Source of the DNA: Fictibacillus sp. FJAT-27399 | GTDB taxonomy: Bacteria > Bacillota > Bacilli > Bacillales > Fictibacillaceae | Direction: 5' to 3' | NCBI RefSeq assembly: GCF_001510655.1 | Contig: NZ_LMVC01000009.1 | Span: 1-61,127 of the forward strand | Length of the DNA: 61,127 nt | The notes under the pieces: generated by a model | The model's input: only the letters and a program-made list of their open reading frames with translations | Databases searched by the model: none | What the model was told of the DNA's origin: nothing | Position numbers and translations under genes: made by a program | Shown: positions 1-61,127 of the stretch, piece by piece | Layout of the letters: the number at the start of each line of letters is the position of its first letter | How positions within the stretch are numbered: the stretch's first letter is position 1

Positions 1-34
1 CCTAAATCTAATTGGTTTATAGTAGAATTATTCA

Positions 35-92
35 AAAGACAAAGTCTCCTCTCATGGTTCTGGACAAACCCGAGAGTACTTTGTCTTTTTTT
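35..92 (+). terminator. Rho-independent terminator at left edge
   Basis: An 11-base stem (AAAGACAAAGT pairing with ACTTTGTCTTT) closes a longer loop with a few further internal pairs and is followed by a run of T. It most likely ends a transcription unit lying left of the window, plausibly an rRNA operon because ctsR follows rrnW in Bacillus subtilis. That upstream gene is not visible here. Confidence 0.8.
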
Positions 93-143
93 ATTTGTCC
101 ACTATAAAATGCTTACACATACTTTTATACATCATCGCCAACG

Positions 144-185
144 CCGCAAGTAAACCCACCAATTCCGCAAGTAACGCTCCCGGAC
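144..185. repeat. Two-unit 21-bp repeat
   Basis: Two consecutive 21-base units each begin CCGCAAGTAA (144 and 165). The second unit contains CCGCAAGTAACGCTCCC, which recurs exactly at the end of the larger array near 647-663. No gene overlaps it. The rest of 93-371 holds nothing I recognise. Confidence 0.7.
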
Positions 186-371
186 AACAAAGCAGAACCT
201 TCGAAACCGTATCCATTAGCCACAAAATGATGATTTTCAAAGAGAACACGAAAGGATAAAGCCTATACAAACTAATTACTTGTTCTATTTTTCATAAAAC
301 CATCGAGGGATCAACCAAATGAGGTGGTCTGCATCTCGCTGCTTAGGGCGTGCTCGGAGCAAAGGAAATTC

Positions 372-471
372 GATGGTTAGCCATAGCGAAGAGGTCACAC
401 CCGTTCCCACACCGAACACGCGTCAATGGTAGTTGGGGGCATGCCCCTGTATAAGTAGGACGTTGCCAGGC
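372..471 (+). pseudogene. 5S rRNA remnant with internal deletion
   Basis: The segments AGCGAAGAGGTCACACCCG, TTCCCACACCGAACACG and AGTAGGACGTTGCCAGGC are characteristic of Bacillus 5S rRNA. Between GAACACG and ATGGTAG, intact Bacillus 5S genes (recalled, not aligned) carry about 22 bases including GAAGTTAAGC. Here only five are present, so part of the helix III/loop C region is missing. The 5' end also fits poorly. Total length is about 100 rather than about 116 bases. A terminator follows at 479, so it may still be transcribed, but it is unlikely to make functional 5S rRNA. Confidence 0.8.
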
Positions 472-478
472 ACGAATG

Positions 479-513
479 AAGCACTGTTGGATTATCCAGT
501 GGTGCTTTTTTGT
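479..513 (+). terminator. Terminator after 5S remnant
   Basis: AAGCAC pairs with GTGCTT, with further inner pairs and a bulge, followed by six T. Its position directly after the 5S-like sequence is that of a normal rRNA operon terminator, which suggests the remnant is the end of a former rRNA unit. Confidence 0.7.
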
Positions 514-542
514 ATGTTCTTTTTTATGACAATGATGGGTTT

Positions 543-668
543 GGCATGTAAAGGCTGAAAAGTCGCACGTAAAGTCTCCATTCCCGCATGTAAACCCTTC
601 AAAGTCGCACGTAAAAAGGCCAAAGCCGCATGTAAACCGTACAAACCCGCAAGTAACGCTCCCAAATC
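543..668. repeat. Six-unit array with 21-bp period
   Basis: Units start at 543, 564, 585, 606, 627 and 648, exactly 21 bases apart. Each has the core (C/G)GCA(T/C/A)GTAA followed by a variable half. Because 21 is a multiple of three, the minus strand carries a spurious open frame with a seven-residue repeat. I read it as a non-coding repeat rather than a gene: it has no convincing ribosome-binding site and no family resemblance. Confidence 0.8.
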
Positions 669-873
669 ACCCAAGGGCAGGCCGTCTAGATCATTCTTAT
701 TCCGCCCCGCAGCCCTCCAATCGTACAAAAAAGGAAATTAAAAAACCTCTCATTAGTCCCTTTTTCAACAAAACCCAAACACCGCACAAAACTTTTAAAA
801 TCTAAAACTTCCTTGAGACCAGGCTCTGTAAAGTGTTGTCTGTTTTCGACACTGAAAAGTCTTCAATTGTTAC

Positions 874-898
874 GATTAATCCCAAAAATATCGGGTAA
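874..898 (+). promoter_or_regulatory. Candidate sigma-B promoter of ctsR operon
   Basis: GATTAA, 13 bases, then GGGTAA matches the general-stress sigma-B pattern (GTTTAA, 12-15 bases, GGGTAT) at five of six positions in each half. The Bacillus subtilis clpC operon also has a sigma-B promoter upstream of its vegetative one, so the position fits. Sequence match only. Confidence 0.5.
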
Positions 899-949
899 TA
901 CTGTGATAGAAACAGCTAGTCCCCCAATCATGCGAAAAGTATACATTAG

Positions 950-979
950 TTGCATAAACCCTGAAAAAGCGTCTATAAT
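950..979 (+). promoter_or_regulatory. Sigma-A promoter of ctsR operon
   Basis: TTGCAT (950-955), an 18-base spacer and a perfect TATAAT (974-979). Transcription would start near 986, just before the CtsR operator, so a bound repressor would block initiation. Confidence 0.75.
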
Positions 980-989
980 ATAATTGTAT

Positions 990-1006
990 AGTCAAAGATA
1001 GTCAAA
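990..1006 (+). promoter_or_regulatory. CtsR heptad operator
   Basis: The direct repeat AGTCAAA-GAT-AGTCAAA matches the CtsR box, two (A/G)GTCAAA heptads separated by three bases. It lies between the -10 box and the ribosome-binding site of ctsR, which implies autorepression of the operon and release on heat or protein stress. Confidence 0.9.
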
Positions 1007-1027
1007 GTCAGAGGGGAGGGGAGCAGG

Positions 1028-1498
1028 TTGAAAAATATCTCAGACATCATTGAAGCATATTTAAAGCAGGTCATCGCGGGATCAAATGAGACGTTCATTG
1101 AAATCAAGCGTACGGATATTGCTGAAAAGTTCCAGTGTGTCCCTTCCCAAATTAATTATGTCATCAACACCCGTTTTACGGTGGAAAAAGGCTTTGTTGT
1201 AGAGAGTAAACGGGGCGGCGGGGGATACATTCGAATCATTAAAGTCAAAACAGAGAATTATGTCGACCTTATTGATCAGCTGCTGCTTCTTATCAATGAT
1301 CGTATTTCACAAGGAAATGCGGAGAATGTTATTTTGCGGTTGCTTGATGAGCAGATCGTATCCGAACGCGAGGCGAGGATTATGCTAAGCGTGACAGATC
1401 GCTCTGTTTTACACGTGTTAGACCTTCCTGAACGTGATCAATTAAGAGCTGAATTATTAAAAGCAATGATTCGGACATTAAAATTTAGAACCAGATAA
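1028..1498 (+). CDS. ctsR: Transcriptional repressor CtsR
   Basis: Dimeric repressor of class III heat-shock genes (clpC operon, clpP, clpE). The 156-residue product has the N-terminal winged helix-turn-helix and the glycine-rich wing RGGGGY at residues 62-67. Arg62 corresponds to the wing arginine reported as an McsB phosphorylation target in homologues. The start is TTG at 1028, chosen because GAGGGGAGGGG sits just upstream and the protein begins MKNISDIIE like its relatives. It is first of ctsR-mcsA-mcsB-clpC and is probably self-repressed through the operator at 990-1006. Confidence 0.95.
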   Translation: MKNISDIIEAYLKQVIAGSNETFIEIKRTDIAEKFQCVPSQINYVINTRFTVEKGFVVESKRGGGGYIRIIKVKTENYVDLIDQLLLLINDRISQGNAENVILRLLDEQIVSEREARIMLSVTDRSVLHVLDLPERDQLRAELLKAMIRTLKFRTR

Positions 1499-1534
1499 CG
1501 ATGTATCACATTTATTAATAGGGAGGGGAAAAAA

Positions 1535-2071
1535 ATGTTCTGCCAGGAATGCAATGAGCGGCCTGCCACTTTACATTTTACGAAGATTGTAAACGGCAAG
1601 AAAACAGAATTCCATATTTGTGAGCATTGTGCAAAAGAAAAAGGAGAATTCCTTCCGGGGTCGAATACTTTCTCTATTCATCAGCTGCTCTCTGGATTGC
1701 TTTATGGAGATCCTTCCATTTCGGGAACGACTTCTCCAGGACTTTCTCAACAGTCGGTCCAGGCTTGCCCTCAGTGCGGCATGACCTACAATCAGTTTGC
1801 CAAATCCGGCAGATTTGGCTGCAGCCATTGCTACGAAGTTTTTGATTCGAAGCTGGACCCTATTTTAAAGAGGGTGCATGGCGGGAATACAAGACATGCC
1901 GGGAAAATTCCGAAACGGATTGGCAGCGGGCTTCAAGAAAAACGCGAATTGGAAAAATTAAAGCAAGCGATGCAGCAGTATATTTTAAATGAGGAATTTG
2001 AGAAAGCGGCAGAGACCCGTGATCAAATTCGGCTTTTGGAAAAGCAAAAGAACCGGGAAAAGGGGGAATAG
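1535..2071 (+). CDS. mcsA: McsA, zinc-binding activator of McsB
   Basis: Cytoplasmic adaptor that activates the arginine kinase McsB and helps control CtsR and ClpC. The 178 residues carry CxxC pairs at C3/C6 and C29/C32 and a second cysteine cluster near residues 76-100 (CPQC, then CSHC), all expected to bind zinc. A UVR-type helical segment lies near the C-terminus (about 138-175). The ribosome-binding site GGGAGGGG precedes the ATG, and mcsB starts four bases after its stop. Confidence 0.95.
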   Translation: MFCQECNERPATLHFTKIVNGKKTEFHICEHCAKEKGEFLPGSNTFSIHQLLSGLLYGDPSISGTTSPGLSQQSVQACPQCGMTYNQFAKSGRFGCSHCYEVFDSKLDPILKRVHGGNTRHAGKIPKRIGSGLQEKRELEKLKQAMQQYILNEEFEKAAETRDQIRLLEKQKNREKGE

Positions 2072-2074
2072 AGC

Positions 2075-3142
2075 ATGTCACTTGAACATTTTATAAGTGA
2101 AGCTATCAGTCCCTGGATGAAAAAAGAAGGACCTGATTCAGATATTGTGTTAAGCAGTAGAATCCGGCTGGCCCGAAACCTCGAAAAATATAATTTTCCA
2201 GATCTGGCTTCCAAGGAGGAATCAGAGGCTGTTATTCAGACATTAGCGGGGGCTTGTAAGGAAAATAGCTGCGGGAATTTCGGAGAGTTTGAAATTCTTC
2301 ATCTCGACCAGCTAAAACCTCTCGCAAAAAGGGTATTGGTAGAGAAGCACTTAATCAGCCCTCATCTTGCAGAACAATCAAAGTTTGGTGCAGTGATGCT
2401 TAATCATGATGAGTCTGTGAGCATCATGGTCAATGAAGAAGACCATCTCCGGATCCAGTGCCTTTTTTCGGGTTTCCAGCTGAATGAGGCTTTAACCCTC
2501 GCAGCTGAATTGGATGACTGGATCGAACAAAAGGTGGATTATGCGTTTGATGAGGAACGAGGCTACCTGACCAGCTGCCCGACGAATGTTGGAACAGGAT
2601 TGCGTGCTTCTGTTATGATGCATCTGCCAGCTCTGGTCTTAACGAAACAAATCAGCCGTATTATACCGGCAATCAACCAGCTGGGTCTCGTAGTCCGTGG
2701 GATATATGGGGAAGGAACGGAAGCTCAGGGCAATGTTTTTCAAATCTCCAACCAGATAACCCTTGGAAAATCAGAAGAAGATATTGTAGAGGATTTGCGG
2801 GGTGTCGTCCTTCAGCTTATTCAGCAAGAGAGAACAGCAAGAAAAACTCTGCAGGACGGTTTGAAAATCCAGCTTGAAGACCGGATCTTCAGGTCGTATG
2901 GAGTTCTGGCGAACAGCCGGATCATCCAATCGAAGGAAGCTGCACAGTGCCTATCCGACGTCAGGCTGGGAATAGACCTTGGAATTGTTGAAGGAATTTC
3001 CCGATCCATATTAAATGAATTAATGATACTTACAAAACCGGGCTTTTTGCAGCAATATGCCAATGAAATGTTGAATCCTGATGAGCGTGATATCCGTAGG
3101 GCAACGCTAATAAGGGAAAGAATCAAACTTGAAGAAGCTTAA
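2075..3142 (+). CDS. mcsB: Protein arginine kinase McsB
   Basis: Phosphorylates arginines on CtsR and on misfolded proteins, marking them for ClpC-ClpP. The 355 residues form an ATP:guanido phosphotransferase fold: [10 protein letters not shown] near residues 27-36 binds nucleotide, and [10 protein letters not shown] starting at Cys168 is the signature holding the conserved active-site cysteine of the family. The C-terminal region is that of the bacterial kinases. It is translationally close to mcsA, with a three-base gap, fitting joint production of the McsA-McsB pair. Confidence 0.95.
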
Positions 3143-3167
3143 AATTTGAATGGGAGTGTGAATGATT

Positions 3168-5600
3168 ATGATGTTTGGTCGATTTACAGAACGAGCTCAA
3201 AAGGTACTTGCGCTGGCACAGGAAGAAGCAATCCGTTTAGGCCATAATAATGTTGGCACCGAGCACATTCTGCTTGGCTTGATCCGTGAGGGTGAAGGAA
3301 TTGCCGCTAAGGCGCTTCACGTTCTTGGTCTTGGACCTGAAAAGATCCAAAAAGAAGTAGAAACCTTAATTGGACGCGGCCAGGAATCCGTGCAAACCAT
3401 CCATTACACTCCAAGAGCAAAAAAGGTTATTGAACTATCCATGGATGAAGCCCGTAAACTGGGACATTCTTACGTGGGCACGGAGCACATCCTGCTAGGA
3501 CTGATCCGTGAGGGTGAAGGAGTGGCAGCCCGTGTACTGAATAATCTCGGAGTGAGCTTGAATAAGGCTCGCCAGCAGGTGCTTCAGCTTCTTGGAAGCA
3601 ATGAGGCATCATCCAATCACCGGGGTTCTTCTACGAACGCGAACACACCGACACTTGACAGCCTTGCAAGAGATCTGACGGCGATTGCGAAGGATGGAAG
3701 CCTTGATCCAGTCATCGGCCGTTCTAAAGAGATTCAAAGGGTCATTGAGGTACTGAGCCGCAGAACGAAGAACAACCCAGTCCTCATCGGTGAGCCGGGT
3801 GTTGGTAAAACGGCGATTGCAGAAGGTCTTGCTCAGCAGATCATCAATAATGAAGTTCCGGAAACGCTTCGTGATAAAAGGGTCATGACACTCGATATGG
3901 GAACGGTCGTTGCCGGTACCAAGTATCGCGGTGAATTTGAAGACCGTCTCAAGAAAGTCATGGATGAGATCCGCCAGGCGGGGAACATCATTCTATTTAT
4001 CGATGAGCTGCACACATTGATTGGAGCAGGCGGAGCAGAAGGCGCCATCGATGCATCGAATATTCTTAAACCGGCCCTTGCCCGCGGTGAGCTTCAATGT
4101 ATCGGAGCGACCACACTGGATGAGTACCGAAAATATATTGAAAAGGATGCAGCGCTTGAACGCCGCTTCCAGCCAATCACAGTAAATGAGCCGACAAAAG
4201 ATGAAAGTACACAGATTTTGCAAGGTCTCCGCGACCGTTATGAAGCGCATCACCGTGTCACCATTACTGATGATGCCATCGAAGCAGCCGTAACGCTGTC
4301 TGATCGTTACATTTCCGATCGCTTCCTACCGGATAAAGCGATTGACCTGATCGACGAGGCAGCTTCCAAAGTGAGACTGCGTTCCTATACTGCACCGCCA
4401 AACCTAAAAGAGCTTGAACTGAAGCTTGAAGAAGTTCGCAAGGAGAAAGATGCTGCTGTTCAAAGCCAGGAGTTTGAAAAAGCAGCTTCCTTAAGAGATA
4501 CTGAGCAGCGTCTTCGCGAGGAACTTGAGAAAACGAAGAACGTATGGAAAGAAAAGCAAGGTCAGGAGAATACAGAGGTAACACCAGAGGATATCGCGCA
4601 GGTCGTCTCCAGCTGGACCGGCGTTCCAGTCTCCAAACTGGCTGAAGAAGAAACGGAACGCCTGTTGAAGCTGGAAGAGATTCTTCATAACCGTGTCATA
4701 GGGCAAAATGAAGCGGTTCAGTCCATCTCAAAAGCGATTCGCAGAGCCCGTGCCGGCTTGAAAGATCCGAAGCGTCCGATCGGTTCGTTCATCTTCTTGG
4801 GACCTACTGGAGTAGGTAAAACCGAGCTGGCCCGTGCGGTAGCCGAATCCCTGTTCGGTGATGAGGATGCGATCATCCGCATTGATATGTCTGAGTACAT
4901 GGAGAAACATACGACTTCACGACTCGTTGGTTCACCTCCAGGCTATGTAGGACATGAGGAAGGCGGACAGCTGACAGAAAAAGTACGACGCAAGCCATAC
5001 TCTGTTATCCTGCTTGACGAGATCGAAAAAGCGCATCCTGAAGTGTTCAACATTCTGCTTCAAGTGCTTGAAGACGGACGCCTGACAGATTCTAAAGGGC
5101 GTACAGTAGACTTCCGCAACACCGTCGTCATCATGACATCCAACGTTGGAGCCAGCACGCTCAAGCGCAACAGCTCTCTAGGGTTTACGGTTCACACGGA
5201 AGATCAGCAGTATAATGACATGAAAACGAAAGTGATGGCTGAGCTGAAAAAAGCCTTCCGTCCAGAGTTTTTAAACCGTATTGATGAGATTATTGTCTTC
5301 CATGCCCTTGAAAAGACACATCTCAAACAGATCGTTACACTTATGGCCGATTCACTTATCAAACGTTTGAAAGATCAGGGCATCGAGATCGAAATCACTG
5401 AAGCGGCACTCGATAAGATCACCGATGAAGGCTATGATCCGGAGTATGGAGCGCGTCCATTGCGCAGAGCCCTTCAGCGTAAGATCGAGGATCGCCTGTC
5501 AGAAGAACTGCTAAGAGGAAACATCAGCAAAGGAAACACCGTCAAAATTGATGTGGATAATAATGACTTTGTTGTTGAGACCGTCGGTGCTACATCGTAA
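3168..5600 (+). CDS. clpC: ATP-dependent unfoldase ClpC
   Basis: AAA+ unfoldase that works with ClpP in proteolysis and needs adaptors such as McsB or MecA. Layout from the chosen start: a double Clp N-domain (1-140), first ATPase module with GEPGVGKT at 208-215, a coiled-coil middle domain with a UVR motif (about 410-470), and a second ATPase module with GPTGVGKT at 545-552. An LGF tripeptide near residue 672 is the ClpP-docking loop. ATG at 3168 gives MMFGRF and 810 residues, like Bacillus subtilis; an in-frame ATG at 3162 would add two residues. A terminator follows at 5637. Confidence 0.97.
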
Positions 5601-5636
5601 ATGATGGGATTTGTCCAATTGTATAGAAATAAATAC

Positions 5637-5674
5637 AAAAACCCGGGAGGCAGTCACGTCTTCCGGGTTTTTGT
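5637..5674 (+). terminator. Terminator between clpC and radA
   Basis: AAAAACCCGG pairs with CCGGGTTTTT around a 16-base loop, ending in a T run. It should end or reduce transcription of the ctsR operon before radA. In Bacillus subtilis radA and disA are read with clpC, so readthrough or a separate radA promoter is implied here. I see no strong promoter between 5675 and 5820. Confidence 0.85.
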
Positions 5675-5820
5675 CGAATCATTTTCTGTATTTTATCTAA
5701 ATTCCAAATGCCCCCATTGGAAAGAGAGCCTGCTTTTTTGATAAGATAAAGACAGCAAGATTAAAAAAAGAGAGAATGGTCCAGCTGCTCCATAGCAGTC
5801 TGGAAATAGAGGAGAAATGG

Positions 5821-7197
5821 ATGGCCAAAAACAAGTCTGTTTTTATGTGCCAGGAATGTGGGTATGAATCACCGAAATGGATGGGAAAATGCCCGGGATG
5901 CAACAAATGGAACACGATGGTGGAAGAAGTCATCAAGCGTGATACCCAGACAAGAGGCCTGACAACTTCTTCGGCTTCAGGCACCCAGCAAAAGCCCCAA
6001 TCCATAGTTGATATAAAAAGTGAACAGGAGCCGCGCATCAACACTCATACGATTGAGCTGAACCGGGTGCTCGGCGGAGGGATTGTTCCTGGTTCATTGG
6101 TGCTCGTTGGAGGAGATCCTGGAATCGGGAAGTCCACCCTTCTGCTGCAAACCTCGGCAAAACTGGCCCAGCACGGGCAAAAAGTGCTTTATATTTCAGG
6201 TGAAGAATCAGTAAAACAGACGAAACTCCGGTCTGACCGGCTGAATATATCGGCGGGAGATCTTTTTGTCCTGTCTGAAACTGACCTTGATCTTATTGAA
6301 AAAGCCGTAACAGAAATCAATCCGTCGGTCGTCATCATCGACTCCATACAGACGGTCTACCGTCCGGAGGTCACAAGTGCCCCGGGAAGTGTCTCTCAGG
6401 TCCGGGAGTGCACGTCCCATTTTATGAGGATTGCCAAGACGAAAGGGATTGCTATTTTTATCGTCGGACACGTAACGAAGGAAGGTGCGATTGCCGGACC
6501 GAGAATGCTTGAGCATATGGTGGATGCGGTGCTTTACTTTGAAGGTGAGCGGCATCACACGTACAGAATCTTGCGTGCAGTCAAAAACCGCTTTGGATCA
6601 ACCAATGAGATCGGTGTGTTTGAGATGAAGGAGCTTGGGCTGTCAGAAGTCCTCAATCCTTCTGAAATTTTTCTTGAGGAGCGTTCAAAAGGAGTAGCCG
6701 GATCGACTGTTGTTGCTTCTTTGGAAGGAACAAGGCCAATGCTTGTAGAAATACAGGCATTAGTATCCCCTACAAGTTTTGGAAATCCGAGAAGGATGGC
6801 AACAGGCATCGATCATAACCGAGTCTCATTGCTTATGGCGGTCCTTGAAAAAAGGGTGGGCCTCCTGCTTCAGAATCAGGACGCCTATTTAAACGTCGCC
6901 GGCGGTGTGCGTCTGGATGAACCAGCTGTTGATCTGGCCGTTGCCGTAAGCATAGCATCGAGCTTTCGGGATGCTCCTACCCGGCCGACAGATGTTATGA
7001 TCGGGGAAGTCGGCCTGACAGGAGAAGTGCGGCGGGTTTCAAGAATCGACCAGCGGATTCATGAAGCTGCGAAACTTGGTTTCGAGCGGGCGATTATTCC
7101 GGATAAAAACCTCGGGGGATGGACAATCCCTAAAGGAATTGAAGTGATTGGTGTGTCTACTGTTGAAGAGGCATTGCACTATACTTTGGGAGGATAA
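5821..7197 (+). CDS. radA: DNA repair protein RadA/Sms
   Basis: RecA-like ATPase that promotes branch migration and D-loop extension in recombination. The 458 residues start with a CxxC-x10-CxxC zinc finger (C10, C13, C24, C27), followed by Walker [11 protein letters not shown] at 97-106, the RadA-specific KNRFG motif and a C-terminal Lon-protease-like domain. ATG 5821 is preferred over the in-frame ATG 5776 because AGGAG lies six bases upstream and homologues begin MAK. disA follows after three bases; RadA is known to influence DisA activity. Confidence 0.95.
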
Positions 7198-7200
7198 GGT

Positions 7201-8274
7201 ATGGATCATATACTAAGAGAAGCGATCATCAGCAACATGCTCCAGCTCGTTGCGCCAGGAACACCCCTCAGAGAGGGTATAGACAATGTACTCCGCGCCA
7301 ATACTGGCGGCCTCATTGTTGTCGGCTATAATGATAAAGTTACACAGCTTGTTGACGGAGGATTCTCCATCAACTGTAAATATTCCCCGGCATCTCTTTA
7401 TGAGCTCGCTAAGATGGATGGAGCCATCATCCTGAGTGAAGATGCCTCTCGCATCCTATATGCCAATACGCAATTGGTGCCTGACACGTCTATTCCGTCT
7501 ACCGAAACCGGAATCCGGCACAGGACTGCTGAGCGTGTAGCCCGGCAGACCGGAAATCTTGTTATATCGATATCTCAGAGACGTAATGTCATCACACTCT
7601 ATCAAGGTGTGATCCGCTATTCATTGAAAGACATCGGTGTCATTTTAACAAAAGCAAACCAGGCCATCCAGACCCTCGAAAAATACAAGGTTGTGTTCGA
7701 CCAGAGCGTAACAAACCTTGGTGCTCTTGAATTTGAGGAGCTTGTGACATTTCAGGAGGTCTCCCAGGTCATCCACCGTATTGAAATGGTTCTAAGAATA
7801 AAGAGCGAAATCATAAAATATGTTAATGAATTGGGTGTAGAGGGAAGATTAATACGGATGCAGATGGAAGAACTTGTATCTAACATAGAAGATGAGGCAG
7901 TTCTTTTAATCAAAGATTATGTAAAAGACAGAAAACATGACCCGGCACACATTCTCCGTCAGCTCAAAAAGCTTTCCAGCGACGAGCTGTTTGATGAAAA
8001 TGTCATTGTGAAACTGCTGGGACACTCCCCTTCTTCCAATGTGCAGGATGAAACCGTTCATCCGCGTGGCTACCGCATCCTTTCAAAGATTCCAAGGCTG
8101 CCGACGCTCATTGTGGAAAATTTAATCGGAACATTCGACAGTCTTCCGAGTATTTTGAGAGCTTCTATCAAAGAGCTGGATGAAGTAGAGGGCATCGGAG
8201 AAATCCGTGCCAAGAAAATTAAAGACGGCCTGAAACGGATTCAGGAGCAGCTTTTTGTAGACAGGCATATATAA
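7201..8274 (+). CDS. disA: Diadenylate cyclase and DNA-scanning protein DisA
   Basis: Makes cyclic di-AMP from two ATP and monitors DNA integrity, delaying sporulation when DNA is damaged. The N-terminal DAC domain shows DGA at 73-75 and RHRTAERV starting at residue 106, the two catalytic motifs. A helical linker and a C-terminal helix-hairpin-helix DNA-binding domain (about 290-350) follow. It has 357 residues. The ribosome-binding site overlaps the end of radA, so the two genes are probably co-translated. Confidence 0.96.
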
Positions 8275-8357
8275 ATGGGTAATTTTTATGGAAATTATCA
8301 AAAGAGCACGTTTCAAAACAGACAATCTGTAAATAATGGTTAAGGGAGGTGAAATGC

Positions 8358-9449
8358 ATGCTTAAAAGATTTGTACAGCTGTTTTTTGTTGTTGTTGGTG
8401 GCATGCTTGGTTTTATCTATGTCCCTGACATTATCCGTATTCTCAATTTGGGTGATCTGCCGTCAGAATTGACTTCATCTTATGCGGGCGCCGTCTTAGG
8501 GGCACTTATATTCTTTTTATCTACGTTTTGGGTGACTGATTATATTGTTGGGCTGATCCGGTGGGTGGAAGAAACCGTCGTAAAAGCTCCGGTCACTGAT
8601 GTTCTTTTTGGAACGATGGGACTTATATTCGGACTTATAGTTGCTTTTTTTGTACAACTTCCTCTTAATAACATCAATATTGTGGTGTTCAGTTCGGTTC
8701 TGCCCATATTTCTAACGTTGTTATTAGGCTACCTCGGTTTCCAGGTTGGTTTTAAAAAGCGGGATGAGCTGATTAATCTGTTCTCCATTAACCGCTCAGG
8801 AAAAGAACGGAAAAAGGATACGGAAGAAGAAAAGCTTAAAGGAAAATATAAGATTCTAGATACGAGCGTCATCATTGACGGAAGAATCGCGGATATCTGC
8901 CAGACCGGTTTCCTTGAAGGCCCGCTCATTATTCCTCGCTTTGTGCTGGAAGAACTTCAGCATATTGCCGACTCGTCCGATGTATTGAAACGGAACAGAG
9001 GAAGGCGCGGACTTGATATTCTCAACCGCATCCAAAAGGAACTATCCATCAAAGTGGAGATCTACGAAGGCGACTTTGAAGAAGTGAGCGAAGTGGACAG
9101 CAAATTGGTGAAACTCGCCCAGCTTCTGTCCGGTATCGTTGTAACGAATGATTTTAATTTAAACAAAGTATGCGAGCTTCAAAATGTGTTAGTATTGAAC
9201 ATAAATGACCTTGCCAACGCGGTGAAACCGGTCGTATTGCCTGGTGAAGAATTGATCGTGCAGGTGATAAAAGACGGCAAGGAGCATAACCAGGGTGTTG
9301 GCTATCTTGATGACGGAACGATGATCGTGGTGGAAGAAGGCCGAAACTATATCGGTAAGACCATCGATGTCCTCGTGACGAGCGTACTGCAGACTTCTGC
9401 GGGACGGATGATTTTTGCCAAGCCGAAACTTCTGGAGAAAGCTTTATAA
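8358..9449 (+). CDS. yacL: Membrane PIN/TRAM domain protein YacL
   Basis: Four hydrophobic segments in the first ~130 residues anchor the protein in the membrane. A PIN nuclease-like domain follows, with [10 protein letters not shown] (first acidic residue near D168), EELQHIAD and [10 protein letters not shown], then a C-terminal TRAM RNA-binding domain. Substrate unknown; RNA cleavage is inferred from the domains. ATG 8358 lies seven bases after GGGAGGT. The GTG at 8349 overlaps that Shine-Dalgarno sequence and is unlikely. It has 363 residues. Confidence 0.9.
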
Positions 9450-9513
9450 TTAACGAGCTTACAAGAGAGCGATGGATTTCTCTGTACGCGGTATAGTGTG
9501 GTGGAGAAGGTTG

Positions 9514-10227
9514 TTGGAATATAGCGTAGTCATTCCTGCTGCAGGCCAGGGAAAAAGGATGAATGCAGGAAAGAACAAACAATGGATCGAACTGAACGGG
9601 AGACCGCTCATTGCTCATACACTTTCTGTATTTGAGCAAGATCCGTGGTGCCGGGAAATCATCCTGGCTGTGAATCGGTTAGAACAGGCTCAATTTCAAG
9701 AATTGGCTGAAAATGGGCGTTTTCAAAAGATTGCCCGGATTGTTGAAGGCGGGGCAGAACGGCAGCACAGTGTTTTTGAAGGATTAAAAGCAGTGCAGCA
9801 CACGGACCTGGCACTGATTCATGATGGTGCACGCCCTTTTGTGGAAAGAGAAAACATTCATGAACTTGTGCTGAAAGCGAATGAAACAGGAGCGGCCATT
9901 TTGGCTGTTCCTTTAAAAGATACGGTAAAAAAAGCAACAGGCGGAACCGTGAGTGAAACGGTAGACCGTGCGAGCTTGTGGGCTGTCCAGACCCCACAAG
10001 CTTTTCGTCTTCCCGTCGTACTGGACGCTCACCGGGTGGCAGCTGAAGCTGATTTTCTCGGAACGGACGATGCGAGCCTCGTAGAAAAAATGAACTACCC
10101 TGTATCCATAGTCGAGGGAGATTATTTAAACATTAAATTAACAACGGTGCATGACATACTATTCGCCAATGCCATTTTGGCACAAAGGGAGAGGGAAAAA
10201 CATGATTCGAGTGGGACAAGGCTATGA
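9514..10227 (+). CDS. ispD: 2-C-methyl-D-erythritol 4-phosphate cytidylyltransferase
   Basis: Third step of the MEP isoprenoid pathway: joins CTP and MEP to form [14 protein letters not shown] near the N-terminus is the nucleotide-binding loop; HDGARPF and the terminal KLTTVHD region are also typical. I chose TTG 9514 (protein [11 protein letters not shown], 237 residues, close to the usual 230-235) because GGAGAAGG lies just upstream. The in-frame ATG 9472 would add 14 unlike residues. The gene overlaps ispF by 26 bases. Confidence 0.9.
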
Positions 10228-10678
10228 TGTACACCAGCTCGTCGAAGGGCGCCCTCTGATTATCGGAGGTATCACTATTCCTTATGAAAAGGGGCTGCTC
10301 GGCCATTCAGACGCTGATGTTCTGCTTCATGCCGTAACCGACGCGTTGCTCGGAGCAGCGGGTGAAGGCGATATCGGCAAGCATTTTCCGGACACAGATG
10401 AGGCTTTTAAAGATGCGGATTCTAAAAAACTGCTTCAGGAGTCGTGGGAATTTGTAAAGAACAAAGGCTATATTCTAGGAAACGTCGATTGCACAATCAT
10501 TGCGCAAAAGCCAAAGATGGCTCCATACATTGAAGAGATGCGAAGTGTAATCGCCGGGATTTTCGGAGCAGAAACGGACCAGATTAATGTGAAAGCGACA
10601 ACGACTGAGAAGCTGGGTTTTACAGGCCGCAGTGAAGGGATCGCCGCAAACGCAGTCATCCTTATTACAAAAATATAG
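10202..10678 (+). CDS. ispF: 2-C-methyl-D-erythritol 2,4-cyclodiphosphate synthase
   Basis: Forms the cyclic diphosphate of the MEP pathway; works as a trimer with a metal site. GYDVHQ supplies the metal-binding Asp8 and His10, and [10 protein letters not shown] the third histidine. [10 protein letters not shown] and [11 protein letters not shown] are conserved. It has 158 residues. ATG 10202 is preceded by AAGGGAGAGGG; the longer in-frame start at 10151 lies deep in ispD and is rejected. Confidence 0.96.
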
Positions 10679-10728
10679 ACAAAGTGTTACAATGGGAAAA
10701 GCAAAAAAAATATCGAGGTGGAATTGAA

Positions 10729-12195
10729 ATGTCAAACGAAGTAAGGGTAAGGTATGCACCAAGCCCAACAGGACATTTACATATAGGGAACGCAAGAACA
10801 GCATTGTTTAACTATTTGTTTGCCCGCCACAATAACGGCAAGCTTATCATCCGTATTGAGGATACTGACCAAAAACGAAACATCCAGGGCGGAGTGGAAA
10901 GCCAGCTGACGTACTTAAAATGGCTGGGCATCGATTGGGATGAAAGCATAGATGTAGGCGGGGAGTATGGACCGTATACTCAGATGGAGCGCCTGGATAT
11001 TTACAAAAAACACTATGAGGACTTGTTAGACCGCGGTCTGGCTTATCCTTGCTACTGTACTGAGGAAGAGCTAGAAGCATCACGTGAGGAACAGGTCGCT
11101 AAAAATGAAACTCCGCACTATTCAGGCAAATGCCGCCATTTGACGGAGGATGAACGTAAAGCGCTGGAAGCGGAAGGAAGAAAGCCAAGTATTCGTTTTG
11201 CTGTGCCGGCAGACCATACGTATGCGTTTGATGATATGGTAAAAGGACATGTTTCGTTTGATTCCAATGGGATTGGCGACTATGTCATCGTGAAAAAAGA
11301 CGGCATTCCGACTTATAACTTTGCAGTTGCCATAGATGATCACTTGATGAAGATCTCTCACGTATTGCGTGGAGATGATCATATCTCCAATACACCGAAA
11401 CAGCTTATGGTATATGAAGCGTTTGGCTGGGAGCCGCCAGTGTTTGGCCATATGACGCTCATTTTTAATGAAAACCGCAAGAAACTGAGCAAACGCGATG
11501 AGTCCATCATCCAGTTTATTGAACAGTACGAACAGCTGGGATACATTCCTGAAGCTTTGTTCAACTTCATTACCTTGCTTGGCTGGTCTCCGGTTGGAGA
11601 AGAAGAGATCTTCACGAAGGAAGAGTTCATTGAAATCTTTGATCCTTCCAGACTGTCAAAAGCACCCGCTATTTTTGACAAGCAGAAGCTGCTTTGGGTA
11701 AACAACCAATACATGAAAAAGCAAGACCTTGAAACAGTGATGGAACTTACCCTTCCGCATCTTATTGAAGCAGGAAGGCTCAAAGAGAACATGACTGAGG
11801 AAGACCGCGAGTGGGCATCCAGGCTCATCGCCCTCTATCAGGAAAAATTAAGCTATGGCGCTGAGATCGTGGAACAGACAGATGTCTTCTTTAAGGATCA
11901 GATTGAATATGAAGAAGAAGCGCTTGAAGTTTTGAAAGGCGAAACGGTTCCTGAAGTCATCGCTGCCTTTAAAGGCCATGTCGAAGCGATCACGGATTTC
12001 TCTGCGGAGGAAGTGAAAGCGGCGATTAAAGCGACACAAAAGGAAACGAAGCAAAAAGGGAAAAATCTGTTCATGCCGATTCGCGTGGCGACTACAGGCC
12101 AGACGCATGGTCCAGATCTTCCTCAAGCTATCTCATTGTTTGGCAAGGAAGAGATCCTGAAACGCCTGGATAAAACAGCATCCCGCCTATCATAA
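10729..12195 (+). CDS. gltX: Glutamyl-tRNA synthetase
   Basis: Class I synthetase. The HIGH motif appears as [11 protein letters not shown] near residues 11-21 and the KMSKS loop as KLSKRDES. The insertion [13 protein letters not shown] with CxC and a downstream Cys resembles the zinc-binding region of the family. It has 488 residues. In Bacillus this enzyme charges both tRNA-Glu and tRNA-Gln, with later amidation by GatCAB; that is family knowledge, not visible here. ATG 10729 follows GAGGTGG, and homologues start [13 protein letters not shown]. Confidence 0.96.
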
Positions 12196-12216
12196 TTTTT
12201 TGTCAGGCAAAATTAG

Positions 12217-12245
12217 TTAACATTTTGCTCCTAATGTAATATATT
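12217..12245 (+). promoter_or_regulatory. Sigma-A promoter of cysE T-box leader
   Basis: TTAACA, 17 bases, TATATT. It starts 21 bases after the gltX stop and just before the T-box leader, so cysE-cysS has its own promoter. Confidence 0.7.
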
Positions 12246-12254
12246 AAAAGAAAT

Positions 12255-12526
12255 TAATTACAGCGACAGCAAGGATGAGGAGAGTAAGTTTGCCATTTTC
12301 CTATCAGAGAGAACCGCCATGGGCTGAGAGCGGTTTATGAAAAGGAAACTGAAATGCACCTCGGAGCCTTTTATCGAACCGATACAGTAGATAAAAGCGG
12401 CCCTCCACGTTACGGAGTACAAGGAGAACAGCAAAAATACGGCGTTATATTCCGTTTTTGCTGTTAAACAGAGTGGAACCGCGCAAAAAGCGTCTCTGTG
12501 CATACGCACAGTGGCGCTTTTTTTGT
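12255..12526 (+). ncRNA. T-box riboswitch, tRNA-Cys responsive
   Basis: The leader shows the T-box order: AGGATGAGGAGAGTAA in stem I, GGGCTGAGAGC, a specifier context AAATGCACCTCGG with TGC as Cys codon, a long stem III (AACAGCAAAAA with TTTTTGCTGTT), the T-box AGAGTGGAACCGCG at 12470-12483, and a terminator (AGCG..CTGTG with CACAG..GCGCT, then T7) ending near 12524. Uncharged tRNA-Cys should stabilise the antiterminator and switch on cysE-cysS. Specifier choice is by eye. Confidence 0.93.
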
Positions 12527-12556
12527 TGGAGCGGGCAGAGCAAGGGCCATGGATAA

Positions 12557-12660
12557 GTTTACTGGCGGAAATGAAGGGTTTACTGTCCGAAAGTGCACAT
12601 TTACTGTCTAAAATGAAAATTTACTGGCGAAAAGCACACGTTTACCGGCCAAATGGGGAT
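12557..12660. repeat. 21-bp periodic array, opposite orientation
   Basis: Units with core (G/A)TTTAC(T/C)G start at 12557, 12578, 12599, 12619 and 12640, spaced 21, 21, 20 and 21 bases. The core is the reverse complement of the GTAAA(C) core in the arrays at 144-185 and 543-668. It lies directly between the T-box terminator and a structured repeat, with no gene. Confidence 0.7.
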
Positions 12661-12680
12661 TACGGTAAACTAGCGGTTCG

Positions 12681-12826
12681 GCAGCTGCAGGAGCTTCAGC
12701 TTTTCTCGATCCAGCTTCAGCAGGCAGGGCCTCGGCCGCTTCACACTCCCACCACAACACAAAAAGCGTGTTGCTGTGTAAGTGTTCCACCGTCTTTCGG
12801 CCCTAAACGCCTGCTTCAGCTTTTCT
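12681..12826 (+). repeat. Structured intergenic element, copy 1
   Basis: AGCAGGC-AGGGCC (12719-12731) pairs with GGCCCT (12799-12804) and GCCTGCT (12809-12815), enclosing a hairpin AACAC-AAAAAGC-GTGTT (12756-12772). The sequence ends GCTTCAGCTTTTC. Related copies are at 17660-17808, 21360-21588 and 55605-55730. It fills the gap between the T-box and cysE, so it should be part of the cysE mRNA after antitermination. Confidence 0.7.
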
Positions 12827-12844
12827 AACTAAGGGGGGATTACA

Positions 12845-13495
12845 ATGTGGAAACGCATGAGGGAGGATATACAGGCTGTCTTTGAGAATGATCCGGCAGC
12901 GCGCAGCAAGCTGGAGGTGGTTCTTACCTACTCTGGCCTGCATGCAATATGGGCACATCGGCTGGCACATAAGTTATTCAAACGAAACTTTTTGTTTTGG
13001 GCCCGCGTCGTTTCGCAGATCAGCCGCTTTTTTACAGGAATTGAGATTCATCCGGGTGCACAGATCGGGCACCGGTTTTTTATAGACCATGGTATGGGTG
13101 TGGTCATAGGGGAGACCTGTATTATCGGTAATGATGTTACCTTGTATCAGGGGGTAACACTTGGTGGTACTGGTAAAGAAAAAGGGAAACGCCACCCGAC
13201 CATTGAGGACCATGCTTTAATTGCGACAGGTGCAAAAGTATTGGGATCCATCACAATTGGGAAACATTCTAAGGTAGGAGCAGGATCTGTTGTTTTGCGG
13301 GATGTACCTCCGAATTCGACAGTTGTTGGGATTCCTGGTCGGATTGTTATCCAGGATGGAATGAAAATTGGCAAAGAACTGGATCATTGTAACCTGCCTG
13401 ATCCGGTGGCCTCTCAGTTCAGAGAGGTTCAGGAAGAGCTGGAACGATTGCAGGAAGAGATTGAACGTTTACGAAAGGGAAGTGAAGTACGATGA
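12845..13495 (+). CDS. cysE: Serine O-acetyltransferase
   Basis: First committed step of cysteine synthesis: acetyl-CoA plus L-serine gives O-acetylserine. The N-terminal helical part is short. The C-terminal left-handed beta helix contains [11 protein letters not shown] with the catalytic-type histidine, [12 protein letters not shown] and [11 protein letters not shown] repeats. It has 216 residues, the size of the short Gram-positive form. AAGGGGGG precedes the ATG. cysS overlaps by ATGA, so Cys synthesis and Cys-tRNA charging are coupled under the T-box. Confidence 0.95.
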
Positions 13496-14892
13496 GTTTA
13501 GTTATTTATAATACGTTGACGCGTCAAAAAGAGGTATTCAAACCTCTCGAAGAAGGGAAAGTAAAGATGTATGTATGCGGACCAACCGTCTACAATTATA
13601 TTCATATTGGCAACGCGCGTCCGGCCATCGTCTTTGATACCGTAAGACGCTATCTCGAATATCGCGGCTATGATGTAAACTTTATTTCCAACTTTACGGA
13701 TGTGGATGACAAACTCATTAAGGCGGCAAAAGAGCTTGGTACTGATGTGCCAGCAGTCGCAGAGCGTTTTATCCAATCCTATCATGAAGATGTTTGCGCG
13801 TTGGGTGTACAAAAAGCGGATCACCACCCGCGGGTGACCGAAACGATGCCTGAAATCATTGATTTTATCAGCAAGCTGATAGAAAAAGGTTATGCATATG
13901 AAGCAAAAGGCGATGTTTATTTTAAAACCCGCTCGTTTGAAGGATACGGCAAGCTTTCTCATCAGTCGATCGATGACCTTCGTTCGGGTGCACGTATCGA
14001 AGTGGGGGAAATTAAGAAGGATCCGTTGGATTTCGCATTGTGGAAAGCGGCGAAAGAAGGGGAGATCTTCTGGGAAAGCCCTTGGGGCAATGGACGTCCG
14101 GGATGGCATATCGAGTGCTCGGCCATGGCTAAAAAATACCTTGGTGATTCCATTGATATTCATGGCGGCGGCCAGGATCTTACCTTTCCGCATCACGAAA
14201 ATGAGATTGCTCAGTCTGAAGCCCTGAACGAAGCGCCGATGGCCAAGTATTGGATGCATAACGGCTATATTAATATCAATAACGAAAAAATGTCCAAATC
14301 GCTTGGGAATTTTGTTCTCGTCCATGACATGATCAAAGAATATGATCCTCAAGTCATCCGCTTTTTCATAATGGCGGTTCACTACCGAAATCCGATCAAT
14401 TTCAGTGATGAACTGCTTCAAAGCGCACATGCCAGTTTGAATCGAATCCGTACAGCATACGAGAACTTGAAACACAGACAGGAAGTCAGTGCTGACCTGG
14501 CGGAAGATACAGCAGTTTGGGAAGCGAAAGTTTCGCAGTTTAAAAAGGACTTTATTTCTGAGATGGATGATGATTTTAATACAGCCAACGGAATTGCTGT
14601 CTTGTTTGACGCGGCTAGGGAAGCTAACGTTTACCTGCAGTCTGAAAACACATCCAAAAGTGTGCTGTCTGATTTTATCACCCTCTTTGAAGAGCTTACC
14701 GGGGTACTTGGTTTGACTCTATCGGCAGAAAAAGAACTGCTTGATGAAGAAATTGAAGCACTGATCGAAGAACGCAACAAATCAAGAAAAGACCGTAATT
14801 TTGCGAGAGCAGATGAAATTCGTGACCAGCTGAAGGATATGAACATCATCCTGGAGGATACTCCGCAGGGTGTCCGCTGGAAGAGGCAATAA
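13492..14892 (+). CDS. cysS: Cysteinyl-tRNA synthetase
   Basis: Class I monomeric synthetase of 466 residues. [10 protein letters not shown] holds the first zinc cysteine (near C28), [12 protein letters not shown] is the HIGH region, [10 protein letters not shown] and [12 protein letters not shown] carry other zinc ligands, and [10 protein letters not shown] is the KMSKS loop. It overlaps cysE by four bases, and mrnC begins immediately after its stop. The shared T-box matches its need to respond to tRNA-Cys charging. Confidence 0.97.
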
Positions 14893-15318
14893 ATGAGCAG
14901 ACAGATTTCGAGTTCGGATATAAAACAACTGAACGGGATGACGCTGGCTTACATGGGAGATGCTGTACTTGAAACATTTGTACGGCATCACCTCATCCAT
15001 ACCGGCCAGGTGAAACCGAACCGGCTTCATACCCTGGCAACCAAATATGTTTCAGCCAAGGCCCAGGCTTCTGTTGTTATTCGCTTGCTTGACGAGAAAT
15101 TTTTTGACGAAGAGGAAGTTAGTGTCATTATGCGGGGCAGAAACGCAAAGCAAGGTTCCGTGCCCAAAAACACAGATGTACAAACGTACAGGTATGGGAC
15201 AGGCTTTGAAGCGATTATTGGCTATCATCATCTGCTTGGGAATGAAGAGCGGTTACAGACCATTTTTGAAAAAGTAGTTTCTTTCGTCGAACAGGCGGGA
15301 GAGGGAGGAAAAAAATGA
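14893..15318 (+). CDS. mrnC: Mini-ribonuclease III
   Basis: RNase III-like nuclease without a double-stranded RNA-binding domain; matures the 5' and 3' ends of 23S rRNA with L3 as helper. [10 protein letters not shown] near residues 18-27 contains the catalytic Asp/Glu, and [10 protein letters not shown] is typical. It has 141 residues. ATG follows the cysS stop directly and the end overlaps rlmB by four bases, so it sits in one tight operon. Confidence 0.95.
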
Positions 15319-16061
15319 GCGAAGAATTTATTATTGGCAGAAACCCTGTACTTGAGGTATTGCGTGCGGGAAGAGACATAAACAAAATATTTGTAGGGGA
15401 AGGCTCACAGAAAGGGCCGGTCAGCCAGGTCATTCATATGGCGAAGGAGAACAATGTCATCGTGCAGTTTGTTCCGAAGCGCAAACTCGATCTGCTGAGT
15501 GACGGAGGCAATCACCAAGGAGTGATCGCTGCAGTTGCCGCATACGAATATTCAGAGATCGATGATTTATTTAAAAAAGCAGAGGAAAAAGGTGAAGAGC
15601 CTTTCTTCATCATCCTTGATGAGATTGAAGATCCCCACAACCTCGGATCCATTATGCGTACGGCAGACGCAGCAGGCGCCCACGGAATTATCATCCCTAA
15701 GCGGAGGGCGGTCGGATTGACGGCCGCTGTAGCAAAAGCCTCAACTGGAGCGATCGAATATATTCCGGTCGTGCGTGTGACCAACATCGTACAAACAATG
15801 AAAGAGCTTAAGGAGCGCGGCATTTGGTTTGTAGGAGCCGATATGAAAGGAAAGGAAGATTACAGGGAAGCCGGACTTGATATGCCAATCGGACTTGTCA
15901 TCGGAAGTGAAGGCAAGGGCATGGGCAGGCTGGTTAAAGATACGTGTGACTTTCTTGTACGGCTGCCGATGGAAGGGAAAGTTACTTCTCTCAATGCTTC
16001 AGTCGCAGCCGGCCTTTTATTGTATGAGGTTTACCGCAAACGCCATCCGCTGTCATCATAA
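15315..16061 (+). CDS. rlmB: 23S rRNA 2'-O-ribose methyltransferase, TrmH/SpoU family
   Basis: SPOUT methyltransferase (YacO). An N-terminal L30e-like substrate domain (about 1-75) is followed by the knotted catalytic domain with [30 protein letters not shown] and [14 protein letters not shown], the three SpoU motifs. By family it methylates the ribose of the P-loop guanosine (Escherichia coli G2251) of 23S rRNA. It has 248 residues and overlaps mrnC by four bases; rae1 overlaps its stop by one base. Confidence 0.92.
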
Positions 16062-16570
16062 TGGATAATATTTTACTCGTTGATGGCTATAATGTCATAG
16101 GCGCCTGGCCTGAACTCCGGTCATTAAAGGATACGGACTTTGCAAAAGCACGCGATATCCTGATTGAAAAAATGGCAGAGTATCAGGCCTTTACAGGCTG
16201 CCGGGTCATCATTGTATTCGATGCCCATATGGTAGCTGGAATGGAGAAGAAAGCAAAGAATTACAAGGTTGAAGTGATTTTCACAAGGGAAAACGAAACG
16301 GCCGATGAAAGAATCGAGAGGCTGGCTTCAGAGTACAAAAATGTGAATACCCGCATCTTTGTAGCAACCTCCGATTATACGGAGCAATGGGTTGTTTTTG
16401 CCAAAGGCGCTTTAAGAAAGTCATCCCGAGAGCTAAAGGTCGAAATGGACGATATAGAGAAAAGAATTGAGCGGAAAGTCAAGAAAGCGAGAGAACGAAA
16501 CTTTTCCAGCATCTCCCTGTCCGAGGAAGTAGCTGAAATATTCGAAAAATGGCGAAGAGGTCAAAAATAA
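16061..16570 (+). CDS. rae1: Ribosome-dependent mRNA endonuclease Rae1
   Basis: NYN/PIN-fold nuclease (YacP) that in Bacillus subtilis enters the ribosomal A site and cleaves mRNA. It has 169 residues; LLVDGYNVIGAWPEL at the N-terminus and VIIVFDAH, NETADERIERLA and VATSDYTEQW carry the conserved acidic residues. TAATG overlap with rlmB implies translational coupling. Confidence 0.93.
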   Translation: MDNILLVDGYNVIGAWPELRSLKDTDFAKARDILIEKMAEYQAFTGCRVIIVFDAHMVAGMEKKAKNYKVEVIFTRENETADERIERLASEYKNVNTRIFVATSDYTEQWVVFAKGALRKSSRELKVEMDDIEKRIERKVKKARERNFSSISLSEEVAEIFEKWRRGQK

Positions 16571-16576
16571 ACAATC

Positions 16577-16606
16577 TTGACGCTTTTTCATGACATGCTG
16601 TATAAT
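16577..16606 (+). promoter_or_regulatory. Sigma-A promoter of sigH
   Basis: TTGACG, 18-base spacer, perfect TATAAT. It lies just after the rae1 stop and about 50 bases before sigH. The Bacillus subtilis counterpart is read by sigma-A and repressed by AbrB; AbrB sites cannot be recognised by eye. Confidence 0.8.
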
Positions 16607-16652
16607 ATTGTTATATTTTGCCTTGCATTCAGGCTCTGACGGGGGGATTGTC

Positions 16653-17303
16653 GTGAGCATTTACCTCAAAGAAATGACGGTTCTGGATTATGAACAGATT
16701 GAAGATGAAAGTCTGGTTGAACATGTCCATGAAGGAGACAGTGCTGCACTGGAATTTTTAATTAACAAGTATAAAAATTTCGTGCGCGCAAAAGCTAGAT
16801 CCTACTTTTTAATCGGAGCTGACCGGGAGGATATTATCCAGGAAGGCATGATTGGCCTTTATAAGGCAATCAGGGATTATAAAGAGGACAAGCTTTCATC
16901 CTTTAAGGCTTTTGCCGAACTGTGCATCACGCGGCAAATGATAACGGCTATTAAGACAGCCACAAGGCAGAAACATATTCCGCTCAATTCCTATGTATCA
17001 TTGGACAAGCCGATCTATGATGAAGAATCGGACAGGACGCTGATGGATGTAATTTGCGGGACGAAGGTTACCGATCCGGAAGAGTTGATCATTAACCAGG
17101 AAGAGTTTGATGATATTGAACTGAAAATGGGAGAGATATTGAGTGATCTCGAGCGTAAAGTGCTGATGCTCTACCTGGACGGAAGATCGTATCAGGAAAT
17201 TTCGATCGATCTGGACAGGCATGTGAAATCGATCGACAATGCATTGCAGCGGGTGAAGAGGAAGCTCGAACGATATCTTGAGTTAAGAGAAATAACGTTA
17301 TAA
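16653..17303 (+). CDS. sigH: RNA polymerase sigma-H factor
   Basis: Alternative sigma factor (Spo0H) for entry into stationary phase, competence and sporulation. It has 216 residues. Region 2 contains RAKARSYFLIGADREDIIQ and the SFKAFAELCITRQ helix; region 4 has LDGRSYQEISIDLDRHVKS as helix-turn-helix. GTG 16653 is chosen because GGGGGG lies six bases upstream. The longer frame from 16590 runs through the promoter and is unlikely. A terminator follows at once. Confidence 0.95.
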   Translation: MSIYLKEMTVLDYEQIEDESLVEHVHEGDSAALEFLINKYKNFVRAKARSYFLIGADREDIIQEGMIGLYKAIRDYKEDKLSSFKAFAELCITRQMITAIKTATRQKHIPLNSYVSLDKPIYDEESDRTLMDVICGTKVTDPEELIINQEEFDDIELKMGEILSDLERKVLMLYLDGRSYQEISIDLDRHVKSIDNALQRVKRKLERYLELREITL

Positions 17304-17331
17304 GCAGGGATCCCCCTGCTTTTCTTTTTTT
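17302..17331 (+). terminator. Terminator after sigH
   Basis: AGCAGGG and CCCTGCT form a tight hairpin followed by a T-rich run overlapping the stop codon region. It separates sigH from rpmG. Confidence 0.85.
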
Positions 17332-17397
17332 ATTTCAATAAAGTTTTCCGGAACGCGAAAGGGCACGATCTTCTCTCATGAGCCGTTCCGACCTTTA

Positions 17398-17426
17398 TTG
17401 ACAAGCCTTTTGGGCTGTGATAATGT
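17398..17426 (+). promoter_or_regulatory. Sigma-A promoter of rpmG-secE-nusG
   Basis: TTGACA (17398-17403), a 17-base spacer and TAATGT. It is positioned about 55 bases before rpmG. Confidence 0.75.
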
Positions 17427-17485
17427 GGTAAAAGTAGTATAGATATTGTGGATGAGTGGGTCTTAACAGCACAGAAGGTGTTATT

Positions 17486-17635
17486 ATGCGAAAAAAAGTT
17501 ATTTTAGCCTGCGGTCAATGCAACAGCCGAAATTATACCACCATGAAAAACCAGGCGGAAAATCCTGAACGTATCGAGGTTAAAAAGTTCTGCAGTCATT
17601 GCAATGCGCACACTACCCACAAAGAAACGAAATAA
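17486..17635 (+). CDS. rpmG: 50S ribosomal protein L33
   Basis: 49-residue zinc-ribbon protein of the large subunit. It begins [17 protein letters not shown] and has four cysteines in two CxxC pairs (C9/C12 and C36/C39), so it is the zinc-binding form. AAGGTG lies seven bases before the ATG. The position between sigH and secE is that of Bacillus subtilis rpmGB. Confidence 0.93.
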
Positions 17636-17638
17636 AAG

Positions 17639-17656
17639 GCCGGCTAGCCGGCTGTT
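17639..17656 (+). terminator. Palindrome after rpmG, possible weak terminator
   Basis: The perfect palindrome GCCGGCTAGCCGGC is followed by TGTTTTC. The hairpin would have almost no loop and the T run is short, so termination is likely partial. Confidence 0.45.
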
Positions 17657-17659
17657 TTC

Positions 17660-17808
17660 AAAGTAAGAAAGGTAAGACTGTGAGGAATTCGGCAGGGCTA
17701 TGTCTAGCTGCAGCGCCCAAGGACGAAAACTAACTTCTTTTTTCGTCACTGGTCCTCGAAGGACGACATTTGAAACTATCTCGTCCCAGATCGCTTGCGC
17801 TTTTCTTA
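17660..17808 (+). repeat. Structured intergenic element, copy 2
   Basis: Contains GTCTAGCTGCAGCGCCC near its start, a stem GACGAAAA/TTTTCGTC, a short hairpin GTCCT-CGA-AGGAC, a stem GGACGA/TCGTCC and the end TCGCTTGCGCTTTTC. It aligns with the first part of the copy at 21360 but lacks the AAAAAGC arm. It lies between rpmG and secE. Confidence 0.65.
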
Positions 17809-17841
17809 CTCATATATCAATCAGGTAATGGGGGTAACATG

Positions 17842-18048
17842 ATGGCTGACATTGCTGAAAAAACAAGGAAATCACCTGCAAAGTTTTTATCCGATGTTAA
17901 GAAGGAAATGAAAAAGGTAAGCTGGCCGAAACGTGATGAGCTGATCCGCTATACAACTATAACGGTCGTAACAGTGGTTTTGATGGCAATCTTTTTCTGG
18001 GCAGTTGATCTTGGTATTTCGAAGCTTATTGAACTCATTTTAGACTAG
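17842..18048 (+). CDS. secE: Preprotein translocase subunit SecE
   Basis: Small membrane subunit of the SecYEG channel, clamping SecY. It has 68 residues: a charged amphipathic stretch VKKEMKKVSWPKRDEL and one C-terminal transmembrane helix (about 40-60). ATG 17842 is seven bases after GGGGG; ATG 17839 is possible. The longer frame from 17770 is translated from the repeat element and rejected. Confidence 0.92.
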   Translation: MADIAEKTRKSPAKFLSDVKKEMKKVSWPKRDELIRYTTITVVTVVLMAIFFWAVDLGISKLIELILD

Positions 18049-18108
18049 TTTGATTATATAGAAACATAACTGGATACAATGCTAGAGTATATCCGCTTAG
18101 GAGGGAAA

Positions 18109-18123
18109 GGACACGGGTTGTCC
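18109..18123 (+). promoter_or_regulatory. Hairpin between nusG Shine-Dalgarno and start
   Basis: AGGAGGG at 18099-18105 lies about 20-26 bases before the nusG ATG codons, too far for normal use. Between them, GGACA (18109-18113) and TGTCC (18119-18123) can form a five-pair hairpin that would bring them to roughly 5-11 bases. Confidence 0.45.
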
Positions 18124-18131
18124 CGATGAAT

Positions 18132-18665
18132 ATGGAAAAAAACTGGTATGTCGTTCATACTTATTCAGGGTATGAAAACAAAGTGAAAACGAACCTGGAA
18201 AAGCGCGTGGAATCAATGGGAATGTCGGACAAGATCTTCCGTGTACTGGTTCCTGTTGAAGAAGAAACAGAAATCAAGAACGGCAAAACAAAAACCGCTA
18301 TGAAAAAGGTGTTTCCTGGATATGTTTTGACTGAAATGGTCATGACGGATGATTCATGGTATGTGGTTCGAAATACGCCGGGTGTTACAGGATTCGTCGG
18401 ATCTGCAGGAGCGGGTTCAAAACCGACTCCGCTCTTGCCTGAAGAGGTTGAACACATTCTTAAAGGCATGGGCATGGAAGAGCCTCGCATCGAAGTGGAT
18501 TATGAGCTGAAGGAAGCGGTCAAAGTTAAAGAAGGACCGTTTGCTGACTTTGTCGGTACCATCGAAGAAATCGATCCGACAAAACGAAAACTCAAAGTTC
18601 ACGTGAATATGTTTGGCCGAGAAACCCCGGTTGAATTAGATTTCAACCAGGTCGTCAAGCTTTAA
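18132..18665 (+). CDS. nusG: Transcription elongation/pausing factor NusG
   Basis: Binds RNA polymerase; its NGN domain (about 1-110: MEKNWYVVHTYSGYENKV, PGYVLTEMVMTDD) contacts the clamp and its C-terminal KOW domain (VKEGPFADFVGTIEEID) links to other factors. It has 177 residues from ATG 18132, matching homologues that begin MEKNWYVV; ATG 18126 would add two. The ribosome-binding site is unusually distant (see hairpin at 18109-18123). Confidence 0.95.
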   Translation: MEKNWYVVHTYSGYENKVKTNLEKRVESMGMSDKIFRVLVPVEEETEIKNGKTKTAMKKVFPGYVLTEMVMTDDSWYVVRNTPGVTGFVGSAGAGSKPTPLLPEEVEHILKGMGMEEPRIEVDYELKEAVKVKEGPFADFVGTIEEIDPTKRKLKVHVNMFGRETPVELDFNQVVKL

Positions 18666-18837
18666 TTTTTGAAGTAATTTCAAAAACACTTGAAATCCAA
18701 CTTTAAAAGTGATAGACTTTTTAATGTTTGATATTTCTAAACAACTGCTTTCTCCTAAGCAAGGGGGAAGCGTATTTTTGAGTGGGAGGGTATATCATAC
18801 CCATATACCACATCACGGACTTAAGGAGGTGTGTCGC

Positions 18838-19263
18838 GTGGCTAAAAAGGTTATTAAAATGGTAAAGCTTCAGATCCCTGCTGGCAAAGCAAATCCGGCA
18901 CCACCGGTTGGACCTGCACTAGGACAAGCTGGTGTTAACATCATGGGATTCTGTAAAGAGTTTAACGCTCGTACTGCTGATCAAGCTGGTTTAATCATTC
19001 CGGTTGAAATCACGGTTTTTGAAGACCGTTCATTTACATTCATCACTAAAACTCCTCCGGCTGCTGTTCTACTTAAAGTAGCTGCTGGAATCGAGTCTGG
19101 TTCAGGTGAGCCGAACAAGAAAAAAGTTGCAACTGTAAAACGTGATAAAGTTCGCGAAATTGCAGAATCAAAAATGCCTGACCTAAACGCTGCAAATGTT
19201 GAATCTGCAATGCGTATGGTTGAAGGTACAGCACGCAGCATGGGAATTGTTATCGAAGACTAA
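18838..19263 (+). CDS. rplK: 50S ribosomal protein L11
   Basis: Builds the GTPase-associated centre with L10-L12 and takes part in the stringent response with RelA. It has 141 residues; [20 protein letters not shown] is the conserved proline-rich N-domain. GTG 18838 is eight bases after AAGGAGG. The longer frame from 18709 is leader sequence. Confidence 0.96.
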
Positions 19264-19276
19264 TTCTAATGCTTCC

Positions 19277-19464
19277 AAAGGGTTGCGAGTAAAGGAGACA
19301 TCCTACCGGTAACGGTTCGCAACCTTTATTAATGGAACCAAAGCCGGACGGAACGCGCGATAATCATCGGCGTTCCCAAAAAGGCATGGCGGCCTCAAAA
19401 TCTCGAGAGACCGCTTAAGTGGGAGGAATATCCGCTAAACCACATAAGGGAGGAAATTTTTACA
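19277..19464 (+). ncRNA. Structured leader between rplK and rplA
   Basis: Three hairpins are visible: GGTTGCGA/TCGCAACC (19281-19324), GGAACGC/GCGTTCC near 19350-19377 and GCGG/CCGC near 19389-19415, before the rplA ribosome-binding site. L1 is known to repress its own mRNA by binding an rRNA-like site, so this leader is the natural place for it. The L1 site itself is not identified. The first hairpin is followed only by CTTTATT, so termination is doubtful. Confidence 0.5.
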
Positions 19465-20166
19465 ATGGCTAAAAAAGGAAAGAAATACCAAGAAGCGGCT
19501 AAATTAGTAGACCGCCAAAAATCTTATGAAGCTTCTGAAGCAATCGAGCTTGTTAAAAAGACTGCGACAGCTAAGTTTGATGAGTCTGTAGAAGTAGCAG
19601 TACGTCTTGGAGTAGATCCTAAGAAAGCGGACCAACAAGTTCGTGGCGCTGTAGTACTTCCGCACGGAACTGGCAAAACTCAACGTGTGCTAGTATTTGC
19701 TAAAGGCGAAAAAGCGAAAGAAGCAGAAGCTGCTGGAGCAGATTTCGTAGGCGATACTGACTACATCAACAAAATCCAACAAGGTTGGTTTGATTTTGAT
19801 GTAATCGTAGCAACACCAGACATGATGGCTGAAGTTGGCCGTCTTGGACGCGTATTAGGGCCAAAAGGTTTAATGCCTAACCCTAAAACTGGTACAGTTA
19901 CATTTGAAGTTGAAAAAGCGGTTAACGATATTAAAGCTGGTAAAGTAGAATATCGTGTAGATAAAGCTGGAAACATTCACGTGCCGATCGGTAAAGTTTC
20001 TTTCGACAACGACAAGTTGACTGAGAACCTTGGTACAATCATCGACACATTGCTTAAAGTGAAACCAGCTGCTGCGAAAGGGACTTATGTTCGTAACGTA
20101 GCAATCTCTTCTACAATGGGACCTGGAATCAAAATTAACCCATCTAACTTTTCTCTTAAAAAATAG
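19465..20166 (+). CDS. rplA: 50S ribosomal protein L1
   Basis: L1-stalk protein that guides deacylated tRNA out of the E site, and a translational repressor of its own operon. It has 233 residues; [15 protein letters not shown] is the signature. GGGAGG precedes the ATG. The rplJ promoter begins at the base after its stop codon. Confidence 0.97.
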
Positions 20167-20195
20167 TTGACACACATTAATTAGACTGTTATAGT
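20167..20195 (+). promoter_or_regulatory. Sigma-A promoter of rplJ-rplL
   Basis: A perfect TTGACA (20167-20172), 17 bases and TATAGT (20190-20195). It drives the leader and L10/L12 genes separately from rplK-rplA. Confidence 0.88.
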
Positions 20196-20214
20196 TGTTA
20201 ATGTTGTAAATAAA

Positions 20215-20350
20215 TATCTATGTCATGCCGTAGACAGCGGGGGCTTAATGCTTAATTATCCTGCCGAGGTGTGTAGCACAGAATAAATCAATTATTGATT
20301 GCTTAATTTCTGACACTACGCCTTCATGTCTAACATGAAGGCTTTTCTTA
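20215..20350 (+). ncRNA. L10 (rplJ) leader with attenuator
   Basis: The segment GCCGTAGACAGCGGG with CCTGCCGAGG (about 20227-20270) matches the conserved L10(L12)4-binding fold of Firmicute rplJ leaders. GCCTTCATG/CATGAAGGC (20320-20342) followed by TTTTCTT is a clear terminator upstream of rplJ. Excess L10 complex should favour termination. Confidence 0.85.
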
Positions 20351-20397
20351 TGGCTACGGTATGAAGATGACTAGACTATTCTACAGGAGGTGTAAGG

Positions 20398-20898
20398 ATG
20401 AGCAGTATTCTTGAAACTAAGAAGCAATTGGTTTCTGATATCGCTGGACAATTGCGTGAGAGCAAATCAACAATTCTTGTTGACTATCGCGGTTTGACTG
20501 TAGCGGCAGTAACTGAGCTTCGTAAACAACTTCGTGATGCTGGGATCGAGTTTAAAGTATACAAAAACTCAATGGCTCGACGTGCAGCTGACGAAACTGG
20601 CTTATCTGAGCTTAATGAGCATTTGGTTGGTCCTACAGCGATTGCGTTCAGCAATGACGATGTAGTAGCTCCAGCTAAAATTCTTAACAACTTTGCTAAG
20701 GAAAATGATGCTCTTGAGATCAAAGCAGGTGTAATTGAAGGCCGTATCGCATCGGTTGAGGAAGTTAAAGCTCTTGCAGATCTTCCATCACGTGAAGGAC
20801 TTCTTTCTATGTTACTCAGCGTGCTTCAAGCGCCAATTCGCAACTTTGCGTTGGTTACTAAAGCAGTTGCTGAACAAAAGGAAGAACAAGGCGCATAA
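20398..20898 (+). CDS. rplJ: 50S ribosomal protein L10
   Basis: Base of the ribosomal stalk; its C-terminal helix binds L12 dimers. It has 166 residues with [19 protein letters not shown] near the start. AGGAGGTG lies six bases before the ATG. Expression is set by the leader at 20215-20350. Confidence 0.96.
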
Positions 20899-20950
20899 GC
20901 TTTGCGTTTTAACTGATTTATAGATTTAACTAACTAAGGAGGAAATTATA

Positions 20951-21313
20951 ATGTCTAAAGAAATCATTGAAAGCTTAAAAACTATGACAGTTTTAGAACT
21001 TAACGACCTAGTTAAGGCAATTGAAGAAGAGTTTGGTGTTACTGCTGCAGCTCCTGTAGCTGTAGCTGGTGGAGCTGCTGGTGCAGACGCTGCTGCTGAG
21101 CAAACTGAGTTTGATTTAGTTCTTACAAGCGCTGGCGCTTCTAAGATCAAAGTTATCAAAGTAGTTCGTGAGCTTACAGGCCTTGGTCTTAAAGAAGCTA
21201 AAGAACTAGTTGACGGCGCTCCAAGCAATGTTAAAGAAGGCATTGCTAAAGAAGAAGCTGAAGAAATGAAAGCTAAACTTGAAGAAGTTGGAGCTTCTGT
21301 AGAAGTTAAGTAA
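20951..21313 (+). CDS. rplL: 50S ribosomal protein L7/L12
   Basis: Multicopy stalk protein that recruits translational GTPases. It has 120 residues: an N-terminal dimer/L10-binding part, an alanine-rich hinge ([19 protein letters not shown]) and a C-terminal domain with [22 protein letters not shown] precedes the ATG. It is followed by a terminator. Confidence 0.97.
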
Positions 21314-21320
21314 TTTTAAA

Positions 21321-21356
21321 TCAAAAAGGGGTTCGCCAACAGGCGGACCTTTTTAT
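21321..21356 (+). terminator. Terminator after rplL
   Basis: GGTTCGCC-AACA-GGCGGACC with flanking A and T runs forms a strong intrinsic terminator. Confidence 0.88.
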
Positions 21357-21359
21357 TTG

Positions 21360-21588
21360 GAAGATAAGAAAGCATGAAAACTATGGAGCATTCGGCGAAG
21401 TATTGTCCAGCTCCATCGCCCAGGGCTGAAAACGTATTTCTTGTTTTCGGCATAAGTCCTCGGAGGACGAATTGAAAAACCACAATTCGTCTTAGGTCGC
21501 TTCACTCTTGCCCCTCAACACAAAAAGCGTGTTGCCGTGCATGAGTTCCAGCGCTTGTCGGACTTAAACAGGGCACTTGCGCTTATCT
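21360..21588 (+). repeat. Structured intergenic element, copy 3 (fullest)
   Basis: Shows all arms of the family: CTGAAAAC/GTTTTCGG, GTCCT-CGG-AGGAC, GACGAATTG/CAATTCGTC and AACAC-AAAAAGC-GTGTT (21517-21533). AAGTCC (21454-21459) can pair with GGACTT (21560-21565), and the sequence ends GGGCACTTGCGCTT. It fills the 330-base gap between rplL and rsmC. Confidence 0.72.
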
Positions 21589-21645
21589 TGAGTAATCTTG
21601 GTCATACTGATAACAGGAATTCCTTTTAAGGAAAGGAAGATGAAC

Positions 21646-22248
21646 ATGGGTGGTCATTATTATTCTGAGCGGCCGGACGTAAAGAGCGATCCGAAAAACT
21701 GGACGTTTACGCTTAGAAACCATGAGTTCAAATTCACATCTGATTCCGGTGTCTTTTCAAAAAAGGAAGTGGACTTCGGAAGCCGATTGCTGATTGAAGA
21801 ATTTGTATCTCCGGGAATTGAAGGAGATTATTTGGATGTTGGATGCGGCTATGGACCGATTGGACTCGCGATTGCTAAAGAAAATTCTGGCCGGCGTGTG
21901 CTGATGGTGGACATTAACGAGCGCGCCCTGGAATTGTCTGCGGAAAACGCGAAGAAAAACGGGATCTCCAACATCGAAGTGCGAAAAAGCAGCCTGTTTG
22001 AAAATGTTGCAGAAATGGGATTTGCGGCCATTCTTACAAATCCGCCCATCCGTGCAGGAAAAAAGGTTGTCCATCAGCTGTTTGAAGATTCGTATGATAA
22101 ATTGCAGACTGATGGGGAATTATGGATCGTCATTCAAAAGAAACAAGGTGCTCCATCTGCGATTGAAAAACTTCAGTCCGTATTTGCGGAAGTGGAGACT
22201 GTTTCAAAAAGTAAAGGGTACTATATTATTCGAGCGATAAAACGTTGA
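21646..22248 (+). CDS. rsmC: Class I SAM methyltransferase, RsmC-like (YbxB)
   Basis: 200 residues. LDVGCGYGPIGLA binds S-adenosylmethionine and TNPPIRAGKK is the catalytic NPP(Y)-type motif. By family it is a 16S rRNA guanine-N2 methyltransferase, but target specificity is not shown by sequence. ATG 21646 is six bases after AAGGAAG; ATG 21640 is possible. The conserved place between rplL and rpoB supports a ribosome role. Confidence 0.85.
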   Translation: MGGHYYSERPDVKSDPKNWTFTLRNHEFKFTSDSGVFSKKEVDFGSRLLIEEFVSPGIEGDYLDVGCGYGPIGLAIAKENSGRRVLMVDINERALELSAENAKKNGISNIEVRKSSLFENVAEMGFAAILTNPPIRAGKKVVHQLFEDSYDKLQTDGELWIVIQKKQGAPSAIEKLQSVFAEVETVSKSKGYYIIRAIKR

Positions 22249-22273
22249 CTCTGTATGGAGTCTATGCTAATAT
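22245..22273 (+). promoter_or_regulatory. Sigma-A promoter of rpoB-rpoC
   Basis: TTGACT (22245-22250), 17 bases, TAATAT (22268-22273), overlapping the rsmC stop. The roughly 230-base leader to rpoB has a hairpin TTCTGC/GCAGAA near 22300-22326 and an ACATTC/GAATGT inverted repeat near 22448-22465, role unknown. Confidence 0.7.
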
Positions 22274-22514
22274 TATAAAATGCCAATGAATTCACATTTT
22301 CTGCCCTTGTGTTCAAATGCAGAAAAAACCTCGATATTATAACCTTTTAAGGTATATCAAGAGAAGAATTTGGACAAAATTATATAATCTGTTGCTCGAT
22401 TGAAATTGTGGTTTTTATAAAAACCCTTTTTCTTTTTGTCTTTCTGACATTCAATAATAGAATGTTAGAGTATATAGGAACAAGAAAAAACGCTGGATTT
22501 GAGGGGTGAATCAG

Positions 22515-25500
22515 TTGACAGGTCAACTAGTTCAGTTTGGACGCCACCGCCAACGAAGAAGTTACGCAAGAATTAGCGAAGTGCTTGAATTACCGAACTT
22601 AATCGAAATTCAAACTGCTTCCTATCAATGGTTTCTTGATGAGGGACTGCGTGAAATGTTCCAGGACATTTCGCCGATTGAAGATTTCACTGGAAATCTC
22701 GTGCTAGAGTTTATTGACTATAGCCTCGGAGAGCCAAAGTATCCTGTGGAAGAATCAAAAGAGCGTGATGTAACTTATGCTGCGCCGCTTCGTGTAAAGG
22801 TGCGTCTCATTAATAAAGAGACTGGCGAAGTGAAAGAGCAAGAAGTATTTATGGGAGATTTCCCGTTAATGACAGATACAGGCACGTTTGTGATCAACGG
22901 TGCTGAACGTGTAATTGTTTCCCAGCTTGTTCGTTCACCAAGTGTCTATTACAGTGAAAAGATTGATAAAAACGGTAAAAGGGGTTTCACTGCCACTGTT
23001 ATACCAAACCGAGGTGCCTGGCTTGAGTTCGAAACAGACGCCAAAGATATAGTATATGTGCGCATTGACCGCACTAGGAAAATTCCTATTACCGTATTGC
23101 TTCGCGCATTAGGGTTTGGGTCTGATCAAGAAATCATCGACTTGCTTGGGGAAGATGAGTATTTAAGAAATACCCTTGATAAAGACAATACAGAAGGTAC
23201 GGAAAAAGCACTCCTAGAAATCTATGAGCGCCTTCGCCCCGGCGAACCTCCTACTGTTGATAACGCCAAGAGTTTGTTAGACTCACGCTTCTTTGATCCG
23301 AAGCGTTATGATCTTGCAAGTGTAGGACGTTATAAAATCAATAAAAAGCTTCATATTAAAAACCGCTTATTCAACCAAAAGCTGGCTGAAACCCTGGCTG
23401 ATCCAGAAACGGGCGAAGTGCTTGCTGAAGCAGGGACACTACTCGACCGCCGTACACTGGACAAGATACTTCCTTATCTTGAGAACGGCATTGGTTTCCG
23501 TCATGTGACTCCGGCAGGCGGGGTAGCTGAAGATCAGGATATTCCGCTTCAGTCTATTAACATTTATGCTCCGGATGATGCTGATGGAGAGCGCGTTATT
23601 AAAGTAATTGGCAATGCTTATGTTGAGAAATCAGTTAAGAACATTACGGTTTCTGACATCATTGCATCTATTAACTACTTCTTCAACTTGCTTCATAGTG
23701 TTGGTAATACAGATGATATTGACCACCTTGGAAACCGCCGCTTGCGCTCTGTGGGCGAGCTTCTCCAAAATCAGTTCCGCATCGGGTTGTCCCGTATGGA
23801 ACGTGTTGTTCGCGAACGTATGTCGATACAAGATACAAATGCGATTACACCACAGGCACTGATCAATATTCGCCCTGTTATTGCTGCGATCAAAGAGTTC
23901 TTCGGAAGCTCTCAGCTTTCTCAGTTTATGGACCAGACCAACCCACTTGCAGAACTTACGCATAAACGCCGTCTTTCAGCCCTAGGGCCCGGCGGACTTA
24001 CGCGTGAGCGCGCAGGGTTCGAAGTCCGTGACGTTCACTACTCCCACTATGGCCGTATGTGTCCGATTGAAACACCTGAGGGACCGAATATCGGTTTGAT
24101 CAACTCATTATCAAGCTATGCAAAAGTAAACGAGTACGGCTTTATTGAAACACCATATCGCCGTGTAGATCCTGAGACTGGTAAAGTAACAGGACGAATC
24201 GATTACCTGACAGCTGATGAAGAAGACAACTATGTGGTAGCACAGGCGAACTCCCTTCTTGGTGAAGACGGGGAATTCCTGAACGAAGACGTCATCGCAC
24301 GTTTCCGCGGTGAAAACACCATTGTCAGACGCGATCGCATCGACTATATGGACGTATCACCGAAACAGGTCGTATCCGCCGCTACAGCTTGTATTCCTTT
24401 CCTTGAAAATGATGACTCCAACCGTGCACTGATGGGTGCGAACATGCAGCGTCAAGCGGTTCCTCTAATGGTACCGGAAGCACCAGTCGTCGGAACAGGA
24501 ATGGAGCATGTGTCTGCAAAAGATTCTGGTGCGGCTGTTATCTGTAAATACGAAGGAATTGTTGAGAAGGTTACTGCGAAACAAGTTCAAGTACGCCGCA
24601 TTGAAACTATTGACGGGAAAGAAGTAGAAGGTCAGCTTGACCGCTACAACTGCCTTAAATTCATTCGTTCCAACCAAGGAACTTGCTATAACCAGCGTCC
24701 GATTGTCAGTAAAGGCGACCGTGTAGTTAAAGGAGAAATTCTTGCAGACGGACCATCCATGGAAAAAGGAGAACTCGCTCTTGGGCGAAACGTTCTTGTC
24801 GGCTTCATGACATGGGAAGGCTATAACTATGAAGATGCGGTCATCATGAGCGAACGACTGGTAAAAGATGATGTATACACATCCATCCATATTGAAGAAT
24901 ATGAATCAGAAGCCCGTGATACGAAATTAGGTCCGGAAGAGATTACAAGAGATATCCCGAACGTAGGGGAAGAAGCTCTTCGCAATCTGGATGACCGTGG
25001 AATTATTCGTATCGGTGCGGAAGTGAAAGATGGAGACATCCTCGTGGGTAAAGTTACACCTAAAGGGGTTACTGAACTTACAGCTGAAGAACGCCTTCTT
25101 CACGCGATCTTTGGTGAAAAAGCGCGTGAAGTCCGTGATACATCACTTCGTGTGCCTCACGGCGGAGATGGAATCATTCTGGATGTTAAAGTATTTAACC
25201 GTGAAGACGGCGACGAGCTTCCTCCAGGAGTGAATCAGCTGGTGCGTGCTTATATCGTACAGAAGCGTAAGATCCACGAAGGAGATAAGATGGCGGGCCG
25301 CCACGGAAATAAAGGTGTAATCTCCCGCATCATGCCGGAAGAAGATATGCCGTTCCTTCCAGATGGAACACCTATTGATATCATGTTGAACCCTCTGGGT
25401 GTACCTTCCCGTATGAACATCGGCCAGGTGCTTGAGCTTCACCTTGGTATGGCTGCAAGACAGCTTGGCGTTCACATGGCAACACCGGTATTTGACGGTG

Positions 25501-26057
25501 CACGTGAAGAAGATGTTTGGGCAACCATTGAAGAAGCGGGAATGGCCCGAGATGGTAAAACCGTTCTTTATGACGGAAGAACTGGAGTTCCGTTTGACAA
25601 CCGTGTTTCAGTTGGTGTCATGTACATGATCAAACTGGCTCACATGGTCGATGACAAACTTCACGCACGTTCTACTGGACCATACTCCCTTGTTACCCAG
25701 CAGCCGCTCGGCGGTAAGGCACAGTTTGGTGGACAGCGTTTCGGTGAGATGGAGGTTTGGGCACTCGAAGCATATGGTGCTGCTTATACTCTTCAAGAAA
25801 TTCTCACCGTCAAATCCGATGATGTTGTGGGCCGTGTGAAAACATACGAAGCCATCGTCAAGGGTGAGAACGTACCAGAACCTGGAGTTCCTGAATCATT
25901 CAAAGTATTGATCAAAGAGCTTCAATCACTCGGAATGGACGTTAAGATCATGTCCGGTGACGATAAGGAAATTGAAATGCGCGAGCTTGATGATGAAGAA
26001 GATCAAGCAAATGAAAAGCTTAATTTAAATCTTGAATCTTACACTGTAAGTGAATAA
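22515..26057 (+). CDS. rpoB: RNA polymerase subunit beta
   Basis: 1180 residues. The rifampicin pocket (about 462-490: [32 protein letters not shown]) has the wild-type residues, so no classic resistance change is seen. Later conserved blocks include [19 protein letters not shown] and the [13 protein letters not shown] catalytic-centre region. TTG 22515 (MTGQLVQFG) follows GAGGGGTG and matches the TTG start of Bacillus subtilis; GTG 22506 overlaps the ribosome-binding site. Confidence 0.98.
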
Positions 26058-26087
26058 AAACAGGATATCATAAGGGAGGTTTGCTCC

Positions 26088-29000
26088 TTGATAGACGTAA
26101 ACAATTTTGAGTATATGAAAATAGGCCTCGCTTCTCCTGATAAGATCCGTTCTTGGTCAAGAGGAGAAGTGAAAAAACCAGAAACGATCAACTATCGTAC
26201 ACTTAAGCCTGAAAAAGACGGTTTGTTCTGTGAACGTATTTTCGGACCTCAAAAGGACTGGGAATGCCATTGCGGAAAATACAAACGTGTCCGCTATAAA
26301 GGTGTCGTATGTGATCGCTGTGGCGTAGAAGTAACTCGTGCTAAAGTTCGACGTGACCGTATGGGTCACATCGAACTTGCTGCACCTGTTTCGCACATTT
26401 GGTATTTCAAAGGAATACCAAGCCGTATGGGTCTTGTACTCGATATGTCTCCAAGAGCACTGGAAGAAGTTATTTACTTTGCATCTTACGTGGTGACAGA
26501 TACGGGTGAAACGCCGCTGGAGAAAAAGCAGCTGCTTTCTGAAAAAGAATACCGTTCATACCGTGAAAAATACGGTCAAGGGTTTACTGCACAAATGGGC
26601 GCAGAAGCCATCAGACGCCTTCTTGAAGACATCGACCTTGTAAAAGAAGTCGATCAGCTGAAAGAAGAGCTGAAAACTGCACAGGGACAGCGTCGTACCC
26701 GTGCAATCAAGCGTCTTGAAGTGCTTGAAGCGTTCCGTCATTCCGGCAACGAACCGTTCTGGATGATCCTGGATGTTCTTCCTGTTATTCCGCCTGAGCT
26801 TCGCCCAATGGTGCAGCTTGACGGAGGACGTTTTGCAACATCTGACTTGAATGACTTGTACCGCCGTGTTATTAACCGTAATAACCGTTTGAAGCGTCTT
26901 TTGGATTTAGGTGCGCCGAATATCATCGTACAGAATGAAAAACGTATGCTTCAAGAAGCGGTAGATGCTCTAATCGACAACGGACGACGCGGCCGTCCTG
27001 TAACAGGTCCTGGTAACCGTCCGCTAAAATCACTATCCCATATGTTAAAAGGGAAACAAGGCCGTTTCCGTCAAAACCTTCTTGGTAAGCGTGTTGACTA
27101 CTCTGGCCGTTCCGTTATCGTAGTAGGTCCTCACCTTAAGATGTACCAATGCGGTCTTCCTAAGGAAATGGCACTTGAGCTCTTCAAGCCTTTCGTTATG
27201 AAAGAGCTTGTTGCCAAAGGTCTTGCTCATAACATTAAGAGCGCGAAACGCAAGGTTGAACGTGTTCAGGCGGAAGTATGGGATGTTCTTGAAGATGTAA
27301 TCAGAGAGCATCCGGTATTGCTGAACCGTGCCCCGACTCTTCACAGACTAGGGATCCAGGCGTTCGAACCTACACTGGTTGAAGGACGCGCTATCCGTCT
27401 TCACCCACTCGTATGTACAGCTTACAACGCTGACTTTGATGGTGACCAAATGGCGGTTCACGTACCTTTATCAGCTGAAGCACAAGCTGAGGCACGCATT
27501 CTTATGCTGGCTGCACAAAACATCTTGAACCCGAAAGATGGTAAACCGGTTGTTACACCATCTCAGGATATGGTACTGGGTAACTACTACCTTACGATGG
27601 AGCGTGCAGGTGCGATTGGTGAAGGGTCTGTGTTTAAAGATGCGAACGAAGCAATCGTTGCGTACGAAAATGGCTATGTCCATCTTCATACCCGTATTGC
27701 TGTTCCGGTATCCACTTTAAACAAGCCTTCATTTAAAGAACACCAGCAAAATATGATGTTAATGACGACTGTCGGAAAACTTCTATTTAACGAGATTCTT
27801 CCTGAGTCATTCCCATACATCAACGAGCCAACAACAGCTAACCTGCAAATTGAAACGCCTGAGAAGTATTTCCTTCCTCAAGCTGCGAACATCAAAGAAG
27901 TAATCGCTAAGCATGATGAAGTAGAGCCGTTTAAAAAAGGAATTCTCGGTAAAATCATTGCAGAAGTGTTCAAACGATTCAAAATTACTGAAACATCCAA
28001 GATGCTTGACCGCATGAAAGAGCTTGGATTCAAATATTCAACAAAAGCAGGGATTACCGTTGGTGTTTCTGACATCGTCGTATTGCCTGAGAAACAAGTC
28101 ATCCTATCCGCAGCTGAAGAAAAAGTTACTACGGTAACGAAACAGTTCCGCCGCGGTCTGATTACAGAAGACGAGCGTTATGAGCGCGTCATCAACATCT
28201 GGAGCAAGGCGAAGGATGAGATTCAGCAAAAACTAATGCTTACCCTTGATAAGAGAAACCCAATCTTCATGATGAGTGACTCTGGTGCCCGTGGTAACGC
28301 ATCTAACTTTACACAGCTTGCCGGTATGCGTGGTCTCATGGCCAACCCGGCTGGTAAAATCATCGAATTGCCGATCAAGTCCAGTTTCCGTGAAGGTCTG
28401 ACGGTACTCGAATACTTTATCTCTACACATGGTGCGCGTAAAGGTCTTGCCGATACAGCACTTAAAACAGCTGACTCAGGTTACTTGACTCGCCGTCTTG
28501 TAGACGTAGCTCAGGACGTTATCGTCCGTGAAGATGACTGTGGAACGGACCGTGGTCTAACAGTTGCGGCTATTAAAGAAGGCAATGAAGTAATCGAGAA
28601 CCTATACGAGCGTTTAGTCGGGCGTACAGTGTTCAGAACAGTGTACCACCCGGAAACAAACGAGGTTCTTGTCAGCAAAAACGAGCAAATTACGGAAGAT
28701 TCAGCAGCAGCAGTAGTTGATGCAGGAATTGAAGAAGTAACGCTTCGTTCAGTATTTACTTGTGATACCCGTCATGGTGTTTGTAAAAAATGTTACGGAC
28801 GCAACCTGGCAACAGGATCTGATGTTGAAGTCGGTGAAGCTGTCGGTATCATCGCTGCCCAATCAATCGGGGAGCCAGGAACACAGCTTACAATGCGTAC
28901 CTTCCATACAGGCGGGGTAGCAGGAGACGATATCACTCAAGGTTTACCGCGTATCCAGGAGTTGTTTGAAGCACGTAACCCGAAAGGTCAGGCGCTAATC

Positions 29001-29714
29001 TCTGAGCTTGAAGGTACAGTGATCAATATTAATGAGTCTAAAGAGAAGCGTGAAATCCTTGTTCAAGGTGAGATTGAAACTAGATCTTACACTGTGCCAT
29101 ACGGCGCCCGCATTAAAGTTGCAGAAGGCGATGCTGTGGTTGCAGGGCAAGTTCTTACTGAAGGTTCAATCGACCCGAAAGAATTGATCAAAGTTAAAGG
29201 TGCAGAAGGCGTTCAAGAATACTTGCTGCGTGAAGTTCAAAAAGTATACCGTATGCAAGGGGTAGAAATTGGCGACAAACACGTAGAGGTAATGGTTCGC
29301 CAGATGCTTCGTAAAGTCCGTATCATTGATGCCGGCCACACTGATGTTCTGCCAGGCGCATTGATGGATATTCACGCCTTTACCGATGTGAACAGAAAGG
29401 TTCTTCTTCAAGGCGGCATTCCTGCTACAGGACGCCCTGTATTGCTTGGTATTACCAAAGCATCTCTTGAAACTGAATCGTTCTTGTCTGCAGCATCCTT
29501 CCAGGAAACAACACGTGTCCTGACAGATGCAGCAATCAAAGGTAAACGTGATGAATTGCTCGGATTGAAAGAGAACGTAATCATCGGTAAGCTGATCCCG
29601 GCTGGTACTGGAATGTCCCTTTACAGAAATGTAGGAATGGATTCTCCTGTATCAACAGAAGAAAGTGAAACTGCTGATGATCACGAAGCAACAGAGCTAG
29701 TCTCACAAGATTAA
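26088..29714 (+). CDS. rpoC: RNA polymerase subunit beta'
   Basis: 1208 residues. The N-terminal zinc finger [20 protein letters not shown], the catalytic NADFDGD at 447-453, the second zinc cluster around [14 protein letters not shown] and the trigger-loop/bridge region [17 protein letters not shown] are all present. TTG start 26088 after GGGAGG; 30 bases separate it from rpoB. Confidence 0.98.
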
Positions 29715-29725
29715 TAAGAGAAGTG

Positions 29726-29755
29726 TTGACATTGGGAGCACAACAGTGATATTAT
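29726..29755 (+). promoter_or_regulatory. Promoter of rplGB-str operon with inverted repeat
   Basis: TTGACA (29726-29731), 18 bases, TATTAT (29750-29755). GGAGCAC at about 29735 and GTGCTCC at about 29762 form an inverted repeat that brackets the -10 box and likely start point, possibly an operator or an early mRNA hairpin. Confidence 0.75.
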
Positions 29756-29797
29756 ATCTGAGTGCTCCTAAGAATTGTTACTTTGGAGGATATAACG

Positions 29798-30046
29798 ATG
29801 TCTTATGAAAAAGTGACACAGGCTTCTGATTTTATCGTAGGAACTAAGCAAACCATTAAGGCTTTGCAAAACGGGGAAGTTAAAGAGCTCGTCGTTGCCG
29901 ATGATGCTGACCCTCGTGTAACCGGTAAAGTATTACAGATTGCACAGGAAAGACTTGTCCCGATTACGAGAGTCGATTCCATGAAAAAGCTTGGCAAAGC
30001 TTGCGGAATTGATGTTGGAGCCGCAACTGTTGCGATAAAAGGATAA
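29798..30046 (+). CDS. rplGB: L7Ae-family RNA-binding protein (YbxF)
   Basis: 82 residues with the L7Ae/L30e fold ([32 protein letters not shown]), which binds kink-turn RNA. The Bacillus subtilis counterpart binds K-turns in vitro and is linked to ribosomes; its exact role is uncertain. ATG 29798 follows TGGAGG. It heads the str operon ahead of rpsL. Confidence 0.92.
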
Positions 30047-30053
30047 AATAAAT

Positions 30054-30091
30054 GTTTTTGCGACGTCACCCGCGTGGCCTCTCGCAAAAAC
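30054..30091 (+). promoter_or_regulatory. Hairpin in rplGB-rpsL gap
   Basis: GTTTTTGCGA and TCGCAAAAAC pair perfectly over ten bases around an 18-base GC-rich loop. It is followed by TTTCTTTTG, so it could attenuate transcription into rpsL or be a processing site. Confidence 0.55.
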
Positions 30092-30144
30092 TTTCTTTTG
30101 TCCAAAGATGAACCACCTGGTTCAGTGGTCTTAGAAAAACGTAA

Positions 30145-30585
<441 letters not shown>

Positions 30586-30630
30586 GCTTTTAAATAATGC
30601 GTAAATAAATAGGAGAAAGGAGGGGACACA

Positions 30631-31101
30631 ATGCCTCGTAAAGGACCTGTATCTCGTCGTGATGTGTTGCCTGATCCAATTTACAAGTCTAAACTTGTAA
30701 CTCGTCTAATCAACAAAATTATGATTGACGGTAAAAGAGGAGTAGCACAAACCATTCTTTATAATGCATTTGACATTATCAAAGAACGTACAAACACAGA
30801 ACCTATGGAAGTATTCGAACAAGCTCTTAAGAACATCATGCCTGTACTTGAAGTTCGTGCCCGCCGTGTTGGTGGAGCTAACTACCAAGTTCCAGTTGAA
30901 GTTCGCCCTGAGCGCCGTACGACTCTAGGACTTCGCTGGTTAACAAACTACGCTCGTCTTCGTGGGGAAAAGACAATGGAAGAACGTCTTGCTAACGAAA
31001 TCATGGATGCTGCTAACAATGCTGGAGCATCAGTGAAGAAGCGTGAAGATATGCACAAAATGGCAGAAGCGAACAAAGCGTTTGCTCACTACCGCTGGTA
31101 A
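30631..31101 (+). CDS. rpsG: 30S ribosomal protein S7
   Basis: Head assembly protein of the small subunit that contacts mRNA and tRNA in the E site. It has 156 residues; [17 protein letters not shown] and [14 protein letters not shown] are typical. GAAAGGAGGGG precedes the ATG. A ten-pair hairpin lies in the gap to fusA. Confidence 0.97.
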
Positions 31102-31108
31102 AAATACA

Positions 31109-31132
31109 AGAGACAGTTTCTTAACTGTCTCT
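31109..31132 (+). promoter_or_regulatory. Hairpin between rpsG and fusA
   Basis: AGAGACAGTT-TCTT-AACTGTCTCT, ten pairs and a four-base loop, without a T run. It is more likely an mRNA processing or stability element than a terminator. Confidence 0.6.
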
Positions 31133-31181
31133 ATCACACTATAAAAAATCATTTTCCTATGTATAGGAAGGAGAGAAATTC

Positions 31182-33260
31182 ATGGCAAGAGAATTCTCCT
31201 TAAAAAATACGCGTAATATCGGTATCATGGCTCACATCGATGCTGGTAAAACAACGACAACTGAACGTGTACTATACTATACAGGTCGTATCCATAAAAT
31301 TGGTGAAACTCATGAAGGAGCTTCACAAATGGACTGGATGGAGCAGGAACAAGAGCGCGGAATCACAATTACTTCCGCTGCAACAACTGCTCAGTGGAAA
31401 GGTCACCGTATCAACATCATTGATACTCCTGGACACGTAGACTTTACAGTAGAAGTAGAACGTTCATTGCGTGTATTAGACGGAGCTGTAGCTGTACTCG
31501 ATGCTCAGTCTGGGGTTGAACCGCAAACTGAAACAGTATGGCGTCAAGCAACAACTTACGGGGTTCCCCGTGTAGTATTCGTTAACAAAATGGACAAGAT
31601 CGGTGCTGACTTCCTTTACTCTGTAAAGACTCTTCATGACCGTCTTGGTGCAAATGCGCACCCAATTCAGCTTCCTATCGGTGCTGAAGACCAATTTGAG
31701 GCAATCATCGACCTAATCGAGATGAAAGCTGTATTCTACGGAAACGACCTTGGAACTGACATTGAAGTAGGCGAAATTCCTGCTGAACATGTTGAGCTAG
31801 CTGAAGAGTACCGTGGAAAACTTATCGAAGCGGTAGCTGAGCTTGATGAAGAATTGATGATGAAGTACTTAGAAGGCGAAGAGATTACAAACGAAGAAAT
31901 CAAAGCAGGTATCCGTCAAGGAACTTGTAACGTTGAATTCTTCCCTGTAATCTGTGGATCTGCATTTAAGAACAAAGGTGTTCAGCTAATGCTGGATGCA
32001 GTTCTTGACTACTTGCCAGCTCCAGTCGATGTAGAAGCAATCAAGGGTACACTCCCTGATTCTGAAGAAGAAGTAACTCGCGAATCAAGCGACGAAGCTC
32101 CATTCTCTGCATTGGCATTTAAAGTTATGACTGACCCTTATGTCGGTAAACTTACATTCTTCCGCGTATACTCCGGAACATTGAACTCAGGTTCATATGT
32201 ACAGAACTCTACTAAAGGCAAGCGTGAGCGCGTTGGACGTATCCTTCAAATGCACGCAAACCACCGTGAAGAGATCTCTGCAGTATATGCTGGTGATATC
32301 GCAGCAGCTGTAGGTTTGAAAGATACAACAACTGGTGATACTCTCTGTGATGAGAAATCCCAAGTTATCCTAGAATCTATGGTATTCCCTGAGCCGGTAA
32401 TCCACTTATCTATCGAGCCTAAATCTAAGGCCGACCAAGATAAAATGGGTATGGCCCTTGCGAAACTTGCTGAAGAAGATCCTACTTTCAGAACTGAAAC
32501 TGACGAAGAAACTGGACAAACGATCATCGGGGGAATGGGTGAACTTCACCTTGATATCCTTGTTGACCGTATGAAACGTGAATTCAAAGTTGAAGCTAAC
32601 GTAGGTGCTCCACAGGTTGCTTACCGTGAAACAATCCGCCAAGCGGCTAAAGTTGAAGGTAAGTTCGTACGTCAGTCCGGTGGTCGTGGACAATACGGTC
32701 ACGTTTGGATCGAATTCGAACCAGGTGAAGAAGGATCTGGATTCGTATTCGAAAACAAAATCGTCGGTGGTGTTGTTCCTCGTGAATACGTCCCAGCGGT
32801 ACAAGCCGGTATCGAAGAATCAATGAAAAATGGTATGCTTGCAGGATTCCCATTGCTTGATCTTAAAGCAAGAATCGTTGACGGTTCATACCATGACGTT
32901 GACTCCAACGAAATGGCGTTTAAAATTGCCGGATCAATGGCACTTAAAAACGCGAAAGCAAAATGTGACCCTGCAATTCTTGAGCCGATCATGAAAGTTG
33001 AAGTAACGGTTCCTGAAGAGTACATGGGAGACATCATGGGTGACGTAACTTCCCGACGCGGACGCGTTGAGGGTATGGAAGCCCGCGGTACTGCTCAAAT
33101 CGTTAAAGCGATGGTACCACTAGCTGAAATGTTTGGTTATGCAACATCTCTTCGTTCTCGTACACAAGGGCGCGGAACTTATTCCATGCACTTCGATCAT
33201 TACGAAGAAGTACCAAAATCAATTTCAGAAGAAATCATCAAAAAATCAACTGGTCAATAA
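31182..33260 (+). CDS. fusA: Elongation factor G
   Basis: Translocation GTPase of 692 residues. G1 [12 protein letters not shown] near 17-28, G3 DTPGHVDF and G4 NKMDK are intact; domains II-V follow, with [16 protein letters not shown] in domain IV. AAGGAGAG precedes the ATG. No fusidic-acid resistance change was assessed. Confidence 0.98.
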
Positions 33261-33306
33261 TTCTTGCCAGTTGTAACATGCTTGCTTTTCATGTAATCTA
33301 AAATAG

Positions 33307-33326
33307 GCAGACAACCTGTCTGTTTT
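33307..33326 (+). promoter_or_regulatory. Short hairpin between fusA and tuf
   Basis: CAGACA-ACC-TGTCTG followed by TTTTATAA in the 112-base gap. It is weak; partial termination or processing is possible. No good promoter is seen for tuf. Confidence 0.45.
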
Positions 33327-33372
33327 ATAAAAAAATAAATTTTTTTACACATATTAAGGAGGAATCTTTCTC

Positions 33373-34563
33373 ATGGCTAAAGAGAAATTTGATCGTTCCA
33401 AAACGCATGCCAATATTGGTACAATCGGTCACGTTGACCACGGTAAAACAACTTTAACAGCTGCAATTACTTCTGTACTTGCAAAGAAATCTGGTAAAGG
33501 TCAAGCTATGGCTTACGACCAAATCGACGGTGCTCCAGAAGAGCGCGAACGTGGAATCACAATCTCAACTGCACACGTTGAGTACGAAACTGATTCTCGT
33601 CACTATGCACACGTAGACTGCCCAGGACATGCTGACTATGTTAAAAACATGATCACTGGTGCTGCACAAATGGACGGAGGGATCCTAGTAGTATCTGCTG
33701 CTGACGGCCCAATGCCACAAACTCGTGAGCACATCCTTCTTTCTCGTCAAGTAGGTGTACCTTACCTAGTAGTATTCTTGAACAAATGTGACATGGTTGA
33801 TGACGAAGAGCTTCTTGAACTAGTTGAAATGGAAGTTCGTGACCTTCTTACTGAGTACGATTTCCCAGGAGACGATGTTCCTGTAATCAAAGGTTCTGCT
33901 CTTAAAGCTCTTGAAGGAGACGCTGAGTGGGAAGCTAAAATCATCGAACTTATGGACGCAGTTGACGAGTACATCCCAACTCCTCCACGTGACACTGAAA
34001 AACCATTTATGATGCCTGTTGAGGACGTATTCTCAATCACTGGCCGTGGTACTGTTGCTACTGGACGTGTTGAGCGTGGACAAGTTAAAGTCGGAGACGT
34101 TATCGAGATCCTTGGTCTTACTGAAGAGCCAAAATCAACAACTGTAACTGGTGTTGAAATGTTCCGTAAACTTCTTGACTATGCTGAAGCTGGTGACAAC
34201 ATCGGTGCACTTCTTCGTGGGGTTTCCCGTGACGATGTTGAGCGTGGACAAGTTCTTGCTAAGCCAGGAACTGTTAAAGCTCACACTAAATTCAAATCAG
34301 AAGTATACGTACTTTCTAAAGAAGAGGGTGGACGTCATACTCCATTCTTCTCTAACTACCGTCCTCAGTTCTACTTCCGTACAACTGACGTAACTGGTAT
34401 CATCCAACTTCCAGAAGGAACTGAAATGGTTATGCCTGGAGACAACATCGAAATGACTGTTGAACTAATCGCTCCAATCGCGATCGAAGAAGGAACTAAG
34501 TTCTCTATTCGTGAAGGTGGACGTACAGTAGGCGCTGGAGTAGTATCATCTATCCAAGCGTAA
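33373..34563 (+). CDS. tuf: Elongation factor Tu
   Basis: Delivers aminoacyl-tRNA to the ribosome; the most abundant protein of the cell. It has 396 residues with [15 protein letters not shown] (P-loop), DCPGHADY and NKCDM. AAGGAGG precedes the ATG, and a strong terminator ends the str operon. Confidence 0.98.
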
Positions 34564-34572
34564 GTTCATTTC

Positions 34573-34608
34573 TCAAAAAAGCATCCCTTTATGGGATGCT
34601 TTTTTTAT
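34573..34608 (+). terminator. Terminator after tuf
   Basis: AAAAGCATCCC and GGGATGCTTTT form a strong stem with a short loop and seven T. Confidence 0.93.
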
Positions 34609-34692
34609 GTTCCTTAAAACAGAAGGCTTAGCTGTGTTTTATTTATATAGAAGAAACCCGTTTTTTTATTATTGGTAATTCCCGATCAGACC

Positions 34693-34721
34693 TTGCTTTT
34701 ACAGGGTTGAGGGCCTATAAT
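34693..34721 (+). promoter_or_regulatory. S10 operon promoter 1
   Basis: TTGCTT, 17 bases, perfect TATAAT (34716-34721) in the 370-base tuf-rpsJ gap. Confidence 0.75.
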
Positions 34722-34762
34722 AGAAAAAGTGTGCGGCTGATGAAAATATTTATAAGAATAGC

Positions 34763-34791
34763 TTGCAATGGGCAGCTGTTTTTACTATAAT
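34763..34791 (+). promoter_or_regulatory. S10 operon promoter 2
   Basis: TTGCAA, 17 bases, perfect TATAAT (34786-34791), 70 bases downstream of promoter 1. The leader to rpsJ contains CTGACA and TGTCAG (about 34832-34873), which can enclose a GC-rich hairpin loop. Confidence 0.78.
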
Positions 34792-34820
34792 AAGTAATGT
34801 TGGTCATTCATTTGCGATGA

Positions 34821-35243
<423 letters not shown>

Positions 35244-35290
35244 GAATTAACATATAAAAAATTTAAAACAATCAATAGGAGGTGTGACTA

Positions 35291-35929
35291 ATGGCCAAAG
35301 GAATCTTAGGTAAAAAAGTAGGAATGACTCAAGTATTCGCAGAGAACGGTGATCTTATCCCAGTTACTGTAGTTGAAGTTACTCCAAACGTTGTTCTTCA
35401 AAAGAAAACTGCTGAAAACGACGGTTACGAAGCAATCCAATTAGGATTTGATGATAAGAAAGAAAGCCGTGTGAACAGGCCTGCAAAAGGGCATGCTGCT
35501 AAAGCTAACACAAACCCTAAGCGCTTCGTTAAAGAATTCCGCAATGTACAAGGCGCGGATTTTGAAGTTGGTCAGGAAGTCAAGGTAGATATTTTCGCAG
35601 AAGGTGACGTTGTAGACGTAACCGGAACATCAAAAGGTAAAGGATTCCAAGGTGTAATTAAACGCCACGGACAATCCCGCGGACCTATGAGCCACGGTTC
35701 CCGTTACCACCGTCGTCCTGGTTCTATGGGTGCAGTTGACCCTAACCGTGTATTCAAAGGTAAAAACCTACCTGGACGTACAGGCGGAGATACAATTACT
35801 GTTCAAAACCTAGAAGTTGTAAAAGTTGATGCTGAGCGCAACTTACTTCTTATCAAAGGTAACGTACCTGGTGCGAAAAAGAGCTACGTTACAATCAATG
35901 CAGCTGTAAAAGCTAAAGAAGCTAAATAA
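35291..35929 (+). CDS. rplC: 50S ribosomal protein L3
   Basis: Early assembly protein near the peptidyl transferase centre, and helper of Mini-RNase III. It has 212 residues; [16 protein letters not shown] and [17 protein letters not shown] are typical. AGGAGGTG precedes the ATG. Confidence 0.97.
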
Positions 35930-35946
35930 GAAGGGAGGATACATCG

Positions 35947-36570
35947 ATGCCTAAAGTAGCTATTTACAAACAAGATGGTTCTCAAGCTGGCGATTTAGAG
36001 CTTAATGCTTCCGTTTTCGGTATTGAACCAAACCAAAATGTATTATTTGATGCTGTAATCATGCAGCAAGCGTCACTTCGTCAAGGTAACCACGACGTGA
36101 AAAACCGTTCTGAAGTTGCCGGTGGTGGACGCAAACCATGGAGACAAAAAGGAACTGGACGTGCTCGTCAAGGTTCAATCCGTTCTCCGCAATGGGTAGG
36201 CGGTGGAGTCGTTTTCGGACCAACGCCAAGAAGCTATTCTTACAAATTGCCTAAGAAAGTTCGCCGTTTAGCTATTAAATCTGCACTTTCTTCAAAGGTA
36301 ATCGATAATAACCTAGTAGTTCTTGATGCTCTTTCTTTGGATGCTCCAAAGACTAAAGACATGAAGCAAGTACTGACAAATCTATCCGCAGATCGCAAAG
36401 CACTTGTTGTGACAGGAGATTTCAACGAATTTGTTGCTTTATCTGCTCGTAACATCCCTGGTGTAACTGTTGTTACAGCAACTGGTGTTAATGTGCTTGA
36501 TGTGCTTAACCACGACAAGCTTGTTATGACAAGAGACGCTGTGGAAAAAGTAGAGGAGGTGCTTGCATAA
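35947..36570 (+). CDS. rplD: 50S ribosomal protein L4
   Basis: 207 residues; its long loop lines the exit tunnel ([19 protein letters not shown], wild-type macrolide region). GGGAGG precedes the ATG and its stop overlaps the rplW start by one base. Confidence 0.97.
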
Positions 36571-36857
36571 TGGATGCACGTGATATTATTAAGCGCCCCG
36601 TAATTACAGAGCGTTCTACTGAAATTATGGCTGACGGAAAATACACTTTCGAAGTTGACACTCGCGCAACAAAGACTCAAATCAAAATTGCGTTGGAAGA
36701 CATTTTCGGAATTAAAGTTGCATCAGTAAACACTGCGAACTACAAAGGGAAATTCAAACGTGTAGGTCGTCATACTGGTTATACTTCAAAACGTAAAAAA
36801 GCAATCATTACTTTAACTCCAGGAAGCAAAGAATTGGACTTCTTTGAAGGAGTTTAA
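36570..36857 (+). CDS. rplW: 50S ribosomal protein L23
   Basis: 95 residues; surrounds the tunnel exit and docks trigger factor and [23 protein letters not shown] is the N-terminal signature. TAATG overlap with rplD and an internal GAGGAGGTG point to coupled translation. Confidence 0.97.
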
Positions 36858-36885
36858 GATCAACAAGTAAAGGAGGGAAACACAA

Positions 36886-37716
36886 ATGGGTATCAAAAAG
36901 TTTAAACCGATCACTAACGGTCGCCGTGGTATGACTCAGCTTGACTTTGCTGAAATTACTACTGACCAACCAGAAAAATCATTGCTTGCACCACTAAGCA
37001 AAAAAGCCGGACGCAACAACCAAGGTAAACTTACTGTTCGTCACCAAGGCGGTGGGCACAAGCGTAAATACAGAATCATCGACTTTAAACGCAACAAAGA
37101 TGGAATACCAGGACGCGTTGCTACAATCGAGTATGATCCAAACCGTACTGCAAACATCGCGCTAATCAACTATGTTGATGGTGAAAAACGTTACATCCTA
37201 GCTCCTAAAGGACTTAAAGTAGGCCAAGAAATCATGTCTGGCGTTGGCGCTGACATTAAAGTAGGGAATGCACTTCCACTAGCGAACATTCCTGTAGGTT
37301 CTACAATCCACAACATCGAGCTAAAACCTGGCAAAGGCGGACAGCTTGCTCGTTCTGCTGGTGCTGAAGCTCAACTTCTTGGTAAAGAAGAAAAGTATGC
37401 TCTTGTTCGTTTAGGCTCTGGAGAAGTTCGTATGATCCTTCTAACTTGCCGTGCAACAATCGGTCAAGTAGGTAACCTTGAGCATGAACTTGTTAACGTA
37501 GGTAAAGCAGGTCGCTCTCGCTGGATGGGTATCCGTCCAACAGTTCGTGGTTCTGTAATGAACCCTAACGATCACCCACACGGTGGTGGTGAAGGACGCG
37601 CTCCAATCGGACGTAAATCACCAATGTCACCATGGGGCAAACCGACTCTTGGCTACAAGACTCGTAAGAAAAACAAAACAACCGACAAGTACATCGTACG
37701 CCGTCGTAAAAAATAA
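36886..37716 (+). CDS. rplB: 50S ribosomal protein L2
   Basis: 276 residues; needed for subunit association and peptidyl transfer. The C-terminal GRGSV region with [18 protein letters not shown] holds the conserved histidine. AAAGGAGGG precedes the ATG. Confidence 0.98.
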
Positions 37717-37726
37717 CGTGTTTGTT

Positions 37727-37748
37727 CTACGGTTCAATCGAACCGTAG
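37727..37748 (+). promoter_or_regulatory. Hairpin between rplB and rpsS
   Basis: CTACGGTTC-AATC-GAACCGTAG, nine pairs and a four-base loop, no T run. Probable mRNA processing or stability hairpin inside the S10 operon. Confidence 0.6.
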
Positions 37749-37773
37749 CGCAGTCGCGAAGGGAGGTTCACGT

Positions 37774-38052
37774 ATGGGTCGCAGTTTGAAAAAAGGACCT
37801 TTTGTTGATGACCACTTAATGAAAAAAGTTGAAGGCTTGAACGAAACTAATGACAAAAAAGTTGTTAAAACTTGGTCTCGCCGTTCTACAATTTTCCCGG
37901 AATTCATCGGACACACATTAGCAGTATATGATGGACGTAAGCATGTGCCGGTTTATGTTACAGAAGACATGGTCGGACATAAGTTGGGTGAATTTGCACC
38001 AACTCGTACTTACAAAGGTCATGCCGCTGATGATAAGAAAACAAGACGTTAA
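37774..38052 (+). CDS. rpsS: 30S ribosomal protein S19
   Basis: 92 residues; forms a head complex with S13. [18 protein letters not shown] start and [12 protein letters not shown] are typical. GGGAGG precedes the ATG. Confidence 0.97.
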
Positions 38053-38071
38053 TTGAGGGGAGGTACACAAA

Positions 38072-38413
38072 ATGCAAGCAAAAGCTGTTGCTAAACAAGT
38101 GCGTATTGCTCCTCGTAAGGCTAGAATTGTTATCGATCTGATTCGAGGTAAGCAAGTAGGCGAAGCACTTGCGATCTTACGCCTAACACCAAAAGCTGCT
38201 TCTCCAGTGATTGAAAAGGTGTTAAAGTCTGCTATCGCAAACGCGGAACACAACTATGAAATGGAACCAAACAACCTTGTGGTATCATCTGCATTCGTAG
38301 ATGAAGGCATTACGTTAAAACGTTTCCGTCCTCGTGCAATGGGACGTGCAAGCCGTATTAACAAGCGTACTAGCCACATCACTATCGTTGTTTCTGAAAA
38401 GAAGGAGGGATAA
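38072..38413 (+). CDS. rplV: 50S ribosomal protein L22
   Basis: 113 residues; its hairpin reaches the tunnel constriction. [17 protein letters not shown] and [17 protein letters not shown] are typical. GGGGAGG precedes the ATG. Confidence 0.97.
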
Positions 38414-38416
38414 GAC

Positions 38417-39076
38417 GTGGGTCAAAAAGTAAATCCGATAGGACTACGTATTGGCGTCATCCGTGACTGGGAGTCAAAGTGGTACGCTGACAAAGACTAT
38501 GCTGATCTATTACACGAAGATCTTAAAATTCGTAATTATATCGAAAAGCGTTTAAAAGACGCGGCTGTATCCGGCGTTGAAATCGAACGTGCAGCTAACC
38601 GCGTAAACATCACGATCAAAACTGCTAAGCCTGGTATGGTTATCGGTAAGGGTGGTACTGAAGTCGAAGCACTTCGTAAAGCACTTAACGAACTAACTGG
38701 CAAGCGAGTACATGTAAACATCTTTGAAATCAAGCAAGCTGATGTTGATGCTAAGCTTGTTGCTGAAAATATTGCTCGTCAATTGGAAAACCGTGTGTCT
38801 TTCCGTCGTGCAATGAAGCAATCGATCCAACGTTCTATGCGTGCTGGAGCAAAAGGAATCAAGACAGAAGTATCAGGACGTCTTGGTGGAGCAGATATCG
38901 CTCGTTCAGAATCTTACAGTGAAGGAACTGTTCCTCTTCATACCCTTCGTGCAGACATCGACTACGGAACTGCAGAAGCAGACACAACTTACGGTAAAAT
39001 CGGCGTTAAAATCTGGATCTACCGTGGGGAAGTCCTTCCAACAAGAGGAACGAAAAAAGCGGAAGGAGGAAAATAA
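38417..39076 (+). CDS. rpsC: 30S ribosomal protein S3
   Basis: 219 residues; forms the mRNA entry pore with S4 and S5. [17 protein letters not shown] start and a KH-domain GxxG (GMVIGKGG) are present. GTG start, with GAAGGAGGG inside the end of rplV. Confidence 0.97.
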
Positions 39077-39078
39077 TT

Positions 39079-39513
39079 ATGTTATTGCCAAAACGTGTTA
39101 AATACCGCCGTGAACACCGCGGGAAAATGCGCGGACGTGCAAAAGGCGGAGCTGAAATAGCATTCGGCGAATATGGTTTGCAAGCTGTTGAAGCATCTTG
39201 GATCACAAACCGCCAGATCGAAGCAGCTCGTATCGCGATGACTCGTTACATGAAGCGTGGCGGTAAAGTATGGATTAAAATTTTCCCATCTAAACCTTAT
39301 ACAGCTAAACCTCTAGAAGTCCGAATGGGTTCTGGTAAAGGGGCGCCTGAAGGTTGGGTTGCTGTAGTAAAACCAGGAAAAATCATGTTTGAAATCGCTG
39401 GTGTATCCGAAGAAGTAGCTCGCGAAGCACTTCGTCTTGCTGCACACAAGCTTCCTGTGAAATGTAAATTTGTAAAACGCGAAGAAGTGGGTGGTGACAC
39501 TAATGAAGGCTAA
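39079..39513 (+). CDS. rplP: 50S ribosomal protein L16
   Basis: 144 residues; contacts A- and P-site t[23 protein letters not shown] and [17 protein letters not shown] are typical. It overlaps rpmC by 11 bases. Confidence 0.97.
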
Positions 39514-39706
39514 TGATATCCGTAACTTGACCACTGCTGAAATTGAACAAAACGCTAAGTCTTTGAAAGAAGAGCTTTTCAATCTTCGCTTTCAACTAGC
39601 TACAGGTCAATTAGAAAACCCTGCCCGCATTCGTGAAGTTCGTAAAGCAATTGCCCGTGCAAAAACTGTTTTACGTGAAAGAGAGCTAGGGATTACTAAC
39701 GCTTAA
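39503..39706 (+). CDS. rpmC: 50S ribosomal protein L29
   Basis: 67 residues, two helices, at the tunnel exit beside L23. [20 protein letters not shown] is the signature. ATG 39503 (MKANDIRNL) matches homologues; the upstream frame extension inside rplP is rejected. Confidence 0.96.
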
Positions 39707-39727
39707 CATTGAGAGGAGGTTCGCACA

Positions 39728-39991
39728 ATGAGTGAACGTAACCAGCGTAAAGTTTATGTTGGCCGTGTTGTATCTGACAAGATGGACAAAACAATCACTG
39801 TGCTTGTAGAGACTTACAAAAAACACCCTTTATATAACAAGCGTGTTAAGTACTCTAAGAAATTTAAAGCTCATGATGAAAACAACACTGCAAGAGTAAA
39901 TGATATGGTAAGAATCATGGAAACTCGTCCGCTTTCTAAAGACAAACGTTTCCGTTTAGTAGAAGTGGTTGAAGTAGCAGTAGTTATTTAA
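39728..39991 (+). CDS. rpsQ: 30S ribosomal protein S17
   Basis: 87 residues, OB fold, primary 16S binder. [18 protein letters not shown] and [19 protein letters not shown] are typical. GAGAGGAGG precedes the ATG. Confidence 0.97.
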
Positions 39992-40035
39992 TATATGTTC
40001 GGATCGAAAATGTATCCGAAAGGAGGTCAATTCGC

Positions 40036-40404
40036 ATGATTCAACAAGAGACTCGTTTAAAAGTAGCTGACAACTCAGGTGCTCGTGAGTTACTTTGTAT
40101 TAAAGTTCTTGGTGGTTCTGGACGTAAATACGCAAACGTTGGTGACATCATCGTCTGTTCTGTAAAATCTGCAACACCAGGCGGCGTTGTTAAGAAAGGT
40201 GATGTCGTTAAAGCGGTTGTTGTTCGTACGAAACGCGGAATGCGCCGTAACGATGGATCTTCCATCCGTTTTGACGAAAACGCAGCAGTAATCGTTCGTG
40301 ATGACAAGGGTCCTCGTGGTACTCGTATTTTTGGACCAGTTGCACGTGAACTTCGTGACAAACAATTCATGAAGATCGTATCACTTGCTCCAGAAGTACT
40401 TTAA
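40036..40404 (+). CDS. rplN: 50S ribosomal protein L14
   Basis: 122 residues; forms an intersubunit bridge and is a RsfS docking site. [19 protein letters not shown] start. AAAGGAGG precedes the ATG. Confidence 0.97.
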
Positions 40405-40460
40405 TTATCAATAGAATGCAAGGCTCAAAAAGTAGGCTTGTAAGGAGGTGCAACACGCTC

Positions 40461-40775
40461 ATGCCAATGCATGTAAAAAAAGGCGATAAAGTACAAGTGA
40501 TTTCTGGTAAGGATAAAGGCAAACAAGGAGTAATTCTTGAAGCTTATCCGAAACAAAATCGTGTCCTTGTAGAAGGCGTTAATATCGTTAAGAAACACGC
40601 GAAACCGTCTCAGGCTAATCCACAAGGTGGAATCGTAAGCCAAGAAGCTCCGGTTCACGTTTCTAACGTAATGCCTCTTGATCCAAAGACTGGTGCTCCT
40701 ACCCGTGTAGGTCACAAAGAAGTCGATGGTAAAAAAGTTCGTGTAGCTAAATCAGGTGAATTTTTAGATAAATAA
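40461..40775 (+). CDS. rplX: 50S ribosomal protein L24
   Basis: 104 residues; KOW-domain assembly initiator ([18 protein letters not shown]). ATG 40461 is ten bases after AAGGAGGTG; ATG 40467 (MHVKKGD, as in homologues) would be 16 away. The extension from 40416 is rejected. Confidence 0.95.
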
Positions 40776-40799
40776 TAGCAGTGAAAGGAGGGCATCTTG

Positions 40800-41550
<751 letters not shown>

Positions 41551-41582
41551 TACCCTGAACAAAGGGAAGGAGGTAAATATCA

Positions 41583-41981
41583 ATGGTCATGACAGATCCA
41601 ATTGCAGATATGCTTACTCGTATTCGCAACGCTAACACTGTTCGTCACGATAAATTAGAGGTTCCTGGCTCAACGATTAAGAAAGAAATCGCAGAAATCC
41701 TCAAGCGTGAAGGCTTTGTACGTGATGTGGAATACATTGAAGATAATAAACAAGGGATGATTCGCATCTTCCTTAAATACGGTTCTAACAATGAACGTGT
41801 AATTACTGGTCTTAAACGTATCAGTAAGCCTGGACTACGTGTTTATGCAAAATCAACTGAACTTCCACGAGTACTTGGAGGATTAGGGATTGCACTAGTA
41901 TCGACTTCTAAAGGCGTTCTAACTGACAAAGAAGCTCGCCAGCAACAAGTCGGCGGCGAAGTATTAGCATACGTTTGGTAA
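41583..41981 (+). CDS. rpsH: 30S ribosomal protein S8
   Basis: 132 residues; central-domain assembly protein. [20 protein letters not shown] start and [18 protein letters not shown] end. AAGGAGG precedes the ATG. Confidence 0.97.
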
Positions 41982-42009
41982 AAATTAAGCAGCGAATGGA
42001 GGTGTCATT

Positions 42010-42549
42010 ATGTCTCGCATAGGTAATAAACCTGTTGAAATCCCAAGCGGCGTAACAGTTGATTTGAAGGAGAACAACCTTGTCACTGTTAAAGGTCCTA
42101 AGGGTGAACTAACTCGTAAATTCCACAACGATATTAAAATCAATGTGGCTGAAAGCACAATCACTTTTGAGCGCCCGAGCGATCACAAAGATCATCGTGC
42201 TTTACACGGAACAACTAGAAGCGTACTTAACAACATGGTTGTTGGTGTTACAACTGGATATGAAAGAGCACTAGATATCATTGGTGTAGGTTACCGTGCT
42301 TCTAAGTCTGGTAACAAACTTATCCTTAACGTTGGATACTCTCATCCAGTAGAAATCGTTCCTGAAAAAGGAATTGACATTGATGTTCCTTCTAACACGA
42401 AAGTAATTGTTAAAGGTATCGATAAAGAACGCGTTGGCGAAATCGCAGCAAACATCCGTTCAGTACGTGCTCCTGAGCCTTACAAAGGTAAAGGTATCCG
42501 TTATGAAGGTGAGTTTGTACGACGCAAAGAAGGTAAGACTGGTAAATAA
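42010..42549 (+). CDS. rplF: 50S ribosomal protein L6
   Basis: 179 residues; two RNA-binding repeats near the sarcin-ricin loop. [20 protein letters not shown] is the signature. GGAGGTG precedes the ATG. Confidence 0.97.
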
Positions 42550-42584
42550 GGCCGTTAAGAAGTTAGCGGAAAGGAGTGCATAGG

Positions 42585-42947
42585 ATGATCACTAAAGCGG
42601 ATAAAAATGTCGCTCGTAAAAAAAGACATGCTCGTGTTCGCCGCTCTGTAATCGGAACAGCACAACGTCCTCGTTTGAACGTATTCCGTTCTACCAAGCA
42701 TATTTATGCTCAACTGATCGATGATCAAAACGGAGTTACAATCGCATCTGCCTCTTCATTAGATAAAGGCGTTGATGTTAAAAACGGCGGTAACGTTGAA
42801 GCTGCTAAGGCAATTGGCGAAGCCATTGCTAAACGCGGTGCAGAAAAAGGCGTTAAAGTAGTAGTATTCGACCGTGGCGGATATCTATATCATGGACGTG
42901 TAAAAGCATTAGCTGATGCAGCCCGTGAGGCTGGGTTAGAATTTTAA
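42585..42947 (+). CDS. rplR: 50S ribosomal protein L18
   Basis: 120 residues; carries 5S rRNA into the large subunit with L5. [20 protein letters not shown] and [16 protein letters not shown] are typical. ATG 42585 is preferred; the GTG at 42576 overlaps the ribosome-binding site. Confidence 0.97.
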
Positions 42948-42964
42948 TAGAAGGAGGGAAACTG

Positions 42965-43462
42965 ATGCGTATCGACCCTAATAAACTTGAACTTGAAGAA
43001 CGTGTCGTAACGGTCAACCGTGTAGCGAAGGTTGTAAAAGGTGGACGTCGTTTCCGCTTTGCTGCAGTCGTTGTCGTTGGTGACAAAAATGGTCATGTCG
43101 GATTTGGTACTGGTAAAGCACAAGAAGTACCAGATGCTATCCGTAAAGCAATTGAAGACGCAAAGAAAAATCTTATTACAGTACCAGTTGTTCGTACAAC
43201 GATCCCTCACCAAATTACAGGACAATTTGGCGCAGGAAAAGTATTGCTTAAGCCTGCTTCTGAGGGTACTGGAGTTATCGCGGGCGGACCTGTCCGTGCG
43301 GTACTAGAACTTGCTGGTGTTGGCGATATTCTTTCTAAATCTCTTGGATCTAACAACCCGATCAACATGGTGCGTGCTACGATCGAAGGATTAAGAAATC
43401 TTAAACGCGCTGAGGACGTTGCGAAACTTCGCGGCAAATCAGTAGAAGAGCTTTTAGGTTAA
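42965..43462 (+). CDS. rpsE: 30S ribosomal protein S5
   Basis: 165 residues; accuracy and mRNA entry. [20 protein letters not shown] keeps the wild-type spectinomycin loop. GAAGGAGGG precedes the ATG. Confidence 0.97.
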
Positions 43463-43476
43463 GGAGGGAATAGTAG

Positions 43477-43665
43477 ATGGCTAAGAAATTAGAAATCACC
43501 CTCACACGCAGTGTTATCGGTCGTCCTGAGAATCAGCGTGTAACTGTTAAGACTCTAGGTCTTAGAAAAATGCATCAAACGGTTGTTCACGAAGATAACG
43601 CAGCAATCCGTGGAATGGTTAACAAGGTATCTCACCTTTTAACTGTTACTGAAATCGACGCGTAA
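43477..43665 (+). CDS. rpmD: 50S ribosomal protein L30
   Basis: 62 residues: [18 protein letters not shown] start, single-domain short form of bacteria. AAGGAGGG precedes the ATG. Confidence 0.96.
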
Positions 43666-43696
43666 AACGATAAATAAATCATGAGGAGGTGCTCAG

Positions 43697-44137
43697 ATGA
43701 AACTTCATGAGTTGAAACCAGCTGAAGGATCCCGTTCAACACGCAACCGTGTAGGACGCGGTATCGGATCAGGAAATGGTAAAACCAGTGGACGTGGTCA
43801 CAAAGGACAAAAGGCTCGTTCTGGTGGAGGAGTTCGTCCGGGATTTGAGGGTGGACAAAATCCATTAGCACGTCGTTTGCCTAAACGTGGATTCACAAAC
43901 CCAACTCGTAAAGAGTACTCAATTGTTAATCTTGAAAAACTTGCTCGTTTTGAAGAAGGAACAGAGGTAACTCCAGAACTTCTTATCGAAACTGGCGTAG
44001 TAAGCAAAGAAAATAGCGGCATTAAAGTTCTAGGAAATGGCAAGTTAGGAGTTAAGCTTACAGTTAAGGCCCACAAATTCTCTGCTTCTGCTAAAGAAGC
44101 TATTGAAGCGGCCGGCGGAAAAACTGAGGTGATCTAA
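43697..44137 (+). CDS. rplO: 50S ribosomal protein L15
   Basis: 146 residues; glycine-rich N-terminal tail ([20 protein letters not shown]) threads into 23S rRNA. Its stop overlaps the secY ATG by one base. Confidence 0.97.
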
Positions 44138-45438
44138 TGTTCCGGACAATCTCCAACATTATGCGTGTGGGTGATCTGAGAAACAAGATTCTTTTTACAC
44201 TTTTGATGCTGATCGTTTTCAGGATCGGAACATTTATTCCTGTTCCAGGTGTGAATCGCGAAGTTCTCCAGTTTGGCACTGAAAATAACGCAAGTATTTT
44301 TGGATTCTTGAACACGTTCGGTGGTGGGGCATTAAAAAACTTCTCCATCTTTGCAATGGGTATCATGCCATACATTACAGCATCAATCATTGTTCAGCTG
44401 CTTCAGATGGATGTGGTTCCTAAATTTACGGAGTGGAGTAAACAAGGGGAAGTGGGCCGACGCAAGCTGGCTCAGTTCACCAGGTACGGAACGATTGTCC
44501 TCGGCTTTATCCAAGCTGTAGGGATGTCAATAGGTTTTAACAACCTGTTCCCTGGGCTGATCTCAGATCCGGGAATCATGACGTATTTGTTTATTGCGTT
44601 AGTATTGACTGCAGGAACTGCCTTCTTGATGTGGTTAGGTGAGCAGATTACCCTTAAGGGAATTGGAAATGGGATTTCCGTTCTCATTTTCGCGGGGATT
44701 GTCGCAGCTATTCCTACAGCAGTTAACCAGATATATGCAGCGCAATTCAAAGGCGCAAACGATCAGCTGTTTATGCATATTGTAACTGTACTTCTGTTAC
44801 TGATCGCTATTATCTTAGTTGTTGTCGGCGTTATCTTTATTCAACAAGGTTTGCGTAAAATCCCGATTCAGTATGCAAAACGAGTCGTCGGAAATAAGCC
44901 TGTTGGCGGTCAATCCACGCACTTGCCGATCAAAGTCAATGCAGCAGGAGTTATCCCGGTTATCTTTTCGATTTCCTTGATTATCACTCCGCGTACGGTT
45001 GCCGGCTTTTTCGAGCAAAACAGTGTGACCAAATGGATTGTCAATACGTTTGACTACACCCAGCCAGTCGGAATGATTATATATGCGCTTTTAATTATTG
45101 GATTTTCGTACTTCTATACTTTCATTCAAGTCAACCCAGAACAAATGGCAGACAACTTGAAGAAACAGGGCGGTTATATTCCCGGCATTCGTCCAGGAGC
45201 TAACACTCAGGCGTATATTACGAAAATTTTATATCGATTAACTTTTGTAGGATCTCTATTCCTTGCGTTGATCGCTATTCTCCCGGTAATCTTTACAGCA
45301 ATTCCAGGGCTTAACCTTCCGCCTTCTATCCGAATCGGCGGAACGAGCATACTGATTGTTGTAGGTGTGGCATTAGACACGATGAAGCAGATTGAGAGCC
45401 AGTTGATCAAACGGCATTACAAAGGCTTCATTAAGTAG
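44137..45438 (+). CDS. secY: Preprotein translocase channel SecY
   Basis: 433 residues with ten membrane helices; the core of the Sec channel, partnered by SecE (17842) and SecA. RIGTFIPVPGV, GIMPYITASIIVQLL (plug/TM2 region) and KKQGGYIPGIRPG are typical. TAATG overlap with rplO couples translation. Confidence 0.98.
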   Translation: MFRTISNIMRVGDLRNKILFTLLMLIVFRIGTFIPVPGVNREVLQFGTENNASIFGFLNTFGGGALKNFSIFAMGIMPYITASIIVQLLQMDVVPKFTEWSKQGEVGRRKLAQFTRYGTIVLGFIQAVGMSIGFNNLFPGLISDPGIMTYLFIALVLTAGTAFLMWLGEQITLKGIGNGISVLIFAGIVAAIPTAVNQIYAAQFKGANDQLFMHIVTVLLLLIAIILVVVGVIFIQQGLRKIPIQYAKRVVGNKPVGGQSTHLPIKVNAAGVIPVIFSISLIITPRTVAGFFEQNSVTKWIVNTFDYTQPVGMIIYALLIIGFSYFYTFIQVNPEQMADNLKKQGGYIPGIRPGANTQAYITKILYRLTFVGSLFLALIAILPVIFTAIPGLNLPPSIRIGGTSILIVVGVALDTMKQIESQLIKRHYKGFIK

Positions 45439-45444
45439 AGGAAA

Positions 45445-45464
45445 GGGAAGAGCCTTTTCTTCCC
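45445..45464 (+). promoter_or_regulatory. Hairpin between secY and adk
   Basis: GGGAAGA/TCTTCCC around a six-base loop, no T run. Probably a processing or attenuating hairpin, not a full stop, because adk-map-infA belong to the same operon in relatives. Confidence 0.5.
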
Positions 45465-45510
45465 AAACCCTCAGTCTATTGACTAGATTAGTGACGTATG
45501 GAGGGATTAG

Positions 45511-46907
<1,397 letters not shown>

Positions 46908-46921
46908 GTGAAGGTGATATA

Positions 46922-47245
46922 ATGGTTAGCGATTCTGAATCGGTACCGCAAATAGGTCAGATGGTTCGAATCATAAAGGGAAGAGACGCTGAGAAATTAG
47001 GTGTCATTGTAAATATCCTGGATGATCGTTTTGTACTTATAGCCGATGGCGATAAACGCAAATATGATCGCGCCAAACGTAAAAACCTGATTCACTTAGA
47101 ACTTCTTGATTTTATTTCTCCGGAAGTTGCAAGAAGCATTCTTGAAACAGGCCGTGTAACTAATGGCAAACTACGGTACGCAGTAGCGAAGTTTTCCGAC
47201 GAGAAAGTCATTGCTCTGAAGAAGGGAGACCATATCGATGGCTAA
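46922..47245 (+). CDS. KOW-domain RNA-binding protein, unknown role
   Basis: 107 residues. [19 protein letters not shown] is a KOW/L14e-like motif and [14 protein letters not shown] continues the small barrel. It is conserved at this place (Bacillus ybzG region) between map and infA; function is not known to me. ATG 46922 follows AGGTGAAGGTG; the longer frame inside map is rejected. It overlaps infA by eight bases, implying co-translation with IF-1. Confidence 0.82.
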
Positions 47246-47456
47246 AGATGATGTAATTGAGGTAGAAGGTACGGTAATCGAACCACTGCCAAACGCCATG
47301 TTCCGAGTGGAGCTTGAGAATGGACATAAAATTCTAGCGCACGTTTCTGGTAAGATCCGTATGCACTACATTCGTATATTACCAGGGGATAAAGTAACCG
47401 TAGAATTGTCTCCATATGACTTATCACGTGGTCGTATAACGTATCGCTTTAAATAA
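47238..47456 (+). CDS. infA: Translation initiation factor IF-1
   Basis: 72 residues, one S1/OB fold that occupies the A site during initiation. [20 protein letters not shown] and [13 protein letters not shown] are typical. GAAGGGAG precedes the ATG inside the previous gene. Confidence 0.98.
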
Positions 47457-47488
47457 AAAATCGTACTCCGTGACATAAGGAGGTTTAA

Positions 47489-47605
<117 letters not shown>

Positions 47606-47624
47606 TCCAAGGAGGTGCTAAATT

Positions 47625-47990
47625 ATGGCACGTATTGCAGGAGTGGACGTTCCACGCGATAAGCGTATTGTCATTTCACTAACATATATCTTTGGAATCG
47701 GGAAAGCTAAAGCACAACAAGTTCTTGCTGAAGCTGGCGTATCTGAAGAAACTCGTGTTCGTGATCTTACAGAAGATGAATTAAACAAAATTCGTGAAGC
47801 GATCGACAAAATTAAAGTTGAAGGTGACCTTCGCCGTGAAGTGTCTCTTAACATTAAACGTCTTATTGAAATCGGCAGCTACCGTGGGGTCCGCCACCGT
47901 CGCGGTCTTCCAGTTCGCGGTCAGAATACGAAAAACAACTCTCGTACTCGTAAAGGACCTCGTCGTACAGTAGCGAATAAGAAAAAGTAA
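47625..47990 (+). CDS. rpsM: 30S ribosomal protein S13
   Basis: 121 residues; head bridge to the large subunit and contact to P-site t[23 protein letters not shown] start and basic tail [23 protein letters not shown] precedes the ATG. Confidence 0.97.
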
Positions 47991-48011
47991 GAGTAAAGGA
48001 GGTAAACTCTA

Positions 48012-48407
48012 ATGGCTAAGCAACGTAAAACTAACACACGTAAACGTCGTGTCAAAAAGAATATTGAGACTGGTATCGCGCATATTCGTTCGACTTTCAA
48101 CAACACGATCATTACGATTACTGATACACACGGGAATGCAATCTCTTGGGCTACATCTGGCCACTTAGGATTCAAAGGTTCTCGTAAATCAACTCCGTTC
48201 GCAGCGCAAATGGCAGCTGAAACTGCTGGTAAAACTGCAATGGAAAATGGCATGAAAACACTAGAGGTTTCTGTTAAAGGCCCTGGTGCTGGCCGTGAAG
48301 CTGCAATCCGTGCCCTTCAAGCGGTAGGTTTAGAAGTAACAGCTATTCGCGATGTTACACCTGTTCCTCATAACGGATGCCGTCCTCCAAAACGCCGCCG
48401 CGTGTAA
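48012..48407 (+). CDS. rpsK: 30S ribosomal protein S11
   Basis: 131 residues; platform protein near the mRNA exit. [19 protein letters not shown] and [15 protein letters not shown] are typical. AAAGGAGG precedes the ATG. Confidence 0.97.
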
Positions 48408-48432
48408 CAATAGTTACACTCTTCGGTATAAA

Positions 48433-48468
48433 GTATGCATAGCCTGTCTATAATGGGTATGTATACTA
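48433..48468 (+). promoter_or_regulatory. Hairpin in rpsK-rpoA gap
   Basis: AGTATGCAT and ATGTATACT form a near-perfect stem. A second, GC-rich hairpin (CTGGG-TTCTG-CCCGG) lies near 48530-48545 before the rpoA ribosome-binding site. A TATAAT at 48449 has no usable -35 box. Role unknown; leader control of rpoA-rplQ is possible. Confidence 0.4.
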
Positions 48469-48579
48469 TTAGTTTTGGTGAAGAACACTAATTAGTTGTT
48501 TAAGTCGGGAATGCCATTGGGGAATTTCGGCTGGGTTCTGCCCGGTCGAGGTTCGACGTTTGAAGGAGGGTTTAGTTGA

Positions 48580-49524
48580 ATGATCGAAATCGAAAAGCCA
48601 AGAATTGAAACGGTTGAAATCAGCGACGATGCCACATATGGAAAGTTTGTTGTTGAACCACTTGAACGTGGATATGGTACTACACTGGGCAACTCCTTAC
48701 GTCGTATCCTATTATCCTCACTGCCTGGTGCAGCTGTTACATCAATTCAGATTAATGGAGTATTGCATGAGTTCTCAACAGTTGAAGGTGTTGTAGAAGA
48801 CGTTACTACGATCATCCTTAACTTGAAAAAGCTTGCGATGAAGATTTATTCTGAAGAAGATAAAACATTGGAAATAGATGTACAGGGTGAGGGAGTCGTT
48901 ACAGCTGGTGACATTACACATGACAGTGATGTGGAAATTTTGAATCCGGACCTTCATATTGCTACTCTTGCAGAAGGCGCTCATTTCCAAATGAAGCTGA
49001 ATGCAAAGAGAGGCCGCGGTTACGTTCAGGCGGAAGGCAATAAGAGTGAAGATCTACCAATCGGAGTTATTCCGGTGGATTCAATTTACACACCAATTTC
49101 TCGTGTGAACTACCAGGTAGAAAATACCCGCGTTGGACAAGTGACAAACTATGACAAGCTTACATTTGACATTTGGACAGATGGAAGCATCCGTCCTGAA
49201 GAGGCAGTTTCTCTTGGAGCGAAGATCATTACCGAACATTTGAATATATTTGTCGGACTAACCGATCAAGCGCAAAAAGCTGAAATTATGGTTGAAAAAG
49301 AAGAAGACCAAAAGGAAAAAGTTCTTGAAATGACGATTGAAGAACTTGATCTTTCTGTGCGTTCTTACAACTGCCTTAAGCGCGCTGGTATTAATACAGT
49401 TCAAGAACTTGCTAATAAATCAGAAGAAGACATGATGAAAGTTCGCAACCTCGGTAAGAAGTCTCTTGAAGAAGTTCAAGAAAAACTTGACGAGCTCGGG
49501 CTTTCATTACGTGCTGACGATTAA
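48580..49524 (+). CDS. rpoA: RNA polymerase subunit alpha
   Basis: 314 residues. The N-terminal domain (about 1-228, [20 protein letters not shown]) dimerises and holds beta and beta'; the C-terminal domain ([20 protein letters not shown]) binds UP elements and activators. GAAGGAGGG precedes the ATG. Confidence 0.98.
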
Positions 49525-49550
49525 TCTGACAGACTAGAATTTGCTTTTTC

Positions 49551-49581
49551 ACAGGTGACTGTTTTTATAAACAGCCCCTGT
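49551..49581 (+). promoter_or_regulatory. Hairpin between rpoA and rplQ
   Basis: Nested pairing ACAGG/CCTGT outside CTGTTT/AAACAG. No T run, so probably mRNA processing or stability. Confidence 0.5.
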
Positions 49582-49611
49582 CTGCAAAAAGCACAGAAGG
49601 AGGGAATAGAC

Positions 49612-49974
49612 ATGGCATACCAAAAGTTGGGTCGTGTTTCAGCTGTTCGCCGCGCAATGCTGCGTGACTTAGCAACTGACTTAATTATCAACGATCGTAT
49701 CGAAACAACAGAAGCACGTGCTAAAGAAGTACGTAAATTTGTTGAAAAGATGATCACGCTTGGTAAGCGTGGAGACCTTCACGCACGCCGTCAAGCTGCA
49801 AGTTTCGTACGAAACGAAGTAGCTAACGAAGAATCAGGACAAAAGGCAATTCAAAAACTATTTAGTGACCTTGGACCTCGTTATGCTGAGCGTAATGGTG
49901 GTTACACTCGTATCGCTAAAATCGGTCCTCGCCGTGGTGACGGTGCACCTATGGTCATCATCGAATTAGTTTAA
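49612..49974 (+). CDS. rplQ: 50S ribosomal protein L17
   Basis: 120 residues; tunnel-exit protein. [20 protein letters not shown] start. ATG 49612 follows GGAGGG; the extension from 49555 is leader. Last gene of the super-operon. Confidence 0.97.
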
Positions 49975-49982
49975 TAGTGAAT

Positions 49983-50027
49983 AAAGGGCGGGACAGGGTC
50001 GTAAAGATCGTTTCTTGCCCTTTTTTT
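49983..50027 (+). terminator. Terminator after rplQ
   Basis: AAAGGGC and GCCCTTT enclose an imperfect stem, followed by seven T. Ends the S10-spc-alpha unit. Confidence 0.85.
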
Positions 50028-50075
50028 ATTTGTCCTCAAAAGAGGTCAAATAAAAAAAGAAAGCATCCTGAATCA

Positions 50076-50113
50076 GTGCCAGGCACCTCACTTCACTTTC
50101 AGGTGCCTGGCAC
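50076..50113. repeat. GTGCCAGGCACCT inverted repeat
   Basis: A perfect 13-base inverted repeat (GTGCCAGGCACCT, 50076-50088; AGGTGCCTGGCAC, 50101-50113) around a 12-base loop. Each arm is itself built on the palindrome GTGCC..GGCAC. It belongs to the noncoding gap before ecfA1. Confidence 0.8.
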
Positions 50114-50273
50114 GGAAAAACATCCTGCAAAGGAAGATAAAAGCTGGTCCTGAAAGGGTCAGTACATGTTTTTAAGGTAAGCATTGCTGACTTAAAAGAT
50201 GTTATTTCCGTGATGCAAATCACAAATGTAGTAACGCTTCGATTAGTTACTTAAATATCTGGAGTCAGGCACC

Positions 50274-50300
50274 TGAATGTAAAAAACGGTGCCAGACACC
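50274..50300. repeat. Second GGTGCC/GGCACC inverted repeat
   Basis: GTCAGGCACC and GGTGCCAGAC pair with one mismatch. It is related to the repeat at 50076 and lies 60 bases before ecfA1. The remainder of 50028-50360 shows no gene or clear promoter. Confidence 0.65.
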
Positions 50301-50360
50301 ATTTCAGGAAGTAAAGTGTTTTTTCAAAGAAGTAATAGCTGAGCTGAGGGGGAGAAAAGC

Positions 50361-51200
50361 GTGAAGGAACTGATATCGGTCAATAACGTTTCCTTCCAGT
50401 ACCCGAGCGAGGAGAAAACCACACTGGCGGATTTAAGCCTCTCGGTGTACCAAGGAGAATGGCTGGCGATTGTCGGCCATAACGGGTCCGGAAAATCTAC
50501 ACTGGCTAAATTGCTCAACGGGCTGCTTCTGCCTTCTTCAGGAGAGATAAAGGTAGAAGACTACACAACGACAAACGAACAAGAACTATGGGAGATCAGA
50601 AGGCGGGTCGGCATCGTTTTTCAAAATCCGGACAACCAGTTCGTCGGGACAAGTGTCAGAGACGATGTGGCGTTTGGGTTGGAAAACTTCGGTGTGCCCC
50701 GTGAAGAGATGATTTCTCGTATTGAACAAAGCATTCAGCGTGTAAAGATGCAGGAGTTTATTGAAAGTGAACCTCACCATCTTTCAGGCGGCCAGAAGCA
50801 GCGTGTTGCCATTGCCGGCATCATTGCCCAAAAGCCGTCTATCATCATCCTCGATGAAGCGACTTCCATGCTGGATCCGATGGGCCGGAAAGAAGTCATC
50901 GACACGGTGAAACAACTGAACGAGGAGGAAGGGATTACCGTTATCTCCATTACGCATGATCTGGAGGAAGCGGTCCGTGCTGACCGGGTCATGGTCATGA
51001 AACAAGGTTCCATCCTCACGACAGGAAGTCCGAGACAAGTGTTCCAGAACGAGTCGTTATTGCTGGATGCCGGCTTGGATCTGCCGTTCTCCCTTAAACT
51101 CGGATTAGCGCTTAAGGAAAATGGGATAGGCTTAAAAGAACAACATTTAACACAGGAAGAATTGGTGGGTGCATTATGGACATTAAAATCAACAACCTAA
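50361..51200 (+). CDS. ecfA1: ECF transporter ATPase EcfA1 (CbiO1)
   Basis: ATP-binding subunit of the shared energy-coupling module for vitamin uptake. It has 279 residues: Walker A GHNGSGKST, Q-loop VFQNPDNQ, signature LSGGQKQR, Walker B IIILDEATSMLD. GTG 50361 after GAGGGGGAG. It overlaps ecfA2 by 25 bases, so the two ATPases are made together. Confidence 0.95.
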   Translation: MKELISVNNVSFQYPSEEKTTLADLSLSVYQGEWLAIVGHNGSGKSTLAKLLNGLLLPSSGEIKVEDYTTTNEQELWEIRRRVGIVFQNPDNQFVGTSVRDDVAFGLENFGVPREEMISRIEQSIQRVKMQEFIESEPHHLSGGQKQRVAIAGIIAQKPSIIILDEATSMLDPMGRKEVIDTVKQLNEEEGITVISITHDLEEAVRADRVMVMKQGSILTTGSPRQVFQNESLLLDAGLDLPFSLKLGLALKENGIGLKEQHLTQEELVGALWTLKSTT

Positions 51201-52048
51201 CCCATCGCTACAAGCCTGGAACGCCTTTTGAGCGGCTTGCACTAAAGGATGTGAATCTATCTATTCCATCGGGCTCATTCCTTGCAGTCATCGGTCACAC
51301 GGGTTCTGGGAAGTCGACGCTCATTCAGCATTTGAACGGCCTGTTAAAGCCATCTGAAGGCACCATACAGGTTGGGGACCTGACGATTGCTGCCAATGAG
51401 AAAAAGAAACAGCTAAAAGCCCTGCGCAAAAGAGTAGGTATTGTCTTTCAATATCCAGAACATCAGTTATTTGATGAAACGGTGGAGAAGGATGTCATGT
51501 TCGGTCCGATGAACTTCGGGCAGAGTGAAGAAGCAGCCAGAAAAACAGCTCGAGAGATGGTTAAGCTTGTCGGGCTTCCGGATGAGGTACTGCAAAAGTC
51601 ACCTTTTGACTTGAGCGGCGGACAGATGCGGCGGGTAGCTATCGCAGGTGTTCTTGCGATGCAGCCTGAAGTGCTGATTCTGGATGAGCCGACAGCGGGG
51701 CTAGATCCAAAGGGGCGCAAAGAGATCATGGACTTATTCCGTGCCCTTCATGATCAGCGTAAGACGACGACCATCCTTGTTACGCATTCCATGGAGGATG
51801 CTGCGTATTATGCGGACCATATTGTTGTCATGGATAAAGGATCCACCTATCTAGAAGGCACTCCTGCGGAAATCTTTGATAAACGGGACGAGCTTCAGGC
51901 CGTTGGGCTGGATGTGCCGGAAACGGTTCAGTTTTTGCTCAAGTGGCAGGAGTTGACGAAGAATCCAATGAAACTATCCTCTTTTACCATTGAAGAAACA
52001 GCTAAAGCCATTGCGGCTGACTTCGGCAAAGGAGGGTCAATATGCTAG
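51176..52048 (+). CDS. ecfA2: ECF transporter ATPase EcfA2 (CbiO2)
   Basis: 290 residues: Walker A GHTGSGKST, VFQYPEHQLFDETV Q-loop typical of A2, LSGGQMRR signature, VLILDEPTAGLD Walker B. Pairs with EcfA1. Seven-base overlap with ecfT. Confidence 0.95.
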   Translation: MDIKINNLTHRYKPGTPFERLALKDVNLSIPSGSFLAVIGHTGSGKSTLIQHLNGLLKPSEGTIQVGDLTIAANEKKKQLKALRKRVGIVFQYPEHQLFDETVEKDVMFGPMNFGQSEEAARKTAREMVKLVGLPDEVLQKSPFDLSGGQMRRVAIAGVLAMQPEVLILDEPTAGLDPKGRKEIMDLFRALHDQRKTTTILVTHSMEDAAYYADHIVVMDKGSTYLEGTPAEIFDKRDELQAVGLDVPETVQFLLKWQELTKNPMKLSSFTIEETAKAIAADFGKGGSIC

Positions 52049-52842
52049 ATAACGTGATCATTGGGCAGTATATTCCGGGCTGTTCCGTCATCCACAAGAT
52101 GGACCCGCGTGCGAAGCTGCTTAGCATCTTTTTGTTTATTTTCGTGGTCTTTCTGGCCAATAACTGGCTGACCTATGTCCTGCTCGGCATTTTTGCAGCG
52201 GGTGCTATGCTGTCATCCCAGGTATCGCTCCGTTATATCTATAAAGGGCTTAAACCCATTTTTCTTATTGTCATTTTTACATTCATCCTGCACATTGTGA
52301 TGACGAAGCAAGGCGATGTCATCTACCACCTGGGATGGCTGAAGATTTATGAAGGCGGCTTAAGGCAAGGGGTATTCATCTCACTTCGTCTCGTCTATCT
52401 CGTGGTCATCACATCATTGCTGACGCTGACCACCACACCGATCGATATAACAGATGGACTTGAATACTTACTGTCTCCTTTTAAAAAGATAAAGCTGCCC
52501 GTTCATGAGTTTGCCCTCATGATGTCCATTTCTCTCCGCTTCATTCCTACGCTGCTGCAGGAAACGGAGAAAATCATGAAGGCACAGATGGCCCGGGGTG
52601 CAGAGTTTACAACCGGTCCTATAAAAGAGCGCGTCAAAGCGTTTGTTCCGCTGCTGGTGCCTTTGTTTATCTCATCCTTTAAACGGGCGGAAGACCTGGC
52701 TCTCGCAATGGAAGCCCGCGGTTACCGAGGGGGAGAGGGCAGGACGAGGCTGCGCATTCTGGAATGGAAACTCAGGGATACAGCCTCTCTGCTCATTCTG
52801 CTTGCATTGGCCGTCGTTCTTTTCGTATTCCGAACGCATTAA
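52042..52842 (+). CDS. ecfT: ECF transporter membrane subunit EcfT
   Basis: 266 residues with five to six membrane segments; couples the ATPases to substrate-specific S components. Conserved ARG motifs appear as QMARGAEF and AMEARGYRGG. No S component is encoded nearby, consistent with a group II module serving several vitamins. Confidence 0.94.
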   Translation: MLDNVIIGQYIPGCSVIHKMDPRAKLLSIFLFIFVVFLANNWLTYVLLGIFAAGAMLSSQVSLRYIYKGLKPIFLIVIFTFILHIVMTKQGDVIYHLGWLKIYEGGLRQGVFISLRLVYLVVITSLLTLTTTPIDITDGLEYLLSPFKKIKLPVHEFALMMSISLRFIPTLLQETEKIMKAQMARGAEFTTGPIKERVKAFVPLLVPLFISSFKRAEDLALAMEARGYRGGEGRTRLRILEWKLRDTASLLILLALAVVLFVFRTH

Positions 52843-52861
52843 TCTTAAGGGAGTTTGATGT

Positions 52862-53599
52862 ATGCAGCGCTGGAAAGCTACCGTAAGCTATGATGGCACC
52901 TTGTTTGCCGGCTATCAGGTGCAGCCGGAGGGCCGTACTGTACAGAGTGAGATTGAACGGAGCCTGGCCAAAATGCATAAAGGCGAGGATCTGCGCATCT
53001 CGGCTTCTGGAAGGACAGATGCAGGAGTCCATGCCATTGGGCAGGTATGTCACTTTGACAGCCCGTTGGCCATTGCCGGAGACCGTTGGCAGAAAGCCCT
53101 GAATGCGCTGCTGCCCAGTGATATACGCATCACGAAAGTGGAAGCTGTTGCTCCGGATTTTCATGCGCGTTTCAGTGCACAGAAGAAGGAGTATCATTAT
53201 CGGCTATTGACCTGCAGTCAGCCAGATGTTTTCCGCCGGCATTATGCGTATCATTTTCCTTATTCTCTAAATCGTGACGCCTTGGAAGAGGGCATGAGGA
53301 TGTTCTTGGGAACACACGACTTTACATCATTTTCCTCGGCCCGTTCCACTGTTGAGGACAAAATACGTACCATCTACCGTTTTGAAATGGACACGTCTAC
53401 AGACGAGATCATTTTTAAAGTGAGCGGGAGCGGGTTTTTGTATAACATGGTCAGAATCATGATTGGCACTCTTCTTGATGCAGGCCAGGGCAGGATCGAG
53501 CCGAAGGAAATCGAAGCTATGCTGCAGGAGAAGAACCGGATTGCTGCAGGAAAGACGGCTCCTCCGCATGGATTATACTTATATCACGTCACCTATTAA
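52862..53599 (+). CDS. truA: tRNA pseudouridine(38-40) synthase
   Basis: Makes pseudouridine at positions 38-40 of the anticodon stem-loop. It has 245 residues; the catalytic Asp lies in SASGRTDAGVHA near residue 53. GGGAG precedes the ATG. Probably read with the ecf genes, 19 bases upstream. Confidence 0.96.
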   Translation: MQRWKATVSYDGTLFAGYQVQPEGRTVQSEIERSLAKMHKGEDLRISASGRTDAGVHAIGQVCHFDSPLAIAGDRWQKALNALLPSDIRITKVEAVAPDFHARFSAQKKEYHYRLLTCSQPDVFRRHYAYHFPYSLNRDALEEGMRMFLGTHDFTSFSSARSTVEDKIRTIYRFEMDTSTDEIIFKVSGSGFLYNMVRIMIGTLLDAGQGRIEPKEIEAMLQEKNRIAAGKTAPPHGLYLYHVTY

Positions 53600-53619
53600 A
53601 ATTATAAAAAAAACATGTA

Positions 53620-53662
53620 GTAATTTTATAAAAAATTACCTAGTGATTTTATAAAAAATCAC
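53620..53662. repeat. Tandem AT-rich hairpins after truA
   Basis: GTAATTTT-ATAA-AAAATTAC (53620-53639) and GTGATTTT-ATAA-AAAATCAC (53643-53662): two perfect eight-pair hairpins with the same loop, 23 bases apart, differing by one compensated pair. Possible weak terminator for truA. Confidence 0.7.
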
Positions 53663-53683
53663 CTTATAAATTCCGCGACACAC

Positions 53684-53712
53684 TTGACATCGTTGTTTAT
53701 ATGTTATAAGAT
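53684..53712 (+). promoter_or_regulatory. Sigma-A promoter of rplM-rpsI
   Basis: TTGACA (53684-53689), 17 bases, TAAGAT (53707-53712). Confidence 0.82.
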
Positions 53713-53717
53713 ATTCT

Positions 53718-53875
53718 TTGGTATTTCTAAGATTATCTCCCTGCCCCGGAAGATAATTCGGCGAAATGTTTAGTAATTCAAAAATGTTCAGCGAACCGTA
53801 TTTTACTGTGAGTTTGAACAGCATTCATAAAAAAATTGAGCGATTTAGCGAATGAAGATACAGGAGGGAAAATTC
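53718..53875 (+). ncRNA. rplM (L13) leader
   Basis: About 155 bases of untranslated leader precede rplM. Firmicute rplM genes have a structured L13 leader for autoregulation, and this position fits, but I could not match the fold reliably by eye. Confidence 0.5.
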
Positions 53876-54313
53876 ATGCGTACGACATTCATGGCGAAAG
53901 CTTCTGAAGTAGAACGTAAGTGGTTATTGATCGACGCTGAAGGAAAGACTTTAGGTCGTCTTGCAAGTGAAGTTGCAGCAATCCTTCGCGGAAAACACAA
54001 ACCAACTTTTACACCACATGTTGATACTGGAGATCATGTAATCCTAATCAACGCAGAAAAAATTCATCTAACAGGTAAAAAGTTAAGTGACAAGATTTAC
54101 TACCGCCACACTGGACACCCAGGTGGACTTCGCACAAGAACTGCATTAGAAATGCGTACAACTCGTTCTGAGCAAATGCTTGAATTAGCGATCAAAGGTA
54201 TGCTTCCTAAGAACAGCCTTGGCCGTCAAATGATCAAAAAGCTTCACGTATATGCTGGAGCTGAGCACCAACACCAAGCACAAAAGCCAGAAAAATACGA
54301 ATTACGCGGATAA
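53876..54313 (+). CDS. rplM: 50S ribosomal protein L13
   Basis: 145 residues; early assembly protein. [20 protein letters not shown] and [13 protein letters not shown] are typical. ATG 53876 (MRTTFMAKA) follows AGGAGGG; the extension to 53852 is rejected. Confidence 0.97.
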
Positions 54314-54331
54314 TAAAAGGGAGGTATTCAC

Positions 54332-54724
54332 GTGGCACAAGTACAATATTACGGTACTGGGCGTCGTAAGCACTCCGTTGCTCGCGTACGTTTAGTTCCT
54401 GGTGATGGCCGTATCGTAATCAACGGTCGCAGCATTGACGAATATTTCGGTTTAGAAACATTAAAACTTATCGTAAGACAGCCCCTTAACGAAACAGCTA
54501 CAGAAGGTAACTACGACGTTCTTGTAACTGTTCAAGGTGGAGGATATACAGGACAAGCAGGAGCAATCCGTCATGGTATCTCTCGCGCTCTTCTACAAGC
54601 AGATCCAGAATTCCGCGGCAACCTTAAGTCTGCTGGATTCTTGACTCGTGACGCTCGTATGAAAGAACGTAAGAAATACGGTCTTAAAGGCGCTCGTCGT
54701 GCACCACAGTTCTCAAAACGTTAA
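54332..54724 (+). CDS. rpsI: 30S ribosomal protein S9
   Basis: 130 residues; the C-terminal tail ([12 protein letters not shown]) reaches P-site t[19 protein letters not shown] start. GTG start after GGGAGG. Confidence 0.97.
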
Positions 54725-54737
54725 TCTTTACGTTTCA

Positions 54738-54772
54738 AGGCTCTCAAGCATTTTGCTTGGGGGTCTTTTTTG
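54738..54772 (+). terminator. Terminator after rpsI
   Basis: AGGCTCTCAAGC pairs with GCTTGGGGGTCT using several G-U pairs, then six T. Confidence 0.8.
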
Positions 54773-54869
54773 TTGTTCAGGCACTTAATCTTCACTTTGA
54801 GCTCATGTTCCTTTCGCTACTCGTAAACAATAGGGTATAAAAGATCGAGTTTTCTGAAGGAGGGACATG

Positions 54870-55583
54870 ATGTCGGAGTTAATGGAAGTCTTTTTGAGGA
54901 CCTTGCTTGCCTTTGCCTTGTTTATAGCAATTGCCCGGCTGCTTGGAAAGCAAACTTTGTCGTATCTGACACTGAATCATTTTATAGCTGCTGCCACTCT
55001 TGGATCGATCACCGCTAACCTGGCATTTAATCTTAATATTGAGACATGGCATACAGTGCTCGCAATGATTACCTTCTTTGTTACCTCCATCCTCATTCTT
55101 TTTTGGACGGTAAAAAGCAGAAAGGCGCGCAGGTGGATATCGGGAGAACCGACAGTACTGATTGAAGACGGAACCATTTTGGAGAAAAACATGGGGAAAG
55201 CAAAATTTACGATTGATAACCTGAACCAGCTTCTTAGAGAGAAGGGGGTATTTGATATCAATGAGGTCCAATATGCTATCCTGGAAACAAACGGAGGCAT
55301 CTCTGTTCAAAAAAAGCCGCCATTCAGGATGCTTACGCGACAAGACATGGGTATTGCCTCCCAAAAGAATGACGCGAAGTTTCCTGTGGAGCTTATTATG
55401 GAAAAACAAGTTCTGACGCAAAACCTTATGCAGAATAATTTATCGGAAGCCTGGCTGCAGGAGGAGTTAAACAAGAAAAACCTCACCCTGTCAGAGGTTT
55501 ACTATGCGGTAAAAGGAACGAACGGCAACCTGTATTTTGACTGTTATAAAGACAAGCTGGAGGCTCCGATTGATAAGGAATAA
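54870..55583 (+). CDS. DUF421 (YetF-like) membrane protein
   Basis: 237 residues. Three membrane helices lie in the first ~80 residues, then the soluble DUF421 domain with GEPTVLIEDGTILEKNMGKA and EVQYAILETNGGISVQKK. The family is widespread in Bacillus, some members in spores; molecular function is unknown. ATG 54870 is five bases after GAAGGAGGG; ATG 54867 is too close. In Bacillus subtilis this place holds ybaJ, a methyltransferase gene, so the locus differs. Confidence 0.85.
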   Translation: MSELMEVFLRTLLAFALFIAIARLLGKQTLSYLTLNHFIAAATLGSITANLAFNLNIETWHTVLAMITFFVTSILILFWTVKSRKARRWISGEPTVLIEDGTILEKNMGKAKFTIDNLNQLLREKGVFDINEVQYAILETNGGISVQKKPPFRMLTRQDMGIASQKNDAKFPVELIMEKQVLTQNLMQNNLSEAWLQEELNKKNLTLSEVYYAVKGTNGNLYFDCYKDKLEAPIDKE

Positions 55584-55604
55584 CGGTTAAACAAGCGTTT
55601 AAGC

Positions 55605-55730
55605 TTTTGATCCGTCCAGCTTCAACTCCTAGAGACCCGTGTACTTCGGTCTTTGTCAGAAAACAAAAAGCGTTTTATGACAAAGCCCTCCAGTGCTTAT
55701 CGTCTCTAAACAGTCGTTTCAGCATCTCTT
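55605..55730 (+). repeat. Structured intergenic element, copy 4
   Basis: TAGAGAC (55630-55636) pairs with GTCTCTA (55702-55708). Inside, CTTTGTCA and TGACAAAG close a stem that continues AAAAC-AAAAAGC-GTTTT (55660-55676). It has the same 3' block TAAACAG as the other copies. A local AGACC/GGTCT pairing could compete with the outer stem. It lies between the DUF421 gene and ybaK. Confidence 0.7.
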
Positions 55731-55845
55731 TTTTCCCATCATTTACGCAGGATGATGCTTTACTCTTTTGCAAAAGATGTAGTTAAGGGTGAACCCATTA
55801 ATTATATAGATATGTAATTGGCGCATCTGCGCGGGAAGAGGAAAA

Positions 55846-56289
55846 ATGATGGCGATTGTAATTACAACATTTAGGGAGAAGCAGCGTACGAAAAAAGCGG
55901 AGTACGAAAGAAAAGTGCTAAGAGATCTTTCGCTAGGAAAGATCAAAAAGGAATTCCAAAGCCTTTATCAGCCCTTCTTTCAATATTCTTTGCTGTATCA
56001 GCAGGACATTGAAGACGCCTGCATTGATCTGGCGATTGATGCCTACTTGCTTGGGGCCGCGTACAGCCGGTTTGCGTATCACGGGGAATCGCTGGATGGC
56101 ATTAAGAAACGCAGCCAACAGGCTGAAAAGGAATTGACGGACAGCCTCTTTGAATATTGGCAGTTCTGGTGCTGGGGAACAGAACAGATGATGGAATCTC
56201 TATATATGTGCTGTGAAGTGTATATCCAGCATTGGTGGCTCGAAGGATACTGGAACGGAGAGAAAAGATACAGAATGAAGCTTCATTAA
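55846..56289 (+). CDS. ybaK: YbaK family protein (DUF2521)
   Basis: 147 residues, mostly helical, rich in aromatic residues at the C-terminus (YWQFWCWGTEQMMES, HWWLEGYW). It is found next to cwlD in Bacillus; function unknown. No signal peptide or membrane helix is obvious. ATG 55846 or 55849 can serve as start after GGGAAGAGG. Confidence 0.85.
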   Translation: MMAIVITTFREKQRTKKAEYERKVLRDLSLGKIKKEFQSLYQPFFQYSLLYQQDIEDACIDLAIDAYLLGAAYSRFAYHGESLDGIKKRSQQAEKELTDSLFEYWQFWCWGTEQMMESLYMCCEVYIQHWWLEGYWNGEKRYRMKLH

Positions 56290-56351
56290 GTTATATTCAT
56301 TATCTTGTCCCATATATATAGACATATATGACTGTTTATTAGGGGGCAAAA

Positions 56352-57065
56352 ATGAAGAAGCGGGTAAAGCAAGTTGCCTTTGCCTTAGGTTTTACACTTC
56401 TGCTATTTATCTTAACGTACCAGTTTACGGAAAATCGGTCTTGGAAATCGTGGAACCTGCCGCTATCAGGTAAGGTAATCGTGCTGGATCCAGGACACGG
56501 CGGAATGGATGGCGGGGCAGTCGGCAGTGACGGTGTACTGGAAAAGGATATCTCTTTGGACATATCGTTAAAACTGAGGGATTATTTGCAGGAATCCGGG
56601 GCTCTCGTGATAATGACGAGGGAAAGAGATAAGGATTTAAGCGGTAGAGACTCTGGGCGAATTCGGGCCCGGAAATGGGAAGATTTACGAAAACGAAAAG
56701 AAATCATCAATGGATCCAACGGGGACTTATATGTGAGCATTCATCTAAATGCTTTGCCCTCCAGCCGATGGAGAGGCGCACAAGTATTTTTTAATCCCGC
56801 AGACAAAAAAGGGGAAGCGGCCTCTAAATTTATTCAAAATGAACTTAAACGCAACCTTCAGAATACCAACCGGATTGCCAAATCTATTGATGGCATCTAT
56901 TTGATGCGGACGAGCAAACTGCCGGCAACATTGGTCGAGGTTGGCTTCTTGTCCAATCCGAATGAGCGGGAGCTGCTTAAAACCAAGTCCTATCAGCATA
57001 AGGTTTCGGCATCAGTTTACCAAGGCATCCTTCGTTATTATACAAAAGAAAAGATACCTGATTAA
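56352..57065 (+). CDS. cwlD: N-acetylmuramoyl-L-alanine amidase CwlD
   Basis: Sporulation amidase that, with PdaA, forms muramic delta-lactam in spore cortex, needed for germination. It has 237 residues: an N-terminal membrane anchor/signal helix (about 5-23), then an Amidase_3 domain with DPGHGGMDGGAVG, SIHLNALPS and LVEVGFLSNPNE holding the zinc and catalytic residues. GGGGG precedes the ATG. Confidence 0.95.
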   Translation: MKKRVKQVAFALGFTLLLFILTYQFTENRSWKSWNLPLSGKVIVLDPGHGGMDGGAVGSDGVLEKDISLDISLKLRDYLQESGALVIMTRERDKDLSGRDSGRIRARKWEDLRKRKEIINGSNGDLYVSIHLNALPSSRWRGAQVFFNPADKKGEAASKFIQNELKRNLQNTNRIAKSIDGIYLMRTSKLPATLVEVGFLSNPNERELLKTKSYQHKVSASVYQGILRYYTKEKIPD

Positions 57066-57094
57066 GGTGCGAGCCCTTCGGCTTGCACCTTTTA
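57066..57094 (+). terminator. Terminator after cwlD
   Basis: GGTGCGAGCC-CTTC-GGCTTGCACC followed by TTTTAG; a ten-pair stem with one G-U pair and a short T run. Confidence 0.78.
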
Positions 57095-57120
57095 GCTTAT
57101 GAGTCAACGCTTAAAGCCAT

Positions 57121-57132
57121 TTGTGCTATACT
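57121..57132 (+). promoter_or_regulatory. Extended -10 promoter of salA
   Basis: TTGTGCTATACT has the extended -10 form TGnTATACT, with only a weak -35 region (TCAACG) 17 bases upstream. It lies 40 bases before salA. Confidence 0.5.
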
Positions 57133-57172
57133 GAATATGAAATCGAATACATGCAAAGGAAGTGTCTTTACC

Positions 57173-58207
57173 ATGACAGAAGAGAAAGTAATTGAACTTT
57201 TATCTCATATTCAAGACCCTTTTTTACATAAAAGCCTGACAGAATCAGGGGCGATTCAAGAAATAAAAGTAAAGGAAAGCTACGTAAGCTTAAAAGTAGC
57301 TTTGCCTCAAACGGGAACACCTGAACAGATGATGCTTCAGCAGGAAATCGTTAATATTCTAAAAGGTGCTGGATTCGAATCAGTCGGCCTGAGGTTTGAA
57401 GAACGCAAACCCGCTCAGGGAACCCACAAGGCGGCACCTGGTGTACCGCCTTTGCTTGCCCCTGAAAGTAAGACAGAATTTATCGCGATTGCCAGCGGTA
57501 AAGGCGGAGTCGGAAAATCCACCGTATCCGTTAACCTTGCCGTTGCTCTTGCCCGTCTCGGCAAAAAAGTAGGATTGATCGATGCGGATATTTATGGGTT
57601 CAGTGTTCCGGATATGATGGGTATCACAGAACGGCCGAAAGTAGTTGGTGAAACCATACAGCCGGTTGAACGTTTCGGTGTAAAAGTCATTTCCATGGCC
57701 TTTTTCGTAGAGGACAATGCACCTGTTATCTGGCGCGGACCAATGCTCGGCAAGATGCTGATGAATTTCTTTAGTGAAGTAGAATGGGGAGAACTTGACT
57801 ACGTTTTGCTGGATCTGCCGCCGGGAACCGGAGATGTGGCCCTGGATGTTCATAAGATGCTGCCTAAATGCAAAGAAATCATTGTTACCACTCCGCATGC
57901 AACAGCAGCTTTCGTTGCGGCAAGAGCGGGAACAATGGCATTAAAAACCGATCATGAGATCATCGGTGTTATTGAAAATATGTCCTTTTTTGAGAGCCAG
58001 CTGACTGGAGAAAAAGAATATGTATTCGGTAAAGGCGGTGGAGAGCGCCTTTCAGAAGAACTCGGAATCCCAATGCTTGGCCAGCTTCCACTCGGCCAGC
58101 CTGATATTAACGAAGATGACTTTGCACCAAGTATCTATGCTGCGGATCATCGTCTTGGAAGAGCTTATGAAGACATCGCACAAAAGGTCATCGATCAGGT
58201 TAAATAA
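57173..58207 (+). CDS. salA: Mrp/NBP35-type ATPase SalA
   Basis: In Bacillus subtilis SalA represses scoC and so raises protease production; the Mrp family also carries iron-sulfur clusters. It has 344 residues: an N-terminal MIP18-like domain (1-80) and a ParA-like ATPase with SGKGGVGKST at 108-117. I see no CxxC pair near the C-terminus, so cluster binding is doubtful. ATG 57173 follows AAAGGAAG; the extension from 57083 contains the promoter. Confidence 0.92.
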   Translation: MTEEKVIELLSHIQDPFLHKSLTESGAIQEIKVKESYVSLKVALPQTGTPEQMMLQQEIVNILKGAGFESVGLRFEERKPAQGTHKAAPGVPPLLAPESKTEFIAIASGKGGVGKSTVSVNLAVALARLGKKVGLIDADIYGFSVPDMMGITERPKVVGETIQPVERFGVKVISMAFFVEDNAPVIWRGPMLGKMLMNFFSEVEWGELDYVLLDLPPGTGDVALDVHKMLPKCKEIIVTTPHATAAFVAARAGTMALKTDHEIIGVIENMSFFESQLTGEKEYVFGKGGGERLSEELGIPMLGQLPLGQPDINEDDFAPSIYAADHRLGRAYEDIAQKVIDQVK

Positions 58208-58208
58208 A

Positions 58209-58247
58209 ACAAAACCTCGTACTGAAATCCAGTACGAGGTTTTTTAA
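58209..58247. terminator. Bidirectional terminator between salA and gerD
   Basis: AAAACCTCGTACTG and CAGTACGAGGTTTT, 14 perfect pairs with A and T runs on both sides, serve the converging salA and gerD. Confidence 0.93.
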
Positions 58248-58250
58248 CGG

Positions 58251-58880
58251 TTATTGGCCGCCTCCGCCGCCTTGCTGATTCTGCTGCTGACCGCCTTGTT
58301 GTCCTTTTTTGGAGGTGGCCTGATCAATTTCGTCGTGTGCAGCTTTTTGCAGCATCTCAGCTAATTGAGCACGCACAATCGGGCTGTCGAAGGTTTCCAT
58401 CATGACTTTCTTTACTTCTTTTCGGTATTGAGGGGAATTGGCAAGGTCCAATAGTTCTTGTCCCATCTTGGGATCTTTCATAATGTTCATGATCTGTTGC
58501 TGATAAGAAGGGTCTTTCATTAGACCTTTCATTAACTTTTCGTGTTCTGGCTTCATGCTTTTTGCATAAGCCGCAGCAAATTTAGGATCCTTAAAGGCTT
58601 GTTTCCAAAATTGTTCGCCTTTGGGAGATAACAGTTCTTTCTCGATCGTCTGTTTAATTAATGCCTGATCAAGCAATAGCTGTTCCTTCATTTTTTCATC
58701 AGATAATACATCTTTAATGGCCTTTTTGCCGTCATCTGTTTTTAATATATCCACCAGCATCTTTTTGGTTGCATCATAATCGATGTTCTGGGAACTGCTT
58801 CCTTGTGCTTCATTTTGCGCACAGGCGCTTAGGGCAAAAAGAAGAAAACAGAAGAGACATGGGATCCACGTTTTTTTCAC
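58251..58880 (-). CDS. gerD: Spore germination lipoprotein GerD
   Basis: Inner-membrane lipoprotein that scaffolds germinant receptors into the germinosome. It has 209 residues: signal peptide with lipobox LSAC (Cys20), a long helical core (about 36-185) and a low-complexity Q/G tail (GGQQQNQQGGGGGQ). GTG start, with AAGGAG upstream on the minus strand. A forespore sigma-G promoter is expected; a GCATA upstream is suggestive but the -10 half is poor. Confidence 0.93.
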   Translation of the reverse strand: MKKTWIPCLFCFLLFALSACAQNEAQGSSSQNIDYDATKKMLVDILKTDDGKKAIKDVLSDEKMKEQLLLDQALIKQTIEKELLSPKGEQFWKQAFKDPKFAAAYAKSMKPEHEKLMKGLMKDPSYQQQIMNIMKDPKMGQELLDLANSPQYRKEVKKVMMETFDSPIVRAQLAEMLQKAAHDEIDQATSKKGQQGGQQQNQQGGGGGQ

Positions 58881-59030
58881 GTCTGCTCCTTCTCCTTTCT
58901 ATTAGGTCTTACCTTTAGGTTGGGTGTTTTGAGAAGATTTATGCAGAACAAATATAGGAAAACAGTATGGCTTTTTTGGGGTAGGATTGGTACAATCGAT
59001 AACGGTTACATTTGGATTGGAGGCAATCAC

Positions 59031-59642
59031 GTGAAGTCAAGAAACTGGGTCTTTTTATTTATTACTACGTTGCTCTTAGGAATTGGCTGCGCTATTGTGG
59101 CAGGTTTGATATCACAATTTCCGCAAAGCGGAGGTGTGAAAGAGTTTTTTATCTATATACTCGGTCTTGTTGGTTTTGGCGCATTGTTCAGTGTGTTCAG
59201 CCAAATGGGCTTTTTTGCGTACTTAACGGTTCACCGATTCGGTTTGGGAATATTTAAATCGCAATCCCTTTGGAATGGTGTACAGATCGTTCTTATTATT
59301 GTTGTTCTCTTTGACTTATTTTATCTGCGGTATACCGCGTTTCATAAAGCGGGACAAAGCCTTGCTTCATACAGCTTGATTCCAATCGGCGTGCTGCTTC
59401 TAGGGTTTGCGGTGGCTTATCTTAAACAAAAGCAAACCAACAAGGGAGCGTTTGTCCCAACGCTGTTTTTCATCATCGTGGTTACGACGATGGAGTGGGT
59501 CCCAGTTTTAAAAACAAACGCTCCAAGTGCCATGTGGATGGCATTTGCGGCTCTTGGTGCCTGCAATACTTATCAGATCTTAATGCTACACCGGCTCATC
59601 AATCAAAATACAGGAACAAAATCAAAAACTTCCGCTGTCTAG
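59031..59642 (+). CDS. kbaA: KinB signalling activator KbaA
   Basis: Membrane protein of 203 residues with about six hydrophobic helices; in Bacillus subtilis it is needed for the KinB branch of the sporulation phosphorelay. GTG 59031 is seven bases after GGAGG and matches family length; the extension to 58920 reads through leader. Confidence 0.92.
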   Translation: MKSRNWVFLFITTLLLGIGCAIVAGLISQFPQSGGVKEFFIYILGLVGFGALFSVFSQMGFFAYLTVHRFGLGIFKSQSLWNGVQIVLIIVVLFDLFYLRYTAFHKAGQSLASYSLIPIGVLLLGFAVAYLKQKQTNKGAFVPTLFFIIVVTTMEWVPVLKTNAPSAMWMAFAALGACNTYQILMLHRLINQNTGTKSKTSAV

Positions 59643-59657
59643 GCGGAAGTTTTTTTG
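59627..59657. terminator. Bidirectional terminator between kbaA and pdaB
   Basis: CTTCCGC and GCGGAAG form a seven-pair hairpin containing the kbaA stop, with T7 on one side and A5 on the other, so it can serve both converging genes. Confidence 0.87.
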
Positions 59658-59663
59658 TGAGAA

Positions 59664-60425
59664 TTAATGGACTTCCTGGCTTTGTGCCTGAGTGTTGGCA
59701 ATCATTTCACCAACGCTGACAAACGAATAACCTTCCGATTTTAATTTGCTGATAATTTCTGGCAGGGCTTTATGTGTCTGCTTGACTGAGTCAGAAGCAT
59801 GCAGGAGAAGGATATCTCCAGGTTTCACGTGACCAGTCGCATTTTGCACGATCTTTTCGACTCCGGGATTTTTCCAGTCTTTCGTATCGATGCTCCAATG
59901 CACAACAGAATGGTGAGTACCTTCTGAGACTTCAAGGACCCGTTTATCAAAATTGCCATTCGGCGGACGAAGGAGCGTCGTTGTTTTTCCGGAAACCTTT
60001 TTGATTTTTTCCTGTGCGATTAAGATGTCTCTTCGAATTCGGGGAACTTCCCAATCCGTATAGTTCTTATATTGATAACCGAGGCTGGCAATTTCGTGCC
60101 CATCTTTTACGATTCGTTCAATAATTTCAGGATGCCTTTCCGCCCAGGCGGCAGAAACAAAGAAGGTGCAATTTTTGATTCCTTGTTTTTTCAGTACGTT
60201 TAAGATAGGAATAGCTCTCTTGTCTCCCCAGCTGATATCAAACGTCAGCGCGACTTTGTTCCCTTTTTCTTCACCTTTATAGATTGCCCGGGGCCCATCT
60301 TTGGATGAAAAAACAGATAATTGCTCTTGTCCCATAAATGCAAGTGAAGCGGCAAAGAAGGCAGCAAACACAACGACCATATACTGCTTCACTTTCTTAC
60401 CGTTAACCACCATGAAAAATTTCAT
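59664..60425 (-). CDS. pdaB: Polysaccharide deacetylase family sporulation protein PdaB
   Basis: 253 residues: an N-terminal membrane/signal helix (about 13-32), then a NodB domain with TFDISWGD (catalytic Asp region) and LRPPNGNFD. The usual metal HxxxH is replaced by HEIASLGY, as in PdaB relatives, so activity is uncertain. It is needed to keep spores stable late in sporulation. The ribosome-binding site AGGGGGG lies upstream on the minus strand. Confidence 0.92.
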   Translation of the reverse strand: MKFFMVVNGKKVKQYMVVVFAAFFAASLAFMGQEQLSVFSSKDGPRAIYKGEEKGNKVALTFDISWGDKRAIPILNVLKKQGIKNCTFFVSAAWAERHPEIIERIVKDGHEIASLGYQYKNYTDWEVPRIRRDILIAQEKIKKVSGKTTTLLRPPNGNFDKRVLEVSEGTHHSVVHWSIDTKDWKNPGVEKIVQNATGHVKPGDILLLHASDSVKQTHKALPEIISKLKSEGYSFVSVGEMIANTQAQSQEVH

Positions 60426-60621
60426 ACCGTCCCCCCTAATCCTGTATATTGAGCTGATCCTTTTTCTTTTTCGTTTGCCAGAGCTGTCTGCCTAAGGAAA
60501 TATATATGACCAGTGAGGACAAGATAGACCACAGACAGGAAACGGCCTTTTATATACATAGAAAACAAGGGGGCGGGAACGATAGCTTAAAACAAACACT
60601 AAAGGAAGCTATGGTGGCGCA

Positions 60622-60840
60622 ATGATAGGCTTAATGATGAATCGCAGGGAAGCAAAGGAATTCGAATATCTTCTAAAAAAAGAAATGGAAGAGCTTTTGT
60701 TTGATCTGCAAGATGACAGGCTGGATAAGATAGTAAAATCCGCAATCGAAGAAAGGTACCAGGTTCTCTTTAAGCTCTTTGCCAGGCTGGCCGAACCTGC
60801 AGAATGCGCGCGTTTCTGCAGAAGAAAACAGAGCCAATAA
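60622..60840 (+). CDS. Small conserved protein of unknown function
   Basis: 72 residues, charged and helical (NRREAKEFEYLLKKEMEELL, then IVKSAIEERYQVLFKLFARL), with two cysteines near the end. I recall similar short proteins just upstream of rRNA operons in other bacilli, with no known role. Start is uncertain: ATG 60622, 60634 or 60637; the last gives MNRREAKEF, the usual start. It ends 42 bases before the first rRNA promoter. Confidence 0.7.
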   Translation: MIGLMMNRREAKEFEYLLKKEMEELLFDLQDDRLDKIVKSAIEERYQVLFKLFARLAEPAECARFCRRKQSQ

Positions 60841-60881
60841 CATGGCATAAAAGGATTCAAACACTTTTTTCAAATAAAGTG

Positions 60882-60911
60882 TTGACACTAAAAAGCGATA
60901 CGTGATATAGT
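60882..60911 (+). promoter_or_regulatory. rRNA operon promoter P1
   Basis: Perfect TTGACA (60882-60887), 18 bases, TATAGT (60906-60911), preceded by an A/T-rich stretch that may act as UP element. Confidence 0.88.
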
Positions 60912-60966
60912 ATTCCTTGTCGCCGCTGAGACGGTGATAAGCAACAAAATATCAACAAAATAATCG

Positions 60967-60996
60967 TTGACATGATGGTTGCAAAAATGTTAAAGT
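60967..60996 (+). promoter_or_regulatory. rRNA operon promoter P2
   Basis: Perfect TTGACA (60967-60972), 18 bases, TAAAGT (60991-60996). Tandem promoters 85 bases apart are usual for Bacillus rRNA operons. Confidence 0.85.
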
Positions 60997-61027
60997 ATAA
61001 AAGTCGCCAAAACGAGCGACACAAACT

Positions 61028-61040
61028 TGTTCTTTGAAAA
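61028..61040 (+). promoter_or_regulatory. rRNA leader boxA antitermination site
   Basis: TGTTCTTTGAAAA matches the Bacillus rRNA boxA, bound by NusB with S10 (rpsJ in this window). A small hairpin GTCGC/GCGAC (61003-61020) precedes it. Confidence 0.75.
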
Positions 61041-61114
61041 CCAAACAAAAGCCAGGTAAGTCAGGGATTTTACAATCCCATCAATTTTTAAACTTTAAGA
61101 GCTATATCAAACAC

Positions 61115-61127
61115 TTTATTGGAGAGT
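61115..61127 (+). rRNA. 16S rRNA, first 13 bases
   Basis: TTTATTGGAGAGT is the 5' start of Bacillus 16S rRNA (continues TTGATCCTGG in relatives). It is cut by the window edge and lies downstream of P1, P2 and boxA. Confidence 0.85.

Follow-up and report, generated by a model that had tools for sequence, protein, structure and literature searches.

Among the described systems closest to the repeat family analysed here, group IIC introns insert at intrinsic transcription terminators, as set out in PMC4424553. REP sequences and REPINs are hairpins that measure 21-65 nt and have a GT[AG]G foot, and each tnpA-REP pairs with its own REP family (both statements from PMC6006769). SPRITE elements are terminator-like, and BOX, RUP and SPRITE elements cluster, according to PMC10969869. 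Bacillus genomes contain the dispersed intergenic stem-loop repeats Bhal-1, Bant-1 and bcr1, Bhal-1 being 74 nt long and present in 36 copies (PMC2267715). The locus considered here is a stretch of 61,127 nt (the window; contig C13) of the 4.50-Mb genome of Fictibacillus sp. FJAT-27399 (G000, the own genome below). It carries copies of what is very likely a terminator-homing, non-autonomous mobile DNA element that is active or was so recently. Insertion is at the 3' end of the T-tract of an intrinsic terminator, in the orientation of the terminated gene and without target duplication.

A sequence-only reading of the window had proposed four copies, at 12681, 17660, 21360 and 55605, and all four are there, on the plus strand. 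They are also recovered by a covariance model built from 12 copies of the own genome, three of the four having taken no part in its construction (12672-12828, E 3.2e-14; 17698-17808, E 3.8e-12; 55610-55731, E 1.6e-8; also 21401-21590); the sole contribution of the window to the model was the 21395 copy. The stems quoted by that reading are right, both AGGGCC/GGCCCT, AAGTCC/GGACTT and AGAGAC/GTCTCT, and AACAC/GTGTT versus AAAAC/GTTTT. The AAAAAGC hairpin, taken as a common feature, is present in three copies, whereas the 17660 copy lacks this arm. The start given as 21360 lies very close to the true left end, as comparison with empty sites delimits the copy to about 21360-21589, and the start at 17660 is likewise correct. 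The features are collected in Table 1.

Table 1. Element copies, their parts and their insertion targets in the window.
Feature	Position	Strand	Basis
Intrinsic terminator, hairpin GGTTCGCC/GGCGGACC and T-tract; insertion target of the 21360 copy	21328..21359	+	Sequence
Full-length element copy: 5' leader, multi-arm core, TTATCTT tail	21360..21589	+	Empty-site comparison; model match 21401-21590, 208.5 bits
Left terminal arm AAGATAAG, complementary to CTTATCTT at 21582-21589	21361..21368	+	Sequence, by eye
P2 5' arm AAGTCC, partner GGACTT at 21560-21565	21454..21459	+	Sequence; covarying helix
Inner hairpin CAACAC-AAAAAGC-GTGTTG	21516..21534	+	Sequence; covarying helix
Terminator hairpin GGCCGGCTAGCCGGC and TGTTTTC; target of the 17660 copy	17638..17659	+	Sequence; hairpin without element in G002-G005
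Internally deleted copy: leader, first hairpin, tail; no AAAAAGC arm	17660..17808	+	Model match 17698-17808; clean empty site in G002, G003, G004, G005
Remnant of the 3' end (..AGCTTCAGCTTTTCT) of a preceding unit, directly adjoining the following unit	12681..12706	+	Sequence
Standard unit of about 120 nt, tandem-type subfamily	12708..12826	+	R2 match 12709-12826, E 2.3e-27 in genome
Standard unit	55610..55731	+	Model match; orthologous site

Besides the outer stem P1, which reads AGCGCC/GGCGCT or a variant of it, the core has P2, P3 and a long arm bearing the AAAAAGC loop. One or two additional hairpins are present in some copies, and standard units are 112-126 nt long. Full-length copies have putative terminal inverted repeats of about 8 bp (TAAGAAAG/CTTTTCTTA; AAGATAAG/CTTATCTT at 21361/21582), identified by eye, which are absent from leader-less copies. 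Elsewhere in the window, Rfam places a T-box leader (12263-12500) and an L10 leader (20210-20357), both ordinary. Degenerate direct repeats of about 21 nt (GCAAGTAAAC-like and TTTACTGGC-like) form arrays at 137-181, 556-663 and 12555-12653 that apparently belong to another repeat type, and similar TTTACCGGC arrays are found at the 12.6-kb site of G002 and G003.

The own genome yields 45 blastn matches and 92 rows of the covariance model at E<=1, numbers that are far beyond chance. Of these rows, 79 were used, since 13 overlapped copies already included, one on the same strand and 12 on the opposite one, and removal of one further overlap by script left 78 distinct copies. They are about 40-240 nt long and are full-length, extended by an extra hairpin, internally deleted or devoid of the 5' leader, internally deleted copies of 40-60 nt being common. 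At E<=1e-4, a model of the standard unit detects the family in 191 of the 249 genomes sampled from the order, which represent 81 of 105 genera. Because no more than 14 candidates were scored per genome, copy numbers in this search are lower bounds. In a class-wide draw of 299 genomes, 45 match at E<=1e-6, namely the own genome, 20 further members of its order and 24 genomes from outside that order, which belong to four other families of the class (19 to one of them); the genomes without a match served as the negative control. With one copy as the query, blastn found matches in 18 of 60 relatives. In a pattern scan of named genomes, the matches listed come mainly from Mesobacillus and Bacillus sp., with same-pattern matches also listed in Neobacillus, Metabacillus, Lysinibacillus and Pseudalkalibacillus; judged by this range, the window would be Mesobacillus-like. 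The 80 named loci used below are among the matches listed and were picked by the family's own pattern, and hence form a biased sample. Three loci with the family (L157, L191 and L193) bear the record title Chryseobacterium sp. ISL-80, probably a mislabelled Bacillus genome. Plasmid and phage records contained no blastn match to one 196-nt copy, and 49 stretches of viral contigs with the 19-nt end pattern included one real model match (L093). The latter, at 1-122, is cut by the end of the stretch and represents either a phage-borne copy or host flank. Three copies apparently lie in an rRNA operon spacer (G000:C6:1795396, C12:1-121 and C2:55975-56095; flanks judged by eye), two of them at contig ends. 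Few intergenic repeats of Bacillus-like bacteria appear to be as common as this element, which is apparently unnamed.

Comparison with relatives revealed many sites at which a copy is missing. The 21360 copy has an empty site in all five relatives with both flanks (G001-G005), and the 17660 copy in four (G002-G005), with a 126-nt spacer at this position in G001. At the empty sites of both, the terminator and the downstream gene are in place; indeed, the terminator ahead of the 21360 copy, with a hairpin of -14.9 kcal/mol before the T-run in a terminator scan, is present without the element in G001-G005. The 12681 site has a unit in G001, G003 and G005 and none in G002 and G007, and the 55605 site has two units in G003 and one in G004. 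Contig C6 of the own genome carries 40 copies. For 18 of them, the two flanking sequences are also found in G005, within a 400-kb stretch that lacks eight of the 18 copies; there the aligned flanks are separated by -2 to 6 nt at six sites and by 20 and 23 nt at two. G003 has one tandem unit more than G004 between two genes, which we take to be atpA and atpG.

Identical copies at different sites are found in Bacillus sp. V3-13 (G545), which has 58 matches to one 170-nt copy. Ten copies are identical over 170/170 positions, and two more have one mismatch. All 12 start with AGCTATAGGAAAG and end with GCGCTTTTCTTA, sharing one exact left end. Ten of the 12 are located directly behind a hairpin of <= -6 kcal/mol and a T-run of >=4, with 0-2 nt between, compared with one of 12 in the right-flank control; of the remaining two, one follows a T-run without a strong hairpin and the other has neither by this rule. 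In none of the 12 are the ends flanked by a 4-, 5- or 6-nt direct repeat, and shorter repeats are seen in few (3 nt in one, 2 nt in three). The base to the left of the element is A in nine copies, and that to the right is T in ten. Short, non-coding copies with exact common ends at different sites are in keeping with a MITE or other non-autonomous transposon; the lack of a target site duplication is not. Thus, one of the functions offered in the sequence-only reading, a non-autonomous mobile repeat, is borne out by the empty sites in relatives and by the identical copies in V3-13. Moreover, ten identical copies in one named strain make both the mobilising enzyme and the terminator target directly testable.

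The preference for terminators extends to the own genome, where a sense terminator lies within 90 nt upstream of 38 of the 78 copies, versus downstream of two. Forty of the 78 have no sense terminator within 90 nt by the rule applied, which counts against terminator homing. Antisense terminator-like hairpins are found upstream of 24 copies, which likewise counts against it, and read in from downstream in seven; these scores arise partly because many terminators are near-palindromic, with A- and T-runs. Leader-type copies have an upstream sense terminator in 29 of 49 cases, tandem-type copies in one of eight and unsorted copies in eight of 21. The nearest upstream ORF points in the same direction in 55 of 78 cases and in the opposite direction in 21. 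When leader-type copies of the own genome are combined with those of the 80 named loci among the matches listed, a terminator is found upstream of 81 of 129, at a distance between T-run and core that ranges from 0 to >50 nt in these 81. In many copies the 5' leader is shortened or missing, and yet they begin right at the T-run, and most 5'-short copies of the own genome retain the 3' end. This end, a stem followed by TTTTCTTA, resembles the target. Head-to-tail units occur in several genera, and in composite copies one unit is nested in or joined to another (L162 3622-3921; L214 6939-7268).

We suggest that the 3' end of the element, the P1 stem followed by GCTTTTCTTA, could pass for the target, a hairpin with TTTTTTA. 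A single recognition, of hairpin and T-tract with a cut after ..TTA, would then serve both the element's own end and its target, and a new copy landing behind an old one would produce a head-to-tail array. The resemblance of the 3' end to the target would in this way explain the arrays. Landing behind terminators would also spare genes, and would give the 3' region a second stem and T-tract.

The same observations bear on a retro-element, in which an RNA ending in a terminator-like tail would be copied by a reverse transcriptase into DNA at T-tracts, incomplete copying leaving 5'-short copies. The type of target is that of group IIC introns (PMC4424553), and both the variable distance between T-run and core in the 81 leader-type copies and the 3' end retained in most 5'-short copies are consistent with such a route. 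However, no RVT_1 reverse transcriptase was found in G000, G003, G004 or G005, although G000 has copies that G005 lacks, and the identical copies of V3-13 share one exact left end. Furthermore, G-U pairs are scarce, as described below, and no group II intron family reached the gathering score in Rfam scans of the window and five loci, or E<=1 in scans of eight loci. We therefore regard a retro-element as unlikely. There is a similarly small chance that the family represents a new kind of mobile element, whose own end and target signal are the same intrinsic terminator and for which termination sites are both homing sites and the seeds of arrays, possibly spread via the terminated transcript by a transcription-coupled or retro-type route without a dedicated IS. 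If it did spread in this manner, it would be a bacterial counterpart of SINEs.

Covariation was analysed in a set (A2) of 51 diverse standard units, 50 drawn from 72 candidates and one from the window; 21 or so units without the inner hairpin, L048 and two other L154-type arms were left out. Double changes are found in 27 of 33 pairs, with 90.8% of cells paired. Both sides differ in 364 cells, versus 27-90 after displacement of the partner by 1-3 columns, and the covariation score was reached by none of 500 shuffles. The claim that stem halves change together is thus upheld by significant covariation. A compensated change is also seen by eye between the 55605 unit (CTTTGTCA/TGACAAAG) and the orthologous unit of G003 (CTTATCA/TGATAAG). 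Such strong covariation implies that the arms are kept matched. It does not point to RNA, because G-U pairs are infrequent and no more common than A-C: 13 against 43 of 1682 cells in a MAFFT alignment, 47 against 41 of 2197 cells in the model-fitted alignment of a 69-row non-redundant subset, and 79 against 86 with all 142 rows. For comparison, G-U accounts for 28 of 347 pairs in 16 tRNAs of the same loci, a yardstick valid for G-U only, since its brackets show allowed pairs only.

Folding energies do not single out a strand either. With DNA energies, all 51 core units fold more stably on the minus strand, and so does the full V3-13 copy, whose plus strand is the more stable with RNA energies (-69.2 vs -65.5). 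A minus-strand molecule, suggested by the A-C excess of the MAFFT alignment and by the DNA energies of the core units, was considered and dropped, given the 47 G-U against 41 A-C in the larger alignment and a strand preference of the V3-13 copy that depends on the energy set. Collectively, the data point to arms matched at the DNA level, either by a selected single-strand fold or by hairpin-templated correction, rather than via a transcribed RNA. Of the earlier proposal that RNA or cruciform structure is selected, the co-varying arms stand, and the RNA part is disfavoured by the scarcity of G-U in both alignments; the sRNA and processing-signal functions found no support.

A structured RNA that multiplied by ordinary duplication under selection for its fold, be it an sRNA family, a processing signal or a 3'-UTR element, would account for strong covariation across a wide host range and for copies that lie mostly downstream of a gene and co-oriented with it. 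It would not lead one to expect G-U no more frequent than A-C, core units favouring the opposite strand and a V3-13 copy whose preference varies with the energy set, a copy missing at many sites in close relatives, or common internally deleted copies of 40-60 nt, and we consider it very unlikely. Indeed, covariation in dispersed palindromes need not signify functional RNA.

As to the enzyme that would move a terminator-homing element, the own genome has one Y1 gene, which is RAYT-like (L260 1290-2109; G000:C7 near 335341). A pair of GGTGCC(A/T)GGCACC palindromes lies on either side of it, making four in all, with no element copy nearby, and the arrangement recurs in part in G005 (L373) and in L431. 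Y1 loci were sorted by score and eye into 34 RAYT-like and 19 IS200-like, leaving out seven (L420-L423, L437 and L439, and L419, whose twin was counted). The palindrome is near seven of the 34 RAYT-like loci and two of 80 background loci. A RAYT-like gene with such pairs looks like a REPtron of Bacillus-like bacteria, the palindromes probably being the RAYT's own REP partners. An inverted pair of the same motif is present in the window (50066-50309).

If the element were REP/BIME-like, its mobiliser would be the single-copy RAYT (TnpA-REP) of most of these genomes. Y1_Tnp is indeed matched in 35 of 40 relatives and in 21 of 25 named genomes that carry the element, the own genome included, but Y1 is so common that its co-occurrence with the element says little. 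The RAYT of the own genome sits amid the four GGTGCC(A/T)GGCACC palindromes without an element copy, and eight genomes of genus g4 have Y1 and no blastn match, the later model finding copies in several of them. RAYT was rejected as the first-choice mobiliser because its flanks carry a different palindrome, and this route appears quite improbable.

The mobilising enzyme of the terminator-homing element may be an IS200-like Y1 transposase, though this is somewhat less likely than not; such an HUH/Y1 enzyme might, with low certainty, act in trans on folded single-stranded DNA. IS200-type Y1 elements are found by eye directly behind a hairpin and T-tract at six of 14 loci (L347, L348, L350, L351, L352 and L418). 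One of the six sits directly behind an element copy, in G022, as a separate insertion, and five behind ordinary terminators; the right end of all six is a hairpin followed by TTTTGATT. This arrangement would fit Y1 enzymes that read such ends as terminators. By contrast, leader-short copies starting at the T-run count against HUH, as exact HUH ends do not predict them, and so does the presence of the element without a Y1 match in G002-G004 and in four of the 25 named genomes, which are drafts. Across 60 Y1 loci and 10 RT loci, a copy is nearby only at L350 and L419, which are the same sequence, and V3-13 has five Y1 matches, the best one with stops. No autonomous relative with the same ends occurs in the 80 named loci listed, which include seven shorter than 8 kb or at contig ends, or in the V3-13 loci read. 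Four spans of >260 nt from a left end to the next right end in the 80 listed loci were evaluated as an autonomous version and rejected; two are composite elements, and the other two are ordinary genes between separate copies (ORFs listed for L205 only).

Whatever its mobiliser, the element bears on how 3' ends, operon gaps and rRNA spacers are annotated. A comparison of the window and loci with 4227 Rfam families gave no match on the element, and a literature search that included six element sequence strings, most subscription journals being outside its reach, found no description; accordingly, no exact match to a characterised repeat family emerged from either source. Group IIC introns share insertion at intrinsic terminators, with no target duplication expected, but are larger ribozymes with a reverse transcriptase, whereas the element has 40-250 nt and its own genome no RVT_1. 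IS200/IS605 elements and PATEs are similar in their hairpins near the ends, lack of duplication and insertion beside a preferred short sequence, and IS200-type elements of related hosts occupy the same kind of site; however, no tnpA was found with the element's ends, and only one IS200 adjoins a copy. REP, BIME and REPIN sequences are likewise dispersed, intergenic, palindromic and present in many copies, whereas the element is 120-230 nt long and multi-arm, has a consensus without the GT[AG]G foot and is not found beside RAYT genes. MITEs and the pneumococcal BOX, RUP and SPRITE elements are also short, non-coding, mobile and foldable and, by description, differ in that the element has no target duplication, short and often lost terminal arms and other hosts. 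Bhal-1, Bant-1 and bcr1 are dispersed intergenic stem-loop repeats as well, and Bhal-1, compared by description only, may equal part of the family. Finally, the head-to-tail folded units recall integron attC arrays. A non-autonomous mobile repeat is a known kind of element. What, as far as we have seen and with Bhal-1 compared by description only, is apparently new to description is that one element homes to terminators, has an end imitating its target and is built of multi-arm units that stack upon themselves.
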